Below are positions 1 to 64,000 of a stretch of DNA of 64,000 nt, piece by piece. The notes below the pieces were generated by a model. That model was not told where the DNA came from. It saw only the letters and a list, made by a program, of their open reading frames with translations, and ran no database searches. Where the stretch lies: NCBI GenBank assembly GCA_016180425.1, contig JACPBF010000004.1, positions 1 through 64,000 on the forward strand. The letters run 5' to 3'. This DNA is from Elusimicrobiota bacterium (GTDB lineage: Bacteria; Elusimicrobiota; Elusimicrobia; 2-02-FULL-39-32). How positions within the stretch are numbered: position 1 is the first letter of the stretch; each line of letters begins with the position of its first letter. The position numbers and the translations under genes are program-made.

Positions 1-87
1 CAATCCTGCCACTAGTTTATTGAACTAATGCAGAGCGTCGCTTGGCTCCGAAAGTGGCAGCCATGATTAAAACGCCGGCAGAATTGA

Positions 88-846
88 GTGAATTACGCAT
101 CTGCTCTCCGTTGGATATGGAAATATAGCCCCACGGATATTAAGGAAAAGGATTTGTTAAAGCTCCATAATATTCTAACTGTAGGATTACTATCTAAAGA
201 TGAGGTGGGTTCTTACAAAACAAAGCCAAACGCTGTTTTTGGAAATGGAAAGATAATTTATAAACCTCCACCACCTGAAGCAGCCGCACCTCTAACACGC
301 GCTCTTCTAGGGTGGATTCATTCAGCAGGCGAGGAGCATCCCATCATAATTGCGGCGGTAGCTCACCACCGACTGGTTTCTATTCACCCTTTTATGGACG
401 GCAATGGCCGGATTGCGCGCGCCTTGGAATCTTGGCTTCTTTTTCGGCGGGGGTTCGATACCCATCACATTCTAGCTTTGGATGAGTTTTTTGATCACGA
501 CCGATCTCGCTACTATCGGGAAATCCAAAATGTGAGGGAACAAGAAGACGATCTTACTTCTTGGTTGGAATATGTGGCTGAAGGAATTAATGAGACTTTG
601 CGCAAGGCTCAAAGCCGGATTCAATCTCTTCGGGTAAAGGGTGGTACCGAGAAAATCACTCTCATTCCCAAACAAGAGAGAATCTTGCAAATCCTGTCTC
701 AAGTCCCACGGATAAGGGGTGGGGAACTAGCCAAATCCTTAAGTGTAACCCGCAGTCACTTAAGCAAAATGATCCGTCCTATGATTCAGGCTGGTCTGGT
801 GGTCAAAGAAGGATCAACCCGCTCGGCTGCCTATCGTCTGCCATAG
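88..846 (+). CDS. Fic family protein, N-terminally truncated
   Basis: The Fic core motif is intact at about residues 100-111 (HPFMDGNGRIAR). Fic enzymes usually transfer AMP from ATP to target proteins, with the motif His as catalytic base. A winged-helix-like C-terminal part (about residues 195-250, ending in SAAYRLP) is typical of the larger Fic/HTH proteins. Such proteins normally carry about 80-100 more N-terminal residues, including an inhibitory S/T-x-x-x-E-G/N motif. Here the homology begins abruptly at what is normally an internal helix (NYASALRWIW). In-frame stops lie just upstream (TGA at 64 and 85), so the GTG start at 88 is only the first available codon. I therefore see a 5'-truncated, possibly inactive or deregulated gene. 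The fold is certain; the start and activity are not. Confidence 0.75.
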   Translation: MNYASALRWIWKYSPTDIKEKDLLKLHNILTVGLLSKDEVGSYKTKPNAVFGNGKIIYKPPPPEAAAPLTRALLGWIHSAGEEHPIIIAAVAHHRLVSIHPFMDGNGRIARALESWLLFRRGFDTHHILALDEFFDHDRSRYYREIQNVREQEDDLTSWLEYVAEGINETLRKAQSRIQSLRVKGGTEKITLIPKQERILQILSQVPRIRGGELAKSLSVTRSHLSKMIRPMIQAGLVVKEGSTRSAAYRLP

Positions 847-875
847 TAACACATGGAATTAAGCAGCCTCTGCCA

Positions 876-900
876 GTTCCTCCTCCAAGGAGGTTCGAAT
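876..900. repeat. Short hairpin repeat, copy 1
   Basis: This 25-bp stretch (CCTCC / GGAGG stem) matches 4801-4825 at 22 of 25 positions and is related to 6585-6609. All copies lie between genes in the first 7 kb. Its right half overlaps the tRNA-like fragment. Confidence 0.5.
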
Positions 901-916
901 CTCGTACGCCCAGCCA
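889..916 (+). pseudogene. 3' fragment of a tRNA gene, tRNA-Gln-like (possible att site)
   Basis: Bases 893-916 fit the 3' end of a tRNA: G53, a seven-base T loop (TTCGAAT, 894-900), C61 and the rest of the T stem (901-905), acceptor strand ACGCCCA (906-912), discriminator G (913) and CCA (914-916). A72 (implying U1-A72) with G73 is characteristic of bacterial tRNA-Gln. The 5' half of a tRNA is missing: bases 889-893 do not pair with 901-905 and nothing upstream forms the other arms. A strong terminator follows directly, as after a real tRNA gene. I infer the residue left at the far end of an element integrated into a tRNA gene. Chance resemblance is possible, because a short repeat also covers 876-900. 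Confidence 0.5.
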
Positions 917-923
917 CCCAGCA

Positions 924-946
924 GTTTTCCTGACGGAAAACTTTTT
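924..946 (+). terminator. Rho-independent terminator
   Basis: A 7-bp perfect stem (GTTTTCC / GGAAAAC) with a TGAC loop is followed by five T residues on the plus strand. It could end the tRNA whose 3' fragment lies just upstream, or the Fic transcript. Confidence 0.75.
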
Positions 947-961
947 ATCCCTAATGACAGG

Positions 962-2227
962 TTAGAACTTTTCGCGGATAAATCCGTGAAATCGTCCCAT
1001 CCAGTAAGGCAGAAGAAAAATTACTCCGTCACCTTCAATACTGCCATTCTCCCCGGCGTCTTGTTTCGGATCGGCATTCCAACGCTGAATTGAAATTTTA
1101 CTGGCAGGAGCCTTCTTCCAATTGATTTGTTCGGCAGGAATATCGCGCAACGTTTGCAATGCCGCATCAACGTTGCAGTTTTTCGTTAGGAAAAGACAAG
1201 CCGTAAAATTAGCCCATGGGTTTTTATCCGCGCGAAGAATTTTCCATGTTTTACTCAGGCTGGTCCTATAAATTGTAAGCAGCTTTGAATTCTCTTCATA
1301 TTTGAGCAATGGGTAGTAAGCGCAAAAAGCAAGTTCCGCATCTGAATAATGGACGTTCATGGGGTCTATCACTTGGCGTTCTACATTCCGCGCGTAACCG
1401 TGCCGCTGGATCAACTCGAGGTATTTTTTCCGATAGCTTTCATTGCCTGTGATATAATTAGCCGTTTTCAGATGAGAAAGAATTTCCAGCGAGTTTAATC
1501 CCCTTTCTTCTCCCCAATCTTCATCCGGCAGTCCATGAATAAACCGGTTTTCGTTCAGTTGTCTTGGATTCCAAACGCCCCAGCGAGTCGGCTTGCCGTC
1601 CACGTCAATCAAATACCAGTCATTCTTAATGATATGATCCATCATGCGGCTGACCACTTTCCGTATTTCGGCTTTCTCCATTTCATCCGCTACAAGATCA
1701 TAATAGACTGAATAGGCAAAAAAGTGGCCATCTATTTCGTCCGAAGAAGTGTTGCCCTTCCATTCCCATTGCCCTGAAGCGTCTGGATGCCACTCGCCAT
1801 CATACTGAAATCGTTCAGGCTCCCCGGCTTCAACTATGGATCGAGCCGGAAAGCCTGAGATACCGGTCATGCTTTCCAATCGGAATAAAGCTTGCAGGCT
1901 TTCCCGTGCCCAGTCTTTTGCATGGGGGTCGTGGGTCGCGCCATATTTAAAACTCATTGCCACGACATACAGGCTTGTCCAAAGCCCGTCATTGTCACTG
2001 TGAAGAAGGGTTCCGCCCGTATCTATTTGTCCGGGGATATTGAGCGTAAGTTCGCGGATGAAGCCATCTTTGACGTGCCGCTCACGAATGATTCGTTCGA
2101 AATGGAAGGCTTTAGCTTCTAATGTGTCGGATGAAATTGAGGCAGCGACAGCAATTTGATTAATTAAGACGGCGGGCAGAAAAACCAATGCCAACCAAAG
2201 GCAGGGTAATTTAAATTTTGATTCCAA
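962..2227 (-). CDS. Exported six-hairpin-toroid-like protein of unknown function
   Basis: This 421-residue protein begins with a hydrophobic signal peptide (cleavage near AVAA, residues 26-29). Conserved-looking blocks are SDNDGLWT with aromatic neighbours (about residue 77), GNTSSDEIDGHFFAY (about 158), WGVWNPRQLN, ERGLNSLEILSHLK (about 240) and the C-terminal LPYWMGRFHGFI. I recognise this pattern from bacterial secreted proteins annotated as hypothetical or attached to regulator-type propellers. The alternating helix pairs and many Trp/Tyr/Asp residues suggest an (alpha/alpha)6 toroid like that of glycosidases and lyases. No catalytic assignment can be made. It is translated after the DUF3147 gene, whose 3' end overlaps its start by 17 bases, so the two are probably coupled. 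Confidence 0.6.
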   Translation of the reverse strand: MESKFKLPCLWLALVFLPAVLINQIAVAASISSDTLEAKAFHFERIIRERHVKDGFIRELTLNIPGQIDTGGTLLHSDNDGLWTSLYVVAMSFKYGATHDPHAKDWARESLQALFRLESMTGISGFPARSIVEAGEPERFQYDGEWHPDASGQWEWKGNTSSDEIDGHFFAYSVYYDLVADEMEKAEIRKVVSRMMDHIIKNDWYLIDVDGKPTRWGVWNPRQLNENRFIHGLPDEDWGEERGLNSLEILSHLKTANYITGNESYRKKYLELIQRHGYARNVERQVIDPMNVHYSDAELAFCAYYPLLKYEENSKLLTIYRTSLSKTWKILRADKNPWANFTACLFLTKNCNVDAALQTLRDIPAEQINWKKAPASKISIQRWNADPKQDAGENGSIEGDGVIFLLPYWMGRFHGFIREKF

Positions 2228-2558
2228 AGCGGCTTAAAAGCAGGACGTATGCGCTATAAGCAAGAAACATTGCCGCGCAGGATATAAATAGGGCTAACCA
2301 GAAATTCACACCTTTATTCAGAAGTGGCGGCAATATCAAAAAGAAAATCAAGGATGGAAGGACGGCCCAAAATATCCCTTTAGATAAATCGCTGACTTTC
2401 TGGACATCTCCCGTATCGTGGTAAAGCCAAATCATCGCCAAGATGGAAGTGAGGGGAAGAGAGGCTAAAAGCGCGGCAAAGAGAGTGGATCTTTTTCCGA
2501 GTTCTGAAATGCCAGCGATGATTAAGGCAGAGAGACCGATTTTGATCGCAAAATACAT
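2211..2558 (-). CDS. DUF3147 family membrane protein
   Basis: A 115-residue protein with four predicted membrane segments and a short polar middle (YHDTGDVQKVSDLSKG). The length, the start (MYFAIKIGLSALIIAGISELGKRS) and the LASLPLTSILAMIW block match the DUF3147 family of small bacterial inner-membrane proteins of unknown function. It precedes and overlaps the exported protein gene on the same strand, suggesting one transcript from the 2559-2640 region. Confidence 0.75.
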   Translation of the reverse strand: MYFAIKIGLSALIIAGISELGKRSTLFAALLASLPLTSILAMIWLYHDTGDVQKVSDLSKGIFWAVLPSLIFFLILPPLLNKGVNFWLALFISCAAMFLAYSAYVLLLSRFGIKI

Positions 2559-2738
2559 AATAAGGGCATTGTAACAAAAGGGTGGAATTGCTTCAATTTA
2601 AAAGGGGCGCTCGATCAGAGGTTATGTTCAGCAAATAGGTTCTAACGTCATCGCTAGTAAAGCAAATTTAATGAGAGTAATGATGCTCTTGCAACAATAT
2701 AACAAGCCATATCGATCATCTTTAATTCAAGAGATATC

Positions 2739-2793
2739 TTGATATCATTCGGACTATTTATTATCATATAGTTGCGCTATTTCGCAACTATAT
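2739..2793 (+). promoter_or_regulatory. Promoter and ArsR-type operator of the sulfide operon
   Basis: TTGATA (2739-2744) and TATCAT (2762-2767) are separated by 17 bases, a good sigma-70 promoter. An 11-bp perfect inverted repeat (ATATAGTTGCG, 2766-2776, and its complement at 2783-2793, six-base spacer) overlaps the -10 box and start point, 17 bases before the arsR start codon. This is where an autoregulating ArsR-type repressor would bind. Confidence 0.75.
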
Positions 2794-2810
2794 AATAATA
2801 GGATGACCCT

Positions 2811-3158
2811 ATGTCACGGCAGTCTGAAAGACAAATTTATGAAATGCACGCTCAGGTGTGCTCCGTCTTATCCAATCCGAAACGCCTGGAAATCATTAAC
2901 CTTTTGAGAGAAAACGAAAAGACAGTGGGGGATTTAGCAGAAAAGATGGATCTGACCAAAGCCAATGTGTCCCAGCAAATCGCTATCCTCCGAAACAAAG
3001 GTCTTCTCCTTGCCCGCAGAGAAGGGCAACATATCTATTATCGTTTAGTTTATCCGAAGATGCTTAAAGCCTACGATCTTTTAAGAGAAATTCTTATGGA
3101 ACGGTTGTCAAAACAGGGAGAGTGGTTCGAGAAACTTCGCAAGGAGGGCGTAAAATGA
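2811..3158 (+). CDS. ArsR-family winged-helix repressor
   Basis: A 115-residue protein with the ArsR fold: LSNPKRLEIINLL (helix 2), GDLAEKMDLTKANVSQQIAIL (recognition helix region) and a wing (RREGQHIYYRLV). It has one cysteine (VCSVLSNP, residue 17) and no classical CxCxxC metal site, so metal sensing like ArsR/SmtB is unlikely; a redox or sulfur signal like SqrR/BigR is possible, though those use two cysteines. Start ATG at 2811 is preceded by AGGA. Its stop overlaps the start of the DsrE-like gene (ATGA), and a flavoprotein of the sulfide:quinone type follows, so the most likely role is sulfide or sulfane-sulfur-responsive control of this operon. Confidence 0.85.
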   Translation: MSRQSERQIYEMHAQVCSVLSNPKRLEIINLLRENEKTVGDLAEKMDLTKANVSQQIAILRNKGLLLARREGQHIYYRLVYPKMLKAYDLLREILMERLSKQGEWFEKLRKEGVK

Positions 3159-3475
3159 AGATGGGAGTAATTATTTCTAGCAACGACGCAGAGACATGTT
3201 GGAACGCATTGCGTTATGCGAACTTTTGTGTCAACCAAAAAGATGAGGTCAAAGTTTTTTTCATGGGGAAAGGAGTAGAATATCAATGGGTCAGCACAGA
3301 TAAATTCAACACGGTGGAGCAGGCGAAGAAATTTTTACAGTCTGGAGGGAAGATGCTGGCCTGCGGCACTTGTATTAAGTCGCGCGAACAAGAAGAAACG
3401 GAGATGTGTCCGATCAACACAATGAAGGACATGTATGAGATCATAAAAGAAAGCGATAAAGTAGTCACTTTTTAA
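3155..3475 (+). CDS. DsrE/DsrF-like sulfur-relay protein
   Basis: The start at 3155 gives 106 residues, sits 7 bases after an AGGAGGG ribosome site and overlaps the arsR stop. The fold pattern MGVIISSNDAETCWNALRYAN, KVFFMGKGVEY and the block MLACGTCIKSRE fit the DsrE family, where the Cys in the CGTC segment accepts and passes persulfide sulfur. Four other cysteines are present. DsrE-like proteins often neighbour sulfide-oxidising flavoproteins and carry sulfane sulfur in the cytoplasm, which agrees with the next gene. The catalytic role of CGTC is inferred from the family. Confidence 0.8.
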   Translation: MKMGVIISSNDAETCWNALRYANFCVNQKDEVKVFFMGKGVEYQWVSTDKFNTVEQAKKFLQSGGKMLACGTCIKSREQEETEMCPINTMKDMYEIIKESDKVVTF

Positions 3476-3489
3476 AGGAAGGTTAAATC

Positions 3490-4731
3490 ATGAGCCAGAA
3501 AACAATCGTTATTTTGGGAGGCGGAGTGGGCGGGCTGGTTGCGGCGAATAAGTTGCAACAACTTTTGGGAGAACAGCATCGGATTATTTTAATTGAGAAG
3601 GAATCAAAACATGCGTTCGCTCCATCCTTTCTATGGCTAATGGTTGGGCAGAGGCAACCGGAACAGATCGTCTCTGAGTTGAGCCATTTGGTTCGTCCTG
3701 GCATAGAGATTATTCATAGTGAGGCCCGCCAAATTGATTTAGCTAATCGCAGGGTGATTGACGGTACGACCAATGTAGTTTACGACTATTTGATTATCGC
3801 TCTGGGCGCTCGTCTTGCGCCAGAAGCTATCCCAGGACTATCTGAGAGAGCGCACACCTTTTATACACTGCAAGGCGCCAAGCAGTTGCAGGAAGCGCTT
3901 TCGTCATTCAAAGCTGGAACGATTGCGATTGTGGTAGGCGGCCTGCCTTACAAATGTCCGGGTGCACCCCATGAAGGGGCGATGTTGATCGCTGATTTTT
4001 TCAGGCGGAGAGGATTGCAGAATGAAGTAAAAATCGAAATGTTCACCCCAGAGTCACAGCCCATGCCGGTTGCAGGCCCGGAACTAGGCAATGCGGTTCG
4101 GCAGATGCTTGAATCAAAAGGGATTTCTTTTCATCCGCTGCATAAACTAACCGCAGTCAATTCTCAAGGTCATGAGGTGTCATTTGATGGAAAGCCTTCT
4201 TTTCATTACGACCTTCTGATCGCAATCCCGCCCCATCGTCCTCCGGCCATTGTTCAAGGCATTGGCTTAACCAACGAAGCGGGATGGGTACAAGTTGACT
4301 GCGCCACCTTAAAAACCAAACATGAAAATGTCTATGCCATTGGAGATGCCACAGGTATTCCAATTCCGGGAAGATGGAAGCCAGCTGTGCCGCTCATGCT
4401 GCCCAAAGCAGGAGTGTTTGCTCATGCCCAAGCGGAAGTGGTTGCTAATCGTATCGCAAGCGAGATTCATGGTCAAACCCCAAAGGAAGAATTTTGCGGC
4501 AGCGGTTATTGCATGTTGGAGGCAGGAGAAGAACTTGCTGGGTTCGCCTATGGAAATTTTTTCGCCGAACCTTCACCGCAAATCCACCTGCACCGAATCG
4601 GAAAAATCTGGCATATCGGCAAAGTGCTTTTTGAAAAGTGGTGGCTAGCTCCCTTTGGATTCAGGCGTGAAGCTCTAAGACTTGCGCTTAAAGCTGGAGC
4701 CAAGCTGCTCGGTCTCGACATCTCGCTGTAG
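3490..4731 (+). CDS. FAD-dependent sulfide:quinone oxidoreductase-like protein
   Basis: A 413-residue disulfide-reductase-fold flavoprotein: N-terminal FAD motif ILGGGVGGLVAANKL, the second FAD motif in YAIGDATGIP (about residue 285), and three cysteines in places expected for the SQR/FCSD group: C156 in PYKCPGAPHEGA and C336/C341 in CGSGYC. The YKCPGAP block is typical of sulfide:quinone oxidoreductases, which oxidise sulfide to sulfane sulfur and pass electrons to the quinone pool at the membrane. The C-terminus (WWLAPFGFRREALR) could be the membrane-binding helix pair. A flavocytochrome-type sulfide dehydrogenase is the main alternative. It is the last gene of the arsR-dsrE operon, 14 bases after dsrE. 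Confidence 0.8.
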   Translation: MSQKTIVILGGGVGGLVAANKLQQLLGEQHRIILIEKESKHAFAPSFLWLMVGQRQPEQIVSELSHLVRPGIEIIHSEARQIDLANRRVIDGTTNVVYDYLIIALGARLAPEAIPGLSERAHTFYTLQGAKQLQEALSSFKAGTIAIVVGGLPYKCPGAPHEGAMLIADFFRRRGLQNEVKIEMFTPESQPMPVAGPELGNAVRQMLESKGISFHPLHKLTAVNSQGHEVSFDGKPSFHYDLLIAIPPHRPPAIVQGIGLTNEAGWVQVDCATLKTKHENVYAIGDATGIPIPGRWKPAVPLMLPKAGVFAHAQAEVVANRIASEIHGQTPKEEFCGSGYCMLEAGEELAGFAYGNFFAEPSPQIHLHRIGKIWHIGKVLFEKWWLAPFGFRREALRLALKAGAKLLGLDISL

Positions 4732-4750
4732 GATTGCAATTTAACACTGC

Positions 4751-4770
4751 TTCCTATAGATAGGTTCTAA
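4751..4770. repeat. Short hairpin repeat, diverged copy
   Basis: CCTAT/ATAGG palindrome flanked by TT and TTCTAA, the same layout as the 4801-4825 copy. A lone right end (ATAGGTTCTAAC) is also at 2635-2646. Confidence 0.35.
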
Positions 4771-4800
4771 CCGCTGGTAACATAGCCACCCCTAGAAGAA

Positions 4801-4825
4801 GTTCCTCCTCAAGGGAGGTTCTAAT
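4801..4825. repeat. Short hairpin repeat, copy 2
   Basis: It matches 876-900 at 22 of 25 positions. It lies downstream of the flavoprotein gene and of the convergent outer-membrane protein gene, with no T-run, so it is not an obvious terminator. Confidence 0.5.
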
Positions 4826-4878
4826 AAAGCGGCTCCGGATCCAGCTTCATGATGCCTTACCTACCACTGAGACCTCAT

Positions 4879-5808
4879 CTAAAATTCGTATCCTACGTTT
4901 AATCTCACTAAGTTGTCACTTGCCCTGCTTAAACCGATTCCAAACTGAAGGTGAGTCATCACCCTTGGAGAGATATGATATACGAGGATTGGCCCTAAGT
5001 AGTGTTCTTGACGGGAAGGCCTTATGTCAAATTTTTTGCTGTCCCCTACCCCGCCAAAAAGTTCAAATCCCAATCCTACTGAACCGCCCATCTTGCAGGT
5101 GCACTGGTCAGACGTGCCGTTGCAATGGGCGCATTGGCAATTTTTCATGGAATGTTGGCACGGGCAATGGTTCTTGTCTGCTCCGTGATTCATGGGATGG
5201 ACATGCCGGATGACACCGAAAGAGTATCCGAAGGCAGTCGTGCCGTCGCTGACGTCAGTCTCATGAATCGTGTTAAAAGCGGCATTGATGGATCCGAAAT
5301 CTTTTGAAAGAATTAAACGTGTTTCCATGATTCTTTCACGATCTGGTTCTTCCGATTCAGTTTGTTTATAAGGAGGATCAATCCATCCGCTTGTTTCCAT
5401 TTTGAAGCGCGTCTCCGCATGCAAGTCCTCATATTCTCCATAAACCATGACATTAAATGGAAATTGTTCGTCGGTCAGCAGAAGGTATCTGTTTTCCCAA
5501 CGGAACCCTGTAAACTTTCCATGCCCTTTTTCCGTATCTTCGAACCACTCAACCATAAATTCCGTTGAGAATCGTTCAGAGACGCCATACTCAAGCTCCA
5601 GCATATGTGAGAAATATTCGCCTTGCCTTTCTTCTCTTTTGAACTTGGATGGAGCAGTATAGTCATTCATCAGCATCAGTTCCACCTCTCCTTTTTCAAC
5701 GTGATGGTTATAGGTGGTAAAATAGCCATCCGTGCCCGCAAAGCATTGATAAGAACTGTGAGCCAACACAATCATCCAAAACCAGCTTGCTACTTTTTTG
5801 TTAAACAT
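4879..5808 (-). CDS. Outer-membrane protein with Cys/His-rich metal-binding loop
   Basis: A 309-residue protein with a signal peptide ending near CFAG (residue 25), alternating polar/aromatic strands and a terminal aromatic residue (LNVGYEF), as in outer-membrane beta-barrels. An insertion at about residues 205-240 contains seven Cys plus several His and Met in a short span (CPC, CQC, HC, CTC), flanked by MNHG and KMGG. Such a segment would bind soft metals such as copper or zinc. The promoter region carries a palindrome identical in half-sites to that of the upstream Fur-family gene (5963-5981). Nearer the start, the minus strand reads TATACCCC...GGG, which faintly resembles copper-responsive CsoR sites. 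Function inferred: metal-linked outer-membrane protein; no known family recognised. Confidence 0.6.
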   Translation of the reverse strand: MFNKKVASWFWMIVLAHSSYQCFAGTDGYFTTYNHHVEKGEVELMLMNDYTAPSKFKREERQGEYFSHMLELEYGVSERFSTEFMVEWFEDTEKGHGKFTGFRWENRYLLLTDEQFPFNVMVYGEYEDLHAETRFKMETSGWIDPPYKQTESEEPDRERIMETRLILSKDFGSINAAFNTIHETDVSDGTTAFGYSFGVIRHVHPMNHGADKNHCPCQHSMKNCQCAHCNGTSDQCTCKMGGSVGLGFELFGGVGDSKKFDIRPSRQEHYLGPILVYHISPRVMTHLQFGIGLSRASDNLVRLNVGYEF

Positions 5809-5962
5809 TGGTATACTCCTCTTCTTTTTCCCTATGCAGGGGTATAGTGACTCTGGGCTTGAAGCCTCTGGTCTTCATGAGTCTTACTAAAAAATCAGTT
5901 TGATGTCCTAAATCAGATAAATAACCGCTTTCCTTTTTTTTAATCAAACTCTACAATTCTTA

Positions 5963-5981
5963 ATTGAAATATTATTTCAAT
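5963..5981. promoter_or_regulatory. Fur-family operator upstream of the outer-membrane protein gene
   Basis: A perfect 8-3-8 palindrome (ATTGAAAT, ATT, ATTTCAAT). The same half-sites recur at 6488-6506 in front of the Fur-family gene. It lies 155 bases upstream of the barrel gene. Confidence 0.7.
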
Positions 5982-5997
5982 GTAGGTACAAAAAATA

Positions 5998-6489
5998 TTA
6001 ATTCTGCCTGTTACCGCATTCTTTGCAGAATCCAAATAGCTCATGGCGGTGATAGGAAATAGTGAACCCGATCTTCTTGGAAACTTTTTCCTGAATTCTT
6101 TCCACTTGCGGCCACTGGATTTCAATAATCATTCCGCATCCCAGACAAATCAGATGATCATGATGGGGACGATCTATCTCGATCTCATAACGCGGTTTAC
6201 CATGTGAATCAGTTACACGTTCGATTAAATGGCATTCTTCAAGCATTTTGAGGGTACGGAATACTGTTATTTTCCCTATCCCCTTAGATTTTAATGCTCC
6301 ATAGATCTCATCCTGACTCAGATGGCGATCGGCGCTGAGTAGGTGATCCAGTATCATAGACCGTTGGGTGGTAAACACCAAATCCTTCTTCTTGAGATAA
6401 TCCTGGAATACCTGACGCACTCGCTCAGAATAACCCTTTCTACCTGCGGTCCATGTTGGAAAATACACCAACTCTTTCTTCTGTTCCAT
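5998..6489 (-). CDS. Fur-family metal- or peroxide-responsive repressor
   Basis: Residues about 33-163 are a full Fur-type protein: DNA-binding part TTQRSMILDHLLSAD and ITVFRTLKMLEE, regulatory metal site HHDH (about residue 108), and two CxxC pairs (CLGC, CKEC) for the structural zinc. A leading segment of about 30 residues is unusual. The annotated ATG (6487-6489) lies inside the 6488-6506 palindrome and lacks a ribosome site, so translation may be leaderless or start internally (a GTG in the ERVRQ segment is possible). Sequence alone does not tell Fur, Zur, PerR or Nur. It sits upstream of the Cys-rich outer-membrane protein, which it probably controls. Confidence 0.85.
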   Translation of the reverse strand: MEQKKELVYFPTWTAGRKGYSERVRQVFQDYLKKKDLVFTTQRSMILDHLLSADRHLSQDEIYGALKSKGIGKITVFRTLKMLEECHLIERVTDSHGKPRYEIEIDRPHHDHLICLGCGMIIEIQWPQVERIQEKVSKKIGFTISYHRHELFGFCKECGNRQN

Positions 6490-6506
6490 TGAAATTATAT
6501 TTCAAT
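6488..6506. promoter_or_regulatory. Fur-family operator at the regulator's own start
   Basis: A perfect 8-3-8 palindrome (ATTGAAAT, TAT, ATTTCAAT) overlapping the first two bases of the assigned start codon on the minus strand. It points to autoregulation. Confidence 0.7.
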
Positions 6507-6584
6507 ATATAAGTTTATAAATTGTTTGTCAAGTATCTTTTAAGAATTTTAAGTGCATGCATATTTGCAGCATACCTATTCTAG

Positions 6585-6609
6585 GATTCCTCCTCCAAAC
6601 AGGTTCTAT
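6585..6609. repeat. Short hairpin repeat, copy 3
   Basis: It shares TTCCTCCTCCAA and AGGTTCTA with the copies at 876-900 and 4801-4825, but its stem is imperfect. It lies between the divergent Fur-family and TPR-lipoprotein genes. Confidence 0.4.
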
Positions 6610-6716
6610 CTAATTTTTTTACAGAAAAGTTATAAAAATTGCTACTATAAAACAATGGATATTCAAGGTATGATAAAGAACTCATGACCCTTTTAGCCTA
6701 AGATAATATTAACGCA

Positions 6717-8120
6717 ATGTCTTGCAATAACTTTTTTAGGAAATTTTTTCCTTCCATTTGGTTAGTGCTATTCGCAGGTTTCTGCTTGCTGATCGGATGC
6801 GCACCAAGGCCGGCGATTGAAGAACAGAACCTTTGGAAATATTCTTCGCACTCTTCTACGCGTGACTTTCATTTTGTTCTGATTTGGAATGGAAAAAAGA
6901 GTGAAAAATTATATTCTATGGAACCTGAGTTACTGGTAAAGGCTCTGGGAATGGAATGTAAGCGTCGTAGGAAAGGCGCGATGCGCTCTTATCAAATTGT
7001 AGGGTCTGAGGATGAATTAATCCAATGGTCCCCTTATTGGAAACCTGAGACCCCTGTTTTGGTAGCGGATGCTTCCATGAATGTAGAACGTTCCACGTCG
7101 GTATGGAAAGCAGATCTTAAAGTTGATACGCGATTTCAAGCGTTCCTGTTTGATGTCAGACCGATCAAGGAACCGCTGCGGTGTGTGATCACCAAAGATG
7201 TAAATCCATCCGACTTAAAGGACGATAAGGGTTTATCCGCATGGATCGAATGGGTTGATCAAACCAATCCCATTCTGTATCAACAATTCATATCTAAATT
7301 CTTTTCTCAAGCAGACCCTTTCGACAAAGAATTTACCGATCTACTCTATTACACTGGAAAAACTCAAGGAATGAAGGATGCTTATCAGGCTGCTAAATCA
7401 AAAGATTGGACTAAGGCCAAACAACTCTGGTTGAAAGAATTGGAGCTCAATAGAGAGGATCCAGTCCTCAATTATAATCTAAGTGTAGCTGCTCAAATGT
7501 TGGGAGAGTGGGATGAAGCTTATGCATACGATAAAAAGTACTTACTTAATAAGGATCAAGGATTAGCGGGGATTTTTAGCGGCATGCCCCTGGATAAAGA
7601 ACGTATTGTCATGCTACAGGGACTCTCCTCAACATTTAAAAATGCTAAGAGTAAAACAGTTTTTAATCCCGACTCTAAAGTGGCCATTCTTCCATTGGAA
7701 AACTATACCAATGATATTAATACTCCTAACGCAGTCAGAGAACAGTTAACCCTAGAAGCAAGTCGCCTTGGATTTCATGTAGTTCCTTTTGATAAGGTAG
7801 AGGAACTGTTACGTATGCAAGGATTTACGGATGGTGGACAATTGAGCGCCACTACCCCGAAGGAACTGGGGAAAATAGTCGGAGCTGAACTTCTGGTTAT
7901 GGGAGTAGTGGAATCCCTTAGGAAATCTTCCTTGAAGCTGGTTCACGCACCTAGCGGAAATATTATCTTTCAAAAAAAAGTGTATGGATTCATTGATCCT
8001 ATTAGCTGGGAACTGGGGAAACAACCTGATCGTCGCATGCAAGATGAATCAAAAGAGATTAAGATAAGACTGATTGCCCCGGATGAGTTTTTCTATTCAT
8101 GGCCTCGCAAATATGATTAA
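6717..8120 (+). CDS. TPR lipoprotein with GNA1162-like C-terminal domain
   Basis: A 467-residue lipoprotein: signal peptide with lipobox LIGC (Cys28). Residues about 40-160 are a unique region. Residues about 218-280 look like tetratricopeptide helices (AYQAAKSKDWTKAKQLWLKEL, DPVLNYNLSVAAQMLGEWDEA). Residues about 320-440 match the GNA1162/DUF799 group (VAILPLENYTND, LRMQGFTDGGQLSATTPKELG, GAELLVMGVVE), which consists of outer-membrane lipoproteins of unknown role related in fold to TolB N-terminal and CsgG-type domains. It likely faces the periplasm. It stands alone between a possible promoter (TTACAG / TACTAT, about 6620-6650) and nspC. Function is not established. Confidence 0.7.
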   Translation: MSCNNFFRKFFPSIWLVLFAGFCLLIGCAPRPAIEEQNLWKYSSHSSTRDFHFVLIWNGKKSEKLYSMEPELLVKALGMECKRRRKGAMRSYQIVGSEDELIQWSPYWKPETPVLVADASMNVERSTSVWKADLKVDTRFQAFLFDVRPIKEPLRCVITKDVNPSDLKDDKGLSAWIEWVDQTNPILYQQFISKFFSQADPFDKEFTDLLYYTGKTQGMKDAYQAAKSKDWTKAKQLWLKELELNREDPVLNYNLSVAAQMLGEWDEAYAYDKKYLLNKDQGLAGIFSGMPLDKERIVMLQGLSSTFKNAKSKTVFNPDSKVAILPLENYTNDINTPNAVREQLTLEASRLGFHVVPFDKVEELLRMQGFTDGGQLSATTPKELGKIVGAELLVMGVVESLRKSSLKLVHAPSGNIIFQKKVYGFIDPISWELGKQPDRRMQDESKEIKIRLIAPDEFFYSWPRKYD

Positions 8121-8196
8121 CCCAGTCTAAATTTTAAGCATTTATTGATATAATAAAACACAGAAATTTTAACGATCTGGCCCAGCATAAAAATAA

Positions 8197-9300
8197 ATGA
8201 ATTTAGAGACTCCTTATTATTTGATTGATGAATCTAAATTGCTGAAGAATTTGGAAAAGATCGCGTATGTGCGCGAGCAGTCTGGAGCCAAATCTTTGTT
8301 AGCGCTTAAATGTTTTGCAAGCTGGTGCGTGTTTGACCTTATGAAAAAATACATGGATGGAACCACCAGCAGTTCTCTTTTTGAGGCAAAGTTGGGGCAT
8401 GAAAAGTTTGGCAAGGAAACGCACGCGTATAGCGTGGCTTTTTCAGACAAGGATATTGAAGAGCTTAAAAAAATTTCCGACAAATTTATTTTTAACTCCA
8501 TATCGCAGCTAAAAAATTTTTATAACAAAGTAAAACATAAAAAAGTTGGGTTAAGAGTAAATCCAAATTTCAGCTACTCTCATTTTGACTTAGCTGACCC
8601 TGCCAGGAAAGGTTCTAAACTTGGGGTCACTAGTTTAGAGGCGGTAAAGGAAGTTTCAGAGATGATCTCTGGGGCAATGTTTCACTATAATTGCGAAAAT
8701 GACGACTATGAAAATTTTTCTTTTCTTTTAGACAGGTTAGGTCATGATTATGGTTTTTTATTGGAAAAATTGGAATGGGTTAGTTTGGGCGGAGGTTTTT
8801 ACTTTACAAAAGAAAATTATCCTATTGAGAAATTTGCTTTGAAATTGAAAGAATTTAGCGAACAATATAAGATTCAAGTCTATTTAGAGCCCGGAGAAGC
8901 GGCGATTACAAATTCCGCGTCTTTGGTGGTGAAAGTATTGGATATTATTCAGAATAATGCGGAACTAGCGATTGTGGACAGTTCAGTAGAAGCTCATATG
9001 CTTGATTTGCTAATATATAAAATCAGCGCTAAAATGAAAAATAGCTCTAGCGGCAAATATGCTTACACGATTGCGGGTAAATCCTGTTTGGCCGGAGATA
9101 TTTTTGGCGATTTTTCTTTTGACGCACCTCTCTCTGTGGGAACTATTTTAGAGTTCGAAGACGCAGCAGGCTACACCTTGGTAAAGAAGAATTGGTTCAA
9201 TGGACTTCAAATGCCTTCCATTGTTGTAAAAAAATTGAATGGAACAGTTGAGATCGCAAAAAGATTTAATTACGATGATTTTAAAAATAACTTATCATAG
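8197..9300 (+). CDS. nspC: Carboxynorspermidine/carboxyspermidine decarboxylase
   Basis: A 367-residue fold-type III PLP decarboxylase of the NspC family. The PLP lysine is K38 in LLALKCFASW. The block TSSSLFEAKLG, the motif VSLGGGFYFT, the YLEPGEA phosphate/substrate segment and the CLAGDIFGDF block with the active-site Cys all match. It removes CO2 from carboxynorspermidine or carboxyspermidine to give norspermidine or spermidine in the cytoplasm. It precedes the matching dehydrogenase, so the window carries the complete alternative triamine route from aspartate semialdehyde plus a diamine. The length equals the family norm. No strong ribosome site is visible before the ATG. Confidence 0.92.
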   Translation: MNLETPYYLIDESKLLKNLEKIAYVREQSGAKSLLALKCFASWCVFDLMKKYMDGTTSSSLFEAKLGHEKFGKETHAYSVAFSDKDIEELKKISDKFIFNSISQLKNFYNKVKHKKVGLRVNPNFSYSHFDLADPARKGSKLGVTSLEAVKEVSEMISGAMFHYNCENDDYENFSFLLDRLGHDYGFLLEKLEWVSLGGGFYFTKENYPIEKFALKLKEFSEQYKIQVYLEPGEAAITNSASLVVKVLDIIQNNAELAIVDSSVEAHMLDLLIYKISAKMKNSSSGKYAYTIAGKSCLAGDIFGDFSFDAPLSVGTILEFEDAAGYTLVKKNWFNGLQMPSIVVKKLNGTVEIAKRFNYDDFKNNLS

Positions 9301-9367
9301 CTCTAATTCTTTTTGATAAAAATGGGTAGATTTTTTATCGTGCACACAATTATTTTGGCTAAAACAA

Positions 9368-9408
9368 TACCGTAATGTCAAAAGTCAAAGACTTTTGACA
9401 TTACGGTA
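9368..9408. repeat. Perfect 41-nt palindrome between the polyamine genes
   Basis: Two exact 19-base arms (9368-9386 and 9390-9408) are separated by AAA. The hairpin ends 8 bases before the AAGGAGG ribosome site (9417-9423) of the next gene. No T-run follows, so it is not an ordinary terminator. It may be a processing/stability hairpin, an attenuator or a mobile palindrome. Confidence 0.8.
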
Positions 9409-9427
9409 AAATTATGAAGGAGGAAAC

Positions 9428-10660
9428 ATGAAACAAAACATATTGATTATTGGAGCAGGAGGCGTGGCGCATGTGGCAGCTCATAAATGCGCTCAGAATA
9501 ACGATATTTTGGGGGAACTCTGCATTGCCTCTAGAACAATAAGCAAGTGTGACAAGATTATTGAAAGCATTAAGAAAAAAAATAATATTAAGGACAATTC
9601 CAAAAAAATTTATTCCAGGCAAATCAATGCTTTGGACATCCCTGCTACCATCAAGTTAATTAAAGAGACAAAGTCTTCCATTGTGATTAATCTGGGGATT
9701 TCATATCTCAACATGTCTGTTTTAGAAGCCTGCATTGAAACAGGAGCTGTTTATATGGACACCGCGATCCATGAAGAGCCCAGCAAAATTTGCGAGGATC
9801 CCCCATGGTACGGAAATTATGAATGGAAACGGATGGACCGATGTAAAGCCAAAGGGGTCGCAGCCATTTTAGGAGTAGGCTTTGATCCTGGGGTTGTGAA
9901 CGCTTATTGCGCCTATGCCCTGAAACATCATTTTGACAAGATTGATACCATAGATATTATGGATGTAAACGCTGGAAATCACGGTAAATATTTTGCCACT
10001 AATTTTGATCCTGAGATTAATTTTCGGGAATTCACTGGAAAAGTCTGGACTTGGATTGACCGCAAATGGGTGGCAAAGCCTGTGCATACGGAAAAAATGA
10101 ATTATGATTTTCCAGTGGTAGGGGAACGCGTTGTTTATTTAAATGGTCACGATGAACTTCACTCCCTATCCCGCTACATTGACGCCAACTCCATTCGTTT
10201 TTGGATGGGATTTAGCGACCATTACATTAATTGTTTTTCTGTTCTGAAAAATATTGGTCTTCTCTCAGAAAATCCGGTAAAGACTGCGGAAGGCCAGGAA
10301 GTGGTTCCGCTTAAAGTAGTCAAGGCTTGTTTGCCTGATCCTTTATCTTTAGCTCCCAATTATACGGGAAAAACTTGCATTGGGAATTTAGTAAAAGGAA
10401 CCAAGAACGGTCAATATAAAGAAATTTTTGTTTATAACACCTGTGATCATAAAGAGTGCTATAACGAAGTAGAATCTCAAGCGATCTCTTACACAGCAGG
10501 GGTCCCGCCTGTGGCTGCCGCAATCTTAGCGGCTAAAGGGATTTGGAATCCTAAGACCATGGTCAATGTGGAACAGCTTGACCCGGATCCGTTTTTAGAT
10601 CTGTTAGGAAAAATTGGTTTACCCACTATTGTAGAGGAGAAAACTCCAGTACCAGCATGA
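9428..10660 (+). CDS. Carboxynorspermidine synthase (saccharopine dehydrogenase-like)
   Basis: A 410-residue protein with an N-terminal NAD(P) motif (ILIIGAGGVAHVAAHKC), the ALDIPATIKLIKE segment and blocks such as GFDPGVVNAYCAY and DVNAGNHGKYFATNFDPEINFREF typical of LYS1-like carboxynorspermidine/carboxyspermidine dehydrogenases. The enzyme reductively condenses aspartate beta-semialdehyde with diaminopropane or putrescine. Pairing with nspC confirms the pathway; whether spermidine or norspermidine is made cannot be told from sequence. A strong AAGGAGG site precedes the ATG. Its stop overlaps the next start (ATGATG), so the MauE-like gene is translationally coupled. Confidence 0.92.
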   Translation: MKQNILIIGAGGVAHVAAHKCAQNNDILGELCIASRTISKCDKIIESIKKKNNIKDNSKKIYSRQINALDIPATIKLIKETKSSIVINLGISYLNMSVLEACIETGAVYMDTAIHEEPSKICEDPPWYGNYEWKRMDRCKAKGVAAILGVGFDPGVVNAYCAYALKHHFDKIDTIDIMDVNAGNHGKYFATNFDPEINFREFTGKVWTWIDRKWVAKPVHTEKMNYDFPVVGERVVYLNGHDELHSLSRYIDANSIRFWMGFSDHYINCFSVLKNIGLLSENPVKTAEGQEVVPLKVVKACLPDPLSLAPNYTGKTCIGNLVKGTKNGQYKEIFVYNTCDHKECYNEVESQAISYTAGVPPVAAAILAAKGIWNPKTMVNVEQLDPDPFLDLLGKIGLPTIVEEKTPVPA

Positions 10661-11103
10661 TGAATAATGATTCCAACAAAACTACTAGCTTTCTGATTTT
10701 GCGATTTTATTTTGCGCAGTTCTGGCTTCTCCAGTGTTTTGGCAAAATCTTTGATCAGGAAAGTCATATTGTGGCTTGGAGAAATTTAAATATATGGTCG
10801 GCGCATACAGCAGAATGGTTCGTTAAACAAACCATCCTTCCTCATTGGGTAGTGTCACCCTATACTTTAGTTTTGCCTTATTTAGAATTTTTAATAGGGC
10901 TGCTTTTATTAATAGGTTTAAAGACACGAAACATACTGATATTTTCAGCGCTGCTTATTATTTCGCTTAATGCCGGACTTCTCCTGCAGCTGAAGCATGA
11001 TATTGTGGCGCTTAATACGATCTATTTAATAGCGATTCTTCTTGCGATTCAATGGGAGAATTACAACCAGTGGTCGCTAGATTCTTTCCTTACTAAAATT
11101 TAA
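10657..11103 (+). CDS. MauE/DoxX-like four-helix membrane protein
   Basis: A 148-residue protein with about four membrane helices. The pattern LRFYFAQFWLLQCFGKIFD, then VVSPYTLVLPYLEFLIGLLLLIGLKTR, resembles MauE/DoxX-like proteins, in which a helix with a Glu in the membrane (PYLEF) is usual. MauE-like proteins assist disulfide or thiol chemistry in the periplasm; a link to polyamine synthesis is not known to me. It overlaps the dehydrogenase by 4 bases and the convergent TPR-barrel gene by 11 bases. Confidence 0.6.
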   Translation: MMNNDSNKTTSFLILRFYFAQFWLLQCFGKIFDQESHIVAWRNLNIWSAHTAEWFVKQTILPHWVVSPYTLVLPYLEFLIGLLLLIGLKTRNILIFSALLIISLNAGLLLQLKHDIVALNTIYLIAILLAIQWENYNQWSLDSFLTKI

Positions 11104-12316
11104 AGGTTACCCCTGTCCCAATAGTGCTTCTGAAAAAGAAATTAGGCCTATTTTCATAGCTGTAATCTATTCTTAAAGCCCATTCTTTGCCTAATTGAAA
11201 GATAATTCCTGTAAATATAATTTCATTGAACGCGGTTGAAAGTGGCGGAAGCGCTTCATTCCCTTGGGAATATCCCAAATAGGATGAACCTTTTTCTTCA
11301 ATCTGTAAATCGAGTTGTAGTAGCCACCCTTCAGTATTAGGACCTGTGATATTTTTAGAAATAGACTGACGATAAAGAAACCCAAGCCAGGGGATCGGCT
11401 GAACATGCACTCCCGGCGTGTAGAGATTTACGTTGCCGTCGCGATAAGCTAGATATTTTATGCCAACGGTAGGTATGACAAATTTGTGGATTGGAAAATC
11501 CAACATTGTGTTAAATTGTTGAGTAGGTTGAAAATTAGGAGTTGCTGTAAAGCCTGTTTCAAATTGAATCGCCAATGGTTTTATTGGCCAGAGAGAAGCT
11601 CCAGCATAAATTGTATTGTCTGTAAATTGAAAATGATTCTGCCATTCATGGCGCAGCCAAAGGGAAGATTTTAAACCTTTTGGACTTAAACTGCGTCCTA
11701 CTTGAGTAAAGCTATTTTTTTCAGCGGTTCTGGAATTGCTATTTTTGTAGCCGTCATAAGAGAAACCAGCATCTATCCTCCATAAGGGGTTTGGCTGCGC
11801 GCTGGCTAACTTTTTTTTCAGATTAAGATCATCGGGATAAAGGGCTAGGGCTTTAAGATACCATTTTTTAGCTTCAGAAATATTTCCCTGACGCGTCTCT
11901 AAGTCTCCTAATCCAATCAGTGTGTCCAAGTCATCTTGTTTGATTATAAAGGCTTTCATATATTCAGTTTTTGCCTCTTTTAGCTCTCCTTTCCAGTTAA
12001 GTACGCGCGCTAGACCCGCATGATATTCAATATTATTGGGATGAAGAGTGATCGCTTGTTTCCATGTGGAGATCGCTTTATCATAGAGGCCAAGCCAGCT
12101 TTGCAGGGTTGCTAACTGCTGCAGGGCATCTGTATTTTTTGGATCTTGCTCAACGATTGAAGAGAATATGTTAGCAGCTTCCGCAAATTTTTCCGCGCGT
12201 TTAAGTTCCATGCCTTGCTCAAATTTTTTGTTTAGCTCAGTTTGGGGAACATCTGCGCGCGTTGGCGAAAGAACAGTAAAGAATAAGAATGGCAAGAGTA
12301 AAGATATTTTTTTCAT
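11093..12316 (-). CDS. TPR plus YaiO/PgaA-like outer-membrane barrel
   Basis: A 407-residue protein: signal peptide to about residue 21, four TPR units at about residues 28-170 (for example FEQGMELKRAEKFAEAANIF and LARVLNWKGELKEAKTEY), then about 230 residues of beta-barrel ending in the outer-membrane signature VTFKF. This TPR-then-barrel order matches YaiO-family proteins and, on a small scale, the polysaccharide porin PgaA. The gene follows a PgaC-like synthase by 40 bases on the same strand, so I infer a role in passing a linear polysaccharide through the outer membrane. No deacetylase (PgaB) is seen nearby. Confidence 0.7.
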   Translation of the reverse strand: MKKISLLLPFLFFTVLSPTRADVPQTELNKKFEQGMELKRAEKFAEAANIFSSIVEQDPKNTDALQQLATLQSWLGLYDKAISTWKQAITLHPNNIEYHAGLARVLNWKGELKEAKTEYMKAFIIKQDDLDTLIGLGDLETRQGNISEAKKWYLKALALYPDDLNLKKKLASAQPNPLWRIDAGFSYDGYKNSNSRTAEKNSFTQVGRSLSPKGLKSSLWLRHEWQNHFQFTDNTIYAGASLWPIKPLAIQFETGFTATPNFQPTQQFNTMLDFPIHKFVIPTVGIKYLAYRDGNVNLYTPGVHVQPIPWLGFLYRQSISKNITGPNTEGWLLQLDLQIEEKGSSYLGYSQGNEALPPLSTAFNEIIFTGIIFQLGKEWALRIDYSYENRPNFFFRSTIGTGVTFKF

Positions 12317-12356
12317 AAGTCCTCTAGCACCTCCATTTTTTAGACGATTTCATTTT

Positions 12357-13733
12357 TTACGCTGTCTGTCGTTGATGCGCCCAGGCGATTTTTCCATGGA
12401 GATAAGCAAACACTCCAAATAGCGCAGCCACGTGCCTGAGAATCTGAAACGCAAAGGGTTCAGTTAAAATAGCTAGGATTGAATGCGCCCAGAGTTTGCG
12501 CGTGATGCTGTCCCCCTGCCAACGATGGTAGAGAATAAATGCGTAACAATGGAGAATTAAATCAAATAGAAGTTTGACGATTAAAACATAAAGCACAGCG
12601 ATATAAGGACGGAACCCAATCATCAGGTAAAAAATAAGAATAATAAGAGCAAGCAATCCATAGATGGGTCTTAAGGTGTCTATTAGTTTTAAGGGCAGCA
12701 TTGTTCGGCCAAACCGCCCATAGCGTGGATTAAAAACCATGTCCTTGTTACGAAACAAAGTGTCCAAAAAACCTGCGAACCAGCGGCTGCGCTGAAGAAG
12801 AAATTTTTCAAGGTTGGATGGAGCATCTGTTAAGGCATGGGCGCGCGCAATGACCTGAACATTTGGGATGCGGCCATTTTGATGAGAGTCTCGATAGTAA
12901 CGATAGATTAACTCGTAGTCTTCTACTGAACTTTCTTTATTAAAACCACCCAGTCTTTCTAAAACATCTCGCCTAAAAGCAGAAAATGCTCCAGAAACCA
13001 GCACTAGTGTTTTAAAGGACATCCAGGCAAAACGTTCCAGAAAGCTGCGGATATATTCAAAGGTTTGATAAAATTGGAAAAGTTCAGCTGTTCTGGATCC
13101 TGCGCAGCGAGGAATGATAATGCCTCCAGCAGCAGAGAGATTAGGATTCTGGGCAAAGGCATGAGACATTTCTTTGATTGCGTTTGGGTCTAAAATAGTA
13201 TCAGCATCAATCGTGACAATAACCTCTGATTGAGCTAAACGCCAGCCTTGATTCAAGGAATCAGCTTTCCCGCTATGCTCTTTTTGGATGACCTTGAGAT
13301 TCGGTTGGATTTTTGAAACTGCATGGCTGCCAATAAGTTTAAGCTGAAAACGTTCTTCAAGCCAATGGAGCGTACCATCTGTAGAGCCATCGTCCACAAT
13401 AATGATCTCATCCGGCGCTTGCGTTTGGGAGAATAGAGCATTCAGACATTTGTCCAGAACACTCTTTTCATTTCTGGCTGGAACCACTGCGCTCAGAGTT
13501 GGAAGAGTTAAAGGATCAGCTTCTGAACTCTGTCCTGCAGGGTTATTTTTTAAACTATGAGAGCTTATAGTAACAACCAGGCATTGTATAAAGGAATCAT
13601 AGGCAATATACAAGAGACCCGCTGACCATGCTAGAATTCCATTGAGAGTAAAAGCAGCTAAGATTACTAGAACAAGCCAGGTCAATAATAATCCGTATAA
13701 GATAAAAAATCGCAAAGAGTTATTCTTCAACAT
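12357..13733 (-). CDS. Processive family 2 glycosyltransferase, PgaC/IcaA-like
   Basis: A 458-residue membrane protein: two N-terminal helices, a GT2 catalytic domain at about residues 80-310 with SAVVPARNE, VDDGSTDGT, the DxD-type TIDADTI, the acceptor-site VEDYEL and the QRSRW motif of processive synthases, then several C-terminal membrane helices. These are features of inner-membrane enzymes that make beta-linked polymers (poly-N-acetylglucosamine, hyaluronan, cellulose) from UDP-sugars while extruding the chain. The downstream TPR-barrel supports an exopolysaccharide role. No PilZ domain is visible, so direct c-di-GMP control is not shown. The exact sugar is unknown. Confidence 0.82.
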   Translation of the reverse strand: MLKNNSLRFFILYGLLLTWLVLVILAAFTLNGILAWSAGLLYIAYDSFIQCLVVTISSHSLKNNPAGQSSEADPLTLPTLSAVVPARNEKSVLDKCLNALFSQTQAPDEIIIVDDGSTDGTLHWLEERFQLKLIGSHAVSKIQPNLKVIQKEHSGKADSLNQGWRLAQSEVIVTIDADTILDPNAIKEMSHAFAQNPNLSAAGGIIIPRCAGSRTAELFQFYQTFEYIRSFLERFAWMSFKTLVLVSGAFSAFRRDVLERLGGFNKESSVEDYELIYRYYRDSHQNGRIPNVQVIARAHALTDAPSNLEKFLLQRSRWFAGFLDTLFRNKDMVFNPRYGRFGRTMLPLKLIDTLRPIYGLLALIILIFYLMIGFRPYIAVLYVLIVKLLFDLILHCYAFILYHRWQGDSITRKLWAHSILAILTEPFAFQILRHVAALFGVFAYLHGKIAWAHQRQTA

Positions 13734-13802
13734 AGCTTAAATTTTTGAATCTACTGGCTGATTTTTTTGATGAGAGAGCTTAAAAGTTTCTGAATACAAA
13801 GT

Positions 13803-14753
13803 TTAAACGCCCAGGAATTTATTAACCAAAATGCCAAAGGTATAGGAGATAATAATAGCTAGAGAAATCATGACCAGATTAAGGAAAACGCGTTTTTTTA
13901 TGTTCATGCCAGAGATGGCGGCTAACACTAAAGAGATAAGGATGATAGCTGCTCCTCCAGAAGCCCATGAGAGCGCCACGCTTTTTGAACCAAATAAGAT
14001 AGGCAATATTGGGAACATCGCGCCAAAAAGATAAGAAATACCTACAATGAGAGCAGAAAAGAAAGGATGGTGGCCAGTATCTGGATCGGATTTTGAACCA
14101 GACAAAAAATGTTTTTTTTCTATCTCTGTTTGCAGTATCTCTTTTTCCGAGCTTGTGGCAAGGAACTGTCCAACAGCCATGGAGATAGCTCCAGCAGCAG
14201 CTCCTGTAAAACTAGCGATTAGAACAGTGGCAACATCCTGGAAAGCGGCATAGAAACCGCTAACCGCTCCCATAAATTCCACTAATCCGTCATTAAATCC
14301 TAAAAAAATATTTCTAATTTTTTCTGGATTGATTTTTCTTTCGCTAAAGTTGGAAACAATTTTATCTTCATGCCCAAATTCATCTTCCAAAATGGTTTTT
14401 ACCCCTTCTGCAAGCGGGGTATCCTTATAAATAGTCCATATGCTCAAATACTTGCGGATACCATAAATTTCAGTTGCTTCCAGAATAAGAATCACCGCTT
14501 TATCTCCGAATATTCTACATAGGCTAGTAATGAGTTTTAGTTTTAGAACACGGTTAAAGTTTAATTTTTCTATCTTGGTTTTAAAAAAATCCTGCCAGAA
14601 GCTCACATGTTTTTTTTCAATGGGTATGAGTTCTTGCAGGGTTGCTTGCAGAGAGCCTGAGGTTATTTTTTCAAGATTTTGATATAAAGAAAGATCAAAA
14701 AGCTCGTCTAATATAAGGGTTTGACTTAGAGCTTTTTTATCTTTGTCGTTCAT
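13803..14753 (-). CDS. VIT1/CCC1-family iron/manganese transporter with ferritin-like N-domain
   Basis: A 316-residue protein. Residues 1-140 are helical with spaced Glu and His (ELIPIEKKHVSFWQ, EDEFGHEDKI), as in the ferritin-like (erythrin) domain often fused to these transporters. From residue 150 the VIT1 core begins (IFLGFNDGLVEFMGAVSGFYAAF, AAAGAISMAVGQFLATSSEKE), followed by three more membrane helices. VIT1/CCC1 proteins move Fe2+ or Mn2+ out of the cytoplasm. It is the last gene of a three-gene unit with 15- and 17-base spacers. A role in iron efflux or detoxification is inferred. Confidence 0.85.
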   Translation of the reverse strand: MNDKDKKALSQTLILDELFDLSLYQNLEKITSGSLQATLQELIPIEKKHVSFWQDFFKTKIEKLNFNRVLKLKLITSLCRIFGDKAVILILEATEIYGIRKYLSIWTIYKDTPLAEGVKTILEDEFGHEDKIVSNFSERKINPEKIRNIFLGFNDGLVEFMGAVSGFYAAFQDVATVLIASFTGAAAGAISMAVGQFLATSSEKEILQTEIEKKHFLSGSKSDPDTGHHPFFSALIVGISYLFGAMFPILPILFGSKSVALSWASGGAAIILISLVLAAISGMNIKKRVFLNLVMISLAIIISYTFGILVNKFLGV

Positions 14754-14768
14754 TTTTAATGTTGAATT

Positions 14769-15101
14769 TTAGATTCCAATGCTAGAAAGCAGGCTGCAGA
14801 GATCATTGACGATTTTCACTAATTTAGGATTCGATGCTTCAAAACCTTTGACTGAAGAGGATAAACCTTCTAAAGATAGATTGATTAAATGAGACTCTTT
14901 ATCTTTGCGAGTGGTTTCGTGAGATGCTATTTCCGTAAAACCAGCTATGCTTTGGGCATGTTCATTGTGAGTTTTATAAAGCTCCTCAATCTCGATCTTT
15001 AGAGAAGACAAAAGTTTGATTAACTCATCTTTTTTTTGATTGTCGCTCGTGCTAATTTTTTGAATGGAAGCTTCTATTTTTTCAATAGTTTTTTTAATCA
15101 T
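14769..15101 (-). CDS. DUF4404-like helical protein
   Basis: A 110-residue, charged, mostly helical protein with no membrane segment. The C-terminus FEASNPKLVKIVNDLCSLLSSIGI resembles the end of DUF4404 proteins (helices ending in ...HPxL...LGRLADALxxLGI). The N-terminal half is probably a coiled coil. Function is unknown. It sits between the glycine-zipper gene and the VIT1 gene in one unit and has an AAAGGAGCC ribosome site. Confidence 0.55.
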   Translation of the reverse strand: MIKKTIEKIEASIQKISTSDNQKKDELIKLLSSLKIEIEELYKTHNEHAQSIAGFTEIASHETTRKDKESHLINLSLEGLSSSVKGFEASNPKLVKIVNDLCSLLSSIGI

Positions 15102-15118
15102 GTTTGGCTCCTTTGGCT

Positions 15119-15565
15119 TTACTTTGAAAAAGCGCGGATCAATTCATTCCAAAGAGAAATTTGAAAACATTTCCAAACCAGCCAATTTAGAATGGTAAAA
15201 GTAATCCCTAAAGATATTAAAATTCGAATAAATTTTGGAATTAGGATCCAGCTGATGATTCCTACTCCCATTCCAATGACCAATCCAGTTAAGGCTCCCA
15301 TTCCAAGCCCAAAAATAATTCCAGCAGGACCGCCTAAAAAACCGATCACTCCTCCTACAAGAGCGCCTAAGAGAATCCCGATCATGATGCCCACCAATCC
15401 CGGCAACAATGGAAACGATGCTGTTTTCTGTTTAAAACCATAGATTTTTGACCGCTCCTGTTCAAATGGATTAAAATGTTTTGGGGACGATTCAGCTGGA
15501 ATAATCTCATCTGCTTCTATCGCCAAATTTTCTTTTGGAATTAATTCTTTTTTTTCTTCAATCAT
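15119..15565 (-). CDS. Membrane protein with glycine-zipper segments
   Basis: A 148-residue protein: acidic soluble N-terminus (about 45 residues), then two Gly-rich membrane helices with GxxxG spacing (GIMIGILLGALVGGVIGFLG and FGLGMGALTGLVIGMGVGI) and a third hydrophobic helix. Glycine-zipper helices pack tightly and often form oligomers. I do not recognise the family. First gene of the unit that ends with the VIT1/CCC1 transporter, so a link to metal homeostasis is plausible. Confidence 0.6.
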   Translation of the reverse strand: MIEEKKELIPKENLAIEADEIIPAESSPKHFNPFEQERSKIYGFKQKTASFPLLPGLVGIMIGILLGALVGGVIGFLGGPAGIIFGLGMGALTGLVIGMGVGIISWILIPKFIRILISLGITFTILNWLVWKCFQISLWNELIRAFSK

Positions 15566-15616
15566 AATATAATATTATCAGCTTTTTTATTGCTTGAAGT
15601 AGGCAATACCTCATTG

Positions 15617-15628
15617 AACCCGAATATT
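15617..15628. repeat. AACCCGAATATT repeat end, solo copy
   Basis: The 12-bp sequence is identical to the first bases of the large inverted-repeat element at 29895-30086. A weak CGGGTT lies about 50 bases away. It is probably a decayed copy. Confidence 0.35.
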
Positions 15629-15749
15629 CCATATTTATCTTTAACCAAATTCACATTCACAAGAACCTCGGGTTGAAATAGAATTTATTTAATACTATTC
15701 TTAAAGGTCAATAAAATTCTTTTTAACTTAAATCAAGGAGGAGCAACGC

Positions 15750-15911
15750 ATGCCTATAGTATCAGAATCAGAATATAAAGGGAATCCTATGATCGTGCTC
15801 AAGAATTCTGAAGAGGATAAATTTCCTTTTCAGTTTGGTCTTAAAAAAGCGAAGTTGATCTTAGAGAGTATTGAGGAGATTAAAAAGTTTGTGGAAAAAC
15901 ACGAACAATAA
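15750..15911 (+). CDS. Small conserved-looking protein, 53 residues
   Basis: An ATG preceded by a strong AAGGAGG site (8-base spacing) opens a 53-residue frame that begins MPIVSESEYKGNPMIVLK and ends in a charged helix (AKLILESIEEIKKFVEKHEQ). The ribosome site, the lack of rare features and the codon use like its neighbours argue that it is real. The middle (EEDKFPFQFGLKKAKL) looks like a small beta-hairpin plus helix. I know no function for it. It is alone between the glycine-zipper gene (divergent) and the ABC-F gene (convergent). Confidence 0.7.
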   Translation: MPIVSESEYKGNPMIVLKNSEEDKFPFQFGLKKAKLILESIEEIKKFVEKHEQ

Positions 15912-15963
15912 TTCATATAAAATATTTTTTTAAACGATTTTCAAGAATGTTTTTATTCATGAC

Positions 15964-17466
15964 TTAATTCTCTATATTTTCTTCCTCTTTTTGTTTCCTT
16001 CTTCTTTCAAAATATTCGTAATTCCCAGGATAGAGCGTTACCTGCCCCTCATCCACATGCACGATATGATTGGCAAGCGCATTAATAAAATAGAGGTCAT
16101 GGCTAATAAAACAAAGCGTGCCTTCAAATTCTTTGAGGCTTATAATTAGCGCCTCCACGCTGTCTAAGTCTAGGTGGGTGGTAGGCTCATCCATTAAAAG
16201 CACGTTAGGAGGGTCTAGTAAAATTTTTACTAATGCAAGTCTGCTTTTTTCACCTCCGCTTAAAACCTCCACTTTTTTAAAAACCGCGTTTCCTGGGAAA
16301 AGAAAACTTCCTAAAATAGTGCGCACCATCTGTTCAGGCAAATGACGCTTATTGTCCAGGGCTTCTTCTAATACGGTTTTTTCAGCATGCAGCATTTCTG
16401 TTCTGTGCTGGGAGAAATATCCAACTTTCACATTCAAACCTAAAATTCTCTCTCCTTTGTCAAAGGGGATGGTTCCTGAGAGAATTTTTATAAGTGTGGA
16501 TTTTCCAGCCCCATTATGTCCTACAAAAGCCATTTTCCAGCCGCGTTCTATTTCAAAGTTAAGATTTTCATAAACTTTTGTTTCCCCATACGATTTATAT
16601 AGATTTTTTAAGTTTAGCGCTCGCACCCCGCAGCGTTCCGGCTGGGGAAAACGTATTTTGATTTTTTTGGATTCTTCCGGCAGCTCAATGCGTTCCAGTT
16701 TTTCCAGCCGTTTGATCATGCTTTGCGCCCGGCTGGCAGTGGATGCTCTGGCGCGGTTGCGGGATATAAAATCCTGCATCTCCGCAATTTTACGCTGCTC
16801 TGCTTGATAAGCTGTTTCTAAACGTTCTTTCTCTTGAGAGCGTTCGTTTAGGTAATAATCATAATTTCCATGATAAGTTTTAAGTGTTTGATTTTGAACA
16901 CTGACAATAACTTTACAAATCGTATTTACAAAGTTTCTATCGTGGGAAATAAGAAATATCGCTCCTCGATAGTTTAAGAGAAAATTTTGAAACCAAAGCA
17001 TAGATTCTAAGTCTAGATGGTTGGTAGGTTCATCTAACATCAGAAGATCTGGCTCATGTAAAAGGAGGCGCGCCATAGCTACTCGCATAGCCCAGCCGCC
17101 GCTTAAGCTGGAGACTTTTCGTTCAAAATCAGAGGTTTTAAAGCCTAAGCCCATAAGGATCATCTTAGCTTTGGCAGTGATTCTGCCATCTGGATCAGGC
17201 GTGTGGGCAAGGGTCTCATCCACAACTGTCAATTCAGAAATTGGCGGATTTTCCTGCGGCAAGTAACCTACTTCTATGCCGCGCTTAAATTGAATTTCTC
17301 CTAAATCAGGCTCTTGCTCACTTAGCAGCATTTTAAAAAGAGTGGATTTACCAGAGCCATTTGGCCCTACCAGAGCAAAACGGTCCCCTGCATTAATTTG
17401 TAAGGCTGCCTCTTTAAAAAGCGTTTGAGTGCCAAAAGTCTTGTGAATATTTTTTATAGTAATCAT
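15964..17466 (-). CDS. ABC-F family ATPase
   Basis: A 500-residue protein with two ABC cassettes and no membrane segments. Cassette 1 has GPNGSGKST (about residue 36), LSGGW and DEPTNHLD; cassette 2 has GHNGAGKST (about residue 318), LSGGEKSR and DEPTTHLD. The linker between them is long and charged (YYLNERSQEKERLETAY through KRLEKLERIELPEE), like the arm/interdomain linker of ABC-F proteins. Members act on the ribosome as translation factors or antibiotic-protection proteins. The exact subtype (EttA, Uup, YbiT, YheS) cannot be set here. It stands alone, facing away from the next gene. Confidence 0.92.
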   Translation of the reverse strand: MITIKNIHKTFGTQTLFKEAALQINAGDRFALVGPNGSGKSTLFKMLLSEQEPDLGEIQFKRGIEVGYLPQENPPISELTVVDETLAHTPDPDGRITAKAKMILMGLGFKTSDFERKVSSLSGGWAMRVAMARLLLHEPDLLMLDEPTNHLDLESMLWFQNFLLNYRGAIFLISHDRNFVNTICKVIVSVQNQTLKTYHGNYDYYLNERSQEKERLETAYQAEQRKIAEMQDFISRNRARASTASRAQSMIKRLEKLERIELPEESKKIKIRFPQPERCGVRALNLKNLYKSYGETKVYENLNFEIERGWKMAFVGHNGAGKSTLIKILSGTIPFDKGERILGLNVKVGYFSQHRTEMLHAEKTVLEEALDNKRHLPEQMVRTILGSFLFPGNAVFKKVEVLSGGEKSRLALVKILLDPPNVLLMDEPTTHLDLDSVEALIISLKEFEGTLCFISHDLYFINALANHIVHVDEGQVTLYPGNYEYFERRRKQKEEENIEN

Positions 17467-17554
17467 AATTAAGAGGATTTATCTTATAAAGAAGAGTCAT
17501 TTGATGTCAATGAGTTAGTTTGACTTCTTGGCGAGGATGTGGGATAATTGGTAG

Positions 17555-19423
17555 ATGGAAGCTATTTCAGAGACCATGCAGGATGTTAGTCAGCCTAAAT
17601 TGCGTCCCCTTATGCGCAGCAGCCACACCTTTCATATTCCGGTGATGGGTACTGGTTTTACAATTGATACCCCCCTTAAAGTGGCAAAATATGGCATTTC
17701 TTCAGTTATTTCTTTAGTAGATGATCTTCTGATTGAACAGATGAGAAAATATTACTGTAAGAAATATGGCAAACCTTATCATGAAATTGGCAAAAGAGAG
17801 AAAGATGGCAGAGCTTTACGCATTACAGCTTATCTTAATTTGCTTAAAGAGTTGGTAGAGTCTGAACTGCAGAAGCTTAAAACAAGCGCATTTGAGCCAG
17901 AGAGTGAGATTACCCGTTATTTTGAAATGCTGCCAGAATGCGCTTTAAAGCAAAAATATCTTAATATGCTTTCCATCTCTGATCTTGAGATGAAGTTGAA
18001 AATTCAAGAAGAATTAAGAACTTTAGTTGTTCCGGGCAGCATTGATGTGAATATCATGACAAAACTTGACCGGAATGCGATCCATGGGGAAGAACCTTTA
18101 GCTCAGGAGTTTTCCGATGCTCTTTCTGCTTTACGCGGTTATGCAAAAAGCAGTTTAAGCTCTTCCATTGTTTTTTCAGCTGGAATGAACCAAAGGCTCT
18201 ATAGCTATGCAGCGCAGTTTAATGATTTTATGCCGCAGGATCAAGAGCTTCCTATAAAGACCATTATCCTGAAAGTAAGTGATTTTCGTTCAGCTGAAAT
18301 TCAAGGCAAATTTCTTGCCAAGCGGGGTTTGTGGGTAAGTGAATATCGGATTGAGTCAGGAGTCAATTGCGGCGGCCATGCGTTTGCCAATAAAGGATTT
18401 CTTTTGGGGCCGATTTTGGAAGAATTTAAGCGTAAAAAGGAAGAACTGGTTAGAAATCTTTACCAGATTTATGCTAAGGTGATGTCTTTGAAAGGCTTAA
18501 AGAGTTTTTTTGTGCCGAAAGTTATTGTGACAGTGCAGGGAGGGATTGGCACGGCTGAGGAAGATCAGATATTGCTGGATTATTTTCAGGTGAATGGCAC
18601 AGGATGGGGAACTCCATTTTTACTTGTGCCTGAGGTCACTAATGTGGATGAAGAGCATTTAAAGCTTCTTAGCCAAGCAAAAGAGCAGGATGTTTGTTTA
18701 AGCGACAGTTCGCCTTTGAATGTTCCATTTTGGATATTGAATAATTCTAAAAGTGAAAAAGCGCGGAAAGAGCGTATCCATGAAGGAAAACCCGGGAGCG
18801 CTTGCGCAAAAGGCTTTTTGGTGTCTAATACGGAATTTACAAAGAATCCTATTTGTCATGCTTCGCACGCGTATCAAAAATTGAAACTAGGTCAGTTGGA
18901 GAAAGCAAATCTTTCTCCAGATGAAAACACAGCGATGAGTGAACATGTGTTGGCTAAATCCTGCATTTGCCATGATTTGGCTGGCGGAGCCACTGTAAAG
19001 TATGGGATTGATCCAGAGGCCACAACTACGGTTTGCTGTGGTCCAAATATTGTTAATTTTTCAAAAATTGCAAGCTTAAAAGAGATGGTAAGCCACATTT
19101 ATGGACGTTGTTCTCTTATGACAAACCCTCATCGCAAAAATATGTTTATTGAAGAGCTGCGCATTTATGTGGATTATTTTAAAAATGAGATTAAAAAATC
19201 CTCTTTTCCTGTTTTTGCGGTGAATCAAAAAGTTCTTCAAGAATTCAAAAAAAATATGATGGAAGGCATTGTTTATTACAGGGAGATGGCTAAAGATCTT
19301 GCCAAAGAAAAACAAAACCAATTTTTACAGGATTTAGAAGCTCTGAGAGCAGAAATTGAAATTCTTTATCCTGAAAATTTTACTCGAGTCCCTGTTCCTG
19401 CTAGGGGAACGGGTTGTTTGTGA
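17555..19423 (+). CDS. Unknown 622-residue protein, NPD/TIM-barrel-like with Cys-rich C-part
   Basis: I do not recognise a named function. The N-terminus (HIPVMGTGFTIDTPLKVAKYGISSVISL) and the blocks SGVNCGGHAF (about residue 268), QGGIGTAEE (about 327) and GTGWGTPFLLVPE resemble the FMN-binding barrel of 2-nitropropane dioxygenases/FabK, in which a GGH block and glycine-rich turns hold flavin and substrate. The sequence is interrupted by long helical inserts. From about residue 415 there are many cysteines (SACAKG, PICHAS, SCICHD, TVCCGP), suggesting a metal or Fe-S site. The last 120 residues are helical. It overlaps the start of the DEAD-box helicase by GTGA. A -10-like GGATAAT lies 10 bases before the start. 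Confidence 0.55.
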   Translation: MEAISETMQDVSQPKLRPLMRSSHTFHIPVMGTGFTIDTPLKVAKYGISSVISLVDDLLIEQMRKYYCKKYGKPYHEIGKREKDGRALRITAYLNLLKELVESELQKLKTSAFEPESEITRYFEMLPECALKQKYLNMLSISDLEMKLKIQEELRTLVVPGSIDVNIMTKLDRNAIHGEEPLAQEFSDALSALRGYAKSSLSSSIVFSAGMNQRLYSYAAQFNDFMPQDQELPIKTIILKVSDFRSAEIQGKFLAKRGLWVSEYRIESGVNCGGHAFANKGFLLGPILEEFKRKKEELVRNLYQIYAKVMSLKGLKSFFVPKVIVTVQGGIGTAEEDQILLDYFQVNGTGWGTPFLLVPEVTNVDEEHLKLLSQAKEQDVCLSDSSPLNVPFWILNNSKSEKARKERIHEGKPGSACAKGFLVSNTEFTKNPICHASHAYQKLKLGQLEKANLSPDENTAMSEHVLAKSCICHDLAGGATVKYGIDPEATTTVCCGPNIVNFSKIASLKEMVSHIYGRCSLMTNPHRKNMFIEELRIYVDYFKNEIKKSSFPVFAVNQKVLQEFKKNMMEGIVYYREMAKDLAKEKQNQFLQDLEALRAEIEILYPENFTRVPVPARGTGCL

Positions 19424-20673
19424 ACCACCCTCACACGCCTGCTCTTGAAATAGAAAAACAGACAGAGGTCCCTTTTGAAACTTTAGGCCTTGATCCCAGA
19501 ATTCTTAAAGGAATTCATGATCTTGGATTTATTCGTCCCACTCCTATTCAAGCCAGAGCCATACCCCCTATTTTAGCTAAACGCGATCTGATTGGCTGCG
19601 CTCAGACTGGCACAGGAAAAACCGCTGCTTTTGTTCTTCCTATTCTTCATCGCCTTTTGCAAGGTAAAAGCGTTAAAAACGTGCGAGCTTTGATTGTTTC
19701 CCCTACCAGAGAAATAGCGTCTCAGACCATTGATCATTTAAACGCGCTTTCAAAATATGTGCATTTAACCGGCGCAGCTATTTATGGCGGGGTTCCCATG
19801 CAGCCGCAGATACGCGCCTTGCAGCATGGATTAGATATTATTTCAGCCACTCCAGGAAGGCTTTTAGACCATATCTGGTCTGCTAGAATTAGTTTTGCAA
19901 ATCTTGAGATTTTTGTTTTAGATGAAGTGGACAGAATGCTAGACATGGGTTTTTTGCCGGACATTAAAAAAATCATAAGTCTCCTGCCGCACAAACGGCA
20001 GAATATTGTGTTTTCCGCGACCATGCCTCAAGAGATTTTGAAATTGGTTAATGAAATTTTAGTGAATCCTCTAACCGTCCAAATAGGGCAGCGTTCGCAG
20101 GCAGCAGTAGGCATTCGGCATGCGGTTTATCCTGTTTCCAAGCACTTAAAAACCGAGCTCTTAGATTGCCTGCTTCGCATGGAAGGGATGACCTCTGCTC
20201 TTGTTTTCACTCGTACAAAACATTTAGCGGACCGGTTAAGACAAAAGCTAAGAGACAGAGGTTTTAGAGTTTCTGTAATGCATGGAGGACGGAGCCAGAA
20301 TCAAAGGGTTCAGGCCCTGGAAAGTTTTCGAGATGGCCATACTCAGGTTTTGGTTGCCACAGACATTGCCGCTAGGGGCATTGATATTCAGGATATCAGC
20401 CATGTAATTAATTTTGATATTCCTGCAACGCCTGAAGATTATGTTCACCGTATTGGAAGAACTGCTAGGGTGGACGCTACAGGCGATGCTTTTAGTCTGA
20501 TGGATAGATCTGAGGAAGGGATGATTAAAAATATAGAGCGTGTATTAAAACAGTCTTTGCCCCGGGTCACACTGCCTAATTTTGATTATAAAAAGTCATC
20601 CCCAGCTCCAACTGCTCATCATCCACATCATTATTCGCATCCGCATAAACAGTCCAGACACAGATTTCGTTGA
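19420..20673 (+). CDS. DEAD-box RNA helicase
   Basis: The GTG at 19420 overlaps the previous stop (GTGA) and gives 417 residues; a TTG at 19414 is the alternative. Motifs in order: Q motif region (FIRPTPIQARAIPP), I (AQTGTGKT), Ia (SPTREIA), Ib (TPGRLLDH), II as DEVD, III (SAT), IV (ALVFTRTK), V (VATDIAARGIDI) and VI (HRIGRTAR). The short His-rich tail (HHPHHYSHPHKQSRHR) is basic and may bind RNA. It is an RhlE-like cytoplasmic helicase for RNA remodelling. Coupling to the unknown flavin-barrel-like gene is unusual. Confidence 0.92.
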   Translation: MNHPHTPALEIEKQTEVPFETLGLDPRILKGIHDLGFIRPTPIQARAIPPILAKRDLIGCAQTGTGKTAAFVLPILHRLLQGKSVKNVRALIVSPTREIASQTIDHLNALSKYVHLTGAAIYGGVPMQPQIRALQHGLDIISATPGRLLDHIWSARISFANLEIFVLDEVDRMLDMGFLPDIKKIISLLPHKRQNIVFSATMPQEILKLVNEILVNPLTVQIGQRSQAAVGIRHAVYPVSKHLKTELLDCLLRMEGMTSALVFTRTKHLADRLRQKLRDRGFRVSVMHGGRSQNQRVQALESFRDGHTQVLVATDIAARGIDIQDISHVINFDIPATPEDYVHRIGRTARVDATGDAFSLMDRSEEGMIKNIERVLKQSLPRVTLPNFDYKKSSPAPTAHHPHHYSHPHKQSRHRFR

Positions 20674-20676
20674 GGA

Positions 20677-20709
20677 CTTTAAACCGCAGTAAGCCCTATG
20701 GGTTTAAAG
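20677..20709. terminator. Bidirectional hairpin between convergent genes
   Basis: Nine-base arms CTTTAAACC (20677-20685) and GGTTTAAAG (20701-20709) flank a 15-base loop between the helicase stop and the fusion-enzyme stop. There is no long T-run. Confidence 0.45.
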
Positions 20710-23484
20710 CTCACAAACCGCTTTTATTGTATTTTTACCTTCTTGTAAAATGTGAATGAGTTCCTGAATGTTTTCCAGCCCTTTTACTTTGTCCGTCAAT
20801 AGTTTATTGAGCCATGTGGGCCATTGGAACTGGGCAAAACATAAATCTTTAATAGCCATTTCAAAATATTCTTGATTTGCATTTACACTGCCCACAATGA
20901 CTTTGTTGCCAAGAGAAAACCCAGCATTCATTAAGTTTTCAGAGATTTGTAATTTTCTTCCGCTGTCTGTAATATTGGATAAAATTAAAACCCCATTTTT
21001 GCCAAGATGGTTAATCGCTTCAAATGCTAAAGAAGAATTTCCAGTGGCTTCAAAAATAAGATCAAAAGGTCCATGTTCTTTAGAGCATTCAGCAAGCGTG
21101 GTTTCTTTGACGCTATGATAACAAGCCCCAATCTGTTCTATAAGAGAGGAATTCAGCGTAGGAGCTTTTGAGCGCGCAAGCGTACAGACTTCTATCCCTT
21201 TTAATCTTAAAAGTAAGCTTGTAATTAGGCCAATAGAACCTGCGCCAAGAACTGCCGCTTTTTTTGGTTTCCACATTTGTAAACGGCGTTGAATTTCGTA
21301 TGCCTGGAGAATTCCTTTTTCAATTGCGCTTGTTGGGGCAATCAAGACCCCGACTTCAAGCAGCTCTTTTGGAATTTTTAAAAGATGTTCTGGCCCTTCC
21401 ACAAACATTTCTGTAAGATAGCCATGAAGAAAGTTAATTCCTCGTTCATAGGTGGTTTCATCCAGGCTTAAATCATATTTGCCGATTTGATCATAGATGC
21501 TGTTCCCAGCTCTTGCAACTGTAGGAACTACAGTATCTCCGATTTCAAATTCATTTACATTGGGACCAACTTCCACTACCTGGCCAACACATTCATGTCC
21601 AATGATTAAGAAGTCTGAATCTCTCGGCGCATTCCCAGCGATCCCTGCATTTATTTCTTTATCGGTTTTATCTAAACCAACGCGCAAAGATTTTACTAAC
21701 ACACCTCTGCCATAAGGGAAATCTGTTATTTTAGGTTTGGGCAGTTCTGTAAGATGAAGGCTATTGGGTTTGCCTGGGTTAACGACCACTGCGTTCACGC
21801 TGATTTTTTCTTCAAAAAAACTGGCGGATTGCAAAACCTCTGAAACGATCCTTAAAATTTCTGCTAAGCTCCAGGCTTGGGAACGTGTTCCTCCTGGGCG
21901 ATAAGGAGGATTGCCGTCAAAAACTTCTGGCAAGGAGCCTTGGATATTGGTTAAGAAGAATTCTGTGAGAGGTGTTAACAACTTCAAGGTTTCCTTTTGA
22001 ATTTCTATTTTATTCTTGCCTTCTTCTTTTCTTACCTTTATCAAGGCATCTAAATAACTGCCCAAAAGCCAGGGCCAAACCGTGCCTTGGTGATAGGCTA
22101 AATCTTTTTCTTCAGGTGGTTTTTCAGTGTAATATCTATCCTTGTAATGCGGATCTTGCGGGGAAAGGGTTCTTAAACCAAATGGAGTGAGCAGGTGATT
22201 GGATAGGACATCAAATACTTTTTTTTGTCTTTCATAAGAGAGCAAATCATCGCTTAAACTAATTGCAAAGACCATGTTTGGCCGAAGCGCCGCGCCATGC
22301 ATGTCCCCTTCTATCACGTCATATAAAGAACTCTCTTTTTCATTCCAGAATTTTTTGTTAAAATTTTCTTGAACTTTTTTACTTAGTTCCTCATAAGACT
22401 TGATCCTAGCTGTGTTGCCAAGTCTGGATTCAAGTTCAATATAAAATTTAAGGCTTAAGTACCAAAGCGCATTGACTTCCACAGCTTTTCCATAGCGCGG
22501 AGTCACCGGGTTTCCTTTTCCGCCTGGATCCGCGTCCATCCAGGTAGATTGGGCTGGGCTAATAATGAGGCCATCCGTATCCATTTTTATTGGGCAGAAC
22601 TGTTGTAAGCGATTGTAGCCAGTTCCATCCTGATAAGCTTGAATGATATTTCTTACCGTAGGGCCAATCTGTTTTAGGAATTTCCAATCTTTACTGTAAT
22701 CCAGATATTTTTTAATGGCATAAATATACCAGAGAGGAGCATCTACAGTATTATATTCAATTCCATTTTGATCTTGAGAGCTGGGAATGATATTTGGGAT
22801 CAGTCCAGATTTTTCATAGCGGGTAAATTTTAAGATGATTCTTTTAGCTTCATTAAAATGGCCTGTGGCTAACAAGAGGCCAGGAAGGGTAATAAAGGTG
22901 TCTCTGCCCCATTCTTGTTGAAACCAGTCTAAACTGGAAGCGTAAATTTGTATTTCCTTGTCAGCCTGTTTTACAAATTCTCTAGAGGCTATTTTTAAAT
23001 TTTTAAAGATAAAATCTTTAAATTGGAAGATAAGCTGCTCTTGAATATTAAAGATTAAATTAAAAAGATCCTGATTGGTTTTAAGAACCAGATGGGAATT
23101 GCCAAAATTTTTTGCATTGCTAAAATCCGCATATAAAGATTCAATTTGAATCCATCCTTCCGGCCAGTCGTTTTTGTTCAGCCCGGGAATTTCGCTAAAG
23201 ATGGCAAAAGCCATTTGGAAAAAATCTCCATTGTGGGAATGATGAGCGAAACTCCATTCTCCCATCTTTCCGCTTGCCCGGATCAGTTCCTGAATCAAAA
23301 GAAAAATATTAAGACCCCTGCTTCTGATCGAACCATTGGCTAAAAGTTTTTTGCCAAAATCATAGCGCAGATTAAAGTCATTTTCTTTTTTTAGAGCTTG
23401 GATGGTGTTTTCAGTTAAATTGGAAGGGATTTGAATTGTTTTTTTAATGCTTTCCGTAATTATTTGTTCAACCTCTGTCTGCAT
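20704..23484 (-). CDS. Glycogen debranching enzyme fused to glucose dehydrogenase
   Basis: One uninterrupted 926-residue frame. Residues 1-560 are an amylo-alpha-1,6-glucosidase (GDE_C, (alpha/alpha)6) domain: QQEWGRDTFITLPGLLL, WMDADPGGKGNPVTPRYGKA, YHQGTVWPWLLG and RPGGTRSQAWSLAEILR. Residues 563-926 are a zinc-type medium-chain dehydrogenase closest in appearance to archaeal glucose 1-dehydrogenases: RVGLDKTDKEI (Asp where most have catalytic Cys, as in Haloferax), IIGHECVGQVVEVG, HGYLTEMF with the Glu ligand, and NAD(P) motif VLGAGSIGLI. The structural-zinc cysteine cluster is absent. The first half frees glucose at alpha-1,6 branch points; the second would oxidise it to gluconolactone. 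No signal peptide is present, so it should work on cytoplasmic glycogen. Confidence 0.82.
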   Translation of the reverse strand: MQTEVEQIITESIKKTIQIPSNLTENTIQALKKENDFNLRYDFGKKLLANGSIRSRGLNIFLLIQELIRASGKMGEWSFAHHSHNGDFFQMAFAIFSEIPGLNKNDWPEGWIQIESLYADFSNAKNFGNSHLVLKTNQDLFNLIFNIQEQLIFQFKDFIFKNLKIASREFVKQADKEIQIYASSLDWFQQEWGRDTFITLPGLLLATGHFNEAKRIILKFTRYEKSGLIPNIIPSSQDQNGIEYNTVDAPLWYIYAIKKYLDYSKDWKFLKQIGPTVRNIIQAYQDGTGYNRLQQFCPIKMDTDGLIISPAQSTWMDADPGGKGNPVTPRYGKAVEVNALWYLSLKFYIELESRLGNTARIKSYEELSKKVQENFNKKFWNEKESSLYDVIEGDMHGAALRPNMVFAISLSDDLLSYERQKKVFDVLSNHLLTPFGLRTLSPQDPHYKDRYYTEKPPEEKDLAYHQGTVWPWLLGSYLDALIKVRKEEGKNKIEIQKETLKLLTPLTEFFLTNIQGSLPEVFDGNPPYRPGGTRSQAWSLAEILRIVSEVLQSASFFEEKISVNAVVVNPGKPNSLHLTELPKPKITDFPYGRGVLVKSLRVGLDKTDKEINAGIAGNAPRDSDFLIIGHECVGQVVEVGPNVNEFEIGDTVVPTVARAGNSIYDQIGKYDLSLDETTYERGINFLHGYLTEMFVEGPEHLLKIPKELLEVGVLIAPTSAIEKGILQAYEIQRRLQMWKPKKAAVLGAGSIGLITSLLLRLKGIEVCTLARSKAPTLNSSLIEQIGACYHSVKETTLAECSKEHGPFDLIFEATGNSSLAFEAINHLGKNGVLILSNITDSGRKLQISENLMNAGFSLGNKVIVGSVNANQEYFEMAIKDLCFAQFQWPTWLNKLLTDKVKGLENIQELIHILQEGKNTIKAVCEL

Positions 23485-23617
23485 GGTATTTTAAGCTCTC
23501 CTTTATAAATTGGTCTGTTCATTAAAAGTATAGGAAAAAGAGGGGGTGAAATTCAATCTTCTTCTTGTCTGATAGTTTTAAATGTGATACTATCCATAAA
23601 ATAATAAAAATATTTTT

Positions 23618-24901
23618 ATGAAATTTATCGCTGACCTTCATATCCATTCTTATCTTTCCAGAGCTTGCAGCCCTAAACTTAAGCCAGAAAGTCTCTATCG
23701 TTGGTGTCAGTTAAAAGGGATCACTGTGCTTGCCACCGGCGATTTCACTCATCCGCGCTGGTTTCAGGAGCTGCAGGAAAAGCTGATTCCAGCAGAATCA
23801 GGGCTTTTTCAACTTAAACCGGATTTAGCGGCTGTTATTGATAAAGACATCCCAGAGAGTTGCCGAGCTCCGGTTCGTTTTTTGCTGGGGGTAGAAATTA
23901 GTTCTATTTATAAAAAAAACGATCGTGTGCGAAAGGTGCATAATCTTGTTTTTGCCCCTTCTTTTGAAATTGCAGGCAGGATCGTCGCAAGCTTGGAAAA
24001 AATAGGCAACATTCGTTCAGACGGCAGGCCTATTCTTGGCTTAGACTCTAAAAAATTATTAACCATTCTGCTTGGAATTTCCGACCAAGCTTATCTGATC
24101 CCAGCCCATGCCTGGACCCCGCACTTTGCGGTGTTTGGTTCAGAATCTGGATTTGATTCTCTGGAAGAATGTTTTGATGAGCTTACACCACATATTTTTG
24201 CTATAGAAACTGGTCTTTCTTCAGACCCTCTTATGAATTGGCGCATATCCAATTTAGACAAGATCACTCTTATTTCCAATTCTGATGCGCATTCCCCGGA
24301 AAAGTTGGCAAGAGAAGGGAATCTTTTAGATACGCAACTTTCCTATGATGGAATTTTTGGAGCATTCAAAAGGGAAAAAGGGCGCCAGCTGCTTAAAACT
24401 CTTGAATTTTTTCCGGAAGAAGGCAAGTACCATGTGGATGGACATCGCAAATGTAAAGTGAGCATGAGCCCGGAAGAAACTATAAAGCGAAAAGGGCTGT
24501 GCCCTAAATGTGATAAGCCTGTAACGGTTGGGGTTTTGCACAGGATAGCTAAACTTGCAGATCGTAAAAAACCAAAAAAACCAGAGCAGTCTCCAGATTA
24601 CGAACATATCGTGCCTTTAAAAGAGGTGATTGGCCAAACATTGCAAGTGGGTACTAGTAGCCAGAGAGTGGATAAGCAATACCATCAGCTGCTTTCTCTT
24701 TTTGGAAATGAATTCTATATTTTACGCGAATTGCCTCTTAAACAATTAGAAAAAGAAGGCTATCCTCTTTTGGCCTTAGCTTTAAATCGCATGCGGCAAG
24801 GGAAGGCAGAGATTTTTCCAGGCTATGATGGAGAGTATGGGGTCATATCTCTCCTCAATGAAAAGGATTTTGTTCCCACCAGCCAGCTTGCTCTTTTGTG
24901 A
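23618..24901 (+). CDS. PHP-domain nuclease of the EndoQ type
   Basis: A 427-residue protein. The N-terminal PHP domain has DLHIHSYLSRACSP (metal ligands), GDFTHP, LLGVEISSIY, HNLVFAP, PAHAWTPHFAVFGSESGFDS and ISNSDAHSP. A zinc-finger part at about residues 285-310 has one Cys in HRKCKVSM and CPKC after it. This arrangement (PHP plus zinc finger, TIGR00375-like) is that of endonuclease Q, which cuts DNA 5' of uracil, hypoxanthine and abasic sites. The gene overlaps the UvrD-like helicase by 4 bases, suggesting nick-and-unwind repair of deaminated bases. EndoQ is known mainly in some archaea and a few bacteria. Confidence 0.82.
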   Translation: MKFIADLHIHSYLSRACSPKLKPESLYRWCQLKGITVLATGDFTHPRWFQELQEKLIPAESGLFQLKPDLAAVIDKDIPESCRAPVRFLLGVEISSIYKKNDRVRKVHNLVFAPSFEIAGRIVASLEKIGNIRSDGRPILGLDSKKLLTILLGISDQAYLIPAHAWTPHFAVFGSESGFDSLEECFDELTPHIFAIETGLSSDPLMNWRISNLDKITLISNSDAHSPEKLAREGNLLDTQLSYDGIFGAFKREKGRQLLKTLEFFPEEGKYHVDGHRKCKVSMSPEETIKRKGLCPKCDKPVTVGVLHRIAKLADRKKPKKPEQSPDYEHIVPLKEVIGQTLQVGTSSQRVDKQYHQLLSLFGNEFYILRELPLKQLEKEGYPLLALALNRMRQGKAEIFPGYDGEYGVISLLNEKDFVPTSQLALL

Positions 24902-26460
24902 AAGAATCTTCACAACAAGGACTTAACGCTTATCAACTGAAGGTCGTTCAAGAACTTAGCCAACATCTGATTGTAGTTGCCGGACCTGGCACTGGGAAAA
25001 CACTCACCTTTGCTCATAAAGTAGCTCATCTTTTAGAAGAAAAGAAAATTTCTGGAGAAGAAATTCTTGCCCTTACTTTTACCCGCAGCGCAGCCCAAGA
25101 AATGAAAGAACGCCTCAGCAGAATTCTTTCTCAACCTTTAGCTAAAAAAGAGTTGCCTTTAATTTGGATAAATACCTTTCATGCCATCGCTTTAAGAATC
25201 CTTCAAGAAGAATCTTATCCTTTTGGACCAGGCAGTTCCTATTCTTTAATAGAAGAAAATGAAAAACGAGAGCTGCTTAATCAGTTGGCGCCTAAAAAAG
25301 GGATTTCAAGAGTTTTAGAAGAAATCCGTAAACAAAAACAAAAACTTCAAATTCCTCAAGAAGGGATTGGAAAAGAATATCAAAAACTTCTTTTTGAAAA
25401 AAAGAGTTTGGATTTTGATGATCTTTTTTGTTATGTCTCCCTGCTCTTTAAGGAAAGGCCGGAAATTTTAGAAAAATACCGCAAACGCTTTTCTGTCATC
25501 CTCTGCGATGAGTTTCAGGATACCAGCTTTGCTCAGTACCATCTTATCCATCAGCTTGTTTCAAATAATTTCTTAGTTTTTGGCGATCCGGATCAAGCCA
25601 TTTATAGTTTTACAGACGATTTTTTTTCTTCGTTTGAACAGTTTAAGAAAGATTATCCGGAGCATAAAATTTTATCCTTATCAGAAAATTATCGTTCTCA
25701 GACGACTATTTTGGAAGCGGCAAAACAGGTGATAAATAAAAATCAAAGTTCTTTGCCCAGAGAACTAGAGGCTCGGATGGAACAGGGGCTGCCAATACAG
25801 ATCAGTTCTTATCAGACAGACAGACAAGAGTCAGAAATGATTGTTCGGGAAATCGAAAGTTTGCTGGGAGGCTCCAGTTATTTTTCTATTGATAGCCAGT
25901 GGACTAAAAAAGATAGGGAAAATTGCAGGTATGGATTTAAAGATATATGTATTCTCTATCGCTTCCATAGAGAGAGCTGGCTGCTTAAAAAAGTTTTGGA
26001 GCGCGCAGGTCTGCCTTATAAAGTTTTTGAAAAGGAAAGCAAAAAGGGGGAAGTTCATAAAGTAGAAGATTTAGAGAATTTTCAAAATAATGAATTTGGA
26101 GTGCCCGAGGGAGAAGCGATCACTTTAATGACCCTGCATCGTTCCAAGGGATTAGAGTTTCCAGTGATTTTTATTTTAGGGTGCGAGGAAGGAGTTATTC
26201 CTTATTACTCTTCAGAGAATCCGCTGATTCAGAGTCAAGAAATAGAAGAGGAGAGGCGCCTTTTTTACGTAGGGATGACCAGAGCTAAAAATCGTCTTTT
26301 TCTTTCTTATGCAAAAAAACGGATGCTTTTTGGAAAGATGTTAGAGTCCAACCCCTCTCCCTTTTTACAGGATATTGAAGAAAAACTTAAAGTTTTAGAG
26401 AAAAGCCAAACTCCAGAAAAAAAAGTTTTAGCTCAAGATAACCAGCTTAGCCTTTTTTAA
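24898..26460 (+). CDS. UvrD/Rep-type superfamily 1 DNA helicase, short form
   Basis: A 520-residue protein starting at a GTG that overlaps the EndoQ-like stop (GTGA). Motifs: Q motif (LNAYQLKVV), I (VVAGPGTGKTLTFA), Ia (LTFTRSAAQEMKERL), II (LCDEFQDTS), III (FGDPDQAIYSF), IV (LSENYRSQTTIL), V (ITLMTLHRSKGLEFPVIF) and VI (RRLFYVGMTRAKNRLFL). UvrD/PcrA are usually 650-750 residues, so the 1B/2B insertions are reduced here. The tail ends in NQLSLF, a beta-clamp-binding-like motif (QLSLF), which I find notable for a repair helicase. It is inferred to act with the upstream nuclease. Confidence 0.9.
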   Translation: MKESSQQGLNAYQLKVVQELSQHLIVVAGPGTGKTLTFAHKVAHLLEEKKISGEEILALTFTRSAAQEMKERLSRILSQPLAKKELPLIWINTFHAIALRILQEESYPFGPGSSYSLIEENEKRELLNQLAPKKGISRVLEEIRKQKQKLQIPQEGIGKEYQKLLFEKKSLDFDDLFCYVSLLFKERPEILEKYRKRFSVILCDEFQDTSFAQYHLIHQLVSNNFLVFGDPDQAIYSFTDDFFSSFEQFKKDYPEHKILSLSENYRSQTTILEAAKQVINKNQSSLPRELEARMEQGLPIQISSYQTDRQESEMIVREIESLLGGSSYFSIDSQWTKKDRENCRYGFKDICILYRFHRESWLLKKVLERAGLPYKVFEKESKKGEVHKVEDLENFQNNEFGVPEGEAITLMTLHRSKGLEFPVIFILGCEEGVIPYYSSENPLIQSQEIEEERRLFYVGMTRAKNRLFLSYAKKRMLFGKMLESNPSPFLQDIEEKLKVLEKSQTPEKKVLAQDNQLSLF

Positions 26461-26482
26461 CTAGTCACCATTAAGAGACCTA

Positions 26483-26539
26483 GAACCTGAAGGGCAGCGC
26501 GCCATGGGCTTGCCCGTTGGGAACTATTGATTTAGGTTC
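26483..26539. repeat. Nested hairpin between convergent genes
   Basis: GAACCT (26483-26488) pairs with AGGTTC (26534-26539) around an inner GGGCA...TGCCC stem. It separates the helicase and msrA 3' ends; termination in both directions is possible. Confidence 0.35.
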
Positions 26540-26540
26540 A

Positions 26541-27161
26541 CTATTTCCACATTTTTTTAAGATAAGAATCTCTGCCAGAGCCAATTTTGTAAGATTTATA
26601 ACGCAGGGGACATTTTTGGTAATATTTTTGATGGTAATCTTCAGCTTTGTAAAAGGTTGAGGCGGGCACAATTTCCGTCACAATCGGCTGATCGAATTTA
26701 CCAGACTTTTCCAATTTAGATTTAGAGTCTTGAGCTAGATTTTTTTGTTCTTCTGAATGATAAAAGATAGCGGTCCTGTATTGAGCGCCCACATCAAAAA
26801 ATTGCTGATTGAGTTTTGTGGGATCAATATTTTTCCAAAAAATTTCTAGAAGCTCCGTAAAACTTACCTGCTTAGGATCATAAATAATTTCCAGAGCTTC
26901 TGCATGGCCTGTTTTGCCGGAACAGACTTCGTCATAAGTAGGATTTGTTTTGGTTCCGCCGGTATATCCTACTGTGGTTGAAATCACGCCTTTTAGTTTG
27001 TCAAAAGCAGGCTGAGTGCACCAAAAGCAGCCTCCAGCAAATGTGGCTTTTTCAATTTTTACCTCTGCCATTTTAACCTCCTCCTTATTTGTCGCTAAGG
27101 ATTCCATGGACTGGAATAGAAAAAATAAAGCGAAAAAAAAGTAAATTTTTTTATAAGACAT
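26541..27161 (-). CDS. msrA: Peptide methionine-S-sulfoxide reductase, exported
   Basis: The ATG at 27161 gives 206 residues beginning with a signal-like MSYKKIYFFFALFFLFQ; a longer frame from 27200 is possible but buries this segment. The catalytic GGCFWC motif follows at about residue 42, then FDKLKGVISTTVGYTGG, the GHAEALEI block and the resolving region YYQKCPLRYKSY. MsrA reduces methionine-S-sulfoxide in proteins. The signal peptide places it in the periplasm. The C-terminus is short and lacks an MsrB domain. Confidence 0.92.
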   Translation of the reverse strand: MSYKKIYFFFALFFLFQSMESLATNKEEVKMAEVKIEKATFAGGCFWCTQPAFDKLKGVISTTVGYTGGTKTNPTYDEVCSGKTGHAEALEIIYDPKQVSFTELLEIFWKNIDPTKLNQQFFDVGAQYRTAIFYHSEEQKNLAQDSKSKLEKSGKFDQPIVTEIVPASTFYKAEDYHQKYYQKCPLRYKSYKIGSGRDSYLKKMWK

Positions 27162-27296
27162 AAAAGTGTTCTTTATTTGAAGGAAGTCTAACAAAAACAT
27201 TTATCGAGTTCAATGAGTTGAAAAAAAATTGATCTCTTGCTATAACTACAAAACATAAACTTTTTAAAGAAAGTAGGTGTAATATGTAAAATTTAA

Positions 27297-27314
27297 TATA
27301 CCCTTTAGGGTATA
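27297..27314. promoter_or_regulatory. HipB operator, distal site
   Basis: TATACCC-TTTA-GGGTATA, a 7-4-7 inverted repeat, the same as the site at 27377-27394. The E. coli hip operator is TATCC-N8-GGATA, so the outer geometry is alike. Confidence 0.7.
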
Positions 27315-27376
27315 AAATATTTAAAATTAAATAATTAAATAAATTTTAAATTGATTAAATTAATTAATTATTATAT

Positions 27377-27394
27377 TATACCCATTAGGGTATA
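27377..27394. promoter_or_regulatory. HipB operator, proximal site
   Basis: TATACCC-ATTA-GGGTATA, 80 bp centre to centre from the distal copy and ending 9 bases before the hipB start. A TATAAT (27395-27400 region) lies so close to the ATG that a transcript from it would be leaderless. Confidence 0.7.
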
Positions 27395-27403
27395 TATAAT
27401 TTT

Positions 27404-27616
27404 ATGGATAAAAATTTATTAATTGCAGATTTTGTTCGAAATAAAAGAACTAAAGCTGGCTTAACCCAAGTTGAATTAGCTGCTAAGTCCGGGGTAGGGT
27501 TACGTCTTGTTCGAGATATTGAGCAGGGAAAACAATCGTTTAGAACAGATGCTGTTAATAAGGTGCTTAAACTCTTTGGAGCCTGTCTTGGGCCAGTGAA
27601 TTTACCTAGGAATTGA
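27404..27616 (+). CDS. hipB: HipB-like antitoxin, XRE-type DNA-binding protein
   Basis: A 70-residue helix-turn-helix protein (TKAGLTQVELAAKSGVGLRL, then VRDIEQGKQSFRTDAVNKVL). It is the first of three overlapping genes (hipB-hipS-hipT). In the three-gene HipBST system of E. coli O127, HipB represses the operon and HipS is the actual antitoxin. Two palindromes upstream are its likely sites. No ribosome site is visible before the ATG. Confidence 0.85.
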   Translation: MDKNLLIADFVRNKRTKAGLTQVELAAKSGVGLRLVRDIEQGKQSFRTDAVNKVLKLFGACLGPVNLPRN

Positions 27617-27957
27617 TGAACATGTATAAAGAAGAAGCATTGGTTTATTACGGGAATAGAATTGCAGGAATCTTAAAGAAGAGCAAGTCCGGTTACGAAT
27701 TTATTTATGAAAAAAATTATCTTCAATATCCTAATGCCGCTCCTATTAGTTTATCCATGCCATTGCGAGAAGAAAAATATGAATCAAATCTTCTCTTCCC
27801 TTTTTTTGAAGGACTGCTTCCAGAAGGATGGCTGCTTAATATTATTTCTACTGCAGCAAAGATAGATAGAAACGATAAATTTAAATTGTTGCTTCATATT
27901 GGCCAAGATCCTATTGGAGCGGTAAGTATCTTGCCTTTTAACAGTGAGAATCTATGA
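27616..27957 (+). CDS. hipS: HipS antitoxin (HipA N-terminal subdomain 1)
   Basis: ATG at 27616 overlaps the hipB stop (TGATG); a TTG at 27613 and an ATG at 27622 are alternatives. The 113-residue protein matches only the first N-terminal subdomain of HipA: YYGNRIAGILKK, SLSMPLREEKYES, FPFFEGLLPEGW and IGQDPIGAVSILP. In HipBST this small protein blocks the kinase HipT. Its stop overlaps the hipT start (ATGA). Confidence 0.85.
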   Translation: MNMYKEEALVYYGNRIAGILKKSKSGYEFIYEKNYLQYPNAAPISLSMPLREEKYESNLLFPFFEGLLPEGWLLNIISTAAKIDRNDKFKLLLHIGQDPIGAVSILPFNSENL

Positions 27958-28874
27958 CTCGTTGTCACTGTTGTCAAAAGAATAGATCAAATTTTATTTC
28001 CTATCACACCCATTGTTTAAAAAAACTTTTTGGCGTTTCTTGGACGCCTAAGATTCCTTTTGGCATCCAAGAACTGCCAGCTCAAATTATCAAACTGAAA
28101 GGCAGAATGTCCATCTCTGGAGTTCAAATGAAAGTTTCCATCCAATTGAATCTATCAAGGAAAGAAATTGAGGTGATTGATAAAGGTGGTTCGTACATTC
28201 TTAAACCTGAACCGCCTGAATTTCCAGAACTTCCGCAAAACGAAAATCTTTGCATGAATATGGCTGGGGAGATGGGGATGGATGTTCCAGCTCATGGTTT
28301 ATTCAATATGGCTGATTCAAAGCCATGTTATATTATTAAAAGATTTGACCGCTTGAACAATGATCAGAAACTCCACAAGGAAACCATGTTTCAGATTCTT
28401 TTGGCGGAAGATAAATATCAAGGTTCTTTGGAAAAGGTAGGTGGTGCGATACAAAAGCATGCAACAAATATTGGGCTAGATGCGATTAATTTTTTCGAGA
28501 GAGTTTTGTTCTGCTTTATCATTGGGAATGGGGACATGCATTTAAAAAATTGGTCCTTAATTATTCAGGAAACCAGGGAGGTTTCACTTGCGCCTTGCTA
28601 TGATTTAGTTTGTTCAAAACTCTATATTCCAAATGAGGAAGAGTCCGCCCTTACATTGAATGGGAAAAAAAGCCGTTTAGAAAGAAAGGATTTTGAATCC
28701 CTTGCTTTAGGGTTAAAAATAGAAATCAAAGCAATTAAAAATGTTTTGGAAAAGTTTAGAAGCGCCAAAGAAAAAATATTAGAAATGACCGCTTCTTCAG
28801 AATTAAGCGATTCAAAAAAGCAGCAGTTGAAAGATATTATTTTAAACCGTTACCAACAGCTCTACCAAACTTAA
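27954..28874 (+). CDS. hipT: HipT serine/threonine kinase toxin
   Basis: A 306-residue HipA-type kinase lacking subdomain 1. It starts with a Cys-rich segment (CHCC and further Cys21). The glycine-rich loop is KGRMSISGVQ with S53-I-S55, matching the two autophosphorylated serines of E. coli HipT. Catalytic Asp194 is in GNGDMHLKNW and metal-binding Asp217 in CYDLVC. E. coli HipT phosphorylates tryptophanyl-tRNA synthetase and halts translation; the same target here is inference. The split gene order is the hallmark of HipBST rather than HipBA with a frameshift, since both junctions are ordinary ATGA overlaps. Confidence 0.85.
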   Translation: MTRCHCCQKNRSNFISYHTHCLKKLFGVSWTPKIPFGIQELPAQIIKLKGRMSISGVQMKVSIQLNLSRKEIEVIDKGGSYILKPEPPEFPELPQNENLCMNMAGEMGMDVPAHGLFNMADSKPCYIIKRFDRLNNDQKLHKETMFQILLAEDKYQGSLEKVGGAIQKHATNIGLDAINFFERVLFCFIIGNGDMHLKNWSLIIQETREVSLAPCYDLVCSKLYIPNEEESALTLNGKKSRLERKDFESLALGLKIEIKAIKNVLEKFRSAKEKILEMTASSELSDSKKQQLKDIILNRYQQLYQT

Positions 28875-28885
28875 CCCCGAATATT
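28873..28885. repeat. AACCCCGAATATT repeat end at the hipT stop
   Basis: It matches, with one extra C, the end of the inverted-repeat element at 29895-30086. It begins within the hipT stop codon. No second arm is evident. Confidence 0.35.
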
Positions 28886-28966
28886 GGCGTTGGGTATTTT
28901 AAAATGACACAATAAAAGAGTATGCCCTTGACAAAAGAGGCAATTTAGGCAATAATATCATTTAAC

Positions 28967-29054
28967 GAGTCTCTAAAAAGAGCAAATCCGCTGTAAGGCG
29001 GAGACGCAAAGCCATGAGTCCTTGATAAGGATTGTCAGGTTACTAAAAAGATTC
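28967..29054 (+). promoter_or_regulatory. Cyclic di-GMP-I (GEMM) riboswitch
   Basis: The stretch has the GEMM layout: P1 5' strand GAGTC (28967-28971), AGAGCAAATCC, a P2-type stem CCGCT/GGCGG closed by a GTAA tetraloop, the invariant GACGCAAAGCC junction, a second stem (AGTCC...GGATT), then GTCAGGTTAC and the P1 3' strand GATTC (29050-29054). Only one base separates P1 from the ATG of the next gene, so ligand-stabilised P1 may hide the translation start. Cyclic GMP-AMP variants of this class exist. Confidence 0.85.
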
Positions 29055-29055
29055 C

Positions 29056-29841
29056 ATGCAACTAATTATAAACTCAATTATTTTACGGCCATCTCACTAT
29101 ATTAAACGTGGGATGGTTTTTTTATTTTTTATCCACTGCGCTTTTTTCCCGGCCAATAGTTTTGCTCAAAAGAGGTCTGAAGGAGAAAATCATTCCATGG
29201 TTTTATCTAATCAAGATTCCCAACCTAGAAATGAGGAAGAGCATAGGATGAAGGAAAAAATGATGCAGCTTCCGCCTGAAGAAAGAGAAAAGATGATTCA
29301 AGGCTATAAAGTCAAAGAAATGGAAAGGAGAGATCGGGAAGAAAAATCTCTTTATTTATCTAATCAGGGGCTTAGACAACACGGGATGAGCGAGGAAGAT
29401 AAAAGGATGAAAGAAAAAGTCATGCAGCTCCCTCCAGAGCAAAGAGAATCAGCTATCCAAGAATATAAAAGGAAAAAGATGAGGGAGGGGGAGAGTCAGG
29501 ATCAAACAGGCATGGGTAAAGAAGAACATCAGCGTATGCATCCAGAAGAGAGAGGTATGAGTGAAGAAAAAAGGGATCGCATGGGTTCAGGAGACAGAGG
29601 CATGAGTGAAATGATCCATGAGCTTCCTCCAGATCAAAGAGGGCAGGCAGTTAAAGAATATAGAAAAGAGCAAGAAATGAAGCAGGGGATGAGTTCCATG
29701 GAGCCTAGTGAGGAACAAAAAAGGCAAATGACTACGGAAGATCGCGCCATGTTTCAAAAGATTATGCAGCTCCCTCCAGAACAAAGAGAAAAGGCAGCGC
29801 AAGAATATAAAATGCAAAGATCCAATTTTTACAGGCAGTAA
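29056..29841 (+). CDS. Secreted repeat protein under riboswitch control
   Basis: A 261-residue protein with a signal peptide (cleavage near Ala37, FPANSFA) and an otherwise highly charged, helical, Met/Gln/Glu-rich sequence with no cysteine after the signal. A motif built around QLPPEQRE...QEYK occurs four times, at about residues 66-86, 118-138, 183-203 and 233-253, joined by variable Glu/Arg-rich linkers with GMSEE repeats. I know no named family; periplasmic or extracellular proteins with PPEQRE helices include metal-stress adaptors and SH3/LptE-free helical repeats, but none fits clearly. Because the only visible control is a c-di-GMP riboswitch, a role in surface attachment or matrix is likely. 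The start without a clear ribosome site follows the riboswitch P1 directly. Confidence 0.65.
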   Translation: MQLIINSIILRPSHYIKRGMVFLFFIHCAFFPANSFAQKRSEGENHSMVLSNQDSQPRNEEEHRMKEKMMQLPPEEREKMIQGYKVKEMERRDREEKSLYLSNQGLRQHGMSEEDKRMKEKVMQLPPEQRESAIQEYKRKKMREGESQDQTGMGKEEHQRMHPEERGMSEEKRDRMGSGDRGMSEMIHELPPDQRGQAVKEYRKEQEMKQGMSSMEPSEEQKRQMTTEDRAMFQKIMQLPPEQREKAAQEYKMQRSNFYRQ

Positions 29842-29894
29842 TAAATTTTTAATTTCCGTCCTTAAACCTTAAAAATATCTAAATTCCATAATTT

Positions 29895-30086
29895 AACCCG
29901 AATATTGCATTAGAAAATGGAATTCGACAGAAAATCTAGCCATTTTTTCTTCACAAAAAAGTTCGCGAATACTTTCAAGTATTCTCTCACTTTTTTGTTT
30001 CGAAAAAATGGCTATCTTTTCCGTCTCGCGAAAAAATGGCTATCTTTTCCGTCTCGGTTCTCATTTTCTAATGCAATATTCGGGTT
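29895..30086. mobile_element. MITE-like 192-bp inverted-repeat element
   Basis: Perfect 25-bp terminal inverted repeats (29895-29919 and 30062-30086, outer end AACCCGAATATT) enclose further complementary arms and a central hairpin, so the whole unit can fold on itself. The right half contains two exact tandem 28-bp copies (30001-30028 and 30029-30056). A relative lies at 43036-43130 and lone ends lie at 15617 and 28873. No transposase frame is inside. Confidence 0.75.
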
Positions 30087-30128
30087 TAAATTAATCACTC
30101 TTTCCAAATTAGATGAGTGATTTGGATT

Positions 30129-32585
30129 TTAAGTTTTAATGATGTTTGGATCTATTTTTAGAAGAGCTTCTTGGGCAATGGAGATGGTTCGGTAAGGCAG
30201 ATTTTTGTCTTTATAAATTTTTTCTAAAACAGGAATGGCTCTTGGGTTTTTTAGATTTCCTAAAGCTGAAATTGCCGCATATTTTACTCTTATATTTGGA
30301 TCAGAGGTAAGAGAGATCAGTTCGCTAAAAATTTCAGGAAATTCTTTTGCGCATTTATTAAGAGCCTGAACAGCGCTGATCCTTGAGGAAAGAGAATAAC
30401 CGTATTGAGAGTATTTTTTTATCTGTTCAAGCGACTCGTTTGTTGGTTTTTCGCTAAGGCTGTAAATGGCAGAGGAGCGAATGACGTCGTTCCAAGACTC
30501 TTTAGAGAGCGCTTTTTGAACTGTTTTTTGAACTTTAAGGCTGCGGATCTTAGCGATTGCTCTTACAGCTTCACTGATCACAAAATAACTTTTATCTTTT
30601 TCAAAAGTTTCTTCTAATTTTTTTATTGTGTCGGGTTCAGGAAAATTGCCTAAAGCCTCCACCACGCCTCGCCTTACCTTAGGATTTTCTGTTTTTAAAG
30701 ATTGAATTAGAAATATTTTTGCTTCATTTAAGCCAGTGGTTCCAATGAGATGCGCAATTTCTTTGGCTGTGCCCCAAAACTTTTCTTTTTTAAAAGTCTG
30801 CATTAATATTTTTAAAGCATCAGCTCTTTTTACTTTAGCCACCTCTTTTGCCGCCTCTATCCTGCCAACCACATTCGGATCATTTTGCAGCTGGTAGAGC
30901 CACATGGCATAAGGCTTAAGGAGGTTAAGAGTTTTTAAGATTTTATTTTCCGGATCAAAACGAAAGTCAAGAGGTTCTTTGTCAAACGAGTAAGTTAAAC
31001 TGCAGCTTTTATCTTCAAAAGTTTTTTTTATTTTTTTATTTCCTTTAGAGGTAATAAATTCAAACTCAATGGGAATGGAAAAAAGACGATCTTTGTCATT
31101 TCCCTTTTGGCTAACATTGAGGTGGGCTGTTTTTTTCTCCTCTTCCCACCAGTAGTGCGCGGTATATTCTGGATGGCCTGAGCCATAGACCCATTGGTCA
31201 AAAAATTTTCTCATATTTTTTCCAGTGGATTCCTGAATAGCATTGATCAAATCATTGGTTTCAACCGCTTTGCCCTGGAATGTTTCCACATAGCAATGAA
31301 TGGCTTTCCAAAAAAGTTTATCCCCAAGCTCTGCGCGCAGCATGTGCAGCACCAAAGAACCTTTTTCATAAAGGTGTCTGTCAAAAAGATCATCAGGTTT
31401 TAAATAAACATTTGTGACAATGGATCTTCTATAGGCTTTTTGATCTTCCTCCAGATAAATTTTTAATTTATCCCGCATTTCATAATCGAATTCGTCTTTT
31501 CCCAAATCATGCTCAACAAACAGAGCCTCAAAATAAGTGGCAAAACTTTCATTCAGCCAGGCATGAGACCATTCTTTGCAGGTGAGGAGATCTCCAAACC
31601 ATTGGTGCGCCAGTTCATGGGCTACCAGCCAATCCGCTGTAAATTCTGGAAAGGCGCGTTCATCCATTAACACTCTGTCTGTTTGGGTTGTGGCAGTGGT
31701 GTGTTCCATGCCGCCCATAACAAAGTCCGCCACCGCAATTTGAGCGTATTTTTCATAAGGGTATTTTAGGCCGATCTTTTCAGAAAAAAATTGGATCATT
31801 TTAGGAGTTTTGCCAAACGCTCTTTTACTATCCTCTTCTTTTCCAGGCTCACAGTAATAAAGAATTGGGATTCCTTCCCATTCTGTTTTTATTTCAGAAA
31901 ATTTTCCAGCCACAAGGGTGACAAGATAAGGGGAATGAGGAATCGCTTGTTTCCAGTGAAAGGTTTTTGTTTTAGAATCCTTTTTTTCAGTAACGCTGAT
32001 CAGGGCTCCATTAGAAAGCGCGAAAAAATCTTTAGGCACTGTCACCCGCATTTCTGTAGTGGCTTTGTCATGCGGAGCATCAAAACATGGGAACCAGTAA
32101 CGGGACTCTTCTGCTTCGCCATGGGTCCAGACTTGCACGGGTTTTTTGGGATAGAATTTATCCGGCCCAATAAAATGAACTCCGGCAATCGGGTTAGTCA
32201 CCTGATATTCTAGGGTGAGTGTGATCGTTTCATTTTCATTCATTAATTTTGGCAGGGTCACAGTCAGTTTATCTTCTTTATAGGAAAATTTGAGTTTTTG
32301 TCCCCTGACATTTAAAACAGAAAATATTTTCATCCTGACAGCGTCAAACTTAATCTGTTTTAGCCCATGGTTCAGGGCTTTTAAGGTTATGCTGCATTGG
32401 CCGCGAAGGGTTTTTTTAGGAATATCTAAACTGATATCTAAAAAGATATGCTGCGCATCAAAGTCCTGATCCGGAGCATAGGAGGGTTTGCTTCCGGGCC
32501 TGGCAAACTTTCTTGTCTGATTTAAAAAAAAGGAACAACCAAAATGTTGATCACTGAGCCATTGTTTTGTCATTTTTGAAAGCAC
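30129..32585 (-). CDS. M1-family zinc aminopeptidase with HEAT-type repeats
   Basis: An 818-residue cytoplasm-style protein (no signal peptide). The N-terminal beta domain is followed by the M1 catalytic part: substrate-anchor motif GGMEHTTATTQ, zinc motif HELAHQWFGD and WLNESFA. The usual anchor is GxMEN; here His replaces Asn. From about residue 570 the chain turns into HEAT-like helical repeats (VGRIEAAKEVAKVKRADAL, VRRGVVEALGNF, SSRISAVQALN, IRVKYAAISALGNLKNP), which in some bacterial M1 enzymes replace the C-terminal ERAP1 domain. It removes N-terminal residues from peptides. It is divergent from rsmD. Confidence 0.92.
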   Translation of the reverse strand: MLSKMTKQWLSDQHFGCSFFLNQTRKFARPGSKPSYAPDQDFDAQHIFLDISLDIPKKTLRGQCSITLKALNHGLKQIKFDAVRMKIFSVLNVRGQKLKFSYKEDKLTVTLPKLMNENETITLTLEYQVTNPIAGVHFIGPDKFYPKKPVQVWTHGEAEESRYWFPCFDAPHDKATTEMRVTVPKDFFALSNGALISVTEKKDSKTKTFHWKQAIPHSPYLVTLVAGKFSEIKTEWEGIPILYYCEPGKEEDSKRAFGKTPKMIQFFSEKIGLKYPYEKYAQIAVADFVMGGMEHTTATTQTDRVLMDERAFPEFTADWLVAHELAHQWFGDLLTCKEWSHAWLNESFATYFEALFVEHDLGKDEFDYEMRDKLKIYLEEDQKAYRRSIVTNVYLKPDDLFDRHLYEKGSLVLHMLRAELGDKLFWKAIHCYVETFQGKAVETNDLINAIQESTGKNMRKFFDQWVYGSGHPEYTAHYWWEEEKKTAHLNVSQKGNDKDRLFSIPIEFEFITSKGNKKIKKTFEDKSCSLTYSFDKEPLDFRFDPENKILKTLNLLKPYAMWLYQLQNDPNVVGRIEAAKEVAKVKRADALKILMQTFKKEKFWGTAKEIAHLIGTTGLNEAKIFLIQSLKTENPKVRRGVVEALGNFPEPDTIKKLEETFEKDKSYFVISEAVRAIAKIRSLKVQKTVQKALSKESWNDVIRSSAIYSLSEKPTNESLEQIKKYSQYGYSLSSRISAVQALNKCAKEFPEIFSELISLTSDPNIRVKYAAISALGNLKNPRAIPVLEKIYKDKNLPYRTISIAQEALLKIDPNIIKT

Positions 32586-32665
32586 ATTATATCATTATTT
32601 TAATATGATCCTTATAGAATAATGCAATATATTGGTTGAAATGGTAAAATTAACACAAAATTTTT

Positions 32666-33256
32666 ATGTCTGGAACAAAGATTATTAGCGGGGACTGGAA
32701 GGGTTTGGAAATTTGTCCAATGCCTAAAAATATTTTGGTGCGCCCTATCTTAGCCAGAATAAAAAAATCCCTTTTTGATATTTTAAAAAATCATATTCAG
32801 GGCTGCCATTTCCTAGACCTGTTTGCAGGCAGCGGTTCTGTAGGCGTTGAAGCGCTTTCCAGGGGCGCGGCAAGAGTGGTTTTTGTAGAGTCGCATTTTC
32901 AGTGTAGAGAAAGGATTCAAGAGACCCTGGAAACGTTATCTAAAAAAATTGTTCTTTCCTCTAGTCAAAGAGATTGGGTCATCTATGCAAGAGACATCCG
33001 AAACGGCTTAAATTGGCTGAATGAAGATTTTGACCTTATTTTTTCCGGAGCTCCATATAAAGATGAGGAGAAAAAACCAATTTATTTTGTGCAGGAAATC
33101 TTAAAAATGATCCTTCAGGCTAAAATTTTAAAAAAACAGGGGACCTTTGTTGCCCAACACCATGCTAAAGAGAGCTTCGAGACGCCTGAAGAATGGAATT
33201 TTTTCAGAGCTGAAAAGTATGGAGACTCCACTCTTTCCTTTTTTAAACTAAAATGA
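32666..33256 (+). CDS. rsmD: RsmD-like 16S rRNA guanine-N2 methyltransferase
   Basis: A 196-residue protein with MSGTKIISGDWKGLEI (RsmD N-terminus), RPILARIKKSLFDIL, SAM motif I as FLDLFAGSGSVGVEALSRGA and the acidic end of strand 2 (VFVESH). The catalytic motif, normally (D/N)PPY, here reads FSGAPYKDE, so the key acidic/Asn residue is Gly-Ala. The gene overlaps the next by 4 bases and begins the long run of genes to 42215. The altered motif leaves activity uncertain, though Gly at this place may be a lineage feature. Confidence 0.85.
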   Translation: MSGTKIISGDWKGLEICPMPKNILVRPILARIKKSLFDILKNHIQGCHFLDLFAGSGSVGVEALSRGAARVVFVESHFQCRERIQETLETLSKKIVLSSSQRDWVIYARDIRNGLNWLNEDFDLIFSGAPYKDEEKKPIYFVQEILKMILQAKILKKQGTFVAQHHAKESFETPEEWNFFRAEKYGDSTLSFFKLK

Positions 33257-34038
33257 TTTTTGAACGGATCAAAAATTTAGTAAAAAGTATTTTTATTAAA
33301 GAACCTCTTTTAGAACTTTCTTATTCTAAAATTTCCGCTTATCTCTTTTGCCCTTTTAAATATAAATTGGTTTATGTTTATAAACAAAAAGTTCCTCCTA
33401 ACCCTTATATTTCTTTAGGACTTTCCATTCATAGAGCTTTAGAAGAGTATCATAAAAACAAAGGCTCTCAATTGGAAGAATTGATTGAAACGTATGACCA
33501 TGAGTGGGTGAACGCAGGTTTTCAAAACCCGCAGCAAACTTTTCAATTTTATGAAAAGGGTAAAAGAATGTTGACTGAATATTTTGAATTCTCTTTGCAA
33601 AGAAAAGCGGAAATTGTTGCGGTGGAAAAGGAATTTAAGTATTCAGCGGGTCCTTATATCCTGCGGGGAATCATAGACCGCATTGACCGTTTGCCAGACG
33701 GCACTTACGAAATTATTGATTATAAAACTCACGCAGATATTTGGGATCAGTCCAGGATTGATTCAGACCTTCAGCTAACACTTTATTCTCTTGGGGCAAA
33801 AAACGCTTTAAAGATTGAGCCTGTTACTTTTAGTTATTTTTTTCTTGCTCACAATAAGCTGATGCCAACTCAAAGATCAAAAGCTCAAAGGCAAGAGGCT
33901 TTAAAAGAACTTAAAAATGTCTTTATAAAAATTAAAAAGCAAGAGTTTTCTCCAAATACAGCTCAATGTCCTAAATGTGATTTTAAACAATCTTGCAAAT
34001 ATTCTACAGCAAAGGGTATTCCTGCAAATGCGAAATAG
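33253..34038 (+). CDS. PD-(D/E)XK nuclease, RecB/Cas4-like with Fe-S cysteines
   Basis: A 261-residue protein: SYSKISAYLFCPFKYKLVY with a first Cys at about residue 34, the SIHRALEEYH helix (motif I His), the nuclease core ILRGIIDRIDRL...YEIIDYKTH (DxD and EXK type residues) and a C-terminal CPKCDFKQSC at about residue 238. The four Cys (one far N-terminal, three at the end) match Cas4/AddB-type Fe-S nucleases. No cas genes and no helicase partner are adjacent, so a repair role is more likely than CRISPR. It overlaps rsmD. Confidence 0.8.
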   Translation: MIFERIKNLVKSIFIKEPLLELSYSKISAYLFCPFKYKLVYVYKQKVPPNPYISLGLSIHRALEEYHKNKGSQLEELIETYDHEWVNAGFQNPQQTFQFYEKGKRMLTEYFEFSLQRKAEIVAVEKEFKYSAGPYILRGIIDRIDRLPDGTYEIIDYKTHADIWDQSRIDSDLQLTLYSLGAKNALKIEPVTFSYFFLAHNKLMPTQRSKAQRQEALKELKNVFIKIKKQEFSPNTAQCPKCDFKQSCKYSTAKGIPANAK

Positions 34039-34045
34039 GAGTGAT

Positions 34046-34120
34046 ATGATTTATTCTGCTCAATCCATGGGTCAATACTATATTACAGGAGCAAAGGCGA
34101 TTCCAACAAATGCAAAATAA
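34046..34120 (+). CDS. Possible 24-residue leader peptide before argB
   Basis: An ATG 5 bases after AGGAG opens a 24-residue frame (MIYSAQSMGQYYITG..., ending AKAIPTNAK) that overlaps the argB start by 11 bases in another frame. Its last residues copy the end of the upstream nuclease (AKGIPANAK), and the DNA at 34009-34038 and 34091-34120 is nearly the same. This may be a local duplication that moved a ribosome site and gives translational coupling to argB. Low certainty. Confidence 0.35.
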   Translation: MIYSAQSMGQYYITGAKAIPTNAK

Positions 34121-34910
34121 ACGATTGAAAATAAGCGTGATCAAGGTAGGCGGCAGCCTTTTAGAAGAACAACAGTTTTTGCCTTGGTTAAAAGAGCTCT
34201 CTCATTTTTTAAAATCCGAAACCTCGGTACTGGTGCATGGCGGAGGAAAAGAGATTACTGCTTTAAGCGCTCGTTTAGGGATCAAAAGCCATTTTATCCA
34301 TGGCAGAAGGGTGACGGATCCTAAAATGATGGAAGTAGTGGAGATGGTTTTATCCGGTAAAGTGAACCCTACTATTGTCTCCCAGCTTAATCTTTTAGGG
34401 GTAAGAGCTTTGGGCTTAAGCGGAAGAGATAGGGAAATGGTTCAAGCTAAAGCGATTCCTGCTTTAGGACAGGTGGGAAAGCCAAATAAAATAAAATCTG
34501 AACTAATTCGTTCTTTTCTTTTGCAGGGATTGACTCCTGTATTTGCATCTGTAGCCCAGGGCAGCTTGGGAAGGGCTTTGAATGTGAATGCGGATGAAAT
34601 GGCCGCAAGCATTGCTCAAGGACTTGCCGCGGATCGCCTTGTGCTTTTTACAGATGTCCCTGGCATATTGGATTCCGAAGGAAAAACCATTCCTTTGATC
34701 ACTTTAGATCAGGGAAAGAAACTGATTAAAGAAAAGATCATTACAGGTGGAATGATCCCAAAATGCGAATCTGCTTTTGAGGCCTTAAAAAGAGGAGTAA
34801 AAGAGATTTGGATATTAGAAGGCAGACTTCCTTTAAAAAAATCTAAAGGAACTTTGATTGCAAAAAAATTTCCCAATCATTTTAAACAACCTTTCTTAGA
34901 GATCAAATAG
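34110..34910 (+). CDS. argB: N-acetylglutamate kinase
   Basis: A 266-residue amino-acid kinase: IKVGGSLL, VHGGGKEITALSARLGI, FIHGRRVTDPKMMEVVEMVLSGKVNP, NADEMAASIAQGLAA and GGMIPKCESAFEALKRGV are the NAGK signatures. It phosphorylates N-acetyl-L-glutamate in arginine synthesis. The N-terminal Arg-sensing helix of inhibited NAGKs is not obvious, and no other arg gene is in the window. AsnB follows after 3 bases. Confidence 0.92.
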   Translation: MQNKRLKISVIKVGGSLLEEQQFLPWLKELSHFLKSETSVLVHGGGKEITALSARLGIKSHFIHGRRVTDPKMMEVVEMVLSGKVNPTIVSQLNLLGVRALGLSGRDREMVQAKAIPALGQVGKPNKIKSELIRSFLLQGLTPVFASVAQGSLGRALNVNADEMAASIAQGLAADRLVLFTDVPGILDSEGKTIPLITLDQGKKLIKEKIITGGMIPKCESAFEALKRGVKEIWILEGRLPLKKSKGTLIAKKFPNHFKQPFLEIK

Positions 34911-34913
34911 CCT

Positions 34914-36824
34914 ATGTGCGGTTTTAGCGGAATTTTTCATTGGGATGGAAAAAGAGTAGATTCAGAGCTGCTTAAAAAAATGAATCAGACTCTGATCCAT
35001 CGCGGTCCAGATGATGAGGGGTATTATTTTTCCAGCATCAAAAATCCTGAAGCACAAGCACAGGTGGGTTTAGGTTTTAGACGTTTGGCGATTATTGATT
35101 TAAGCAGCGGGCATCAACCCATGAGCACTGCTGAACAAAACAACTGGATTGTTTTTAATGGTGAAATTTACAATTTTTTGGAGCTGCGAGAAAGTTTAGA
35201 AAATAGAGGGTGTAAATTTTTAACCCGTTCAGATACAGAAGTTATTTTGCATCTGTATGAATTGTACGGATCCCAATGCGTTCTTTATTTAAGAGGAATG
35301 TTCGCTTTTGCCATTTGGGACTCTAAAAATAGAAAAATTTTTATAGCGCGAGACCGCATTGGCAAAAAACCTCTTTTTTATGCTAAAAGGGAAAAGTCTC
35401 TTTTTTTTGCTTCTGAATTAAAGGCGCTTTTAGAAGTTCCAGAAGTGTCAAAAAATATCAATAGGGAATCTATCCCTCTTTATTTTGCTTATCAATTTAT
35501 TCCCACACCGCATACCATATTTAAAGATGTTGAGCGTATTCCTCCAGGCCATACTCTCACCTGTAATGAAAAAGGGGAGATTAAGATAGAAAGGTACTGG
35601 CAGGTATCGCAAGCGCCTAAAAAAGCTAAAAAAATTTCTGATCTATGCGAAGAGCTAAAAGTTCATTTAAAAGAAGCTATAAAAATTCGGCTGATTTCAG
35701 ATGTGCCTTTAGGCGCTTTTCTTTCAGGCGGGATAGATTCTAGCGCTGTGGTGGGGATGATGGCAGAAGAAATGGGTGAGCCTGTTAAAACCTTCTCCAT
35801 AGGGTTTGACGAATCTGATTTTTCCGAACTTAAATTCGCTCGCCTTGTAGCAGACCATTTTAAGACAGATCATCATGAGTTTGTGGTCAAACCTCAAACT
35901 GTGGAGCTCTTGCCAAAGTTAGCTTGGCACTATGATCAGCCTTTTGCGGATCCTTCCGCTTTACCTTCCTATATGGTGGCTAAGGAAACAAGAAAACATG
36001 TGACTGTGGCTTTAAATGGAGATGGGGGGGATGAAAATTTTGGAGGTTATTTGCGATATCAGGTGGATAGAATCTTTCATCTGCTTAGCGTAATCCCTAA
36101 GCCCATGCGTTCTAAAATTCAGACCCTTATTCAAGGGATGCCAAATATTTTTTTAAACAATCATTTATTGAGAAGACTTTTTCGCGCAAGCCGAGTGTTA
36201 GAGTTCAGCCCTCATGAGTTTAATTTTAAAATTTTCTGTTATTTTGATCAGGAAGGTTTGGAAGAACTTTTTGAACCCTCCCTTCTTGCAGATATAAAGA
36301 ATAAAAATGTTTATGAATATTTTGATTCTCTTTATAAAACTTCAGATTCAGAAGAATTTTTAGACCAAATCCTTTTTTGCGATCTGAACGGTTATTTGCC
36401 GGATTGCCTTTTAGTAAAAATGGACATCGCGTCCATGGCCAATTCTTTGGAAGCCAGATCCCCATTCCTAGATCACAAATTAATAGAATTCGCGGCTAAA
36501 ATTCCTTCAAAATATAAGGTAAAATTTAACGGCTGCAAATGGATTTTAAAAAAAGCTTTAAAAGGTTTTCTTCCAGACCCAATTTTAGAAAGAAAAAAAA
36601 TGGGTTTTGGCCTGCCTTTAAGGCATTGGTTTAAGGGTCCTCTAGTCCCATTTTTAAAAGAAACGCTTCTTTCAGACAAGGCGCGAAAGCGCGGCTATTT
36701 TAGAATGAGTGTGGTTGAACGGTTTATTAATGAGCACCAAAATGGTCAGAAGGACCACAGTTATCGGCTCTGGGCATTGCTCTGGTTTGAATTGTGGCAT
36801 ACTGTTTATATGGATAAAACATAA
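34914..36824 (+). CDS. asnB: Asparagine synthase (glutamine-hydrolysing)
   Basis: A 636-residue protein: Cys2 nucleophile in MCGFSGIF, glutaminase domain with the HRGPDDEGYY, NGEIYN and SDTEV blocks, then the synthetase domain with the ATP-binding SGGIDSSAVVGMM (about residue 275) and NGDGGDENFGGY. It converts Asp plus Gln to Asn, or in surface-polymer clusters amidates sugars. Here it lies between argB and rph, which favours plain amino-acid metabolism. Full length for the family. Confidence 0.92.
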   Translation: MCGFSGIFHWDGKRVDSELLKKMNQTLIHRGPDDEGYYFSSIKNPEAQAQVGLGFRRLAIIDLSSGHQPMSTAEQNNWIVFNGEIYNFLELRESLENRGCKFLTRSDTEVILHLYELYGSQCVLYLRGMFAFAIWDSKNRKIFIARDRIGKKPLFYAKREKSLFFASELKALLEVPEVSKNINRESIPLYFAYQFIPTPHTIFKDVERIPPGHTLTCNEKGEIKIERYWQVSQAPKKAKKISDLCEELKVHLKEAIKIRLISDVPLGAFLSGGIDSSAVVGMMAEEMGEPVKTFSIGFDESDFSELKFARLVADHFKTDHHEFVVKPQTVELLPKLAWHYDQPFADPSALPSYMVAKETRKHVTVALNGDGGDENFGGYLRYQVDRIFHLLSVIPKPMRSKIQTLIQGMPNIFLNNHLLRRLFRASRVLEFSPHEFNFKIFCYFDQEGLEELFEPSLLADIKNKNVYEYFDSLYKTSDSEEFLDQILFCDLNGYLPDCLLVKMDIASMANSLEARSPFLDHKLIEFAAKIPSKYKVKFNGCKWILKKALKGFLPDPILERKKMGFGLPLRHWFKGPLVPFLKETLLSDKARKRGYFRMSVVERFINEHQNGQKDHSYRLWALLWFELWHTVYMDKT

Positions 36825-36845
36825 AAATAGTGAAGATAGAGAATA

Positions 36846-37544
36846 ATGAAAATTTCTATAAGACCCATTAAAATTATTAAAAATTATGCTCCCCATGCAG
36901 AAGGTTCCTGCCTTTTTAGCATGGGCAATACTCAAGTGCTGTGCGTGGCGAGCGTTGAGACAAAAAGGCCGCCTCATGCAGAACAGCAAAATATTGGATG
37001 GGTCACTGCTGAATATTCCATGCTTCCCAGAGCAGGAGATAAGCGCACCCCTAGGTCTCGCGCATCTTCTGGCGGCAGGTCTCAAGAAATCTCTCGCTTG
37101 ATTGGACGCGCTCTGCGAGGAGTAGTGGATTTAGAAAAATTAGGAGAAAGAGCGATTATTATAGATTGTGATGTGATCCGGGCCGATGGAGGCACGCGCA
37201 CCGCTTCTATTAATGGCGGGATGATTGCGCTTGCTTTTGCCTTAAAGAAACTTTATAAAGAGGGAGCTTTTTCTAGCTGGCCTTTAAAAGATTTAATTGG
37301 AGCGATCAGCGTGGGGGTTGTGGAGGGCAAGCCGGTTTTAGATTTAGATTATATTCAAGACAGCCATGCTGAAAGCGATTGCAATTTTGTAATGACCAGT
37401 AAAGGAAAATTCGTGGAAGTGCAAGGCACAGCAGAGAAAAATCCTTTTAGTGAAAAAGAATTAAATCAGCTGATTCAACTGGCCAAAGCTGGGATTAGGC
37501 AGGTGATAGAGAAACAAAAAAATGCGATTGGGAAATTGTTTTAA
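36846..37544 (+). CDS. rph: Ribonuclease PH
   Basis: A 232-residue phosphorolytic exoribonuclease for tRNA 3' ends: GNTQVLCVASVE, GWVTAEYSMLPR, RSRASSGGRSQEISRLIGRALRGV and the catalytic DCDVIRADGGTRTASINGG. It is slightly shorter than average and ends about 20 codons into the next gene (23-base overlap), so the TatT lipoprotein is translationally coupled to it. The coupling to a transporter is probably only operon packing. Confidence 0.95.
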   Translation: MKISIRPIKIIKNYAPHAEGSCLFSMGNTQVLCVASVETKRPPHAEQQNIGWVTAEYSMLPRAGDKRTPRSRASSGGRSQEISRLIGRALRGVVDLEKLGERAIIIDCDVIRADGGTRTASINGGMIALAFALKKLYKEGAFSSWPLKDLIGAISVGVVEGKPVLDLDYIQDSHAESDCNFVMTSKGKFVEVQGTAEKNPFSEKELNQLIQLAKAGIRQVIEKQKNAIGKLF

Positions 37545-38394
37545 ATTTTTCTTCTTTTCTTTTATATTATCTTTTAACGCCTGTTCTTTTAAAAGAGTGG
37601 CTTTACATTCCATGGCCCAGCTTTTAGATAAAGGCTCTAAAGCTTTTTATGAGGAGCCAGATCCTTTGCTTGCGGAAGAGACGATTGGAAGCCAACTAAA
37701 ATTTTTAGAAGTTTTGCTTAAAAATGATCCAGACCATCTTTCTTTGATCGCTCAGGCTGTTCAAGGCTTTGGCGCTTATGCTTTTCTTTTTTTGGAAGAA
37801 AAATCTCCAGAACGCGCAATTGGCATTTATGATCGCGGACTAAAAATTGGTTTAAGAGCTCTGGAAAAAAAATGCGGTGAACTTTTGCTTAACCAGACTG
37901 ACCAAACACGTTTTAAAAAAAGTTTGCAAAAATTAAAGAAAAAGGATGTGCCGCTTCTTTTTTGGACCGCTTACTCTTGGGCAGGCTTTGTGAATTTAAG
38001 TTTGGGCAGTTCAGAGGCGCTTTCCCATCTTCCAAAAATTGTAAGCATGATGGAAAGGGTGAACGAGCTAGATCTAAATTATTTTTATGGCGGAGCAGAT
38101 CTATTTTTTGGCGTCTATTATGCGTCCAAACCCTCTCTTTTAGGAGGCAACTTAGAGCAGTCGAAATTTTATTTTAATCGAGCGCTCTATGCTTCCAATC
38201 ACCATTTTTTAATGACGACGCTCCTTTATGCTCAAACTTATGCTGTGGCTAAACAGGACAGAGAGCTTTATAAAAATCTGCTGGAAGAGATCATTCATTT
38301 TCCTTTAGAGCGTTTTCCAGAACAAATTCTTTCAAACACAATAGCCAAAGAACGCGCTGAAAAGTTGTTAGAAAACATAGATGAACATTTTTAA
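37522..38394 (+). CDS. tatT: TatT lipoprotein, TRAP-associated TPR component
   Basis: A 290-residue lipoprotein with a hydrophobic leader and lipobox-like SFNAC (Cys21), followed by helical TPR-like repeats (DKGSKAFYEEPDPLLAEETIG, GFGAYAFLFLEEKSPERAIGIYDRGL, DLNYFYGGADLFFGVYYAS). This is the TatT (T-component) family known from Treponema Tp0956, which forms a trimer with the DctP partner Tp0957 to capture a hydrophobic ligand. The next three genes are that DctP plus the membrane parts. Confidence 0.88.
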   Translation: MRLGNCFKFFFFSFILSFNACSFKRVALHSMAQLLDKGSKAFYEEPDPLLAEETIGSQLKFLEVLLKNDPDHLSLIAQAVQGFGAYAFLFLEEKSPERAIGIYDRGLKIGLRALEKKCGELLLNQTDQTRFKKSLQKLKKKDVPLLFWTAYSWAGFVNLSLGSSEALSHLPKIVSMMERVNELDLNYFYGGADLFFGVYYASKPSLLGGNLEQSKFYFNRALYASNHHFLMTTLLYAQTYAVAKQDRELYKNLLEEIIHFPLERFPEQILSNTIAKERAEKLLENIDEHF

Positions 38395-39394
38395 AAAAAT
38401 ATTTTTAGTAATTTTTTTTCTAAATTTTTGGACTTCTTTTTTATTTTCTGAAGAAGGCGTTATAAAGTTTGCCACGCTTGCGCCGGAAGGCAGCGCCTGG
38501 CTAAAAGTTTTGCGCGCATGGAATAAAGAAATAATGGAGAAAAGCGGCGGTCAGTTAAAATTTAAAATTTATTCAGGAGGAGTCTCTGGAGATGAAAAGG
38601 ATGTGGTTAGAAAAATACGATTGGGTCAGCTTCAGGCAGGAGGATTTACCGGAGTGGGTCTTGGAGAAATTGCGCCAGAGGTAAGAATTTTAGACACCCC
38701 TTTTCTTTTTAGAGATTTGAGTGAGATAGATTATATTTATGGAAAATTTGAAAAGGAATGGGTCAATGCTTTTGAAAAAAAAGGATATATTTTATTAGGC
38801 TGGGCAGAGGTTGGATTTGTCCATTTTTTTGTCTCTAAACCCATACAGCATCTGAATGATCTTAAAACGCTTAAAATCTGGATGTGGGAGGGGGACCCAA
38901 TTGCGGAAATTACTTTTAAAACTATGGGGATTAGCCCTATTCCTTTATCCATAGCGGATGTAATGACCTCTTTACAAACAGGTTTAATTGAAGGGGTTTA
39001 TTGTTCTCCCATGGCGGCCATTGCTTTGCAATGGTTTACTCGCACAAAATATATGGTTGAAACCCCTTTAGCCAATGCTTCTGGAGCAGTGCTTATTTCA
39101 AAGAGCTCCTTTGATCGTTTAACCCCTGGGCTAAAGCAGCTTTTATTAGAATCAGGTAAAAAGCATTTAAGGCAGTTAACCAATTTAAGCCGTTTAGAGA
39201 ATAAAGATTCAATTGAGACACTCAAAAAAAATGGGATTCAACTGATCCTTGCTTCCTCTAAAAACGAGGTTGAAACCAATCAAAAGATGGGCGAGGATGT
39301 CAGAAGAAAACTTGTTGGTAAATTGTATGAAGTTTCCCTTTTAGAAAAAATTGAAAATGCGTTAGAAGAATATCGTTTGTCTAAAAAAAGATAG
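38381..39394 (+). CDS. dctP: TRAP transporter substrate-binding protein
   Basis: A 337-residue protein with a signal peptide (cleavage near SFLFS, residue 23) and the DctP fold: IKFATLAPEGSAWLKVLRAWNKEI, GDEKDVVRKIRLGQLQAGGF, APEVRILDTPFLFRD, KTLKIWMWEGDPIAE and SPMAAIALQWFTRTKYMVE. The usual substrate-binding Arg of DctPs (before ...RxP) is replaced by Lys/Trp (KIWMWEGD), seen in TatT-associated P components that bind hydrophobic, non-carboxylate ligands. It overlaps tatT by 14 bases. Periplasmic partner of the QM membrane proteins that follow. Confidence 0.9.
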   Translation: MNIFKKIFLVIFFLNFWTSFLFSEEGVIKFATLAPEGSAWLKVLRAWNKEIMEKSGGQLKFKIYSGGVSGDEKDVVRKIRLGQLQAGGFTGVGLGEIAPEVRILDTPFLFRDLSEIDYIYGKFEKEWVNAFEKKGYILLGWAEVGFVHFFVSKPIQHLNDLKTLKIWMWEGDPIAEITFKTMGISPIPLSIADVMTSLQTGLIEGVYCSPMAAIALQWFTRTKYMVETPLANASGAVLISKSSFDRLTPGLKQLLLESGKKHLRQLTNLSRLENKDSIETLKKNGIQLILASSKNEVETNQKMGEDVRRKLVGKLYEVSLLEKIENALEEYRLSKKR

Positions 39395-39395
39395 A

Positions 39396-39902
39396 TTGAA
39401 ATTCCTAACAAGTGTAAAAAATTTATTTTTAACTTTAGAAAAGTTTTGCATAGCGGTGATCCTAATCGCTATGGTTCTCCTCTCTTTTACTCAAGTAATT
39501 TTGCGGCATTTTTTTTCTATTGGGATCATCTGGGGGGATGTTTTTTTGCGCCATTTGGTTTTATGGGTGGGTTTTTTGGGAGCCAGCATAGCTACAGAGG
39601 AAAAGAAACATTTTAGCATTGATTTTTTAAAGGGGAAATTGCCAAAAAATTTTAGAAAGAGTTTAACCATCCTGATTGATCTTTTTGCTATCTTCACCCT
39701 TTTTTATTTGTTAGGCTCAGCTTTAAAATTTTTTAAAGATGAACTCCAATTTCGTTCCATCCTTTTTTCCGTAGGGACTGTTCAAGTGCCTAGTTTCTGG
39801 ATAGATGTCATTATTCCTTTAGGTTTTTTCCTTTTACTGCTTCATTTTTTCTTTGGGCTTTTAGATCATCTCTACCAGATTTTCCAAGGTCAGGATTTTT
39901 AA
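39396..39902 (+). CDS. dctQ: TRAP transporter small membrane subunit
   Basis: A TTG start 1 base after the dctP stop gives 168 residues with four membrane helices. The DctQ signature is present as FTQVILRHFFSIGIIWGDVFLRHLVLWVGFLGAS and the EEKKHFSIDFL segment. It forms the membrane part of the transporter with DctM, driven by an ion gradient. Confidence 0.92.
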   Translation: MKFLTSVKNLFLTLEKFCIAVILIAMVLLSFTQVILRHFFSIGIIWGDVFLRHLVLWVGFLGASIATEEKKHFSIDFLKGKLPKNFRKSLTILIDLFAIFTLFYLLGSALKFFKDELQFRSILFSVGTVQVPSFWIDVIIPLGFFLLLLHFFFGLLDHLYQIFQGQDF

Positions 39903-41156
39903 ATGGTTCCTTTTATTCTTATTTTAGCAGCGCTCATTTTTTTAGGCTGTCCTGTTTTTTTAGTGATTGGAGCTTTGGCTCTCATTGCTTTTCGATCTGT
40001 GGGGCTAGATTCTTCTTTAATCATGGTGGAACTCTACCGTTTAGCCACCTTGCCTGCTTTAATCGCAATTCCTCTTTTCACTTTTTCCGGATACCTCTTA
40101 GCTAAGAGCCGAGCCCCGCAAAGATTGTTGAACCTTGCCAATGCTTTTTTTGGCTGGATCCCAGGCGGGGTAGCGATCGTTACTTTAGTTTCCTGCGCGC
40201 TTTTTACAGCTTTTACAGGCGCTTCTGGAGTCACTATTATTGCTTTAGGCGGGTTGCTTTATCCCATGCTGATTGGAGAAGAATATTCAGAAAAATTTGT
40301 ATTGGGTCTTTTAACCACCACCGGCAGTTTAGGTCTTTTATTCCCGCCCAGCCTTCCTATTATTCTTTATGGTTTAATCGCAAAGGTAAGCATTGATAAA
40401 CTTTTTTTGGCTAGCTTAGTTCCCGGCATTTTTTTAATTTTAGTCTTATCTTTTTACGGATTTTTGCAAGGGTATAAAAAATTTAAAAAACCGCAGCCTT
40501 TTTCTTATCCACGGCTTTTAGGAGCTGTGAAAGAAGCTGGTTGGGAAATACCTCTCCCTTTTTTGATCATTGGCGGAATTTACGGCGGAATCTTTACAGC
40601 TACAGAAGCCTCCAGCGTCATGGCTTTTTATGTGGCGGTTGCGGAAGTTTTTATTTATAAAGATATATCTTTAAAGGATTTCCCAAAAATTATAGTTGAA
40701 AGCATGGTTTTAGTGGGAGCTATTATGGTAGTGATGGGACTTAGCCTAGGATTAACTAATTATCTGATTGATGAACAAATACCCATGCGGATGTTTGAGT
40801 GGATTCATAAATTTATTGAAAGCAAAACGATTTTTCTTATTTTTTTGAACATTTTTCTTTTGATCATGAACATGATTGAGATGTTTTCCGCGATTATTAT
40901 TGTGGTCCCTTTGATTGTTCCTGTGGCGATTCAGTATGGGATTGACCCGATTCATCTAGGCGTAATTTTTCTATTAAATTTAGAAATTGGCTACATGACA
41001 GCTCCTTTTGGCCTCAATCTATTTTTATCTTCTATAAGGTTTGGCAAGCCAGTGACACAAATTTACAGAGCCACACTCCCTTTTTGGCTTATTTTAATGG
41101 CTGTTTTACTATGTATTACTTATGTCCCGGGCATTAGTTTATTTTTTGTTAAATAG
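39903..41156 (+). CDS. dctM: TRAP transporter large membrane subunit
   Basis: A 417-residue protein with about 12 membrane helices. Signature blocks: FTFSGYLLAKSRAPQRLLNLANAFFGWIPGGVAIVTL, TGASGVTIIALGGLLYPML, LLTTTGSLGLLFPPSLPIILYGL and IYGGIFTATEASSVMAFY. It is adjacent to dctQ (no gap). The transported ligand cannot be told from sequence; the TatT/DctP partner suggests something hydrophobic or amphipathic. Confidence 0.95.
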   Translation: MVPFILILAALIFLGCPVFLVIGALALIAFRSVGLDSSLIMVELYRLATLPALIAIPLFTFSGYLLAKSRAPQRLLNLANAFFGWIPGGVAIVTLVSCALFTAFTGASGVTIIALGGLLYPMLIGEEYSEKFVLGLLTTTGSLGLLFPPSLPIILYGLIAKVSIDKLFLASLVPGIFLILVLSFYGFLQGYKKFKKPQPFSYPRLLGAVKEAGWEIPLPFLIIGGIYGGIFTATEASSVMAFYVAVAEVFIYKDISLKDFPKIIVESMVLVGAIMVVMGLSLGLTNYLIDEQIPMRMFEWIHKFIESKTIFLIFLNIFLLIMNMIEMFSAIIIVVPLIVPVAIQYGIDPIHLGVIFLLNLEIGYMTAPFGLNLFLSSIRFGKPVTQIYRATLPFWLILMAVLLCITYVPGISLFFVK

Positions 41157-41162
41157 TTTTTT

Positions 41163-42215
41163 ATGAAAAAAATTGTAATCACTGGCGCTACGGGTTTTGT
41201 GGGATACCACGTGGCAAAAAAATGTGTTGAAAAAAAATTGGGGGAAATCTTTTGTCTTTGCCGAAACACGAGTCCGAAGAATTTTTTAGAAAAGCTTCCT
41301 TTAAAACTTTTGGAGGGGGACTTAAAAAATAAGGGCTCTTTGGAAAAAGCTTTAGATGGGTGTGAAATTCTTTTTCATGTGGCTGCGGACTATCGCCTCT
41401 GGGCAAGAAATGGCAATGAAATAATTGAAGCAAATGTTAAGGGAACAGAGAATATTTTAGAGGTTGCTGAAAAAGTTAAGGTAAAAAAAATTGTCTATAC
41501 ATCCAGCGTCTCTGCTGTGGGCAGACCCGAAGAGGCTATAAGAGAAGATTGGGAGAAGTTAGATGAGATGCAGAGGGTTGCATGGGAAAAGAAAGTTTCT
41601 GGGAATGAAACCATGGATCCAACTTCTCATCAGCTGATTGGCCCATACAAAAAATCAAAATATTTAGCGGAACTTGTGGCCAGAAGATTTGCGCAAAAGG
41701 GAGCGCCAATAGTGATTGTAAATCCATCCACCCCTATTGGATCGCATGATATTAAACCAACCCCCACTGGAAAATTGATTTTAGATTTTTTAAATCGGCA
41801 AATGCCTGCTTATTTGGAAACAGGGCTTAACTTAGTGGATGTTCAAGATGTGGCTGAGGGGCATCTTTTGGCGAGTGAAAAAGGCAAAATTGGAGAGCGC
41901 TATATTTTAGGCAATAAGAATCTAATGTTAAAAGAGATTTTTCAAATTTTAGAAGAGATCACTGGAATTCTAGCGCCTAAATTGCGGATTCCTTATTGGA
42001 TCGCTTATAGCGCTGGATTTCTTACAACTGCTTTTGCTCAAATCACTGGAGTGGCTCCTAAGGTGCCTTTGGATGGAGTAAAAATGGCTCGCGAGATTAT
42101 GTTTTATGATTCTTCCAAAGCCGTGCAAGAATTAGGAATGGCTCAAAATGATATTAAAAAATCTTTAGAAGAATCTGTAAAGTTTTTTAAAGATCATGGC
42201 TATGTAAAAAGCTAA
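41163..42215 (+). CDS. hpnA: HpnA-like NAD-dependent sugar epimerase/dehydratase
   Basis: A 350-residue extended short-chain dehydrogenase: NAD motif TGATGFVGYHVAKK, then FHVAADYRLWA, the latter being a hallmark of hopanoid-associated HpnA, and the catalytic GPYKKSKYLAE (Tyr-x-x-x-Lys). The substrate is unknown even in HpnA. It follows dctM by 6 bases. The next gene resembles HpnG, which supports a hopanoid or related lipid role, but no squalene-hopene cyclase is in view. Confidence 0.75.
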   Translation: MKKIVITGATGFVGYHVAKKCVEKKLGEIFCLCRNTSPKNFLEKLPLKLLEGDLKNKGSLEKALDGCEILFHVAADYRLWARNGNEIIEANVKGTENILEVAEKVKVKKIVYTSSVSAVGRPEEAIREDWEKLDEMQRVAWEKKVSGNETMDPTSHQLIGPYKKSKYLAELVARRFAQKGAPIVIVNPSTPIGSHDIKPTPTGKLILDFLNRQMPAYLETGLNLVDVQDVAEGHLLASEKGKIGERYILGNKNLMLKEIFQILEEITGILAPKLRIPYWIAYSAGFLTTAFAQITGVAPKVPLDGVKMAREIMFYDSSKAVQELGMAQNDIKKSLEESVKFFKDHGYVKS

Positions 42216-42334
42216 AAGATTAGCAAGTGACTAATTCATTAGTGTTTTCATTTGTCGGAACCCGCACTCCATGTATGTGCAAGTATCGTTATGCGCTAAC
42301 AATCGGCAGATTATATAAGAGTATTCAAAATTAA

Positions 42335-43039
42335 ATGACATTTGGCATTTTAAGCGCTACCTTCTGGGAAGTTAAAAAGTTTATTCTTAAGATGGGATTA
42401 AAAAAAGATGGGCAGAATAGTTATTTTTTAAAACAGGGAAAAGAGTTACTGATTCTAAAGATTAGCGGCATAGGTTTAAAAAACGCTCAAAAAACGATGA
42501 AAGAACTTCTTTCTGATGCTCCAGAAATAGTTTTTTCTACTGGATTTGCCGGCAGTTTAAAAAAGGAAATTAGAGCAGGGGATTTAGTTCTGGATATTGA
42601 AAAGAGCGACCCCCAATCTGTTCCAGCGATCATTCAGAGCGCTGGAGATTTAAAGTTTCCCATTCATTTGGGAAAATTTTTGACCCATCCTGAACTTTTG
42701 TTAGATAAAGAAAAAAAAATTAAGGTTGGGGAAGCAACAAATGCGCTTGCAATAGAGATGGAAAGTAATGCGATTTTTCAAGTTTGCCATGAGAAAAAAA
42801 TAGCTTTTTGTTCTTTAAGAGCGATTAGCGATGAGCTGGATCAGGATTTACCGTCTTTTATCACATCCTTGAATTCAAATGGTAAAATAGGGTGGGGTTT
42901 CTGGAAAGCTTTTTTAACTTCTCCGAAAGAATGGGGTAAGTTTTTTAATTTAATTTGTTCCGCAAGAAAAGCTGAAGATCATTTGTCTCAAATTCTGATT
43001 CATTCAATCGCCCAAATTAGGAGGGAAAAAATATGTTAA
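42335..43039 (+). CDS. HpnG-like nucleosidase/phosphorylase
   Basis: A 234-residue protein of the MTA/SAH nucleosidase fold: VFSTGFAGSLKKEIRAGDLVL and the purine-site block AIEMESNAIFQVCHEKKIAFCSLRAISD. HpnG-type enzymes cleave adenosylhopane; others act on methylthioadenosine or SAH. The place after an HpnA-like gene suggests HpnG, but the sequence is too diverged to separate the two. Its stop codon lies inside the left end of a MITE-like repeat (43036-43130). Confidence 0.65.
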   Translation: MTFGILSATFWEVKKFILKMGLKKDGQNSYFLKQGKELLILKISGIGLKNAQKTMKELLSDAPEIVFSTGFAGSLKKEIRAGDLVLDIEKSDPQSVPAIIQSAGDLKFPIHLGKFLTHPELLLDKEKKIKVGEATNALAIEMESNAIFQVCHEKKIAFCSLRAISDELDQDLPSFITSLNSNGKIGWGFWKAFLTSPKEWGKFFNLICSARKAEDHLSQILIHSIAQIRREKIC

Positions 43040-43130
43040 CCCGAATTATCAGATGGAAGCGGAGTTCAACGAAAAAAATGGACATCTTTTTTGTCTTGGG
43101 TTACACCCCCAAATGATATTCGGATTACTG
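43036..43130. mobile_element. Short relative of the MITE-like element
   Basis: The left end TTAACCCGAATTATC and right end GATATTCGGATTA are imperfect inverted repeats. The inside (CGAAAAAAATGG, ATCTTTT, GTCTTGG) resembles the 28-bp tandem unit at 30001-30056. It is placed exactly between two genes and contributes the stop codon of the first. Confidence 0.55.
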
Positions 43131-43142
43131 AATTGGCAAGTT

Positions 43143-43802
43143 ATGAAATTTAAAGTTCAGTCTATTTTCATCTCTATAGTTGTTTTGATTTTATTTTTAA
43201 CTTTTTTCGGTTGTTTTTCAAGAAAAGGCATAAAGAAAGTAAAAGTTGAAAAAATTGTGCCTCGGATGATTGTTTTGCCTTTTGATTGCTCTGAGCTTAC
43301 AGTTGAGGAGAAGATGACCAAAGGCTTTATAGAGAACATTCATGAAAAAGTAATTGTGTTGGATTCTGAAAAACTTCAAATTTACCTAACAACCCGCTCT
43401 GTTCACATGGATGAGATTGATCTTTCAAGTTCTTCATTCAACAAATCTTTTAATAGAATTTTGCGCAATGAGTCTGTGCTGAAAAAATTTTTTGAACAGT
43501 CCCAAATTCAATATCTTGTTATGGGGAAAGCTAAAGAAAAATTGTTAGGAGAACTGGAGATTGGCAATTTAATTACAGCGGAAACCGCTCAAATGAAATT
43601 AATTGGATTCCAAAGAGGCGAGGTTCTTTTGGAAGAGTCTTTTAAACAAGGGCTTTTGGAAGTTGTGGCTCCGGAGAGGATTGGATCTAAATTTGCGGAT
43701 AAGGTGAACAAAAAACTTAAAAAAATTTGGAAAGAAGAACGGCGCAAAGAAAAAGAACTAAAAAAAGAGAAAAGGAGACAATTAGATGAAAAAAATAATT
43801 GA
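43143..43802 (+). CDS. Lipoprotein of unknown family with basic C-terminal tail
   Basis: The ATG at 43143 gives 219 residues: signal peptide MKFKVQSIFISIVVLILFL with lipobox FFGC (Cys21). A longer frame from 43053 would start inside the repeat element and place the signal internally, so I reject it. The core (VPRMIVLPFDCSELTVEEK, IQYLVMGKAKEKL, LITAETAQMKLIG) looks like the ABC-transport-auxiliary/GNA1162 type of alpha-beta domain, but I cannot name it. The last 35 residues are very Lys/Arg-rich. It overlaps the desaturase gene by 17 bases. A broken copy of part of this gene appears at 45827-45877. Confidence 0.55.
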   Translation: MKFKVQSIFISIVVLILFLTFFGCFSRKGIKKVKVEKIVPRMIVLPFDCSELTVEEKMTKGFIENIHEKVIVLDSEKLQIYLTTRSVHMDEIDLSSSSFNKSFNRILRNESVLKKFFEQSQIQYLVMGKAKEKLLGELEIGNLITAETAQMKLIGFQRGEVLLEESFKQGLLEVVAPERIGSKFADKVNKKLKKIWKEERRKEKELKKEKRRQLDEKNN

Positions 43803-44937
43803 CTGGCCAACAACTTTGTTTTTAATTATTTCACACTTTATTGGAATCGTTGGAACTGCGGTCTATGTTTACTTCAATGGCGTCCATCCCATAGAAATTT
43901 TAAATTTTGCTTTATTTTATGCGTTGACAGGTATCAGCATTACCGCAGGGTATCATCGCTATTTTGCTCATCGGAGTTATGAATGCCACTTTCTTTTGAG
44001 TTTGTTTTATTTGATTTTTGGCGCTTGCGCTTATGAAAACTCTGTATTACGATGGGCTTGCGACCATCGAATGCACCACAAACATGTAGATACTGATTTA
44101 GATCCTTATAATATTAAAAAAGGCGGATGGTACGCTCATATCGGCTGGATTTTTTTAAATAGATCAGAGCAGCGCAATTTAGAGCATGTGAAAGATCTAG
44201 AGAAAGATCCGCTCGTTTTATGGCAAGGGAAATATTATCTATTGATCGCAATCCTGGTTGGCTCAGTTTTGCCATTTTTGATTGGATTAAGTATAGGCAG
44301 ACCTTGGGGAGGCATTTTGTGGGGTGGATTTTTTCGAGTTATGTTTGTTCATCACACGACTTTTTTTATCAATTCCCTTGCGCACATGATCGGTCGTCAA
44401 ACCTACACGGATCAGGATTCCTCCAGAGATAGTTGGTGGCTCGCTTTTTTAACCTATGGGGAAGGATACCACAATTACCATCATAAATTTCAGGCAGACT
44501 ATCGCAATGGGGTGCATTGGTATCAGTGGGATCCAACCAAATGGATGATTGCTCTTGGCTCTTGGCTTAATTTGACGAACCGTCTTAATCGGACCCCATC
44601 CCAAAAAATACTTAGCGCTAAATTGGAGATGGAGATGCTTTCTGTCTGCAAAAAGGCCCATTGGGTTCCCAGCGAGTTATGGGAAAGAATACAAAGCCAT
44701 TTAGAAATTTATCGTCATGAATTGGAATCGGCTCATGCGCGTTGGTTAGAGCTTAAGTTAAGGTATGAAAAAGTTAAAAGATCAAGAATGATTCAGTCAG
44801 GAAGGGTTCTTTTGCGTTGGAAGCATAGATTGAAAATTCAGGAGCGAAGATTTGAACATGCGAAACAGAGGTGGAGAAACGTCCTTTTAGTCTGTGGCCA
44901 TGGGACTCTTAAAGGGATTCAATCTCTAGAAATATAA
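43786..44937 (+). CDS. Acyl-CoA/acyl-lipid desaturase (stearoyl-CoA Delta-9 type)
   Basis: A 383-residue membrane enzyme with the three histidine boxes HRYFAHR (residues 57-63), HRMHHKHVDT (about 95) and YHNYHHKF (about 227) that bind the di-iron centre, and four or so membrane helices. It inserts a double bond into a fatty acyl chain, adjusting membrane fluidity. A C-terminal helical, basic extension of about 100 residues (HLEIYRHELESAHARWLELKLRYEK onward) is longer than in the common bacterial DesC/Ole1-like enzymes. It needs an electron donor that is not seen here. Confidence 0.92.
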   Translation: MKKIIDWPTTLFLIISHFIGIVGTAVYVYFNGVHPIEILNFALFYALTGISITAGYHRYFAHRSYECHFLLSLFYLIFGACAYENSVLRWACDHRMHHKHVDTDLDPYNIKKGGWYAHIGWIFLNRSEQRNLEHVKDLEKDPLVLWQGKYYLLIAILVGSVLPFLIGLSIGRPWGGILWGGFFRVMFVHHTTFFINSLAHMIGRQTYTDQDSSRDSWWLAFLTYGEGYHNYHHKFQADYRNGVHWYQWDPTKWMIALGSWLNLTNRLNRTPSQKILSAKLEMEMLSVCKKAHWVPSELWERIQSHLEIYRHELESAHARWLELKLRYEKVKRSRMIQSGRVLLRWKHRLKIQERRFEHAKQRWRNVLLVCGHGTLKGIQSLEI

Positions 44938-45059
44938 ATGGCATGGGCTAAAAGAATAGAATATGAATTGTAAAATGCGAGTAGGAAGTAAAGTAATTGC
45001 TAATGACTCAATAAAAATTTACACGAAAATAAAAAATAAAAAAATATGGAAATAATAAA

Positions 45060-45257
45060 ATGAAAAATGATAAGAAAACGGAAAGTTTTGAAAAAATTTT
45101 TGATAAAAAGGAGGAGAATAAAGAAAAAGTTTCATACATGAGTAGGACGATTTATAAAAATTATGAAAAAGGAATGAAAGAAAGAAATAAGAAAAGAATA
45201 AAAAAAGGACTCAAAGCCATTCCTTTGCGCACCTTTAAAGAATGGTCTAATGTATAA
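45060..45257 (+). CDS. Small basic protein, 65 residues, unknown
   Basis: A very Lys/Glu-rich, helical frame (KTESFEKIFDKKEENKEKV, KNYEKGMKERNKKRIKKGL) with the C-terminal LKAIPLRTFKEWSNV. It ends 8 bases into the FKBP gene, so it may be the first gene of that unit. Codon bias gives little support; the possible conserved end and its position make it more likely real than not. Confidence 0.45.
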   Translation: MKNDKKTESFEKIFDKKEENKEKVSYMSRTIYKNYEKGMKERNKKRIKKGLKAIPLRTFKEWSNV

Positions 45258-45810
45258 CAAAAAAAGATTATTCGGAAATAAGAGAATGATTCAAATGATG
45301 GGCGAGGTTGGATTGTTTCTATTTCTCTTGGAATTTAATTTCGTCTTAATCTATGCTAAAGATGTTAAAGCAGAAGATAAATTCATGGTCCAAAATGGCA
45401 GCACAGTCGCGATCCACTATACTTTAACAGTAGATCATAAAGTAGTGGATAGTTCCATTGGCAAAAAACCATTGATCTATGTTCAAGGGTTGGGTCAGAT
45501 CATTCCCGGAATGGAAGAACAGTTAAAAGATTTAAAACAGGGTGATAAAAAACACATTACAATTCCTGCTGAAAAAGGATATGGGCCTATTAATTCTGAA
45601 GCTTTTCAAAATGTTCCTAGAAAATCTTTCAAGAATTCCAAATTTTTAAAAGTCGGCGCGATCGTTACAGGACGTTACAAAGGCAATCCAGTGCAAGCAA
45701 CGATTATTGGGATTGATAAGAAGAATGTGATATTAGATTTAAACCATCCTTTAGCGGGCAAGACATTGGAGTTTGATGTTGAAGTGATGGAAATCAAGCA
45801 TGAAAACTAG
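45250..45810 (+). CDS. SlyD-like FKBP-type peptidyl-prolyl isomerase, exported
   Basis: A 186-residue protein. The first 36 residues form a signal-like leader (basic MYNKKRLFGNKR, then a hydrophobic run ending in LIYA). The rest is an FKBP domain with the insert-in-flap order of SlyD: VAIHYTLTVDHKVVDSS, QGLGQIIPGMEEQLKDLKQGDKKHITIP, PVQATIIGIDKKNVILDLNHPLAGKTLEFDVEV. The NHPLAGKTL block is the SlyD hallmark. It lacks the His-rich metal tail. It assists folding of proteins in the periplasm. Confidence 0.88.
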   Translation: MYNKKRLFGNKRMIQMMGEVGLFLFLLEFNFVLIYAKDVKAEDKFMVQNGSTVAIHYTLTVDHKVVDSSIGKKPLIYVQGLGQIIPGMEEQLKDLKQGDKKHITIPAEKGYGPINSEAFQNVPRKSFKNSKFLKVGAIVTGRYKGNPVQATIIGIDKKNVILDLNHPLAGKTLEFDVEVMEIKHEN

Positions 45811-45826
45811 GGGAGTCAATGGGGTA

Positions 45827-45877
45827 GGTGAGGTTCTTTTGGAAGAATTTTCTAATCAAAAGTCTGGAAGTTGTAAA
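45827..45877 (+). pseudogene. Fragment similar to the lipoprotein gene at 43143-43802
   Basis: Bases 45828-45877 repeat, with many changes, the stretch near 43617-43670 (GAGGTTCTTTTGGAAGA, then CTGGAAGTTGT). There is no open frame of note. A degraded duplicate is the simplest reading. Confidence 0.35.
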
Positions 45878-45946
45878 TATTTTTGAGGATGTTTTTGAGC
45901 TAATTTCTTAAAGAGAAAAGCTAAGTCAGTGCTTTGTCGGATGTGA

Positions 45947-45952
45947 TATAAT
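45947..45952 (+). promoter_or_regulatory. Extended -10 promoter of the toxin-antitoxin pair
   Basis: TGaTATAAT (extended -10) lies 40 bases before the antitoxin ATG, which has a GAGGAG ribosome site. No good -35 box is seen, as is allowed for extended -10 promoters. Confidence 0.45.
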
Positions 45953-45993
45953 GCAAATTAACTACGAAAAGTATTGGTTAGAGGAGAATAATC

Positions 45994-46242
45994 ATGACGC
46001 AAAGAAATCTATTAAAACGAATTGAGATCAATCCAAAGATAATGTTAGGAAAGCCCGTGATTAAAGGAACTCGTATCCCTGTTGAACTCATTTTGAATAA
46101 GCTTTCCCAGAGAATAGAGCCAGATGAGATTTTAGAGGATTACCCTAGATTAGAAATGGAAGATATCCAGGCTGCGATAGCTTACGCTGCTGATTCTTTA
46201 AGCACTGAAGAGGTCCTTTTATTAGAGGCGCTTCATAAGTGA
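45994..46242 (+). CDS. DUF433 antitoxin
   Basis: An 82-residue protein matching DUF433: RIEINPKIMLGKPVIKGTRIPVELILNKLSQ, then LEDYPRLEMEDIQAAIAYAAD. DUF433 proteins are VapB-like winged-helix antitoxins commonly paired with DUF5615 toxins. The next gene starts at a GTG that overlaps this stop (GTGA). Confidence 0.9.
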   Translation: MTQRNLLKRIEINPKIMLGKPVIKGTRIPVELILNKLSQRIEPDEILEDYPRLEMEDIQAAIAYAADSLSTEEVLLLEALHK

Positions 46243-46592
46243 AGCTCGTCGCTGATGAAAGTATTGAAAAAAGAATTGTTGAAAATCTTCGAATTCAAGG
46301 ATTTGATGTTTTATATATTGCAGAGTTAGCTCCTGCCATTCCAGATAAATCCGTATTGCACCTTAGTATAAAACAAAAAAGGATTCTTCTTACAAACGAT
46401 AAAGATTTTGGAGAATTGGTGTTTCTCGAGAAAGAAATAACGGAAGGAATTATTTTGCTTAGATTTTCTACTGAAAAAACGGATTTAAAATCCAGAATAC
46501 TTCTTAGTTTTTTACAGACTCACAAAGAAAAAATTAGGAAACATTTCATAGTTCTTACCGAAAATTTAGCACGCATCAGAAGAATTTTTTAG
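46239..46592 (+). CDS. DUF5615 PIN-like toxin
   Basis: A 117-residue protein of the Mut7-C/PIN-like group: KLVADESIEKRIVENLRIQGFDVLYIAEL, ILLTNDKDFGELVF (acidic Asp-Lys-Asp) and IILLRF. The spaced acidic residues fit a small RNase. It is the toxin partner of the DUF433 gene. Such pairs are common on chromosomes and mobile elements. Confidence 0.88.
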   Translation: MKLVADESIEKRIVENLRIQGFDVLYIAELAPAIPDKSVLHLSIKQKRILLTNDKDFGELVFLEKEITEGIILLRFSTEKTDLKSRILLSFLQTHKEKIRKHFIVLTENLARIRRIF

Positions 46593-46640
46593 CCTAAATA
46601 GTTCATCTGAATTCCACAATCCAATGAATTATTCAGGCTA
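46590..46640. terminator. Hairpin between convergent toxin and ppdK genes
   Basis: TAGCCTaAATAgTTCAT (46590 on) pairs imperfectly with ATGAATTATTCAGGCTA (46624-46640). It begins in the toxin stop codon and may end transcription in both directions. Confidence 0.5.
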
Positions 46641-46650
46641 GTTCCTCTTC

Positions 46651-49350
46651 TTATTTAGAAGTATATTCGGTTTTTTGTTTGGCTTGTAAAAGAGCTTGGG
46701 CTGCTGCAAGCCGGGCAATGGGAATTCTGTAAGGGGAACAAGAAACATAGTTTAATCCGGTACGGTAACAGAACTTTACGCTTTCTGGATCTCCTCCATG
46801 TTCTCCGCAGATTCCAAGTTTAAGATCTTTTTTAGTTTTTCTTCCCTCAAAGGCAGCGTATTGTATAAGCCGTCCAATCCCTTCTTGATCCAGAGTTTGG
46901 AAAGGATCTTCTTTTAATATTTTTTCCGCAAGGTAAGTTGGGATAAACTTGCCAGCATCGTCTCTAGAAAAACCAAATCCCATTTGGGTAAGATCATTGG
47001 TTCCAAAAGAGAAAAATTCAGCTTCTTGGGCAATGGATCCAGCCACCATAGCAGCTCTTGGCACCTCGATCATGGTCCCTATCATATAATTAACTTTTAC
47101 CCCATAGCTTTTCATGGTTTCTTTTGCCACTTGGATGGCTAATTCTTTTTGGTGTTTTAATTCATTTTTATGGCCAACTAAAGGGATCATAATTTCTGGC
47201 ACCACGCGAATTTTCTCTTTTGCCAGTTCACAGGCGGCGGAAATGATTGCTTTAACCTGCATCTCTGTTATTTCCGGATAGGTAATGCCTAAACGGCAGC
47301 CTCTGTGTCCTAACATGGGATTAAATTCATGCAGCTCTTTAGATTTAGACCAGATCGTTTCCGTAGGAACTCCAATTTTTTGGGAAAGAGCTTGGGCATC
47401 ACTTTCTGTCTTAGGCAAAAATTCATGCAAAGGGGGATCTAAAGTTCTAATGGTTACAGGGAAACCCCGCATCTCTCTAAATAAACCTTTAAAATCCTCT
47501 TTTTGGAAAGGGAGTAGAGCATCTAGCGCCTTTTTCCTGTCCACTACATTATTCGCTAAAATCATTTGCTGCATGTAAGGGAGCCGCTCTTCAGCAAAAA
47601 ACATGTGTTCTGTGCGGCAAAGGCCAATGCCTTCAGCGCCTAACCAGCGGGCAGCTTTAGCGTCTCTGGGAATATCCGCATTTGCTCTTACCTTTAAGGT
47701 TCTGATCTGGTCTGCCCATTTCATGAATTCTTTAAAGATTTGGAAAAGTTCAGACTCCTTGGGATTCATCTCTCCATTTAAAACTCGAATCACTTCTGAA
47801 GGGAGTGTGGGAATTAGCCCGATAAATACTTCGCCAGTAAAACCGTCAATGGAGATAGATTCCCCTTCTTTTACACTATGGCCGTCCACAGATAAGATTG
47901 CGGAATGCTCATCTATTTTAAGATCGCTGCAGCCAACAATGCAGGGTTTTCCCATGCCGCGGGCAACCACTGCGGCGTGGCTAGTTCTTCCGCCAATCGC
48001 AGTTAGAATGCCAACGCTCGCGTTCATGCCTTCAATATCATCCGGGTTAGTTTCAGGACGCACTAAAACAACTGGACCTTGTTTAGCCAGATCTACTGCT
48101 TTAGCCGCTGTAAAAGCGATTCTTCCACTGGCAGCTCCTGGTCCGGCATTGATTCCTTTAGCCACTTTTACCGCATTAATTTTCTCTTTTTCATCAAATA
48201 CAGGAGCTAAAAGCTGGGATAGCTGGTCTGGTTCAACTCTTAAAATAGCTTCAGCCTTAGAAATAACTTTTTCATGCACCATGTCCACTGCAATTTTGAC
48301 CGCTGCAATCCCTGTGCGTTTGCCGGTTCTGGTTTGCAGCATGTACAGTTTCTCTCGTTCAATGGTGAATTCAAAATCTTGCACATCTCTGTAATGCCTT
48401 TCTAATTTAGAGGTAATTTTTTTAAGTTCGTCATAACATTTTGGAATTTCGTTTTGCAGTTCCCGTATGGGGTTTGGAGTGCGCACCCCTGCCACCACAT
48501 CTTCCCCTTGAGCATTGGTCAGGTATTCGCCAAAAAATTCTTTTTTTCCTGAACTTGGATTGCGGGTAAACCCTACCCCAGTGGCTGAGCTATTTCCCAT
48601 ATTTCCAAAAACCATGGTTTGCACATTGACTGCGGTCCCAAGATCATCGGAAATTTTGTTTAGCCTGCGGTAAGAGATGGCGCGTTCATTATTCCAGGAT
48701 TTAAAAACCGCGTCCCTAGCCGAGACTAGCTGTTTCCATGGATCTTGAGGAAAATCCTCTTTTGTTTCTTCCTTATATTTTTCTTTGTATCTGGAGACTA
48801 AATCTTTTAGATCTTCCGCATCTAATTGAGTATCTGCAGTAATTCCTTTTTCCTGTTTTTTTTGTGAGATCGTCTGCTCGAATTTGCTTTTTTCTATGCC
48901 CATGACCACATTGCCAAACATCTGAATAAATCTTCTATAGGAATCCCAAACAAAACGGGGATTGTCAGTCAAAGCTATGAGCCCGTCAATCACAGCATCA
49001 TTCATTCCAAGATTAAGAATGGTATCCATCATGCCTGGCATGGAAAATTTTGCTCCGCTTCTGACAGAAACAAGCAGGGGATTTTTTTGATCCCCAAATT
49101 TTTTGCCAGAAACTTTTTCTAATTTTTGCATTGCGGTTTTAAACTGGGGATTAAGTTCAGGAGGAACCCTTCTGCCATGAGCATAGTAATAACGGCAGGT
49201 GTCTGTAGTGATTGTAAATCCCGGAGGCACAGGCACGCCGGATTTAGACATTTCCGCAAGGCCAGCGCCTTTGCCGCCTAGAAGATCTTTCATTTTTCCA
49301 TTCCCGTCTGCTTTGCCTGCTCCAAAAAAGTAAACGTATTTTTTTGCCAT
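46651..49350 (-). CDS. ppdK: Pyruvate, phosphate dikinase
   Basis: An 899-residue protein. The N-terminal nucleotide-binding part has LLGGKGAGLAEMS and SVRSGAKFSMPGMMDTILNLG; the phosphohistidine domain has GGRTSHAAVVARGMGKPCIVG (His about 455); the PEP/pyruvate barrel has GIGLCRTEHMFF, GTMIEVPRAA, FSFGTNDLTQM and the catalytic-Cys segment LGICGEHGGDP. It interconverts pyruvate, ATP and Pi with PEP, AMP and PPi in the cytoplasm, serving glycolysis or gluconeogenesis in fermentative bacteria. Full length, single gene, with an AGGAG ribosome site. It stands alone between convergent and intergenic AT-rich DNA. Confidence 0.97.
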   Translation of the reverse strand: MAKKYVYFFGAGKADGNGKMKDLLGGKGAGLAEMSKSGVPVPPGFTITTDTCRYYYAHGRRVPPELNPQFKTAMQKLEKVSGKKFGDQKNPLLVSVRSGAKFSMPGMMDTILNLGMNDAVIDGLIALTDNPRFVWDSYRRFIQMFGNVVMGIEKSKFEQTISQKKQEKGITADTQLDAEDLKDLVSRYKEKYKEETKEDFPQDPWKQLVSARDAVFKSWNNERAISYRRLNKISDDLGTAVNVQTMVFGNMGNSSATGVGFTRNPSSGKKEFFGEYLTNAQGEDVVAGVRTPNPIRELQNEIPKCYDELKKITSKLERHYRDVQDFEFTIEREKLYMLQTRTGKRTGIAAVKIAVDMVHEKVISKAEAILRVEPDQLSQLLAPVFDEKEKINAVKVAKGINAGPGAASGRIAFTAAKAVDLAKQGPVVLVRPETNPDDIEGMNASVGILTAIGGRTSHAAVVARGMGKPCIVGCSDLKIDEHSAILSVDGHSVKEGESISIDGFTGEVFIGLIPTLPSEVIRVLNGEMNPKESELFQIFKEFMKWADQIRTLKVRANADIPRDAKAARWLGAEGIGLCRTEHMFFAEERLPYMQQMILANNVVDRKKALDALLPFQKEDFKGLFREMRGFPVTIRTLDPPLHEFLPKTESDAQALSQKIGVPTETIWSKSKELHEFNPMLGHRGCRLGITYPEITEMQVKAIISAACELAKEKIRVVPEIMIPLVGHKNELKHQKELAIQVAKETMKSYGVKVNYMIGTMIEVPRAAMVAGSIAQEAEFFSFGTNDLTQMGFGFSRDDAGKFIPTYLAEKILKEDPFQTLDQEGIGRLIQYAAFEGRKTKKDLKLGICGEHGGDPESVKFCYRTGLNYVSCSPYRIPIARLAAAQALLQAKQKTEYTSK

Positions 49351-49586
49351 CTTTTTATTGCTCCTCTTTAAAAAATGATCGCTTAATCTGATTAGCTCGA
49401 ATAATTTTACTGTCGTATTAATGATTCGAGTTCATTTAGTTTTTTTATTTATTTTTAGAATAAAAAATTATAATTTTAAAATCATAACACATCTAAATTT
49501 TTAAATCAATGAACTAGATTTAGCGTTTAATTTTCTCTATTAGCCGACAATAGAATTTTTATGAAATTAATTTTATGGAGGGCTTA

Positions 49587-51704
49587 TTACTCCTCTGTTT
49601 CCATTTCTGACAGTTGTTTTTTGGAATGGTCCACAGAACAAAATTCTTTAGGTTCAGTGCCTGTTTTAAAAGCTTCTAAGGCAACTTTTGGGCAGCTTGG
49701 GATTGCAAGAGCTCCGGTTAAGCGGTCAATTTTTACAAAGGTAATACCCTCAGGCACGCTAAAATCTTTTGAGGGAATCATTTTTAAAGACTCCCGCATA
49801 ATTTCAGTCCACCAAGGAACTACAATTCCGCTTGCAGACAATTTTTTGCCTAAGGGAGCAAAATCATCATACCCCATCCATGCGCCGCAAACAATCTCCG
49901 GAGTAAAACCAATAAACCACAAATCTCTCTGCTCCTGGCTGGTCCCTGTTTTTCCAGCTACTTGCGCATCTAAACTTTTCGCGCCTCTGCCAGTTCCCTC
50001 AGTGACTACGCTTCTTAAAAGGCTGGTCATCAGGTAATTTATTTGCGGTGAAATCACCTCTTTTTCAATGGGAAAATTTTCTTCCAGCACTTGGCCTTGA
50101 AAATCTGTAATTTTAGTAATGGCGTAAGGTTCTCTATAAATACCCTCTCCTGCGAATGCGCCAAAAGCGCTTACTAATTCTAAGAGATTAACCACAGAGG
50201 TTCCTAAGGAAAGAGAAAGCACTGGGTCTAAATGGCTGCTAATGCCTAATTTTTTGCACCTTTCAATCACCTTTTGCGGTCTGATTTGGTAGATTAAACG
50301 TATGGAGATTAAGTTTCTGGAAAAAGCTAATGCTCTTCTTAAAGTAAGCGCGCCGAAATATTTATTATCATAGTTGTTAGGGACCCAGACCTGATCTTCT
50401 TTCAGGGTAGAGGTTGCTTTTTGGATTAAAAAAGGAGTGGTAGCGCCTTCAATCAACCTCCAGTCTTGACCATCGTTTTGAAAAGCGATAGGTAAATCTT
50501 CCTGAATGGTCGCAGGGGTATAGCCTTCTTCTAAAGCAGTCAACCAAACAAATGGTTTAAAGGTTGAACCCGGCTGTCTTTTTGATTGTGTGGCTCTATT
50601 AAATTGGGATTCGGAAAAATTGCGTCCTCCAATCAAAGCCCGGATACCGCCGGTTTTAGGATCAATCAGTAACAGGGAGCCTTGAATTTTTGTGACTGTA
50701 GTAGAAGGTTTTACCGCAAATTTAAGTTCTTTACTTTTTTCTTTTGCGCGCAAAAGTTCGGCTGAAGGACCATATTCTTTGTCAAATTGTTCCATGGCCT
50801 CTGTAAAGATTTTTTCCGCGCTGTTTTGCAAATCTAAATCTAAAGTGGTCTGGATCGTAAGACCTCCCCTGTATAAAAGCTCATTCCCAAATTTAGGCTC
50901 TAAATTTTGCCTTAAATATTCCACAAAATAGGGCGCGGTTGTGGGTAAAGGCGAGCGTTTTATTTGTAAGGGAGATTGTTTGGCAAGTTTTGCTTCTTCA
51001 GGGGAGATGAATTTTAGTTCTTGCATGCGGGCAAGAACAATGGCTTGACGGCCTCGAGCGCGGTCTAGGTGAAGTATTGGGGAATAGTATTGGGGCAGCC
51101 TGGGAAGCCCAGCTAATAGGCTGGATTCAGAAAGCGTCAGATCCTGCACTTTTTTTGCAAAGAAGATTTTTGCCGCAGCAGATACCCCATAGGCTCCATG
51201 TCCAAAATAGACCTGGTTCAGATAAATTTGCAGAATTTCTTCTTTGCTAAACTCCCGTTCAATCTGTAAAGCAAGCAAAAGTTCCTTTATCTTTCTTGTG
51301 AGAGTTTTTTCTTGCGTGAGGAATATCAATTTAGAAAGCTGCTGGGTAATAGTGGATCCTCCTTGGGCTGCCCTGCCAGAAAGAAAATTTTTAATGGCTG
51401 CCCGCAGCATGCCTTGCGGGGAAATTCCCCAATGTTCATAGAATTGGTCATCCTCAATGGCAAGAAAAGCGTTCTGCAGGTCTAAGGGTATCTCATTCAA
51501 GTTTACCCAGGAGCGGCGTTCTGTAAAGAATTCAGAAACAAGCTGACCTTTGTGATCTAGAATGCGTGTGGTTAACTGGGGTAAATAAGTTTCCAGAGTC
51601 CCTATATTAGGAAGCGTTTCTAAAAAAGTTCGAAGAGCAATGCTGCCGCAAATGATTCCCAAAGAAAGGAGGCTTAAAAGAATATAGAAAATTTTTCTTC
51701 GCAT
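49587..51704 (-). CDS. Class A penicillin-binding protein, PBP1A type
   Basis: A 705-residue protein: N-terminal membrane anchor, GT51 glycosyltransferase domain with EDDQFYEHWGI, RAAQGGSTITQQL and KIKELLLALQIEREFSKEEILQIYLNQVYFGHGAYG, and a transpeptidase domain with active-site RQPGSTFKPF (SxxK type Ser), SRN and KTGTSQEQRDLW. It polymerises and cross-links peptidoglycan at the outer face of the inner membrane. The C-terminus ends soon after the transpeptidase domain. Confidence 0.95.
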   Translation of the reverse strand: MRRKIFYILLSLLSLGIICGSIALRTFLETLPNIGTLETYLPQLTTRILDHKGQLVSEFFTERRSWVNLNEIPLDLQNAFLAIEDDQFYEHWGISPQGMLRAAIKNFLSGRAAQGGSTITQQLSKLIFLTQEKTLTRKIKELLLALQIEREFSKEEILQIYLNQVYFGHGAYGVSAAAKIFFAKKVQDLTLSESSLLAGLPRLPQYYSPILHLDRARGRQAIVLARMQELKFISPEEAKLAKQSPLQIKRSPLPTTAPYFVEYLRQNLEPKFGNELLYRGGLTIQTTLDLDLQNSAEKIFTEAMEQFDKEYGPSAELLRAKEKSKELKFAVKPSTTVTKIQGSLLLIDPKTGGIRALIGGRNFSESQFNRATQSKRQPGSTFKPFVWLTALEEGYTPATIQEDLPIAFQNDGQDWRLIEGATTPFLIQKATSTLKEDQVWVPNNYDNKYFGALTLRRALAFSRNLISIRLIYQIRPQKVIERCKKLGISSHLDPVLSLSLGTSVVNLLELVSAFGAFAGEGIYREPYAITKITDFQGQVLEENFPIEKEVISPQINYLMTSLLRSVVTEGTGRGAKSLDAQVAGKTGTSQEQRDLWFIGFTPEIVCGAWMGYDDFAPLGKKLSASGIVVPWWTEIMRESLKMIPSKDFSVPEGITFVKIDRLTGALAIPSCPKVALEAFKTGTEPKEFCSVDHSKKQLSEMETEE

Positions 51705-51797
51705 TAAAAAATCATTATATCCGCAAAAGTTTTTAAAGTAAAGGATTTTGATATAATAAAATTGTTATTTAAATAATTGATATTTTTGGTGAATAAA

Positions 51798-52715
51798 ATG
51801 AAAACTGATCAATATACAGAAGAAATAGTTTATCAATGGCAAAAAACTTGGTCAGAAAAAGATCTGGTGCAATCCATTGAAAATTGCGGAAAAGATACTG
51901 TCCTCCTACCCTACTTTATTCAGTATTTGCCAAGAAATGGGAAAATTTTGGAGTCTGGTTGCGGTTTTGGACATTGGGTAGTTTATCTTAAGCGCTTGGG
52001 ATATCAAATGGCTGGGTTAGAGATTGTTCCTGATTGCGTTGAAACCTGTAAGAAGTTTTTTCCAGAAACAGAGATGAAAGTTGGAGATGTTAGAAAAATT
52101 CCCTATCCGGACAATTCTTTTGCAGGCTATATTTCCATTGGCGTATTTGAGCATATGATTGAAGGTCCGGAAACAACCATCCTGGAAATGTATAGAGTTT
52201 TGAAATCCGGCGGCATATCCATTATTATTGTGCCAGCCTTCAATTATTTTATGAGGCTCTGGTATCCTATTCGTCAGTTGTTCGTTAAACTTTTAAGACG
52301 GAATGAGTTTGTAAGAAAAATATTGGGAAAGCAGAGTTATCCTAGCAGTAAAAATCACGAATTTAAGTTAAAGACAAAAGAAATTGAAGAAAAACTACAA
52401 TCACAATTTTGGCCAGTCATTGGGTTTGATCCAGTTAAAGGTCCTATGTTTATAGAATATAAGTGTAAAAGAGGTCATTTGGACGGGCTTTTAAAAAGCA
52501 AAGGTTTTGAAATTGTAGAATCAGTTCCTATTTCTCACCCTCATATTTTTCACGACATTTTTGGAAATATTTTTTTAAAGAAGGGTGGTGAATTTCCAAA
52601 AGGAGAAACCTTGCAGCTAAATTTTTGTGGAAGATTCATTCAAGCCTTTTCTAATGCGCTTAGTCCTCATTTTTTTAATTACGTATATATTTACATTGTT
52701 CGAGCCAACAAATAA
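51798..52715 (+). CDS. SAM-dependent methyltransferase (class I)
   Basis: The ATG at 51798 has a GGTGA site 7 bases upstream; the longer frame uses a TTG and is less likely. The 305-residue protein has SAM motif I ILESGCGFGHWVVYL, acidic loop LEIVPD, motif GDVRKIPYPDNSFAGYISIGVFEHM and the LKSGG post-motif, as in Methyltransf_11 enzymes that act on lipids or glycans. It is followed by a GT4 glycosyltransferase, so a surface-glycan role is inferred. Confidence 0.82.
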   Translation: MKTDQYTEEIVYQWQKTWSEKDLVQSIENCGKDTVLLPYFIQYLPRNGKILESGCGFGHWVVYLKRLGYQMAGLEIVPDCVETCKKFFPETEMKVGDVRKIPYPDNSFAGYISIGVFEHMIEGPETTILEMYRVLKSGGISIIIVPAFNYFMRLWYPIRQLFVKLLRRNEFVRKILGKQSYPSSKNHEFKLKTKEIEEKLQSQFWPVIGFDPVKGPMFIEYKCKRGHLDGLLKSKGFEIVESVPISHPHIFHDIFGNIFLKKGGEFPKGETLQLNFCGRFIQAFSNALSPHFFNYVYIYIVRANK

Positions 52716-52739
52716 TATTTTTTCTTTCTTTAGCTCTTT

Positions 52740-53963
52740 GTGAAAATCGTTATTAACGCTATTAGAGTAAGCCGTCAAAGTGGAGGCGGCCTAGACCATT
52801 ATATTATTCATCTGGTCAATGAACTTGCAAAGCTAGGGGTGACTTTTGATCTTTATACTTTTACCCCGGGTCATTTCCAAAATGTCAAACCTGAACAAAT
52901 TATAAAACCTTTCTCTTTCTGCCACATTTCCAATACAAATGAATTATCAAATGTAGAATCTGCGCCCTCAACCTTAAGCCGAGAAAAATTAAGTAAATTT
53001 CGCTCTTTTCTCGGTCGTTCTATTGGAGACATGATTAAATTATTATGGACACAATTTATATTCCCGTTTCTTTTAGTTTTTAGAAAATACGATATTCTTT
53101 TTTCTCCTTCTCAACTCGATGCTCTGTTTTTTACCCCGGCAAATTTAAAGCAGGTGATTACAGTATTAGATCTTATTCCATTTATTTTGACAGATCAAAA
53201 ACATAAACACGGGCTCTATCTAAAATATTTATTTCCCATTATTTTAAGAAAAGCGGATCATATTATTACGATCTCAGGAAATACAAAACAAGATATAATA
53301 AAATTTTTTGGGATAGCCAGCCAAAAGATTACCCCTATTTTGCTTGCAAAACCAGGGGGGGGTATTTCATCTGAACTTTCTAACCAAATGCAAGTTGAGG
53401 AATTTAAGAAAAAAATTGGGCTTGCTCAGTATGTTTTATGTGTCTCCGGGAATGATCCCCACAAAAATTTAAAGAGATTGATTGAAGCTTTTTCCTTTAT
53501 TAAAGATCAAACGAGCGTGCAGCTGGTGATTGTGGGTTATCAGGATAAGGCGCATCAAATAGAATTAGATCATTTAGTGAAAAATAATAAAGTTGAAGAT
53601 AGGATAAAATTTTTTGGGCACGTCTCTAGCGAAAAACTCTCTTTGTTTTATAAAGGAGCTGAAATTTTTATTTTCCCTTCCCTTTATGAAGGATTTGGTT
53701 TGCCTCCACTTGAGGCATTGTCTTATGGTGTACCAACAGTTGTGAGCAAAACTTCATCTTTGCCAGAGGTGGTAGGAGATTCCGGTCTTTATTTTGATCC
53801 ATATGATATTCAGGATATGGCTCATAAAATTATTCAATTGTTGAATGATCAGAAATTACGAGAAATTTTGCGGACGAAGGGAATGATAAGAGCAAAAGAT
53901 TTTACTTGGGAAAAAACAGGAGAACTTACCCTTGAAGTATTTAAAAAATTAGTTCCTGTTTAA
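52740..53963 (+). CDS. GT4-family glycosyltransferase
   Basis: A 407-residue GT-B protein starting at GTG. N-terminal domain: RVSRQSGGGLDHYIIHLVNELAKLG; C-terminal nucleotide-sugar site: LCVSGNDPHKNLKRLIEAF, GHVSSEKLSLFYKGAEIFIFPSLYEGFGLPPLEALSYGVPTVVS with the EX7E motif. It transfers a sugar from an activated donor, probably for a surface polysaccharide or lipid carrier. It follows the methyltransferase by 24 bases. Confidence 0.9.
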   Translation: MKIVINAIRVSRQSGGGLDHYIIHLVNELAKLGVTFDLYTFTPGHFQNVKPEQIIKPFSFCHISNTNELSNVESAPSTLSREKLSKFRSFLGRSIGDMIKLLWTQFIFPFLLVFRKYDILFSPSQLDALFFTPANLKQVITVLDLIPFILTDQKHKHGLYLKYLFPIILRKADHIITISGNTKQDIIKFFGIASQKITPILLAKPGGGISSELSNQMQVEEFKKKIGLAQYVLCVSGNDPHKNLKRLIEAFSFIKDQTSVQLVIVGYQDKAHQIELDHLVKNNKVEDRIKFFGHVSSEKLSLFYKGAEIFIFPSLYEGFGLPPLEALSYGVPTVVSKTSSLPEVVGDSGLYFDPYDIQDMAHKIIQLLNDQKLREILRTKGMIRAKDFTWEKTGELTLEVFKKLVPV

Positions 53964-54078
53964 AAAAATTAAAGATTTACGAGTTTGGTTTAAAAATAAT
54001 AAAAATTTTATTCGCTATTGATTCATGGTCTAGAAATTTATAAAAAAATATAATTTATAATTTTTCGGAGGCAATTTT

Positions 54079-55272
54079 ATGATTATTTCTAAAAGAGTAA
54101 GTCAGATCAGCCCATCACCAACTTTGGCGATTACTGCGAAAGCTAACCAAATGAAAGCCCAGGGAATAAAAGTGATTGGGTTTGGAGCTGGGGAACCGGA
54201 TTTTGATACCCCCAATCATATTAAGGATGCTGCAAAAAAGGCTTTGGATGCGGGTTTAACTAAATATACGCCTACTTCTGGCATTAAGGAACTTAAAGAT
54301 GCAATTTCCAAAAAATTTAATAAAGACAATGGTCTTACTTACTCTGCAAATGAAATCCTTGTTTCTTGCGGCGCCAAGCATTCTTTGTTTAATGCGATTT
54401 TAACCTTAGCGGATGATGGCGATGAGGTGATCCTTCCTTCTCCCTATTGGGTTAGTTATATTGAGATGATTCGAATGGCTGGGGCAAAAGCAGTGATTAT
54501 TAAAACTAGCCAGGAAGATCAATTTAAAATAAAACCAGAACAGCTCATTGCCGCAATCACCCCTCACACAAAAATATTGATTTTAAATTCGCCTTCTAAT
54601 CCCACAGGCATGATTTATGATAAAGAAGAGTTGCTAGAGATTTCAAAAATATTAATTAAGAATAATATTTTTTGTATCTCAGATGAGATTTATGAAAAAC
54701 TTATTTATGATAACGTCCCGCATGTAAGCATCGCTTCTTTCAATGAACAGATTAAAAAACGTTCCATTGTTGTGAATGGGGTTTCAAAAGCCTATGCCAT
54801 GACCGGCTGGCGTATTGGCTATGCAGCTGGTCCAAAAGAAATTATTGGGGCCATGTCCAATTTACAAGATCACTCTACATCCAACCCCACTTCTATAGCG
54901 CAAGCCGCAGCAGTCGATGCTTTGGGCGATTTGCAAGAGGATTTGAAAACAATGGTTGCGGAATTTAAGAAAAGGCGGGAGGTGATGGTGGAAAAGGTTA
55001 ATACCATCCCAGGACTTTCTACTCTTACTCCGCAAGGCGCATTTTATTGTTTTATCAATATTAAACATTTATTGGAAAAATCTTTTGATGGGAAAAAAAT
55101 TGAAACTTCCATGAATTTTGCGGATCTTTTATTAGAGAAGGCTCAGGTAGCTGTTGTCCCCGGCTCTGTTTTTGGGGACGATCACTACATCCGCCTTTCT
55201 TATGCCACTTCCATGAATAACATCACCGAAGGCCTCCATAGAATCGAAGAATTTGTAAAGAAGTTAAGCTAA
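54079..55272 (+). CDS. Class I aspartate-type aminotransferase
   Basis: A 397-residue PLP enzyme of fold type I: GFGAGEPDFDTPNHI, YTPTSGIKELKDAI, LNSPSNPTGMIY, SDEIYEKLIYD, PLP-lysine VSKAYAMTGWRIGY and the carboxylate-binding Arg in YIRLSYATS. This is the AspC/AAT family Ib of bacteria, making aspartate or, in some, prephenate transamination. An GGAGG site precedes the ATG. Confidence 0.92.
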   Translation: MIISKRVSQISPSPTLAITAKANQMKAQGIKVIGFGAGEPDFDTPNHIKDAAKKALDAGLTKYTPTSGIKELKDAISKKFNKDNGLTYSANEILVSCGAKHSLFNAILTLADDGDEVILPSPYWVSYIEMIRMAGAKAVIIKTSQEDQFKIKPEQLIAAITPHTKILILNSPSNPTGMIYDKEELLEISKILIKNNIFCISDEIYEKLIYDNVPHVSIASFNEQIKKRSIVVNGVSKAYAMTGWRIGYAAGPKEIIGAMSNLQDHSTSNPTSIAQAAAVDALGDLQEDLKTMVAEFKKRREVMVEKVNTIPGLSTLTPQGAFYCFINIKHLLEKSFDGKKIETSMNFADLLLEKAQVAVVPGSVFGDDHYIRLSYATSMNNITEGLHRIEEFVKKLS

Positions 55273-55306
55273 AAGTTTTGAAAGAAATTTTACAAAAGAT
55301 TTGATA

Positions 55307-57763
55307 TTACTTTGATGTTAATACAGATTCCAGAAATTCTGAATGAATCTTTAATTTGGGAATATAACCATTCTTTTTTAAGAGATGCGCTAAAGATTTT
55401 GCCTCTAAGATTTTTCCCTGATCATATAGAGACCTTGCTAACTGAATATAGAGGAGAGGAAATTGATAGATATCATCAGGATCAAATGGAGGTAGTGAAA
55501 AGAATTCTTGTTGTTTTACCTCCTCACTTTGGATTGTGTACCACATTAAGTGATTAGAAGGCACGCTGAAACGGAGAAATGTAAAGCGTTTCATAAACAG
55601 ATCAATTTTTGATATTTCTGTTGGACTAATTATTATATTATGTGAACCATCCACTGTTTCTCGTCTTAACCATTGTTTCCATCCACCGGGATCATAGACA
55701 ATATGATGAATTCCTAAAGAGACTAATTGTTTTTTTAACTCATATTCATCACTCGATTTTTCTGCAAAATAGAGGATGGGTTGTTTATCTAGAGTGAATG
55801 CGGCATAGTGTCTTCGTTCAATTCCATAAGGTCTGAAAGTTCCCATAAACAGCACTTTTTCTTTTTTCTGTGTATATTTATTAATTAAATAATTGACCCA
55901 TTGCATCTCATCAATGGAGGCATATTCAGGTGTGCCGGCTGTTATATTAACCATGTCATGCCATATTGGAGAACCAGAAAAAAGTAAACAGAGGGAAAGG
56001 ATAACATTCCCTTTAGTAAGAGACATAAGCCAGCTTCGCACAAAATCCCAAGCGACTATTAATATAAGTGTATAAGATAAGAGGAAAGATCGAGAATTAA
56101 TAAACACCTTATTTATAGCTAACCCAAAACAACAGCAGAATAAAAAAATGAGAGGTCCAGCATGGTATGGCGGTTTCATTGCAAAAACGAGTGAGAATGC
56201 CCAACTCGCCGCTGCGATTGAGGCAATCCAACGGATTTCTTTTTCAAATAGTTTAGAAAAACAGAAAAAACTGCTGAAACACAAAATTGCAGTCGGCCCC
56301 CACCAGATAGGCGCTCCCCCTTCTGGTGAAACAACCTTGAGACGTGTTAAGCTCCCTAAATATTCCAGAATCCCTTCCCATCCTAGTGAACTTAAAGAGT
56401 ATTGAGTTGGCGGTCTGGTATGCCATTCATATAGCAGGGTTGTATTGAATAATTTATTAAGAAAAGGATAGATCGGAACCCCTGTAATGATCAAACTTTT
56501 GATTAACCAAGGCCCCCATGCTAATAGAGTTCCAAAAGAAAAGACAAACGAGTTCTTTATGGATAGAAAGGATCTATTCTTGAGTCCCGTATTAGAGTTG
56601 AAAACAAAGAACAAAACATTACCAAGGAAAGTAACTACAAGTACAGGAGCAGCAGTAAATTTGTGGCCGCACGCAATTCCTGCAAATAGACCCGCAAGAA
56701 ATTGCCAGTTTATAAAATCTGATTTTCCATAAAGATATTTTTTATATGACCACAAAAGTGACCACCACTGAAGAATTAAAAATACACCTGCTTGTAAGTC
56801 GTTCTTGATTAAAATGCCAAGCCATTGGCCTAACTGGCTTGAAACTAAAATAGTAATGGCACAAAAAGCTATGGTCTTAGATGTAACCCGAGAAAGATAT
56901 CCATAAATGAAAAGTATTAAAAAAACAAAGAACCCCCAAACCAGGAGAAAAGCTGCTTCTTTGGAACCAGATAAAAGTGTCCACACGCTAAGCATCTCAC
57001 TATTATGGGCAAAGTAGCTATAGATGTTAAAAGGATTTGGTATTAGTTTTGATTCTGCTACATAATGTCCTGGCAGGGCCATATTCACCATAAGTGTATC
57101 CCAATAGGCAACTGGATAAACCTCAAGCGCTGACCAAGAAAATATCCAAATTGTCACAATCGAAAAGCCGATGAGTTTAATTGTATCTTTGCATACTTTA
57201 CTGTAAGGATGTGTTCTTTTAATCAAAGCTGTAAAATAGGCAAGAATCCATTTGCATAATTTTGCAATTGTTGGAATTTTTTTGAACAACTGAACAATAA
57301 ACAGAAGCAGGCCCAACCAAAATAATGCTGTTGCAATATCCTTTTTTAGTAATCCAGATAAACCAAGCAGCAACCATATCATTGAGAACAGCCAAGAGCC
57401 TAAAAACCAACTCAGACTTAAAATTTCAAATTTGGAACATTCTGATAAGATTTCTTCACCAGTTGATAATCTTGGTTGTTCCTGTTTGTAATTAACAATC
57501 TTTAGCAATAAATATTTTCCAAAAACGACAAAAAATGTGCTAATTGAGATAAAAACAAGCCAGCTAAAAATAACGGCAACATAATTGCCCTTTAAATGTA
57601 TAAGGAGTTTTAGGTTGTATATAAATAGAGTGGAGAATAGAATTCGTTTTATATTATGGAATCCAATTGGATTAAATGACCAAGGAGAAATGTAAAGAGA
57701 TATTCCCGTAAAAATAAGCAAAATCCAAAATGTAATGACTATGTTTTTAGATTTTTGTATCAC
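55307..57763 (-). CDS. Polytopic GT-C-like membrane protein
   Basis: An 818-residue protein with about 14 membrane helices through residue 600 and a soluble C-terminal part (YINKYTQKKEKVLFMGTFRP through the end). The first large loop with WDTLMVNMALPGHYVAESKLIPNPFNIYSYFAHNSEM fits the acidic loop of GT-C enzymes (PMT/ArnT-like), which use lipid-phosphate sugars. I do not recognise the exact family. Placement next to a GT4 gene and methyltransferase supports a surface-glycan role. It converges with the aminotransferase gene. Confidence 0.6.
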   Translation of the reverse strand: MIQKSKNIVITFWILLIFTGISLYISPWSFNPIGFHNIKRILFSTLFIYNLKLLIHLKGNYVAVIFSWLVFISISTFFVVFGKYLLLKIVNYKQEQPRLSTGEEILSECSKFEILSLSWFLGSWLFSMIWLLLGLSGLLKKDIATALFWLGLLLFIVQLFKKIPTIAKLCKWILAYFTALIKRTHPYSKVCKDTIKLIGFSIVTIWIFSWSALEVYPVAYWDTLMVNMALPGHYVAESKLIPNPFNIYSYFAHNSEMLSVWTLLSGSKEAAFLLVWGFFVFLILFIYGYLSRVTSKTIAFCAITILVSSQLGQWLGILIKNDLQAGVFLILQWWSLLWSYKKYLYGKSDFINWQFLAGLFAGIACGHKFTAAPVLVVTFLGNVLFFVFNSNTGLKNRSFLSIKNSFVFSFGTLLAWGPWLIKSLIITGVPIYPFLNKLFNTTLLYEWHTRPPTQYSLSSLGWEGILEYLGSLTRLKVVSPEGGAPIWWGPTAILCFSSFFCFSKLFEKEIRWIASIAAASWAFSLVFAMKPPYHAGPLIFLFCCCFGLAINKVFINSRSFLLSYTLILIVAWDFVRSWLMSLTKGNVILSLCLLFSGSPIWHDMVNITAGTPEYASIDEMQWVNYLINKYTQKKEKVLFMGTFRPYGIERRHYAAFTLDKQPILYFAEKSSDEYELKKQLVSLGIHHIVYDPGGWKQWLRRETVDGSHNIIISPTEISKIDLFMKRFTFLRFSVPSNHLMWYTIQSEEVKQQEFFSLPPFDPDDIYQFPLLYIQLARSLYDQGKILEAKSLAHLLKKNGYIPKLKIHSEFLESVLTSK

Positions 57764-57880
57764 GGGTATAATTTTTTAACGGTTTGCCCACATCTATTTT
57801 ATGGAATCAAATCGTAACACAAGGAATCTGAGAAGTCAATTGAAGTCTGTATGATACATTACCCCGTTGATAGATGACCC

Positions 57881-57909
57881 TTGACAAGTTTTTACAGATC
57901 GTTTATAAT
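57881..57909 (+). promoter_or_regulatory. Consensus sigma-70 promoter of groESL
   Basis: TTGACA (57881-57886) and TATAAT (57904-57909) are separated by exactly 17 bases. The -10 box overlaps the first CIRCE operator. Confidence 0.92.
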
Positions 57910-57934
57910 AGCACTCAAGAATAGAGAGTGCCAG
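57908..57934. promoter_or_regulatory. CIRCE operator 1 (HrcA), diverged
   Basis: A(T)TAGCACTC-type left arm (ATAGCACTC), nine-base spacer, right arm GAGTGCCAG; three mismatches to TTAGCACTC-N9-GAGTGCTAA. It covers the promoter -10 and start point. Confidence 0.75.
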
Positions 57935-57969
57935 TATCTATTGGCACCTCTTATTATTTGGTCATCATT

Positions 57970-57996
57970 TTAGCACTCTCGATTTTTAAGTGCTAA
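57970..57996. promoter_or_regulatory. CIRCE operator 2 (HrcA)
   Basis: TTAGCACTC, nine-base spacer, AAGTGCTAA: one mismatch to consensus. It lies in the groES leader, 45 bases before the ATG. HrcA repression relieved by heat is the known role. Confidence 0.9.
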
Positions 57997-58040
57997 CATT
58001 GAAATCTAAAAAAAAGACTAAGGGACGAGGAGGAAAGAGC

Positions 58041-58343
58041 ATGACTGTAGCAACAGCAAAAAAAATAAAGCCATTGTCTGACCGAGTTTTGGTTAAGCCA
58101 GTGGAAAAAGAAGAACAGCAAAAAGGCGGGATTATTATCCCAGACACCGCAAAAGAAAAACCTCAAGAAGGGGAAGTGATTGCGGTTGGCCCAGGCAAAA
58201 GAGATGATCAAGGCAAGTTGATTCCCATGGATGTAAAAGCAGGGGATCGCATTCTCTATGGAAAATATTCAGGAACAGAAGTTAAACTGGATGATACTGA
58301 ATATCTCATTATGCATCAAGAAGATATTCTAGGAATACTTTAA
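58041..58343 (+). CDS. groES: GroES co-chaperonin
   Basis: The ATG at 58041 (GAGGAGG site) gives 100 residues, the usual size; an upstream frame start at 57990 lies inside CIRCE 2 and is rejected. [25 protein letters not shown] carries the mobile loop, followed by [10 protein letters not shown] and [14 protein letters not shown]. It caps the GroEL ring. The groEL gene follows after 20 bases. Confidence 0.97.
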
Positions 58344-58357
58344 AGGAAGTGAGGTGA

Positions 58358-59998
<1,641 letters not shown>

Positions 59999-60115
59999 GC
60001 CTAGATTCTTGTAGTTGTTTATAGACGATTGAGCATCTACTTTAAGGCGCATGCCAATGGTTTAGAAAGATGATTAAAGTCGTCTAAAACAATCAGGCAG
60101 CTTTGGTTTTAGTTT

Positions 60116-60157
60116 AGCTCCACCTCCAATTTGGGTTTGGGGGTGGAGCTTTTCTTT
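60116..60157 (+). terminator. Rho-independent terminator after groEL
   Basis: A 9-bp stem AGCTCCACC (60116-60124) and GGTGGAGCT (60142-60150) is followed by TTTCTTTT. Confidence 0.85.
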
Positions 60158-60192
60158 TCCTTCAATAAATGATATAATTTTTAATCTTATTC

Positions 60193-60891
60193 ATGATAGA
60201 GGAGAATCTTAGGAGTTTGTTAGAACGCATTGAAAAATCATGCGTTCGTTCAAAGCGGAAAAAAGAAGAAATCCAAATTATTGCAGTAACCAAAAGAGTT
60301 CCTCTTCAAAAAATGGTTAAAGCCATTGAATGCGGCCTAAAAAATTTTGGTGAATCTCAAGTTCAAGAAGCAAAAGAAAAATTTGAATCTCTCCAATCCT
60401 CCTATCCTTTTTTAAAGTGGCACATGGTTGGGCATTTGCAAACCAATAAAGTGAATCGCGCAGTTGAGATTTTTGATGCCATCCAATCTGTAGATTCTTT
60501 TAAATGTATGCAGGCGATTGATCGCAGGGCATCCCAACTGGGTAAAGTGCAAGGGTGCCTTCTGGAAATAAAGGTTTCCGAAGAACCCGCAAAGTTTGGG
60601 TTAAGAGAGGATGAGGTGCAGAAGATTTTAGATGAAAGCAGTTCTTTGAAACATATTTATTTAAAAGGATTCATGTGCATTGCTCCTTATTTTGAAGATC
60701 CTAATAAAGCAAAACCCTACTTTGCAAAAACTTATGATCTATTTAATAAATTTTTTTTGAAATCCCCTTTAAAAATAGATGAGCCTTTGCTATCCATGGG
60801 AATGTCTCATGATTTTGAGGCTGCGATTGAAGAAGGAAGCAACATGATCCGCATTGGAACAGCTCTTTTTGGGGAAAGATCTGCTAAATAG
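60193..60891 (+). CDS. yggS: YggS/PLPBP family PLP-homeostasis protein
   Basis: A 232-residue fold-III PLP-binding protein: IQIIAVTKRVPLQKM (PLP Lys), NFGESQVQEAKEK, WHMVGHLQTNK, LSMGMSHDFEAAIEEGSNMIRIG and TALFGER. It buffers PLP and amino-acid metabolism rather than catalysing a reaction. ProC follows, as it often does. Confidence 0.95.
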   Translation: MIEENLRSLLERIEKSCVRSKRKKEEIQIIAVTKRVPLQKMVKAIECGLKNFGESQVQEAKEKFESLQSSYPFLKWHMVGHLQTNKVNRAVEIFDAIQSVDSFKCMQAIDRRASQLGKVQGCLLEIKVSEEPAKFGLREDEVQKILDESSSLKHIYLKGFMCIAPYFEDPNKAKPYFAKTYDLFNKFFLKSPLKIDEPLLSMGMSHDFEAAIEEGSNMIRIGTALFGERSAK

Positions 60892-60900
60892 TAATTGGGT

Positions 60901-60978
60901 AGTGTAGTGTATCCGAAAAAACATTACAGTGTCTTGTCAACGATGACAATTGTAAAGCTGTTACTGTTACACTACACT
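60901..60978. repeat. Long palindrome between yggS and proC
   Basis: Perfect 11-bp outer arms (AGTGTAGTGTA, 60901-60911; its complement, 60968-60978), ACAGT/ACTGT inside and a core TTGTCA-ACGA-TGACAA (60934-60949) make a 78-nt interrupted hairpin. No T-run follows. Confidence 0.6.
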
Positions 60979-60991
60979 GGAAAAGGATTAA

Positions 60992-61804
60992 ATGGCGGTG
61001 AAGATTAAAGTAAGTTTTTTGGGCGCAGGCAATATGGGCAGCGCTCTAGTTAAAGGAGCCATAAAATCCGGGTTTTTAAAGCCTTCAGACATTACTATTT
61101 ATGATCTGGATTTGAATAGGTTAGAGAATTTTAAAGAGGTTCCATTAAAAATAGCCTCTTCCTTAGAGAAAGCTCTAAAGGGATCAGATTATATTTTTCT
61201 TTGCGTAAAGCCTCAACAGATGAAAGAGCTTCTTTTAAACATTAAAGATAAGGTAAATGAAAAACAGTGTCTTATTTCCATAGCAGCGGGTGTGCGGATT
61301 AAAAGTGTGGAAAAATATTTTTTAAATTCTATTCCAGTCATTCGGGTGATGCCCAACACGCCCGCTTTAGTAGGGTGTGGAATGGCTGCTGTCACAGGCG
61401 GACGCTTTGCCAATAAAAAACAGGTAAAATTTTCAGTTGATTTTTTTTCATCTGTTGGTAAGGCGGTGATTATGCCTGAAAAACATTTTGATGCTGTAAC
61501 CGCAATTTCCGGATCAGGGCCGGCTTACTTTTTTTATTTAACTGAAATGTTAGAAGAGGCTGCTCTTAAGCTGGGGTTACCGGCTAATTCTGTAGAACTA
61601 TTTTCAAAACAAACCATGATCGGTTCAGCAAAAATGCTTTTGGGAGACAGCATGGCTAAAGATTTAAGAAAAAAAGTAACTTCTCCCGGAGGAACAACAG
61701 AAGCTGCCATAAAACATTTAGAAAAACGCAAATGGTCAGAAATTTTTTTAGAGGCAGCGCGTCAAGCTAAAGAGCGTTCTAAGACTTTAAGTTTAGCCAA
61801 TTAA
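60992..61804 (+). CDS. proC: Pyrroline-5-carboxylate reductase
   Basis: A 270-residue enzyme: NAD(P) motif FLGAGNMGSALVKGAI, CVKPQQMKELL, VIRVMPNTPALVGCGMAAV, AISGSGPAYFFYLTEMLEEAALKLGL and the C-terminal VTSPGGTTEAAIKHLE. It catalyses the last step of proline synthesis in the cytoplasm. Confidence 0.97.
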   Translation: MAVKIKVSFLGAGNMGSALVKGAIKSGFLKPSDITIYDLDLNRLENFKEVPLKIASSLEKALKGSDYIFLCVKPQQMKELLLNIKDKVNEKQCLISIAAGVRIKSVEKYFLNSIPVIRVMPNTPALVGCGMAAVTGGRFANKKQVKFSVDFFSSVGKAVIMPEKHFDAVTAISGSGPAYFFYLTEMLEEAALKLGLPANSVELFSKQTMIGSAKMLLGDSMAKDLRKKVTSPGGTTEAAIKHLEKRKWSEIFLEAARQAKERSKTLSLAN

Positions 61805-61860
61805 AAACCAAAAGAAACTGTTATTTTAGGGTTTTAATTGGAGAGTGTTTGGAGGGAATA

Positions 61861-62124
61861 ATGATAATCCGTGTGCGAGTAATACCGAATGCTACAGAGA
61901 ATGACATTGTTGGCAGAATTGGCAGCACGATTCGTTTAAAAGTTGCGGCTCCTGCGATTGACGGCAATGCGAATATGGAGCTTTGCAGTTTTTTAGCAGA
62001 GTTTTTTGAAGTAAAATCCAAAATGGTTAAAATCGTAAGAGGAGAAAAGGGAAGGGAGAAAACAGTAGAAATTGAGGGGCGCAGAGAAGAGGAATTAAAA
62101 AGAATGATGGAAGCGATTCCTTAA
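61861..62124 (+). CDS. DUF167 (YggU) family protein
   Basis: The ATG at 61861 with a GGAGGG site gives 87 residues: IIRVRVIPNATENDIVGRIGSTIRLKVAAPAIDGNANMELCSFLAEFF, then KIVRGEKGREKTVEI. This is the DUF167/YggU fold of unknown function. It commonly follows yggS and proC, as here. Confidence 0.92.
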   Translation: MIIRVRVIPNATENDIVGRIGSTIRLKVAAPAIDGNANMELCSFLAEFFEVKSKMVKIVRGEKGREKTVEIEGRREEELKRMMEAIP

Positions 62125-62143
62125 AAAAAGAGAGGTTTTTGAT

Positions 62144-63238
62144 TTGAAAAGAAAGTACGAAAATAAAGTTTTAGCCTTTCGATGGGTTAAGTCGCCATCG
62201 AAGAAATTGATGATTTTGAATCAGTTGTTGATTCCTCACCAGGAAAAGTGGATTGAATGCACTCATCACGAAGATGTGGCGGATTGTATCCGTCATATGA
62301 ATGTGCGCGGGGCTCCTGCCATTGGCTGTGTAGCCGCGTATGGTCTTGTCTTAAGTTCTTTAGAAAAGAAATTTGCTGATTCCAAAGCTCTGATCTCTTA
62401 TCTCTATTCTTCTGCTCAAACCCTATTTTCTACCCGGCCAACCGCAATTAACCTTTATTGGGCATTAGAAAGAATGAAAAAAGCGGTAAAGGATATTAAG
62501 CCTCAGGCTAAAAATGAACGGGCAAAGATTAAAGAGATTCGGGAAACCTTAGAAGAGGAAGCGAATAAAATTTATGAGGAAGATTTAGATGGAAATTACC
62601 GCATGGGAGATTTAGGCGCTAAGTTGTTTCCAAAAGAGGCTGTTATCCTTACCCATTGCAATACCGGCAGTTTAGCTACTTCTGGCTGGGGGACTGCTTT
62701 GGGTGTTATTCGAACTGCCTATCACAAAGGAAAAATTAAGAAGGTACTTGTGGATGAAACCCGTCCTTACCTGCAAGGAGCGCGTTTAACTGCTTGGGAA
62801 CTTTCTAAGGATAAAATTCCTTATGAGCTGATTACGGATAATATGGCAGCGCATATGATGAAGACTGAAACCATTCATGCGGTGATTGTGGGCTCTGATA
62901 GAATCGCGAGCAATGGAGATGTAGCCAATAAAATTGGAACCTACGGGCTTGCTGTTCTATGCCAGTATCACAAAATTCCTTTTTATGTGGTAGCCCCAAC
63001 CTCTACCATTGATTTAAAGGTTAGCTCTGGGGCTCAAATTCCTATTGAGGAGCGATCTAAAAAAGAAGTAACTCATATTAAAAATTACGCGCTTACTCCT
63101 CCAGACACCATTGCGCGCCATCCTGCGTTTGATATTACGCCTCATTCCTTGATTTCAGCGATTATCACTGAAAAAGGAATTGCTCAACCCCCTTCCATGG
63201 AAACGATTAAGCAATTTTTAAATCACACTCCTAAATAA
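62144..63238 (+). CDS. mtnA: S-methyl-5-thioribose-1-phosphate isomerase
   Basis: A 364-residue enzyme starting at TTG: RHMNVRGAPAIGCVAAYGL, LTHCNTGSLATSGWGTALG (catalytic Cys), VDETRPYLQGARLTAWEL and GSDRIASNGDVANKIGTY (catalytic Asp). It isomerises methylthioribose-1-phosphate in methionine salvage. MTA is a by-product of aminopropyl transfer, but the polyamine route in this window does not make MTA. Confidence 0.95.
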   Translation: MKRKYENKVLAFRWVKSPSKKLMILNQLLIPHQEKWIECTHHEDVADCIRHMNVRGAPAIGCVAAYGLVLSSLEKKFADSKALISYLYSSAQTLFSTRPTAINLYWALERMKKAVKDIKPQAKNERAKIKEIRETLEEEANKIYEEDLDGNYRMGDLGAKLFPKEAVILTHCNTGSLATSGWGTALGVIRTAYHKGKIKKVLVDETRPYLQGARLTAWELSKDKIPYELITDNMAAHMMKTETIHAVIVGSDRIASNGDVANKIGTYGLAVLCQYHKIPFYVVAPTSTIDLKVSSGAQIPIEERSKKEVTHIKNYALTPPDTIARHPAFDITPHSLISAIITEKGIAQPPSMETIKQFLNHTPK

Positions 63239-63260
63239 GTTTTTGCTTTCTATTTTTATT

Positions 63261-63362
63261 ATGAAAATAGTTTTTAAGATGGTTTATTTTCATACTCCTG
63301 CCAGAAAAATCAGTTTTCATACTCATTGGAGGTCATTAGCCTTAGGGATTCAAAAGTTCTAA
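63261..63362 (+). CDS. Possible 33-residue leader peptide before ileS
   Basis: A frame starting MKIVFKMVYFHTPARKI ends in a TAA that overlaps the ileS ATG (TAATG). It has no clear ribosome site, and ileS also lacks one close by (a GGAGGT lies 30 bases upstream, inside this frame), so coupled reinitiation is possible. Low certainty; it may be chance. Confidence 0.25.
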   Translation: MKIVFKMVYFHTPARKISFHTHWRSLALGIQKF

Positions 63363-64000
63363 TGGATTATTCTAAAACAGTTCATTTGCCAAAAACATCC
63401 TTTTCCATGAAGGCGGATCTACCCAAAAGAGAGCCGCTTTTACTGGAATTTTGGCAAAAAAATAAAATCTATGAGAAGATGGTCAACAAAAGAATGGGGA
63501 AGCAAAAATTTATTCTCCATGATGGACCTCCCTATGCCAATGGCCGCATACACATGGGACATGCTTTAAATAAGATTTTGAAAGACATGATTGTAAAATA
63601 TAAAAGTTTAACTAACTTTTATTCCCCTTATGTGCCTGGCTGGGATTGCCATGGGCTGCCGATTGAGCATCAGTTAATGAAAAAATTAGGCAAGAATAAA
63701 CATACTGTGGATCGGGTTGAGTTTAGAAAAAAAGCAGCGGATTTTGCATTAGATTTTGTGGAGATTCAAAAAGAGGAATTTAAGCGTTTAGCTATTTTTG
63801 GGGACTGGGGAAAACCTTATTTAACCCTTACCCCTCCCTATGAAGGGGTCATTCTAAAAACATTTAGAGAACTTTTAGCTAAAGATTTTATTTATCGAGA
63901 TAAAAAACCAGTGCTTTGGTGCGCAGCCTGCGAAACCGCTCTGGCAGAAGCAGAAGTAGAGTACGAAGAAAAAGAATCCCCTGCTATTTATGTGAAGTTT
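63362..64000 (+). CDS. ileS: Isoleucyl-tRNA synthetase, N-terminal part (cut by window end)
   Basis: The first 213 residues are visible: KREPLLLEFWQKNKIYEKM, the class I motif GPPYANGRIHMGHALNKILKDM (HMGH variant of HIGH), VPGWDCHGLPIEHQLMKKLGK and the start of the CP1 editing region with WCAACETALAEAEVEY. It charges tRNA-Ile. No T-box leader is present upstream. Confidence 0.95.
   Translation, partial: MDYSKTVHLPKTSFSMKADLPKREPLLLEFWQKNKIYEKMVNKRMGKQKFILHDGPPYANGRIHMGHALNKILKDMIVKYKSLTNFYSPYVPGWDCHGLPIEHQLMKKLGKNKHTVDRVEFRKKAADFALDFVEIQKEEFKRLAIFGDWGKPYLTLTPPYEGVILKTFRELLAKDFIYRDKKPVLWCAACETALAEAEVEYEEKESPAIYVKF

Follow-up and report, generated by a model that had tools for sequence, protein, structure and literature searches.

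A single open reading frame in the genome of an Elusimicrobiota bacterium encodes a GH133-like glucosidase fused to a Haloferax-type MDR glucose dehydrogenase (GDH). The frame is located on the minus strand of the window (the whole stretch of 64,000 nucleotides that was analyzed) at positions 20704..23484 and comprises 926 amino acids and the stop codon; an earlier note on this DNA had reported the frame at this place without stating the strand. A GGAG that may serve as ribosome-binding site is located 13 nt 5' of the ATG (23498..23501, minus strand, as for all positions of this gene given below). The genome (2.6 Mb, 98.5% complete) belongs to a genus of uncultured groundwater bacteria. The fusion itself is real and combines known families in an architecture that we could not find described: a literature search of open-licence papers returned no enzyme of this build, and the fusion was found in one genus.

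Domain searches and solved relatives agree that a glucosidase and a glucose dehydrogenase share the frame, as had been proposed from the sequence. The GDE_C / GH133 amylo-alpha-1,6-glucosidase domain covers residues 166-545 (21850..22989) and was detected by Pfam with 382.6 bits (gathering score 21, E 2e-114, profile positions 2-367 of 367); it could be aligned to 5D06 and 8ZEQ. By sequence, the best solved relatives of the N-terminal half are eukaryotic glycogen debranching enzymes (GDE), in their GC domain. The Haloferax-type MDR glucose dehydrogenase domain covers residues 563-926 (20707..21798). Here, Pfam found ADH_N at residues 595-706 (46.8 bits) and Glu_dehyd_C (PF16912) at residues 710-926 (162.5 bits, E 1e-47), both above the gathering score, and a search of the PDB by sequence identified the glucose dehydrogenase of Haloferax mediterranei (Hm) as the best solved relative (E 1e-49).

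Homology to GDE ends at residue 549 and homology to GDH begins at residue 563, leaving a short linker at residues 550-562 (21799..21837). Codon 563 is a GTG (21796..21798), which the alignment and a comparison of codons place opposite the first codon of the unfused GDH. It is a possible internal start; a strong ribosome-binding site was not seen. The N-terminal module (residues 1-165, 22990..23484) matches no Pfam family, and its counterparts were detected with blastp and tblastn using residues 13-560 and 23-547 as queries. In genome G322, a stand-alone GDE of 539 aa begins with such a counterpart, ahead of GDE_C; another is located between GH77 and GDE_C in genome G242, probably also in G244. 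Since residues 1-165 occur together with GDE_C in these proteins, they are part of the glucosidase module.

Relatives were checked for the same fusion. The genomes searched included one further member of the genus, a second species, and it carries the 926-aa frame. The two proteins are 97% identical over residues 1-926 and are encoded with the same neighbours in the same gene order. The frame of the second species is also present in an independent public record (MGUU01000013.1, Elusimicrobia bacterium RIFCSPLOWO2_02_FULL_39_32). The earlier note had named the loss of a stop codon through a sequencing error as a possible refutation; this is excluded by the single open frame in the second species and by this record. 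The two fusions show 123.5 synonymous and 38.5 non-synonymous differences, with no frameshift and no stop. With an intact frame in the second species and this pattern of differences, the probability that the gene is decaying, or that the fusion arose from an error in assembly or sequencing, is negligible.

According to the Nei-Gojobori method, dN/dS between the two fusions is 0.152 for residues 1-150, 0.056 for GDE_C, 0.072 for GDH and 0.072 overall. The low values in the glucosidase and the dehydrogenase show that both halves are under purifying selection and maintained as protein. Neutral decay of the GDH half was ruled out, since its dN/dS is close to the 0.085 determined between the unfused GDHs of these two genomes.

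None of 338 further Elusimicrobiota genomes (340 with the two carriers) contains both halves in one frame. A search of PLSDB plasmids gave no match covering 80% of the query, and a scan of viral contigs for the fusion returned nothing. The scan of genome contigs, which reaches close relatives only, detected the sister species, one relative with GDE alone and nothing else. An 894-aa GDH-containing frame in genome G226 was considered as a second fusion and rejected: Pfam finds no family in its N-terminal stretch, which is located amid many overlapping open frames, and we took this stretch as a chance upstream frame.

The catalytic residues of the glucosidase have been defined in the eukaryotic GDE of Candida glabrata (CgGDE; GC domain, PDB 5D06; GH133). 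The acid/base pair is formed by Asp1241 and Glu1492, and Asp1078 is probably in contact with the leaving glucosyl group; glucosidase activity is abolished by D1241A, E1492A and D1078N (PMC4837477). All three residues are matched in the fusion. Direct alignment to 5D06 pairs D317 with Asp1241 and D195 with Asp1078; E520 corresponds to Glu1492 and was mapped via the human LPE motif, with the Cg numbering inferred. D317 and E520 are identical in 35/35 sequences compared, and D195 in 33/35. As judged from these alignments, the glucosidase catalytic residues are intact in the fusion. In contrast to the eukaryotic GDE, the fusion has no glucanotransferase half and carries a dehydrogenase in its place. 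GH77-GH133 proteins of other Elusimicrobiota contain a related GH133 domain (45-58% identical), but its partner there is a 4-alpha-glucanotransferase-type GH77, not a dehydrogenase.

The dehydrogenase half carries changes at conserved positions. Asp605, His630 and Glu631 align with Hm Asp38, His63 and Glu64, in agreement with the previous assignment of Asp (not Cys) as zinc ligand; this position is occupied by Cys in Sulfolobus and other Elusimicrobiota. Also as claimed before, the alignment shows no structural-zinc cysteine loop, and the Rossmann glycine motif is intact. The fused half thus belongs to the same MDR family as Hm GDH (PDB 2B5V, 2VWG/H), with the Asp38-type zinc ligand, His63 and Glu64 and without the structural-zinc cysteines, but differs from it in having Ala for Glu150 and Ala for an invariant Arg and in being the C-terminal half of a glycosidase. 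In the zinc-site set Asp/Cys38, His63, Glu64 and Glu/Gln150, the fusion has D605, H630 and E631, and the fourth residue is Ala716 (codon at 21337..21339). Ala occupies the Glu150 position in both fusions, while all unfused relatives compared have Glu, except Sulfolobus with Gln. In the sister species the following residue, normally Pro, is Ser (LLAST), and the stretch around this position looks relaxed. Both fusions also carry Ala657 at a position where every unfused relative compared has Arg. The earlier note mentions neither this change nor the one at Glu150. Among the 35 columns invariant in the unfused relatives, 33 are kept in one or both fusions, and only two (R657 and V857) are altered in both.

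Hm Glu150 has been described among the coordinating residues around a moving zinc (PMC11194214). The catalytic Zn of Sulfolobus GDH is bound by Cys, His, Glu67 and water (PMC9795676), and residue 150 is therefore not an essential ligand in the GDH family. Since the active-site Glu150 and the invariant Arg are lost, glucose oxidation cannot be assumed; from the alignment and the selection data we read the fused dehydrogenase as an altered but maintained enzyme. The loss of the conserved Glu150 is a natural test of which zinc-site residues the dehydrogenase family needs.

The dehydrogenase half could also have given up catalysis, or most of it, and act as an NAD(P)-binding or oligomerizing platform that holds or regulates the glucosidase. 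The loss of Glu150 and Arg657 in both species and the further drift beside residue 150 would fit such a role, as would the purifying selection that still acts on a fold-forming sequence and the finding that related MDR sugar dehydrogenases are tetramers (PMC9795676). We consider it possible, if on the unlikely side, since Asp605, His630 and Glu631 are kept, 33/35 invariant columns are preserved in at least one fusion and Sulfolobus GDH is active with Gln instead of Glu150. A rather doubtful further idea is that selection has converted the dehydrogenase half into a redox-cofactor sensor or an altered dehydrogenase that functions without the usual zinc environment; it would couple the release of glucose from stored alpha-glucan to the cellular NAD(P) state.

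Unfused paralogues of both halves are encoded in one gene run on contig C18 of the same genome (G000:C18:534-541 kb, locus L026). This run comprises a 406-aa GDE, a cyclase-family hydrolase, a Gnd-like gene for an NAD-type 6-phosphogluconate dehydrogenase (passing TIGR00872), a GDH and an 896-aa GH63/MGH1-like glucosidase, which matches the mannosylglycerate-hydrolase-like family PF22422. Unlike in the fusion, GDE and GDH are here two genes, with the cyclase-family and Gnd-like genes between them. The C18 GDE is 59% identical to the fused half and has no residues 1-150, and the C18 GDH is 63% identical to the fused dehydrogenase half and has kept Glu150. Maximum-likelihood trees join the fused GDH to its unfused counterpart in the genus (100/98) and place this pair beside the haloarchaeal enzymes of the Asp38 type (84/85); fused and unfused GDE likewise form a group (93/86). 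The fusion junction is located exactly at the start codon of the unfused GDH, and the GTG codon 563 is common to both species. In the simplest history, a glucosidase-dehydrogenase pair would have been duplicated, followed by loss of the intervening sequence and of the glucosidase stop; the C18 GDE and GDH are likely the modern forms of the ancestral pair. At the corresponding locus of the sister species (L028:7350-7530), the GDH and the GH63-like gene are kept and the GDE, cyclase and Gnd genes are missing.

The favored reading is that of a bifunctional enzyme that arose from the joining of two co-operonic genes and couples glucose release to oxidation as a two-step hydrolase-dehydrogenase. 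The N-terminal GH133-like module would hydrolyze single glucose stubs in alpha-1,6 linkage, or a comparable end of an alpha-glucoside, freeing glucose, and the C-terminal MDR domain would bind NAD(P)+ and oxidize the sugar at C1 to the lactone. The substrate and the cofactor are inferred, as are the oxidation itself, in which Asp605/His630/Glu631 would hold the Zn in the absence of Glu150, and any benefit of having the two halves close together; we give the coupled reaction an even chance. The intact glucosidase residues, the purifying selection on both halves and the unfused relatives being operon partners make this reading a natural one. The earlier proposal that glucose is passed straight to oxidation is supported by the same three lines of evidence, and weakened in its oxidation step by the loss of Glu150 and of the invariant Arg. 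The changes Glu150 to Ala and Arg657 to Ala and the drift to Ser beside residue 150 were counted against coupled oxidation, together with two results from the genomes: no gluconokinase was found (neither a GntK-type, TIGR01313, nor an FGGY kinase above cut-off in the two genomes of the genus), and the fusion's own locus has no sugar-metabolism neighbours.

Gene neighbourhoods elsewhere contain a comparable pairing. GDH and GH63-like glucosidase genes are adjacent in genome G226, and in G021 they are separated by one redox-protein gene (Pyr_redox and 4Fe-4S domains); both genomes are from other families, distant from the fusion genus. On plasmid p3 of Azospirillum brasilense, GDE and GH63 genes are adjacent and follow an NDH-2-like gene. 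The GDH-GH63 and GDE-GH63 neighbours show that hydrolysis of alpha-glucosides and oxidation of glucose are connected also where there is no fusion, and the recurring GDH-GH63 neighbours, taken together with the operon of unfused paralogues, indicate that glucose release and oxidation are linked in the phylum.

Family searches of both genus genomes found a ROK glucokinase, a GT5 glycogen synthase and an alpha-glucan phosphorylase-like protein; GH77 and glucose-6-phosphate dehydrogenase (G6PDH) were not found. Since no G6PDH was found and the glycogen synthase is present, oxidation of free glucose would be a sensible source of reducing power. The ROK-family glucokinase makes the bypass of hexokinase, suggested in the earlier note, an option and not a need. 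The fused gene is, by profile score, not the only debranching enzyme of the genome: a canonical archaeal-type GDE encoded elsewhere passes the TIGR01561 equivalog (380.2 bits, cut-off 364.15), while the fused glucosidase half stays below the cut-off with 273.1 bits.

With a separate GDE that passes TIGR01561, both halves of the fusion might be active on another alpha-glucoside or aldose, leaving glycogen to the canonical enzyme. The absence of a detected GH77 that would prepare single-glucose stubs in either genome, the match of the GH63-like operon partner to PF22422 and the several aldoses accepted by the related Sulfolobus GDH (PMC9795676) are in line with this. We regard it as improbable, because the residues of the glucosidase pocket match the eukaryotic GDE and because other Elusimicrobiota have the same GDE clade fused to a GH77 4-alpha-glucanotransferase, an arrangement consistent with debranching of alpha-glucan. 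If the coupled enzyme is active, it would be a natural one-protein cascade from alpha-glucan to oxidized sugar and NAD(P)H, in bacteria without detected G6PDH, and a route that turns the free glucose from glycogen branch points into reducing power.

Several other multidomain frames were observed. GH77 and GH133 occur in one frame in other Elusimicrobiota (L029:6913-11703, minus strand; L030:6813-10208, plus strand; L033:8440-11595, minus strand; L036:6747-10109, plus strand), giving the activity pair of the eukaryotic debranching enzyme with GH77 replacing GH13. A 3502-aa frame at a locus of 31% GC in genome G242 (L079:7792-18297, minus strand) has HAD-like, lysine-decarboxylase-like, carbohydrate phosphorylase/glycosyltransferase, GH77 and GH133 matches and possibly combines much of the glycogen-breakdown chain in one protein. 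Frames of 2700-2868 aa with subtilase S8, HEAT, GH77 and GDE_C matches are encoded in genomes of family f8 (L031:7311-15914, minus strand; L034:2922-11021, plus strand). An 850-aa protein encoded at L026:3684-6236 (plus strand), beside a phosphate permease and adjoining the glucosidase and GDH genes, consists of a radical-SAM part and an arsenite-methyltransferase-like part; it resembles arsenosugar genes, but scores below their cut-offs.

Follow-up and report, generated by a model that had tools for sequence, protein, structure and literature searches.

A GEMM-I-family riboswitch in Elusimicrobiota with a putative expression platform among signal-peptide codons

How might a GEMM riboswitch control a gene whose start codon lies directly against its aptamer? 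The question arises from a locus in the window, by which we mean the whole stretch of DNA analysed here, namely 64,000 nt of an Elusimicrobiota bacterium (GCA_016180425.1, contig JACPBF010000004.1, positions 1-64,000, forward strand). An earlier note on this DNA had proposed that a c-di-GMP-I riboswitch acts there directly on the translation start of an exported repeat protein.

Promoter, aptamer and intragenic terminator

The riboswitch itself was borne out by a covariance search of the whole window, in which RF01051 matched positions 28971-29047 on the plus strand with 63.5 bits (gathering threshold 35, E 4.4e-10). This was the sole Rfam match within the 64 kb; a hit to the sRNA Sau-59 on the minus strand was dismissed as chance (28 vs 80 bits). 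Including the full P1 stem (28967-28972/29049-29054), the GEMM-I aptamer occupies 28967-29054 (+) and folds, as described before, into P1, P2 with a GUAA loop, and P3. The spacing reported between P1 and the start codon was also correct, as a single base separates the end of P1 (29054) from the ATG (29056). While the aptamer and its abutting ATG thus stand, that description of the leader had overlooked two elements, a promoter and a terminator. The promoter is of the sigma-70 type (TTGACA-17-AATAAT, 28928-28956, +), matches the consensus at 11 of 12 positions and is kept in the sister species, represented by the MAG Elusimicrobia bacterium RIFCSPLOWO2_02_FULL_39_32. Owing to this near-consensus promoter the transcription start can be placed immediately 5' of P1.

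The second element is an intrinsic terminator at 29087-29130 (+), downstream of the aptamer as transcription attenuation would demand, with a stem of 29087-29097 paired to 29108-29118 and followed by TTTTTTTATTTTTT (29117-29130). It lies inside the ORF, in codons 11-25 and within the signal-peptide segment, and its U-tract (T7-A-T6) encodes MVFLFFI of the signal-peptide core. The leader as a whole folds into the aptamer and this second hairpin at -40.6 kcal/mol (z-score -2.5). When synonymous codons were drawn for the first 60 positions of the ORF according to the codon usage of the window, an equally good terminator arose in 40 of 2000 trials (p only about 0.02), and in 14 of 2000 under a stricter version in which the U-tract had to be equally good as well. 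Judged from the sequence, the terminator is under selection beyond that on the amino-acid sequence. Promoter, aptamer and terminator are nearly identical in the sister species and the DNA upstream of the promoter has diverged; the codon differences ahead of the terminator in this pair (3 synonymous, 5 non-synonymous) do not inform on coding there. A scan for antiterminators gave a best duplex of -6.0 kcal/mol between the aptamer 3' strand and a terminator arm, and a cotranscriptional folding series of the window leader revealed no competing fold. A duplex between the P2 loop and UUUUACGGC reached a raw value of -9.5.

Both flanks of the locus carry further elements. Upstream, where the DNA directly adjoining the promoter is not common to the sister species, three overlapping genes (27404-28874) encode an HTH protein (HTH_3), a HipA N-terminal domain alone and a HipA_C kinase alone, and are arranged like a split HipBST-type toxin-antitoxin system. 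Just 3' of the repeat-protein gene lies a MITE-like palindromic element (29890-30095) with 28-nt terminal inverted repeats, which has 65 full or partial matches in the window genome, counting both strands of the palindrome, and is missing from the corresponding site in the sister species.

Recurrence across Elusimicrobiota

RF01051 was searched in the window genome and 59 relatives, with hits in 35 of the 60 genomes, and 102 aptamers from 35 Elusimicrobiota genomes were read together with their downstream DNA. Counted from the aptamer end, 20 of these 102 had an ATG exactly at +4 and 31 had one at +3 to +5, compared with a background of about 1.15 per offset further downstream. An adjacent ORF, defined as at least 100 codons with a start within -6 to +30 nt of the aptamer, was present in 51 of 102 cases. 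In-ORF terminators with dG <= -10 were found in 39 of the 51 adjacent ORFs vs 3 of 39 control ORFs, and with dG <= -15 in 27 vs 0, the controls being ORFs with hydrophobic, signal-peptide-like N-termini taken mostly from the window genome and imperfectly matched in base composition. The synonymous-recoding test is independent of the composition of the controls; 41 ORFs remained after removal of near-duplicates, and 18 of them did better than their synonymous recodings at p <= 0.05 (binomial 2.5e-13). Most of the terminator stems start 25-45 nt inside the ORF. An apparent riboswitch platform in signal-peptide codons that recurs within one phylum is thus statistically supported, and it is the new point of this analysis. 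Our literature search, outside of which most subscription papers lay, returned no paper pairing Elusimicrobia with riboswitches and c-di-GMP and nothing that obviously describes a riboswitch terminator inside an ORF or signal peptide.

The gene families behind these aptamers are unrelated to each other and comprise PorV/PorQ-like barrels, a FecR protein, giant secreted proteins and the window protein. Two PorV/PorQ-like members matched NCBIfam NF033709 with 112 and 104 bits and with the domain starting at residues 35 and 52; since the barrel domain begins directly after the signal-peptide segment, the upstream start would be needed for their export. Shine-Dalgarno sequences precede only 3% of the starts at +2 to +9, vs 28% in the controls, and for this reason the use of these AUGs is called putative here. 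Complementarity to the aptamer 3' strand had a mean Z of -0.85 +/- 0.22 for terminators located ahead of the ORF, as expected for a classical antiterminator, and of -0.26 +/- 0.15 for those inside it.

Several further arrangements were seen among these loci. Some ATGs at +4 or +5 start short ORFs (47-73 codons), and these too extend across a terminator. At two loci (L043, L049) the +4 ATG opens a 60-codon ORF of this kind whose stop codon shares bases with the start of the exported ORF that follows, which suggests a translated leader with coupling. Pairs of GEMM-I aptamers on the same strand, a few hundred bases apart (L111/L052, L034/L116 and L094), are possible tandem riboswitches. The giant exported proteins of G000 loci L022, L025 and L027-L030 all follow a GEMM-I aptamer, reach more than 3600 aa at the largest and carry an N-terminal MAVVFFYVQVAYGVIEP and a WQERKAA motif, and the family includes the pattern MxxVFFYVQVxYGVIEP. 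L027 is apparently split over two ORFs, and L026 is down to 132 aa. Pfam scans of one fragment and both full-length ORFs gave no match.

Proposed switching mechanism and alternatives

Taking together the aptamer, its promoter, the abutting AUG, the in-ORF terminator and the recurrence across the phylum, we consider it probable that the locus is a GEMM-I-family riboswitch with its expression platform embedded in the coding sequence. Transcription would begin just 5' of P1, and the folded aptamer would close one base ahead of the AUG at 29056, which we infer to be the start codon in use. Some 30 nt inside the ORF, codons of the signal peptide would form the terminator, with the U-tract doubling as the hydrophobic core. 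With ligand bound, P1 would be held fast next to the AUG and nothing would keep the terminator from forming, so that expression is OFF. Without ligand the AUG region would be accessible, and early ribosome loading and/or a rearrangement of aptamer strands would stop the terminator from halting RNA polymerase, allowing the exported protein to be made. The simplest model is an OFF-switch, and if this is true, the protein would be made at low signal. Terminators placed no more than 100 bp into a coding region work efficiently in E. coli because the first ribosome still lags behind, and they are repressed once a ribosome comes within about 27 nt of the hairpin (PMC4824070). With stems that mostly start 25-45 nt inside the ORF, termination is therefore possible and would be responsive to early ribosome loading.

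A broader version, which we offer tentatively and would not favour as it stands, is that a riboswitch architecture gated by the ribosome has spread among unrelated Elusimicrobiota genes for exported proteins, with the aptamer replacing the ribosome-binding site. The AUG would lack a Shine-Dalgarno sequence and lie 3-8 nt after the aptamer, and the codons of the signal peptide, providing hairpin and U-tract, would serve as the expression platform. The ligand would then decide whether a ribosome loads soon enough to block the intragenic terminator, and the Phe/Leu codons of the h-region might ease the evolution of a U-tract.

The locus could instead be an ordinary transcription-attenuating GEMM riboswitch with its terminator in the 5' UTR, if ATG 29056 were unused and translation began at ATG 29113 or later. 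We regard this as unlikely. ATG 29056 is indeed not preceded by a Shine-Dalgarno sequence (SD energy -2.2), and in a paralogous leader (G000:C41:10425) an SD-like GGGGGA and a separate start codon stand downstream of a comparable terminator. The start at 29113, however, has no properly spaced Shine-Dalgarno sequence either, and the resulting signal peptide would be devoid of a basic n-region. Across the phylum, a plausible start after the terminator is available in 4 of the 39 cases with dG <= -10; 33 of the 39 have their terminator within the signal-peptide segment and no later start that would yield an intact signal peptide.

Even less credit is given to a purely translational switch, in which ligand-stabilised P1 would block the ribosome at the adjacent AUG and the in-ORF hairpin would be incidental. 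The single base between P1 and AUG and the clustering of AUGs at +4 across the phylum would suit such a switch, and Barrick and Breaker treat starts no more than 15 nt from the aptamer as a "direct" form of translational control (PMC2258182). Yet terminators in adjacent ORFs exceed both the expectation from synonymous recoding and the signal-peptide-like controls, and several of the +4/+5 ATGs that open ORFs of only 47-73 codons still have the terminator within their reach. The earlier note had reasoned along these lines without having seen the strong in-ORF terminator, and its purely translational view gives way before an element that is kept in the sister species and recurs throughout the phylum.

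The embedded platform that we prefer resembles two known arrangements in part. As in the transcriptional OFF c-di-GMP riboswitch of the Cd1 type (PMC9262584), the terminator is separate from the aptamer, which allows the two to be formed together in the bound state, but Cd1 has an antiterminator and a 5'-UTR terminator, whereas the window terminator lies in the ORF and has no clear antiterminator. The "direct" or dual riboswitches of Barrick and Breaker (2007, PMC2258182) share a start within 15 nt of the aptamer and the combination of transcriptional with translational control. In their dual platform, however, the ribosome-binding site is part of the 3' side of a terminator ahead of the gene, and the window terminator is placed about 30 nt inside the gene.

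Ligand and encoded protein

The assignment to the c-di-GMP-I class holds at the level of the RF01051 family, but c-di-GMP as the ligand is uncertain. In the Rfam alignment the ligand-contacting base equivalent to G20 of Vc2 (model position 11), which governs selectivity, is an A (28981, +), and the equivalents of A47 (A 29008) and C92 (C 29043) are both retained. The window aptamer therefore departs from the c-di-GMP contact set G20/A47/C92 and carries the cGAMP-type set A20/A47/C92. An A at this position was found in 23 of 97 scored Elusimicrobiota aptamers, including two other loci of the window genome. A G20A mutant of Vc2 has been crystallised with 3',3'-cGAMP (PDB 4YB1, cited in PMC6274999), and the binding pockets of natural cGAMP riboswitches differ from those of c-di-GMP riboswitches (PMC8835794). 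With c-di-GMP riboswitches the window aptamer shares the fold, the junction GACGCAAAGCC, a GNRA tetraloop on P2 and the A47 and C92 equivalents, but it differs in the A for G20, in its inner P1 pairs and in a terminator within coding sequence. With the GEMM-Ib (3',3'-cGAMP) riboswitches of Geobacter it shares the A at position 20 together with A47 and C92; unlike there, no recognised cGAMP synthase (Hypr GGDEF or CD-NTase) was found in the window genome, and synthases of other kinds are possible. Specifically, the Ser of the Hypr GGDEF signature occurred in none of 35 GGDEF domains sampled from the window genome and its relatives (33 Asp, 2 Asn), all those of the window genome having Asp, and no SMODS cyclase was detected in this 98.5% complete genome. 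Since the G20 equivalent is an A, c-di-GMP is not assured as the ligand, and because both the Hypr signature and a SMODS cyclase are absent, cGAMP is only a candidate; the ligand would be one of the two. The window genome contains 10 above-cut-off GEMM-I aptamers vs four GGDEF domains. Just outside the window lies a second GEMM-I aptamer of the A20 type (G000:C1:71630-71758), which precedes the gene of an exported fibronectin type III protein of 956 aa (L024:4722-7589, -).

The 5' end of the aptamer is divergent. Its innermost P1 pairs, U28974-A29045 and A28975-U29044, replace the usual C-G/G-C by two compensating changes, and among the 97 scored aptamers they occur only at the window locus and its sister-species ortholog. 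The variant model c-di-GMP-I-GGC (RF03167) was rejected, since the window aptamer scores 58.5 bits against a gathering threshold of 59 and has an A for the variant's G in the CGCGAA junction (A47-equivalent); the copy in the sister species reaches 59.2 bits. It is highly improbable that we are dealing with a degenerate or non-functional copy, for although the C93 and G94 equivalents and the 5' CGA depart from conserved bases, the aptamer scores 63.5 bits in RF01051, at least 60 bases are identical between the two species, and the P1 changes compensate each other, which argues against decay.

The ORF (29056-29841, +) encodes an exported protein of 261 aa, and the earlier description of four repeats and no recognised family agrees with our results. 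A signal peptide is predicted at 29056-29166 (+) (MQLIINSIILRPSHYIKRGMVFLFFIHCAFFPANSFA, with an inferred cleavage site), with K17 and R18 in the n-region and a hydrophobic core of residues 18-32 in the U-tract-encoded h-region. Four copies of an LPPEQRE...EYK motif follow at residues 70-85, 123-138, 188-203 and 237-252 (29263-29310, 29422-29469, 29617-29664 and 29764-29811, +). Neither Pfam nor NCBIfam gave a family at cut-off. Membership in DUF3106 (PF11304) was rejected at 12.1 bits (gathering threshold 24.3, E = 0.29); the motif, the predicted helices and export are alike in DUF3106 and in Spy/CpxP-like LPPEQR/LTxxQ helical proteins, a likeness that we treat as resemblance only. The AlphaFold model is all-helical and of low confidence (pLDDT 62, two-sequence alignment). 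Among 295 genomes of the phylum a close homolog was found only in the sister species, with 92% identity and the same leader. The idea that the protein might always stand behind a GEMM leader thus applies to this one close homolog but not to a weak homolog in another genome (G010), which is near none of the three GEMM hits there. A role as matrix or surface component, as previously suggested, would be a guess, since nothing beyond export backs it and the anatomy of the locus resembles an OFF-switch.

An in-ORF architecture of this kind would be systematically missed, because annotation looks for terminators in 5' UTRs and classes starts within 15 nt of an aptamer as purely translational (PMC2258182). 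If our reading is true, several unrelated gene families of this one phylum have a protein export signal and a regulatory RNA element written in the same bases. Furthermore, the window genome points to a cyclic-dinucleotide regulon that would mostly control giant and surface-exported proteins.
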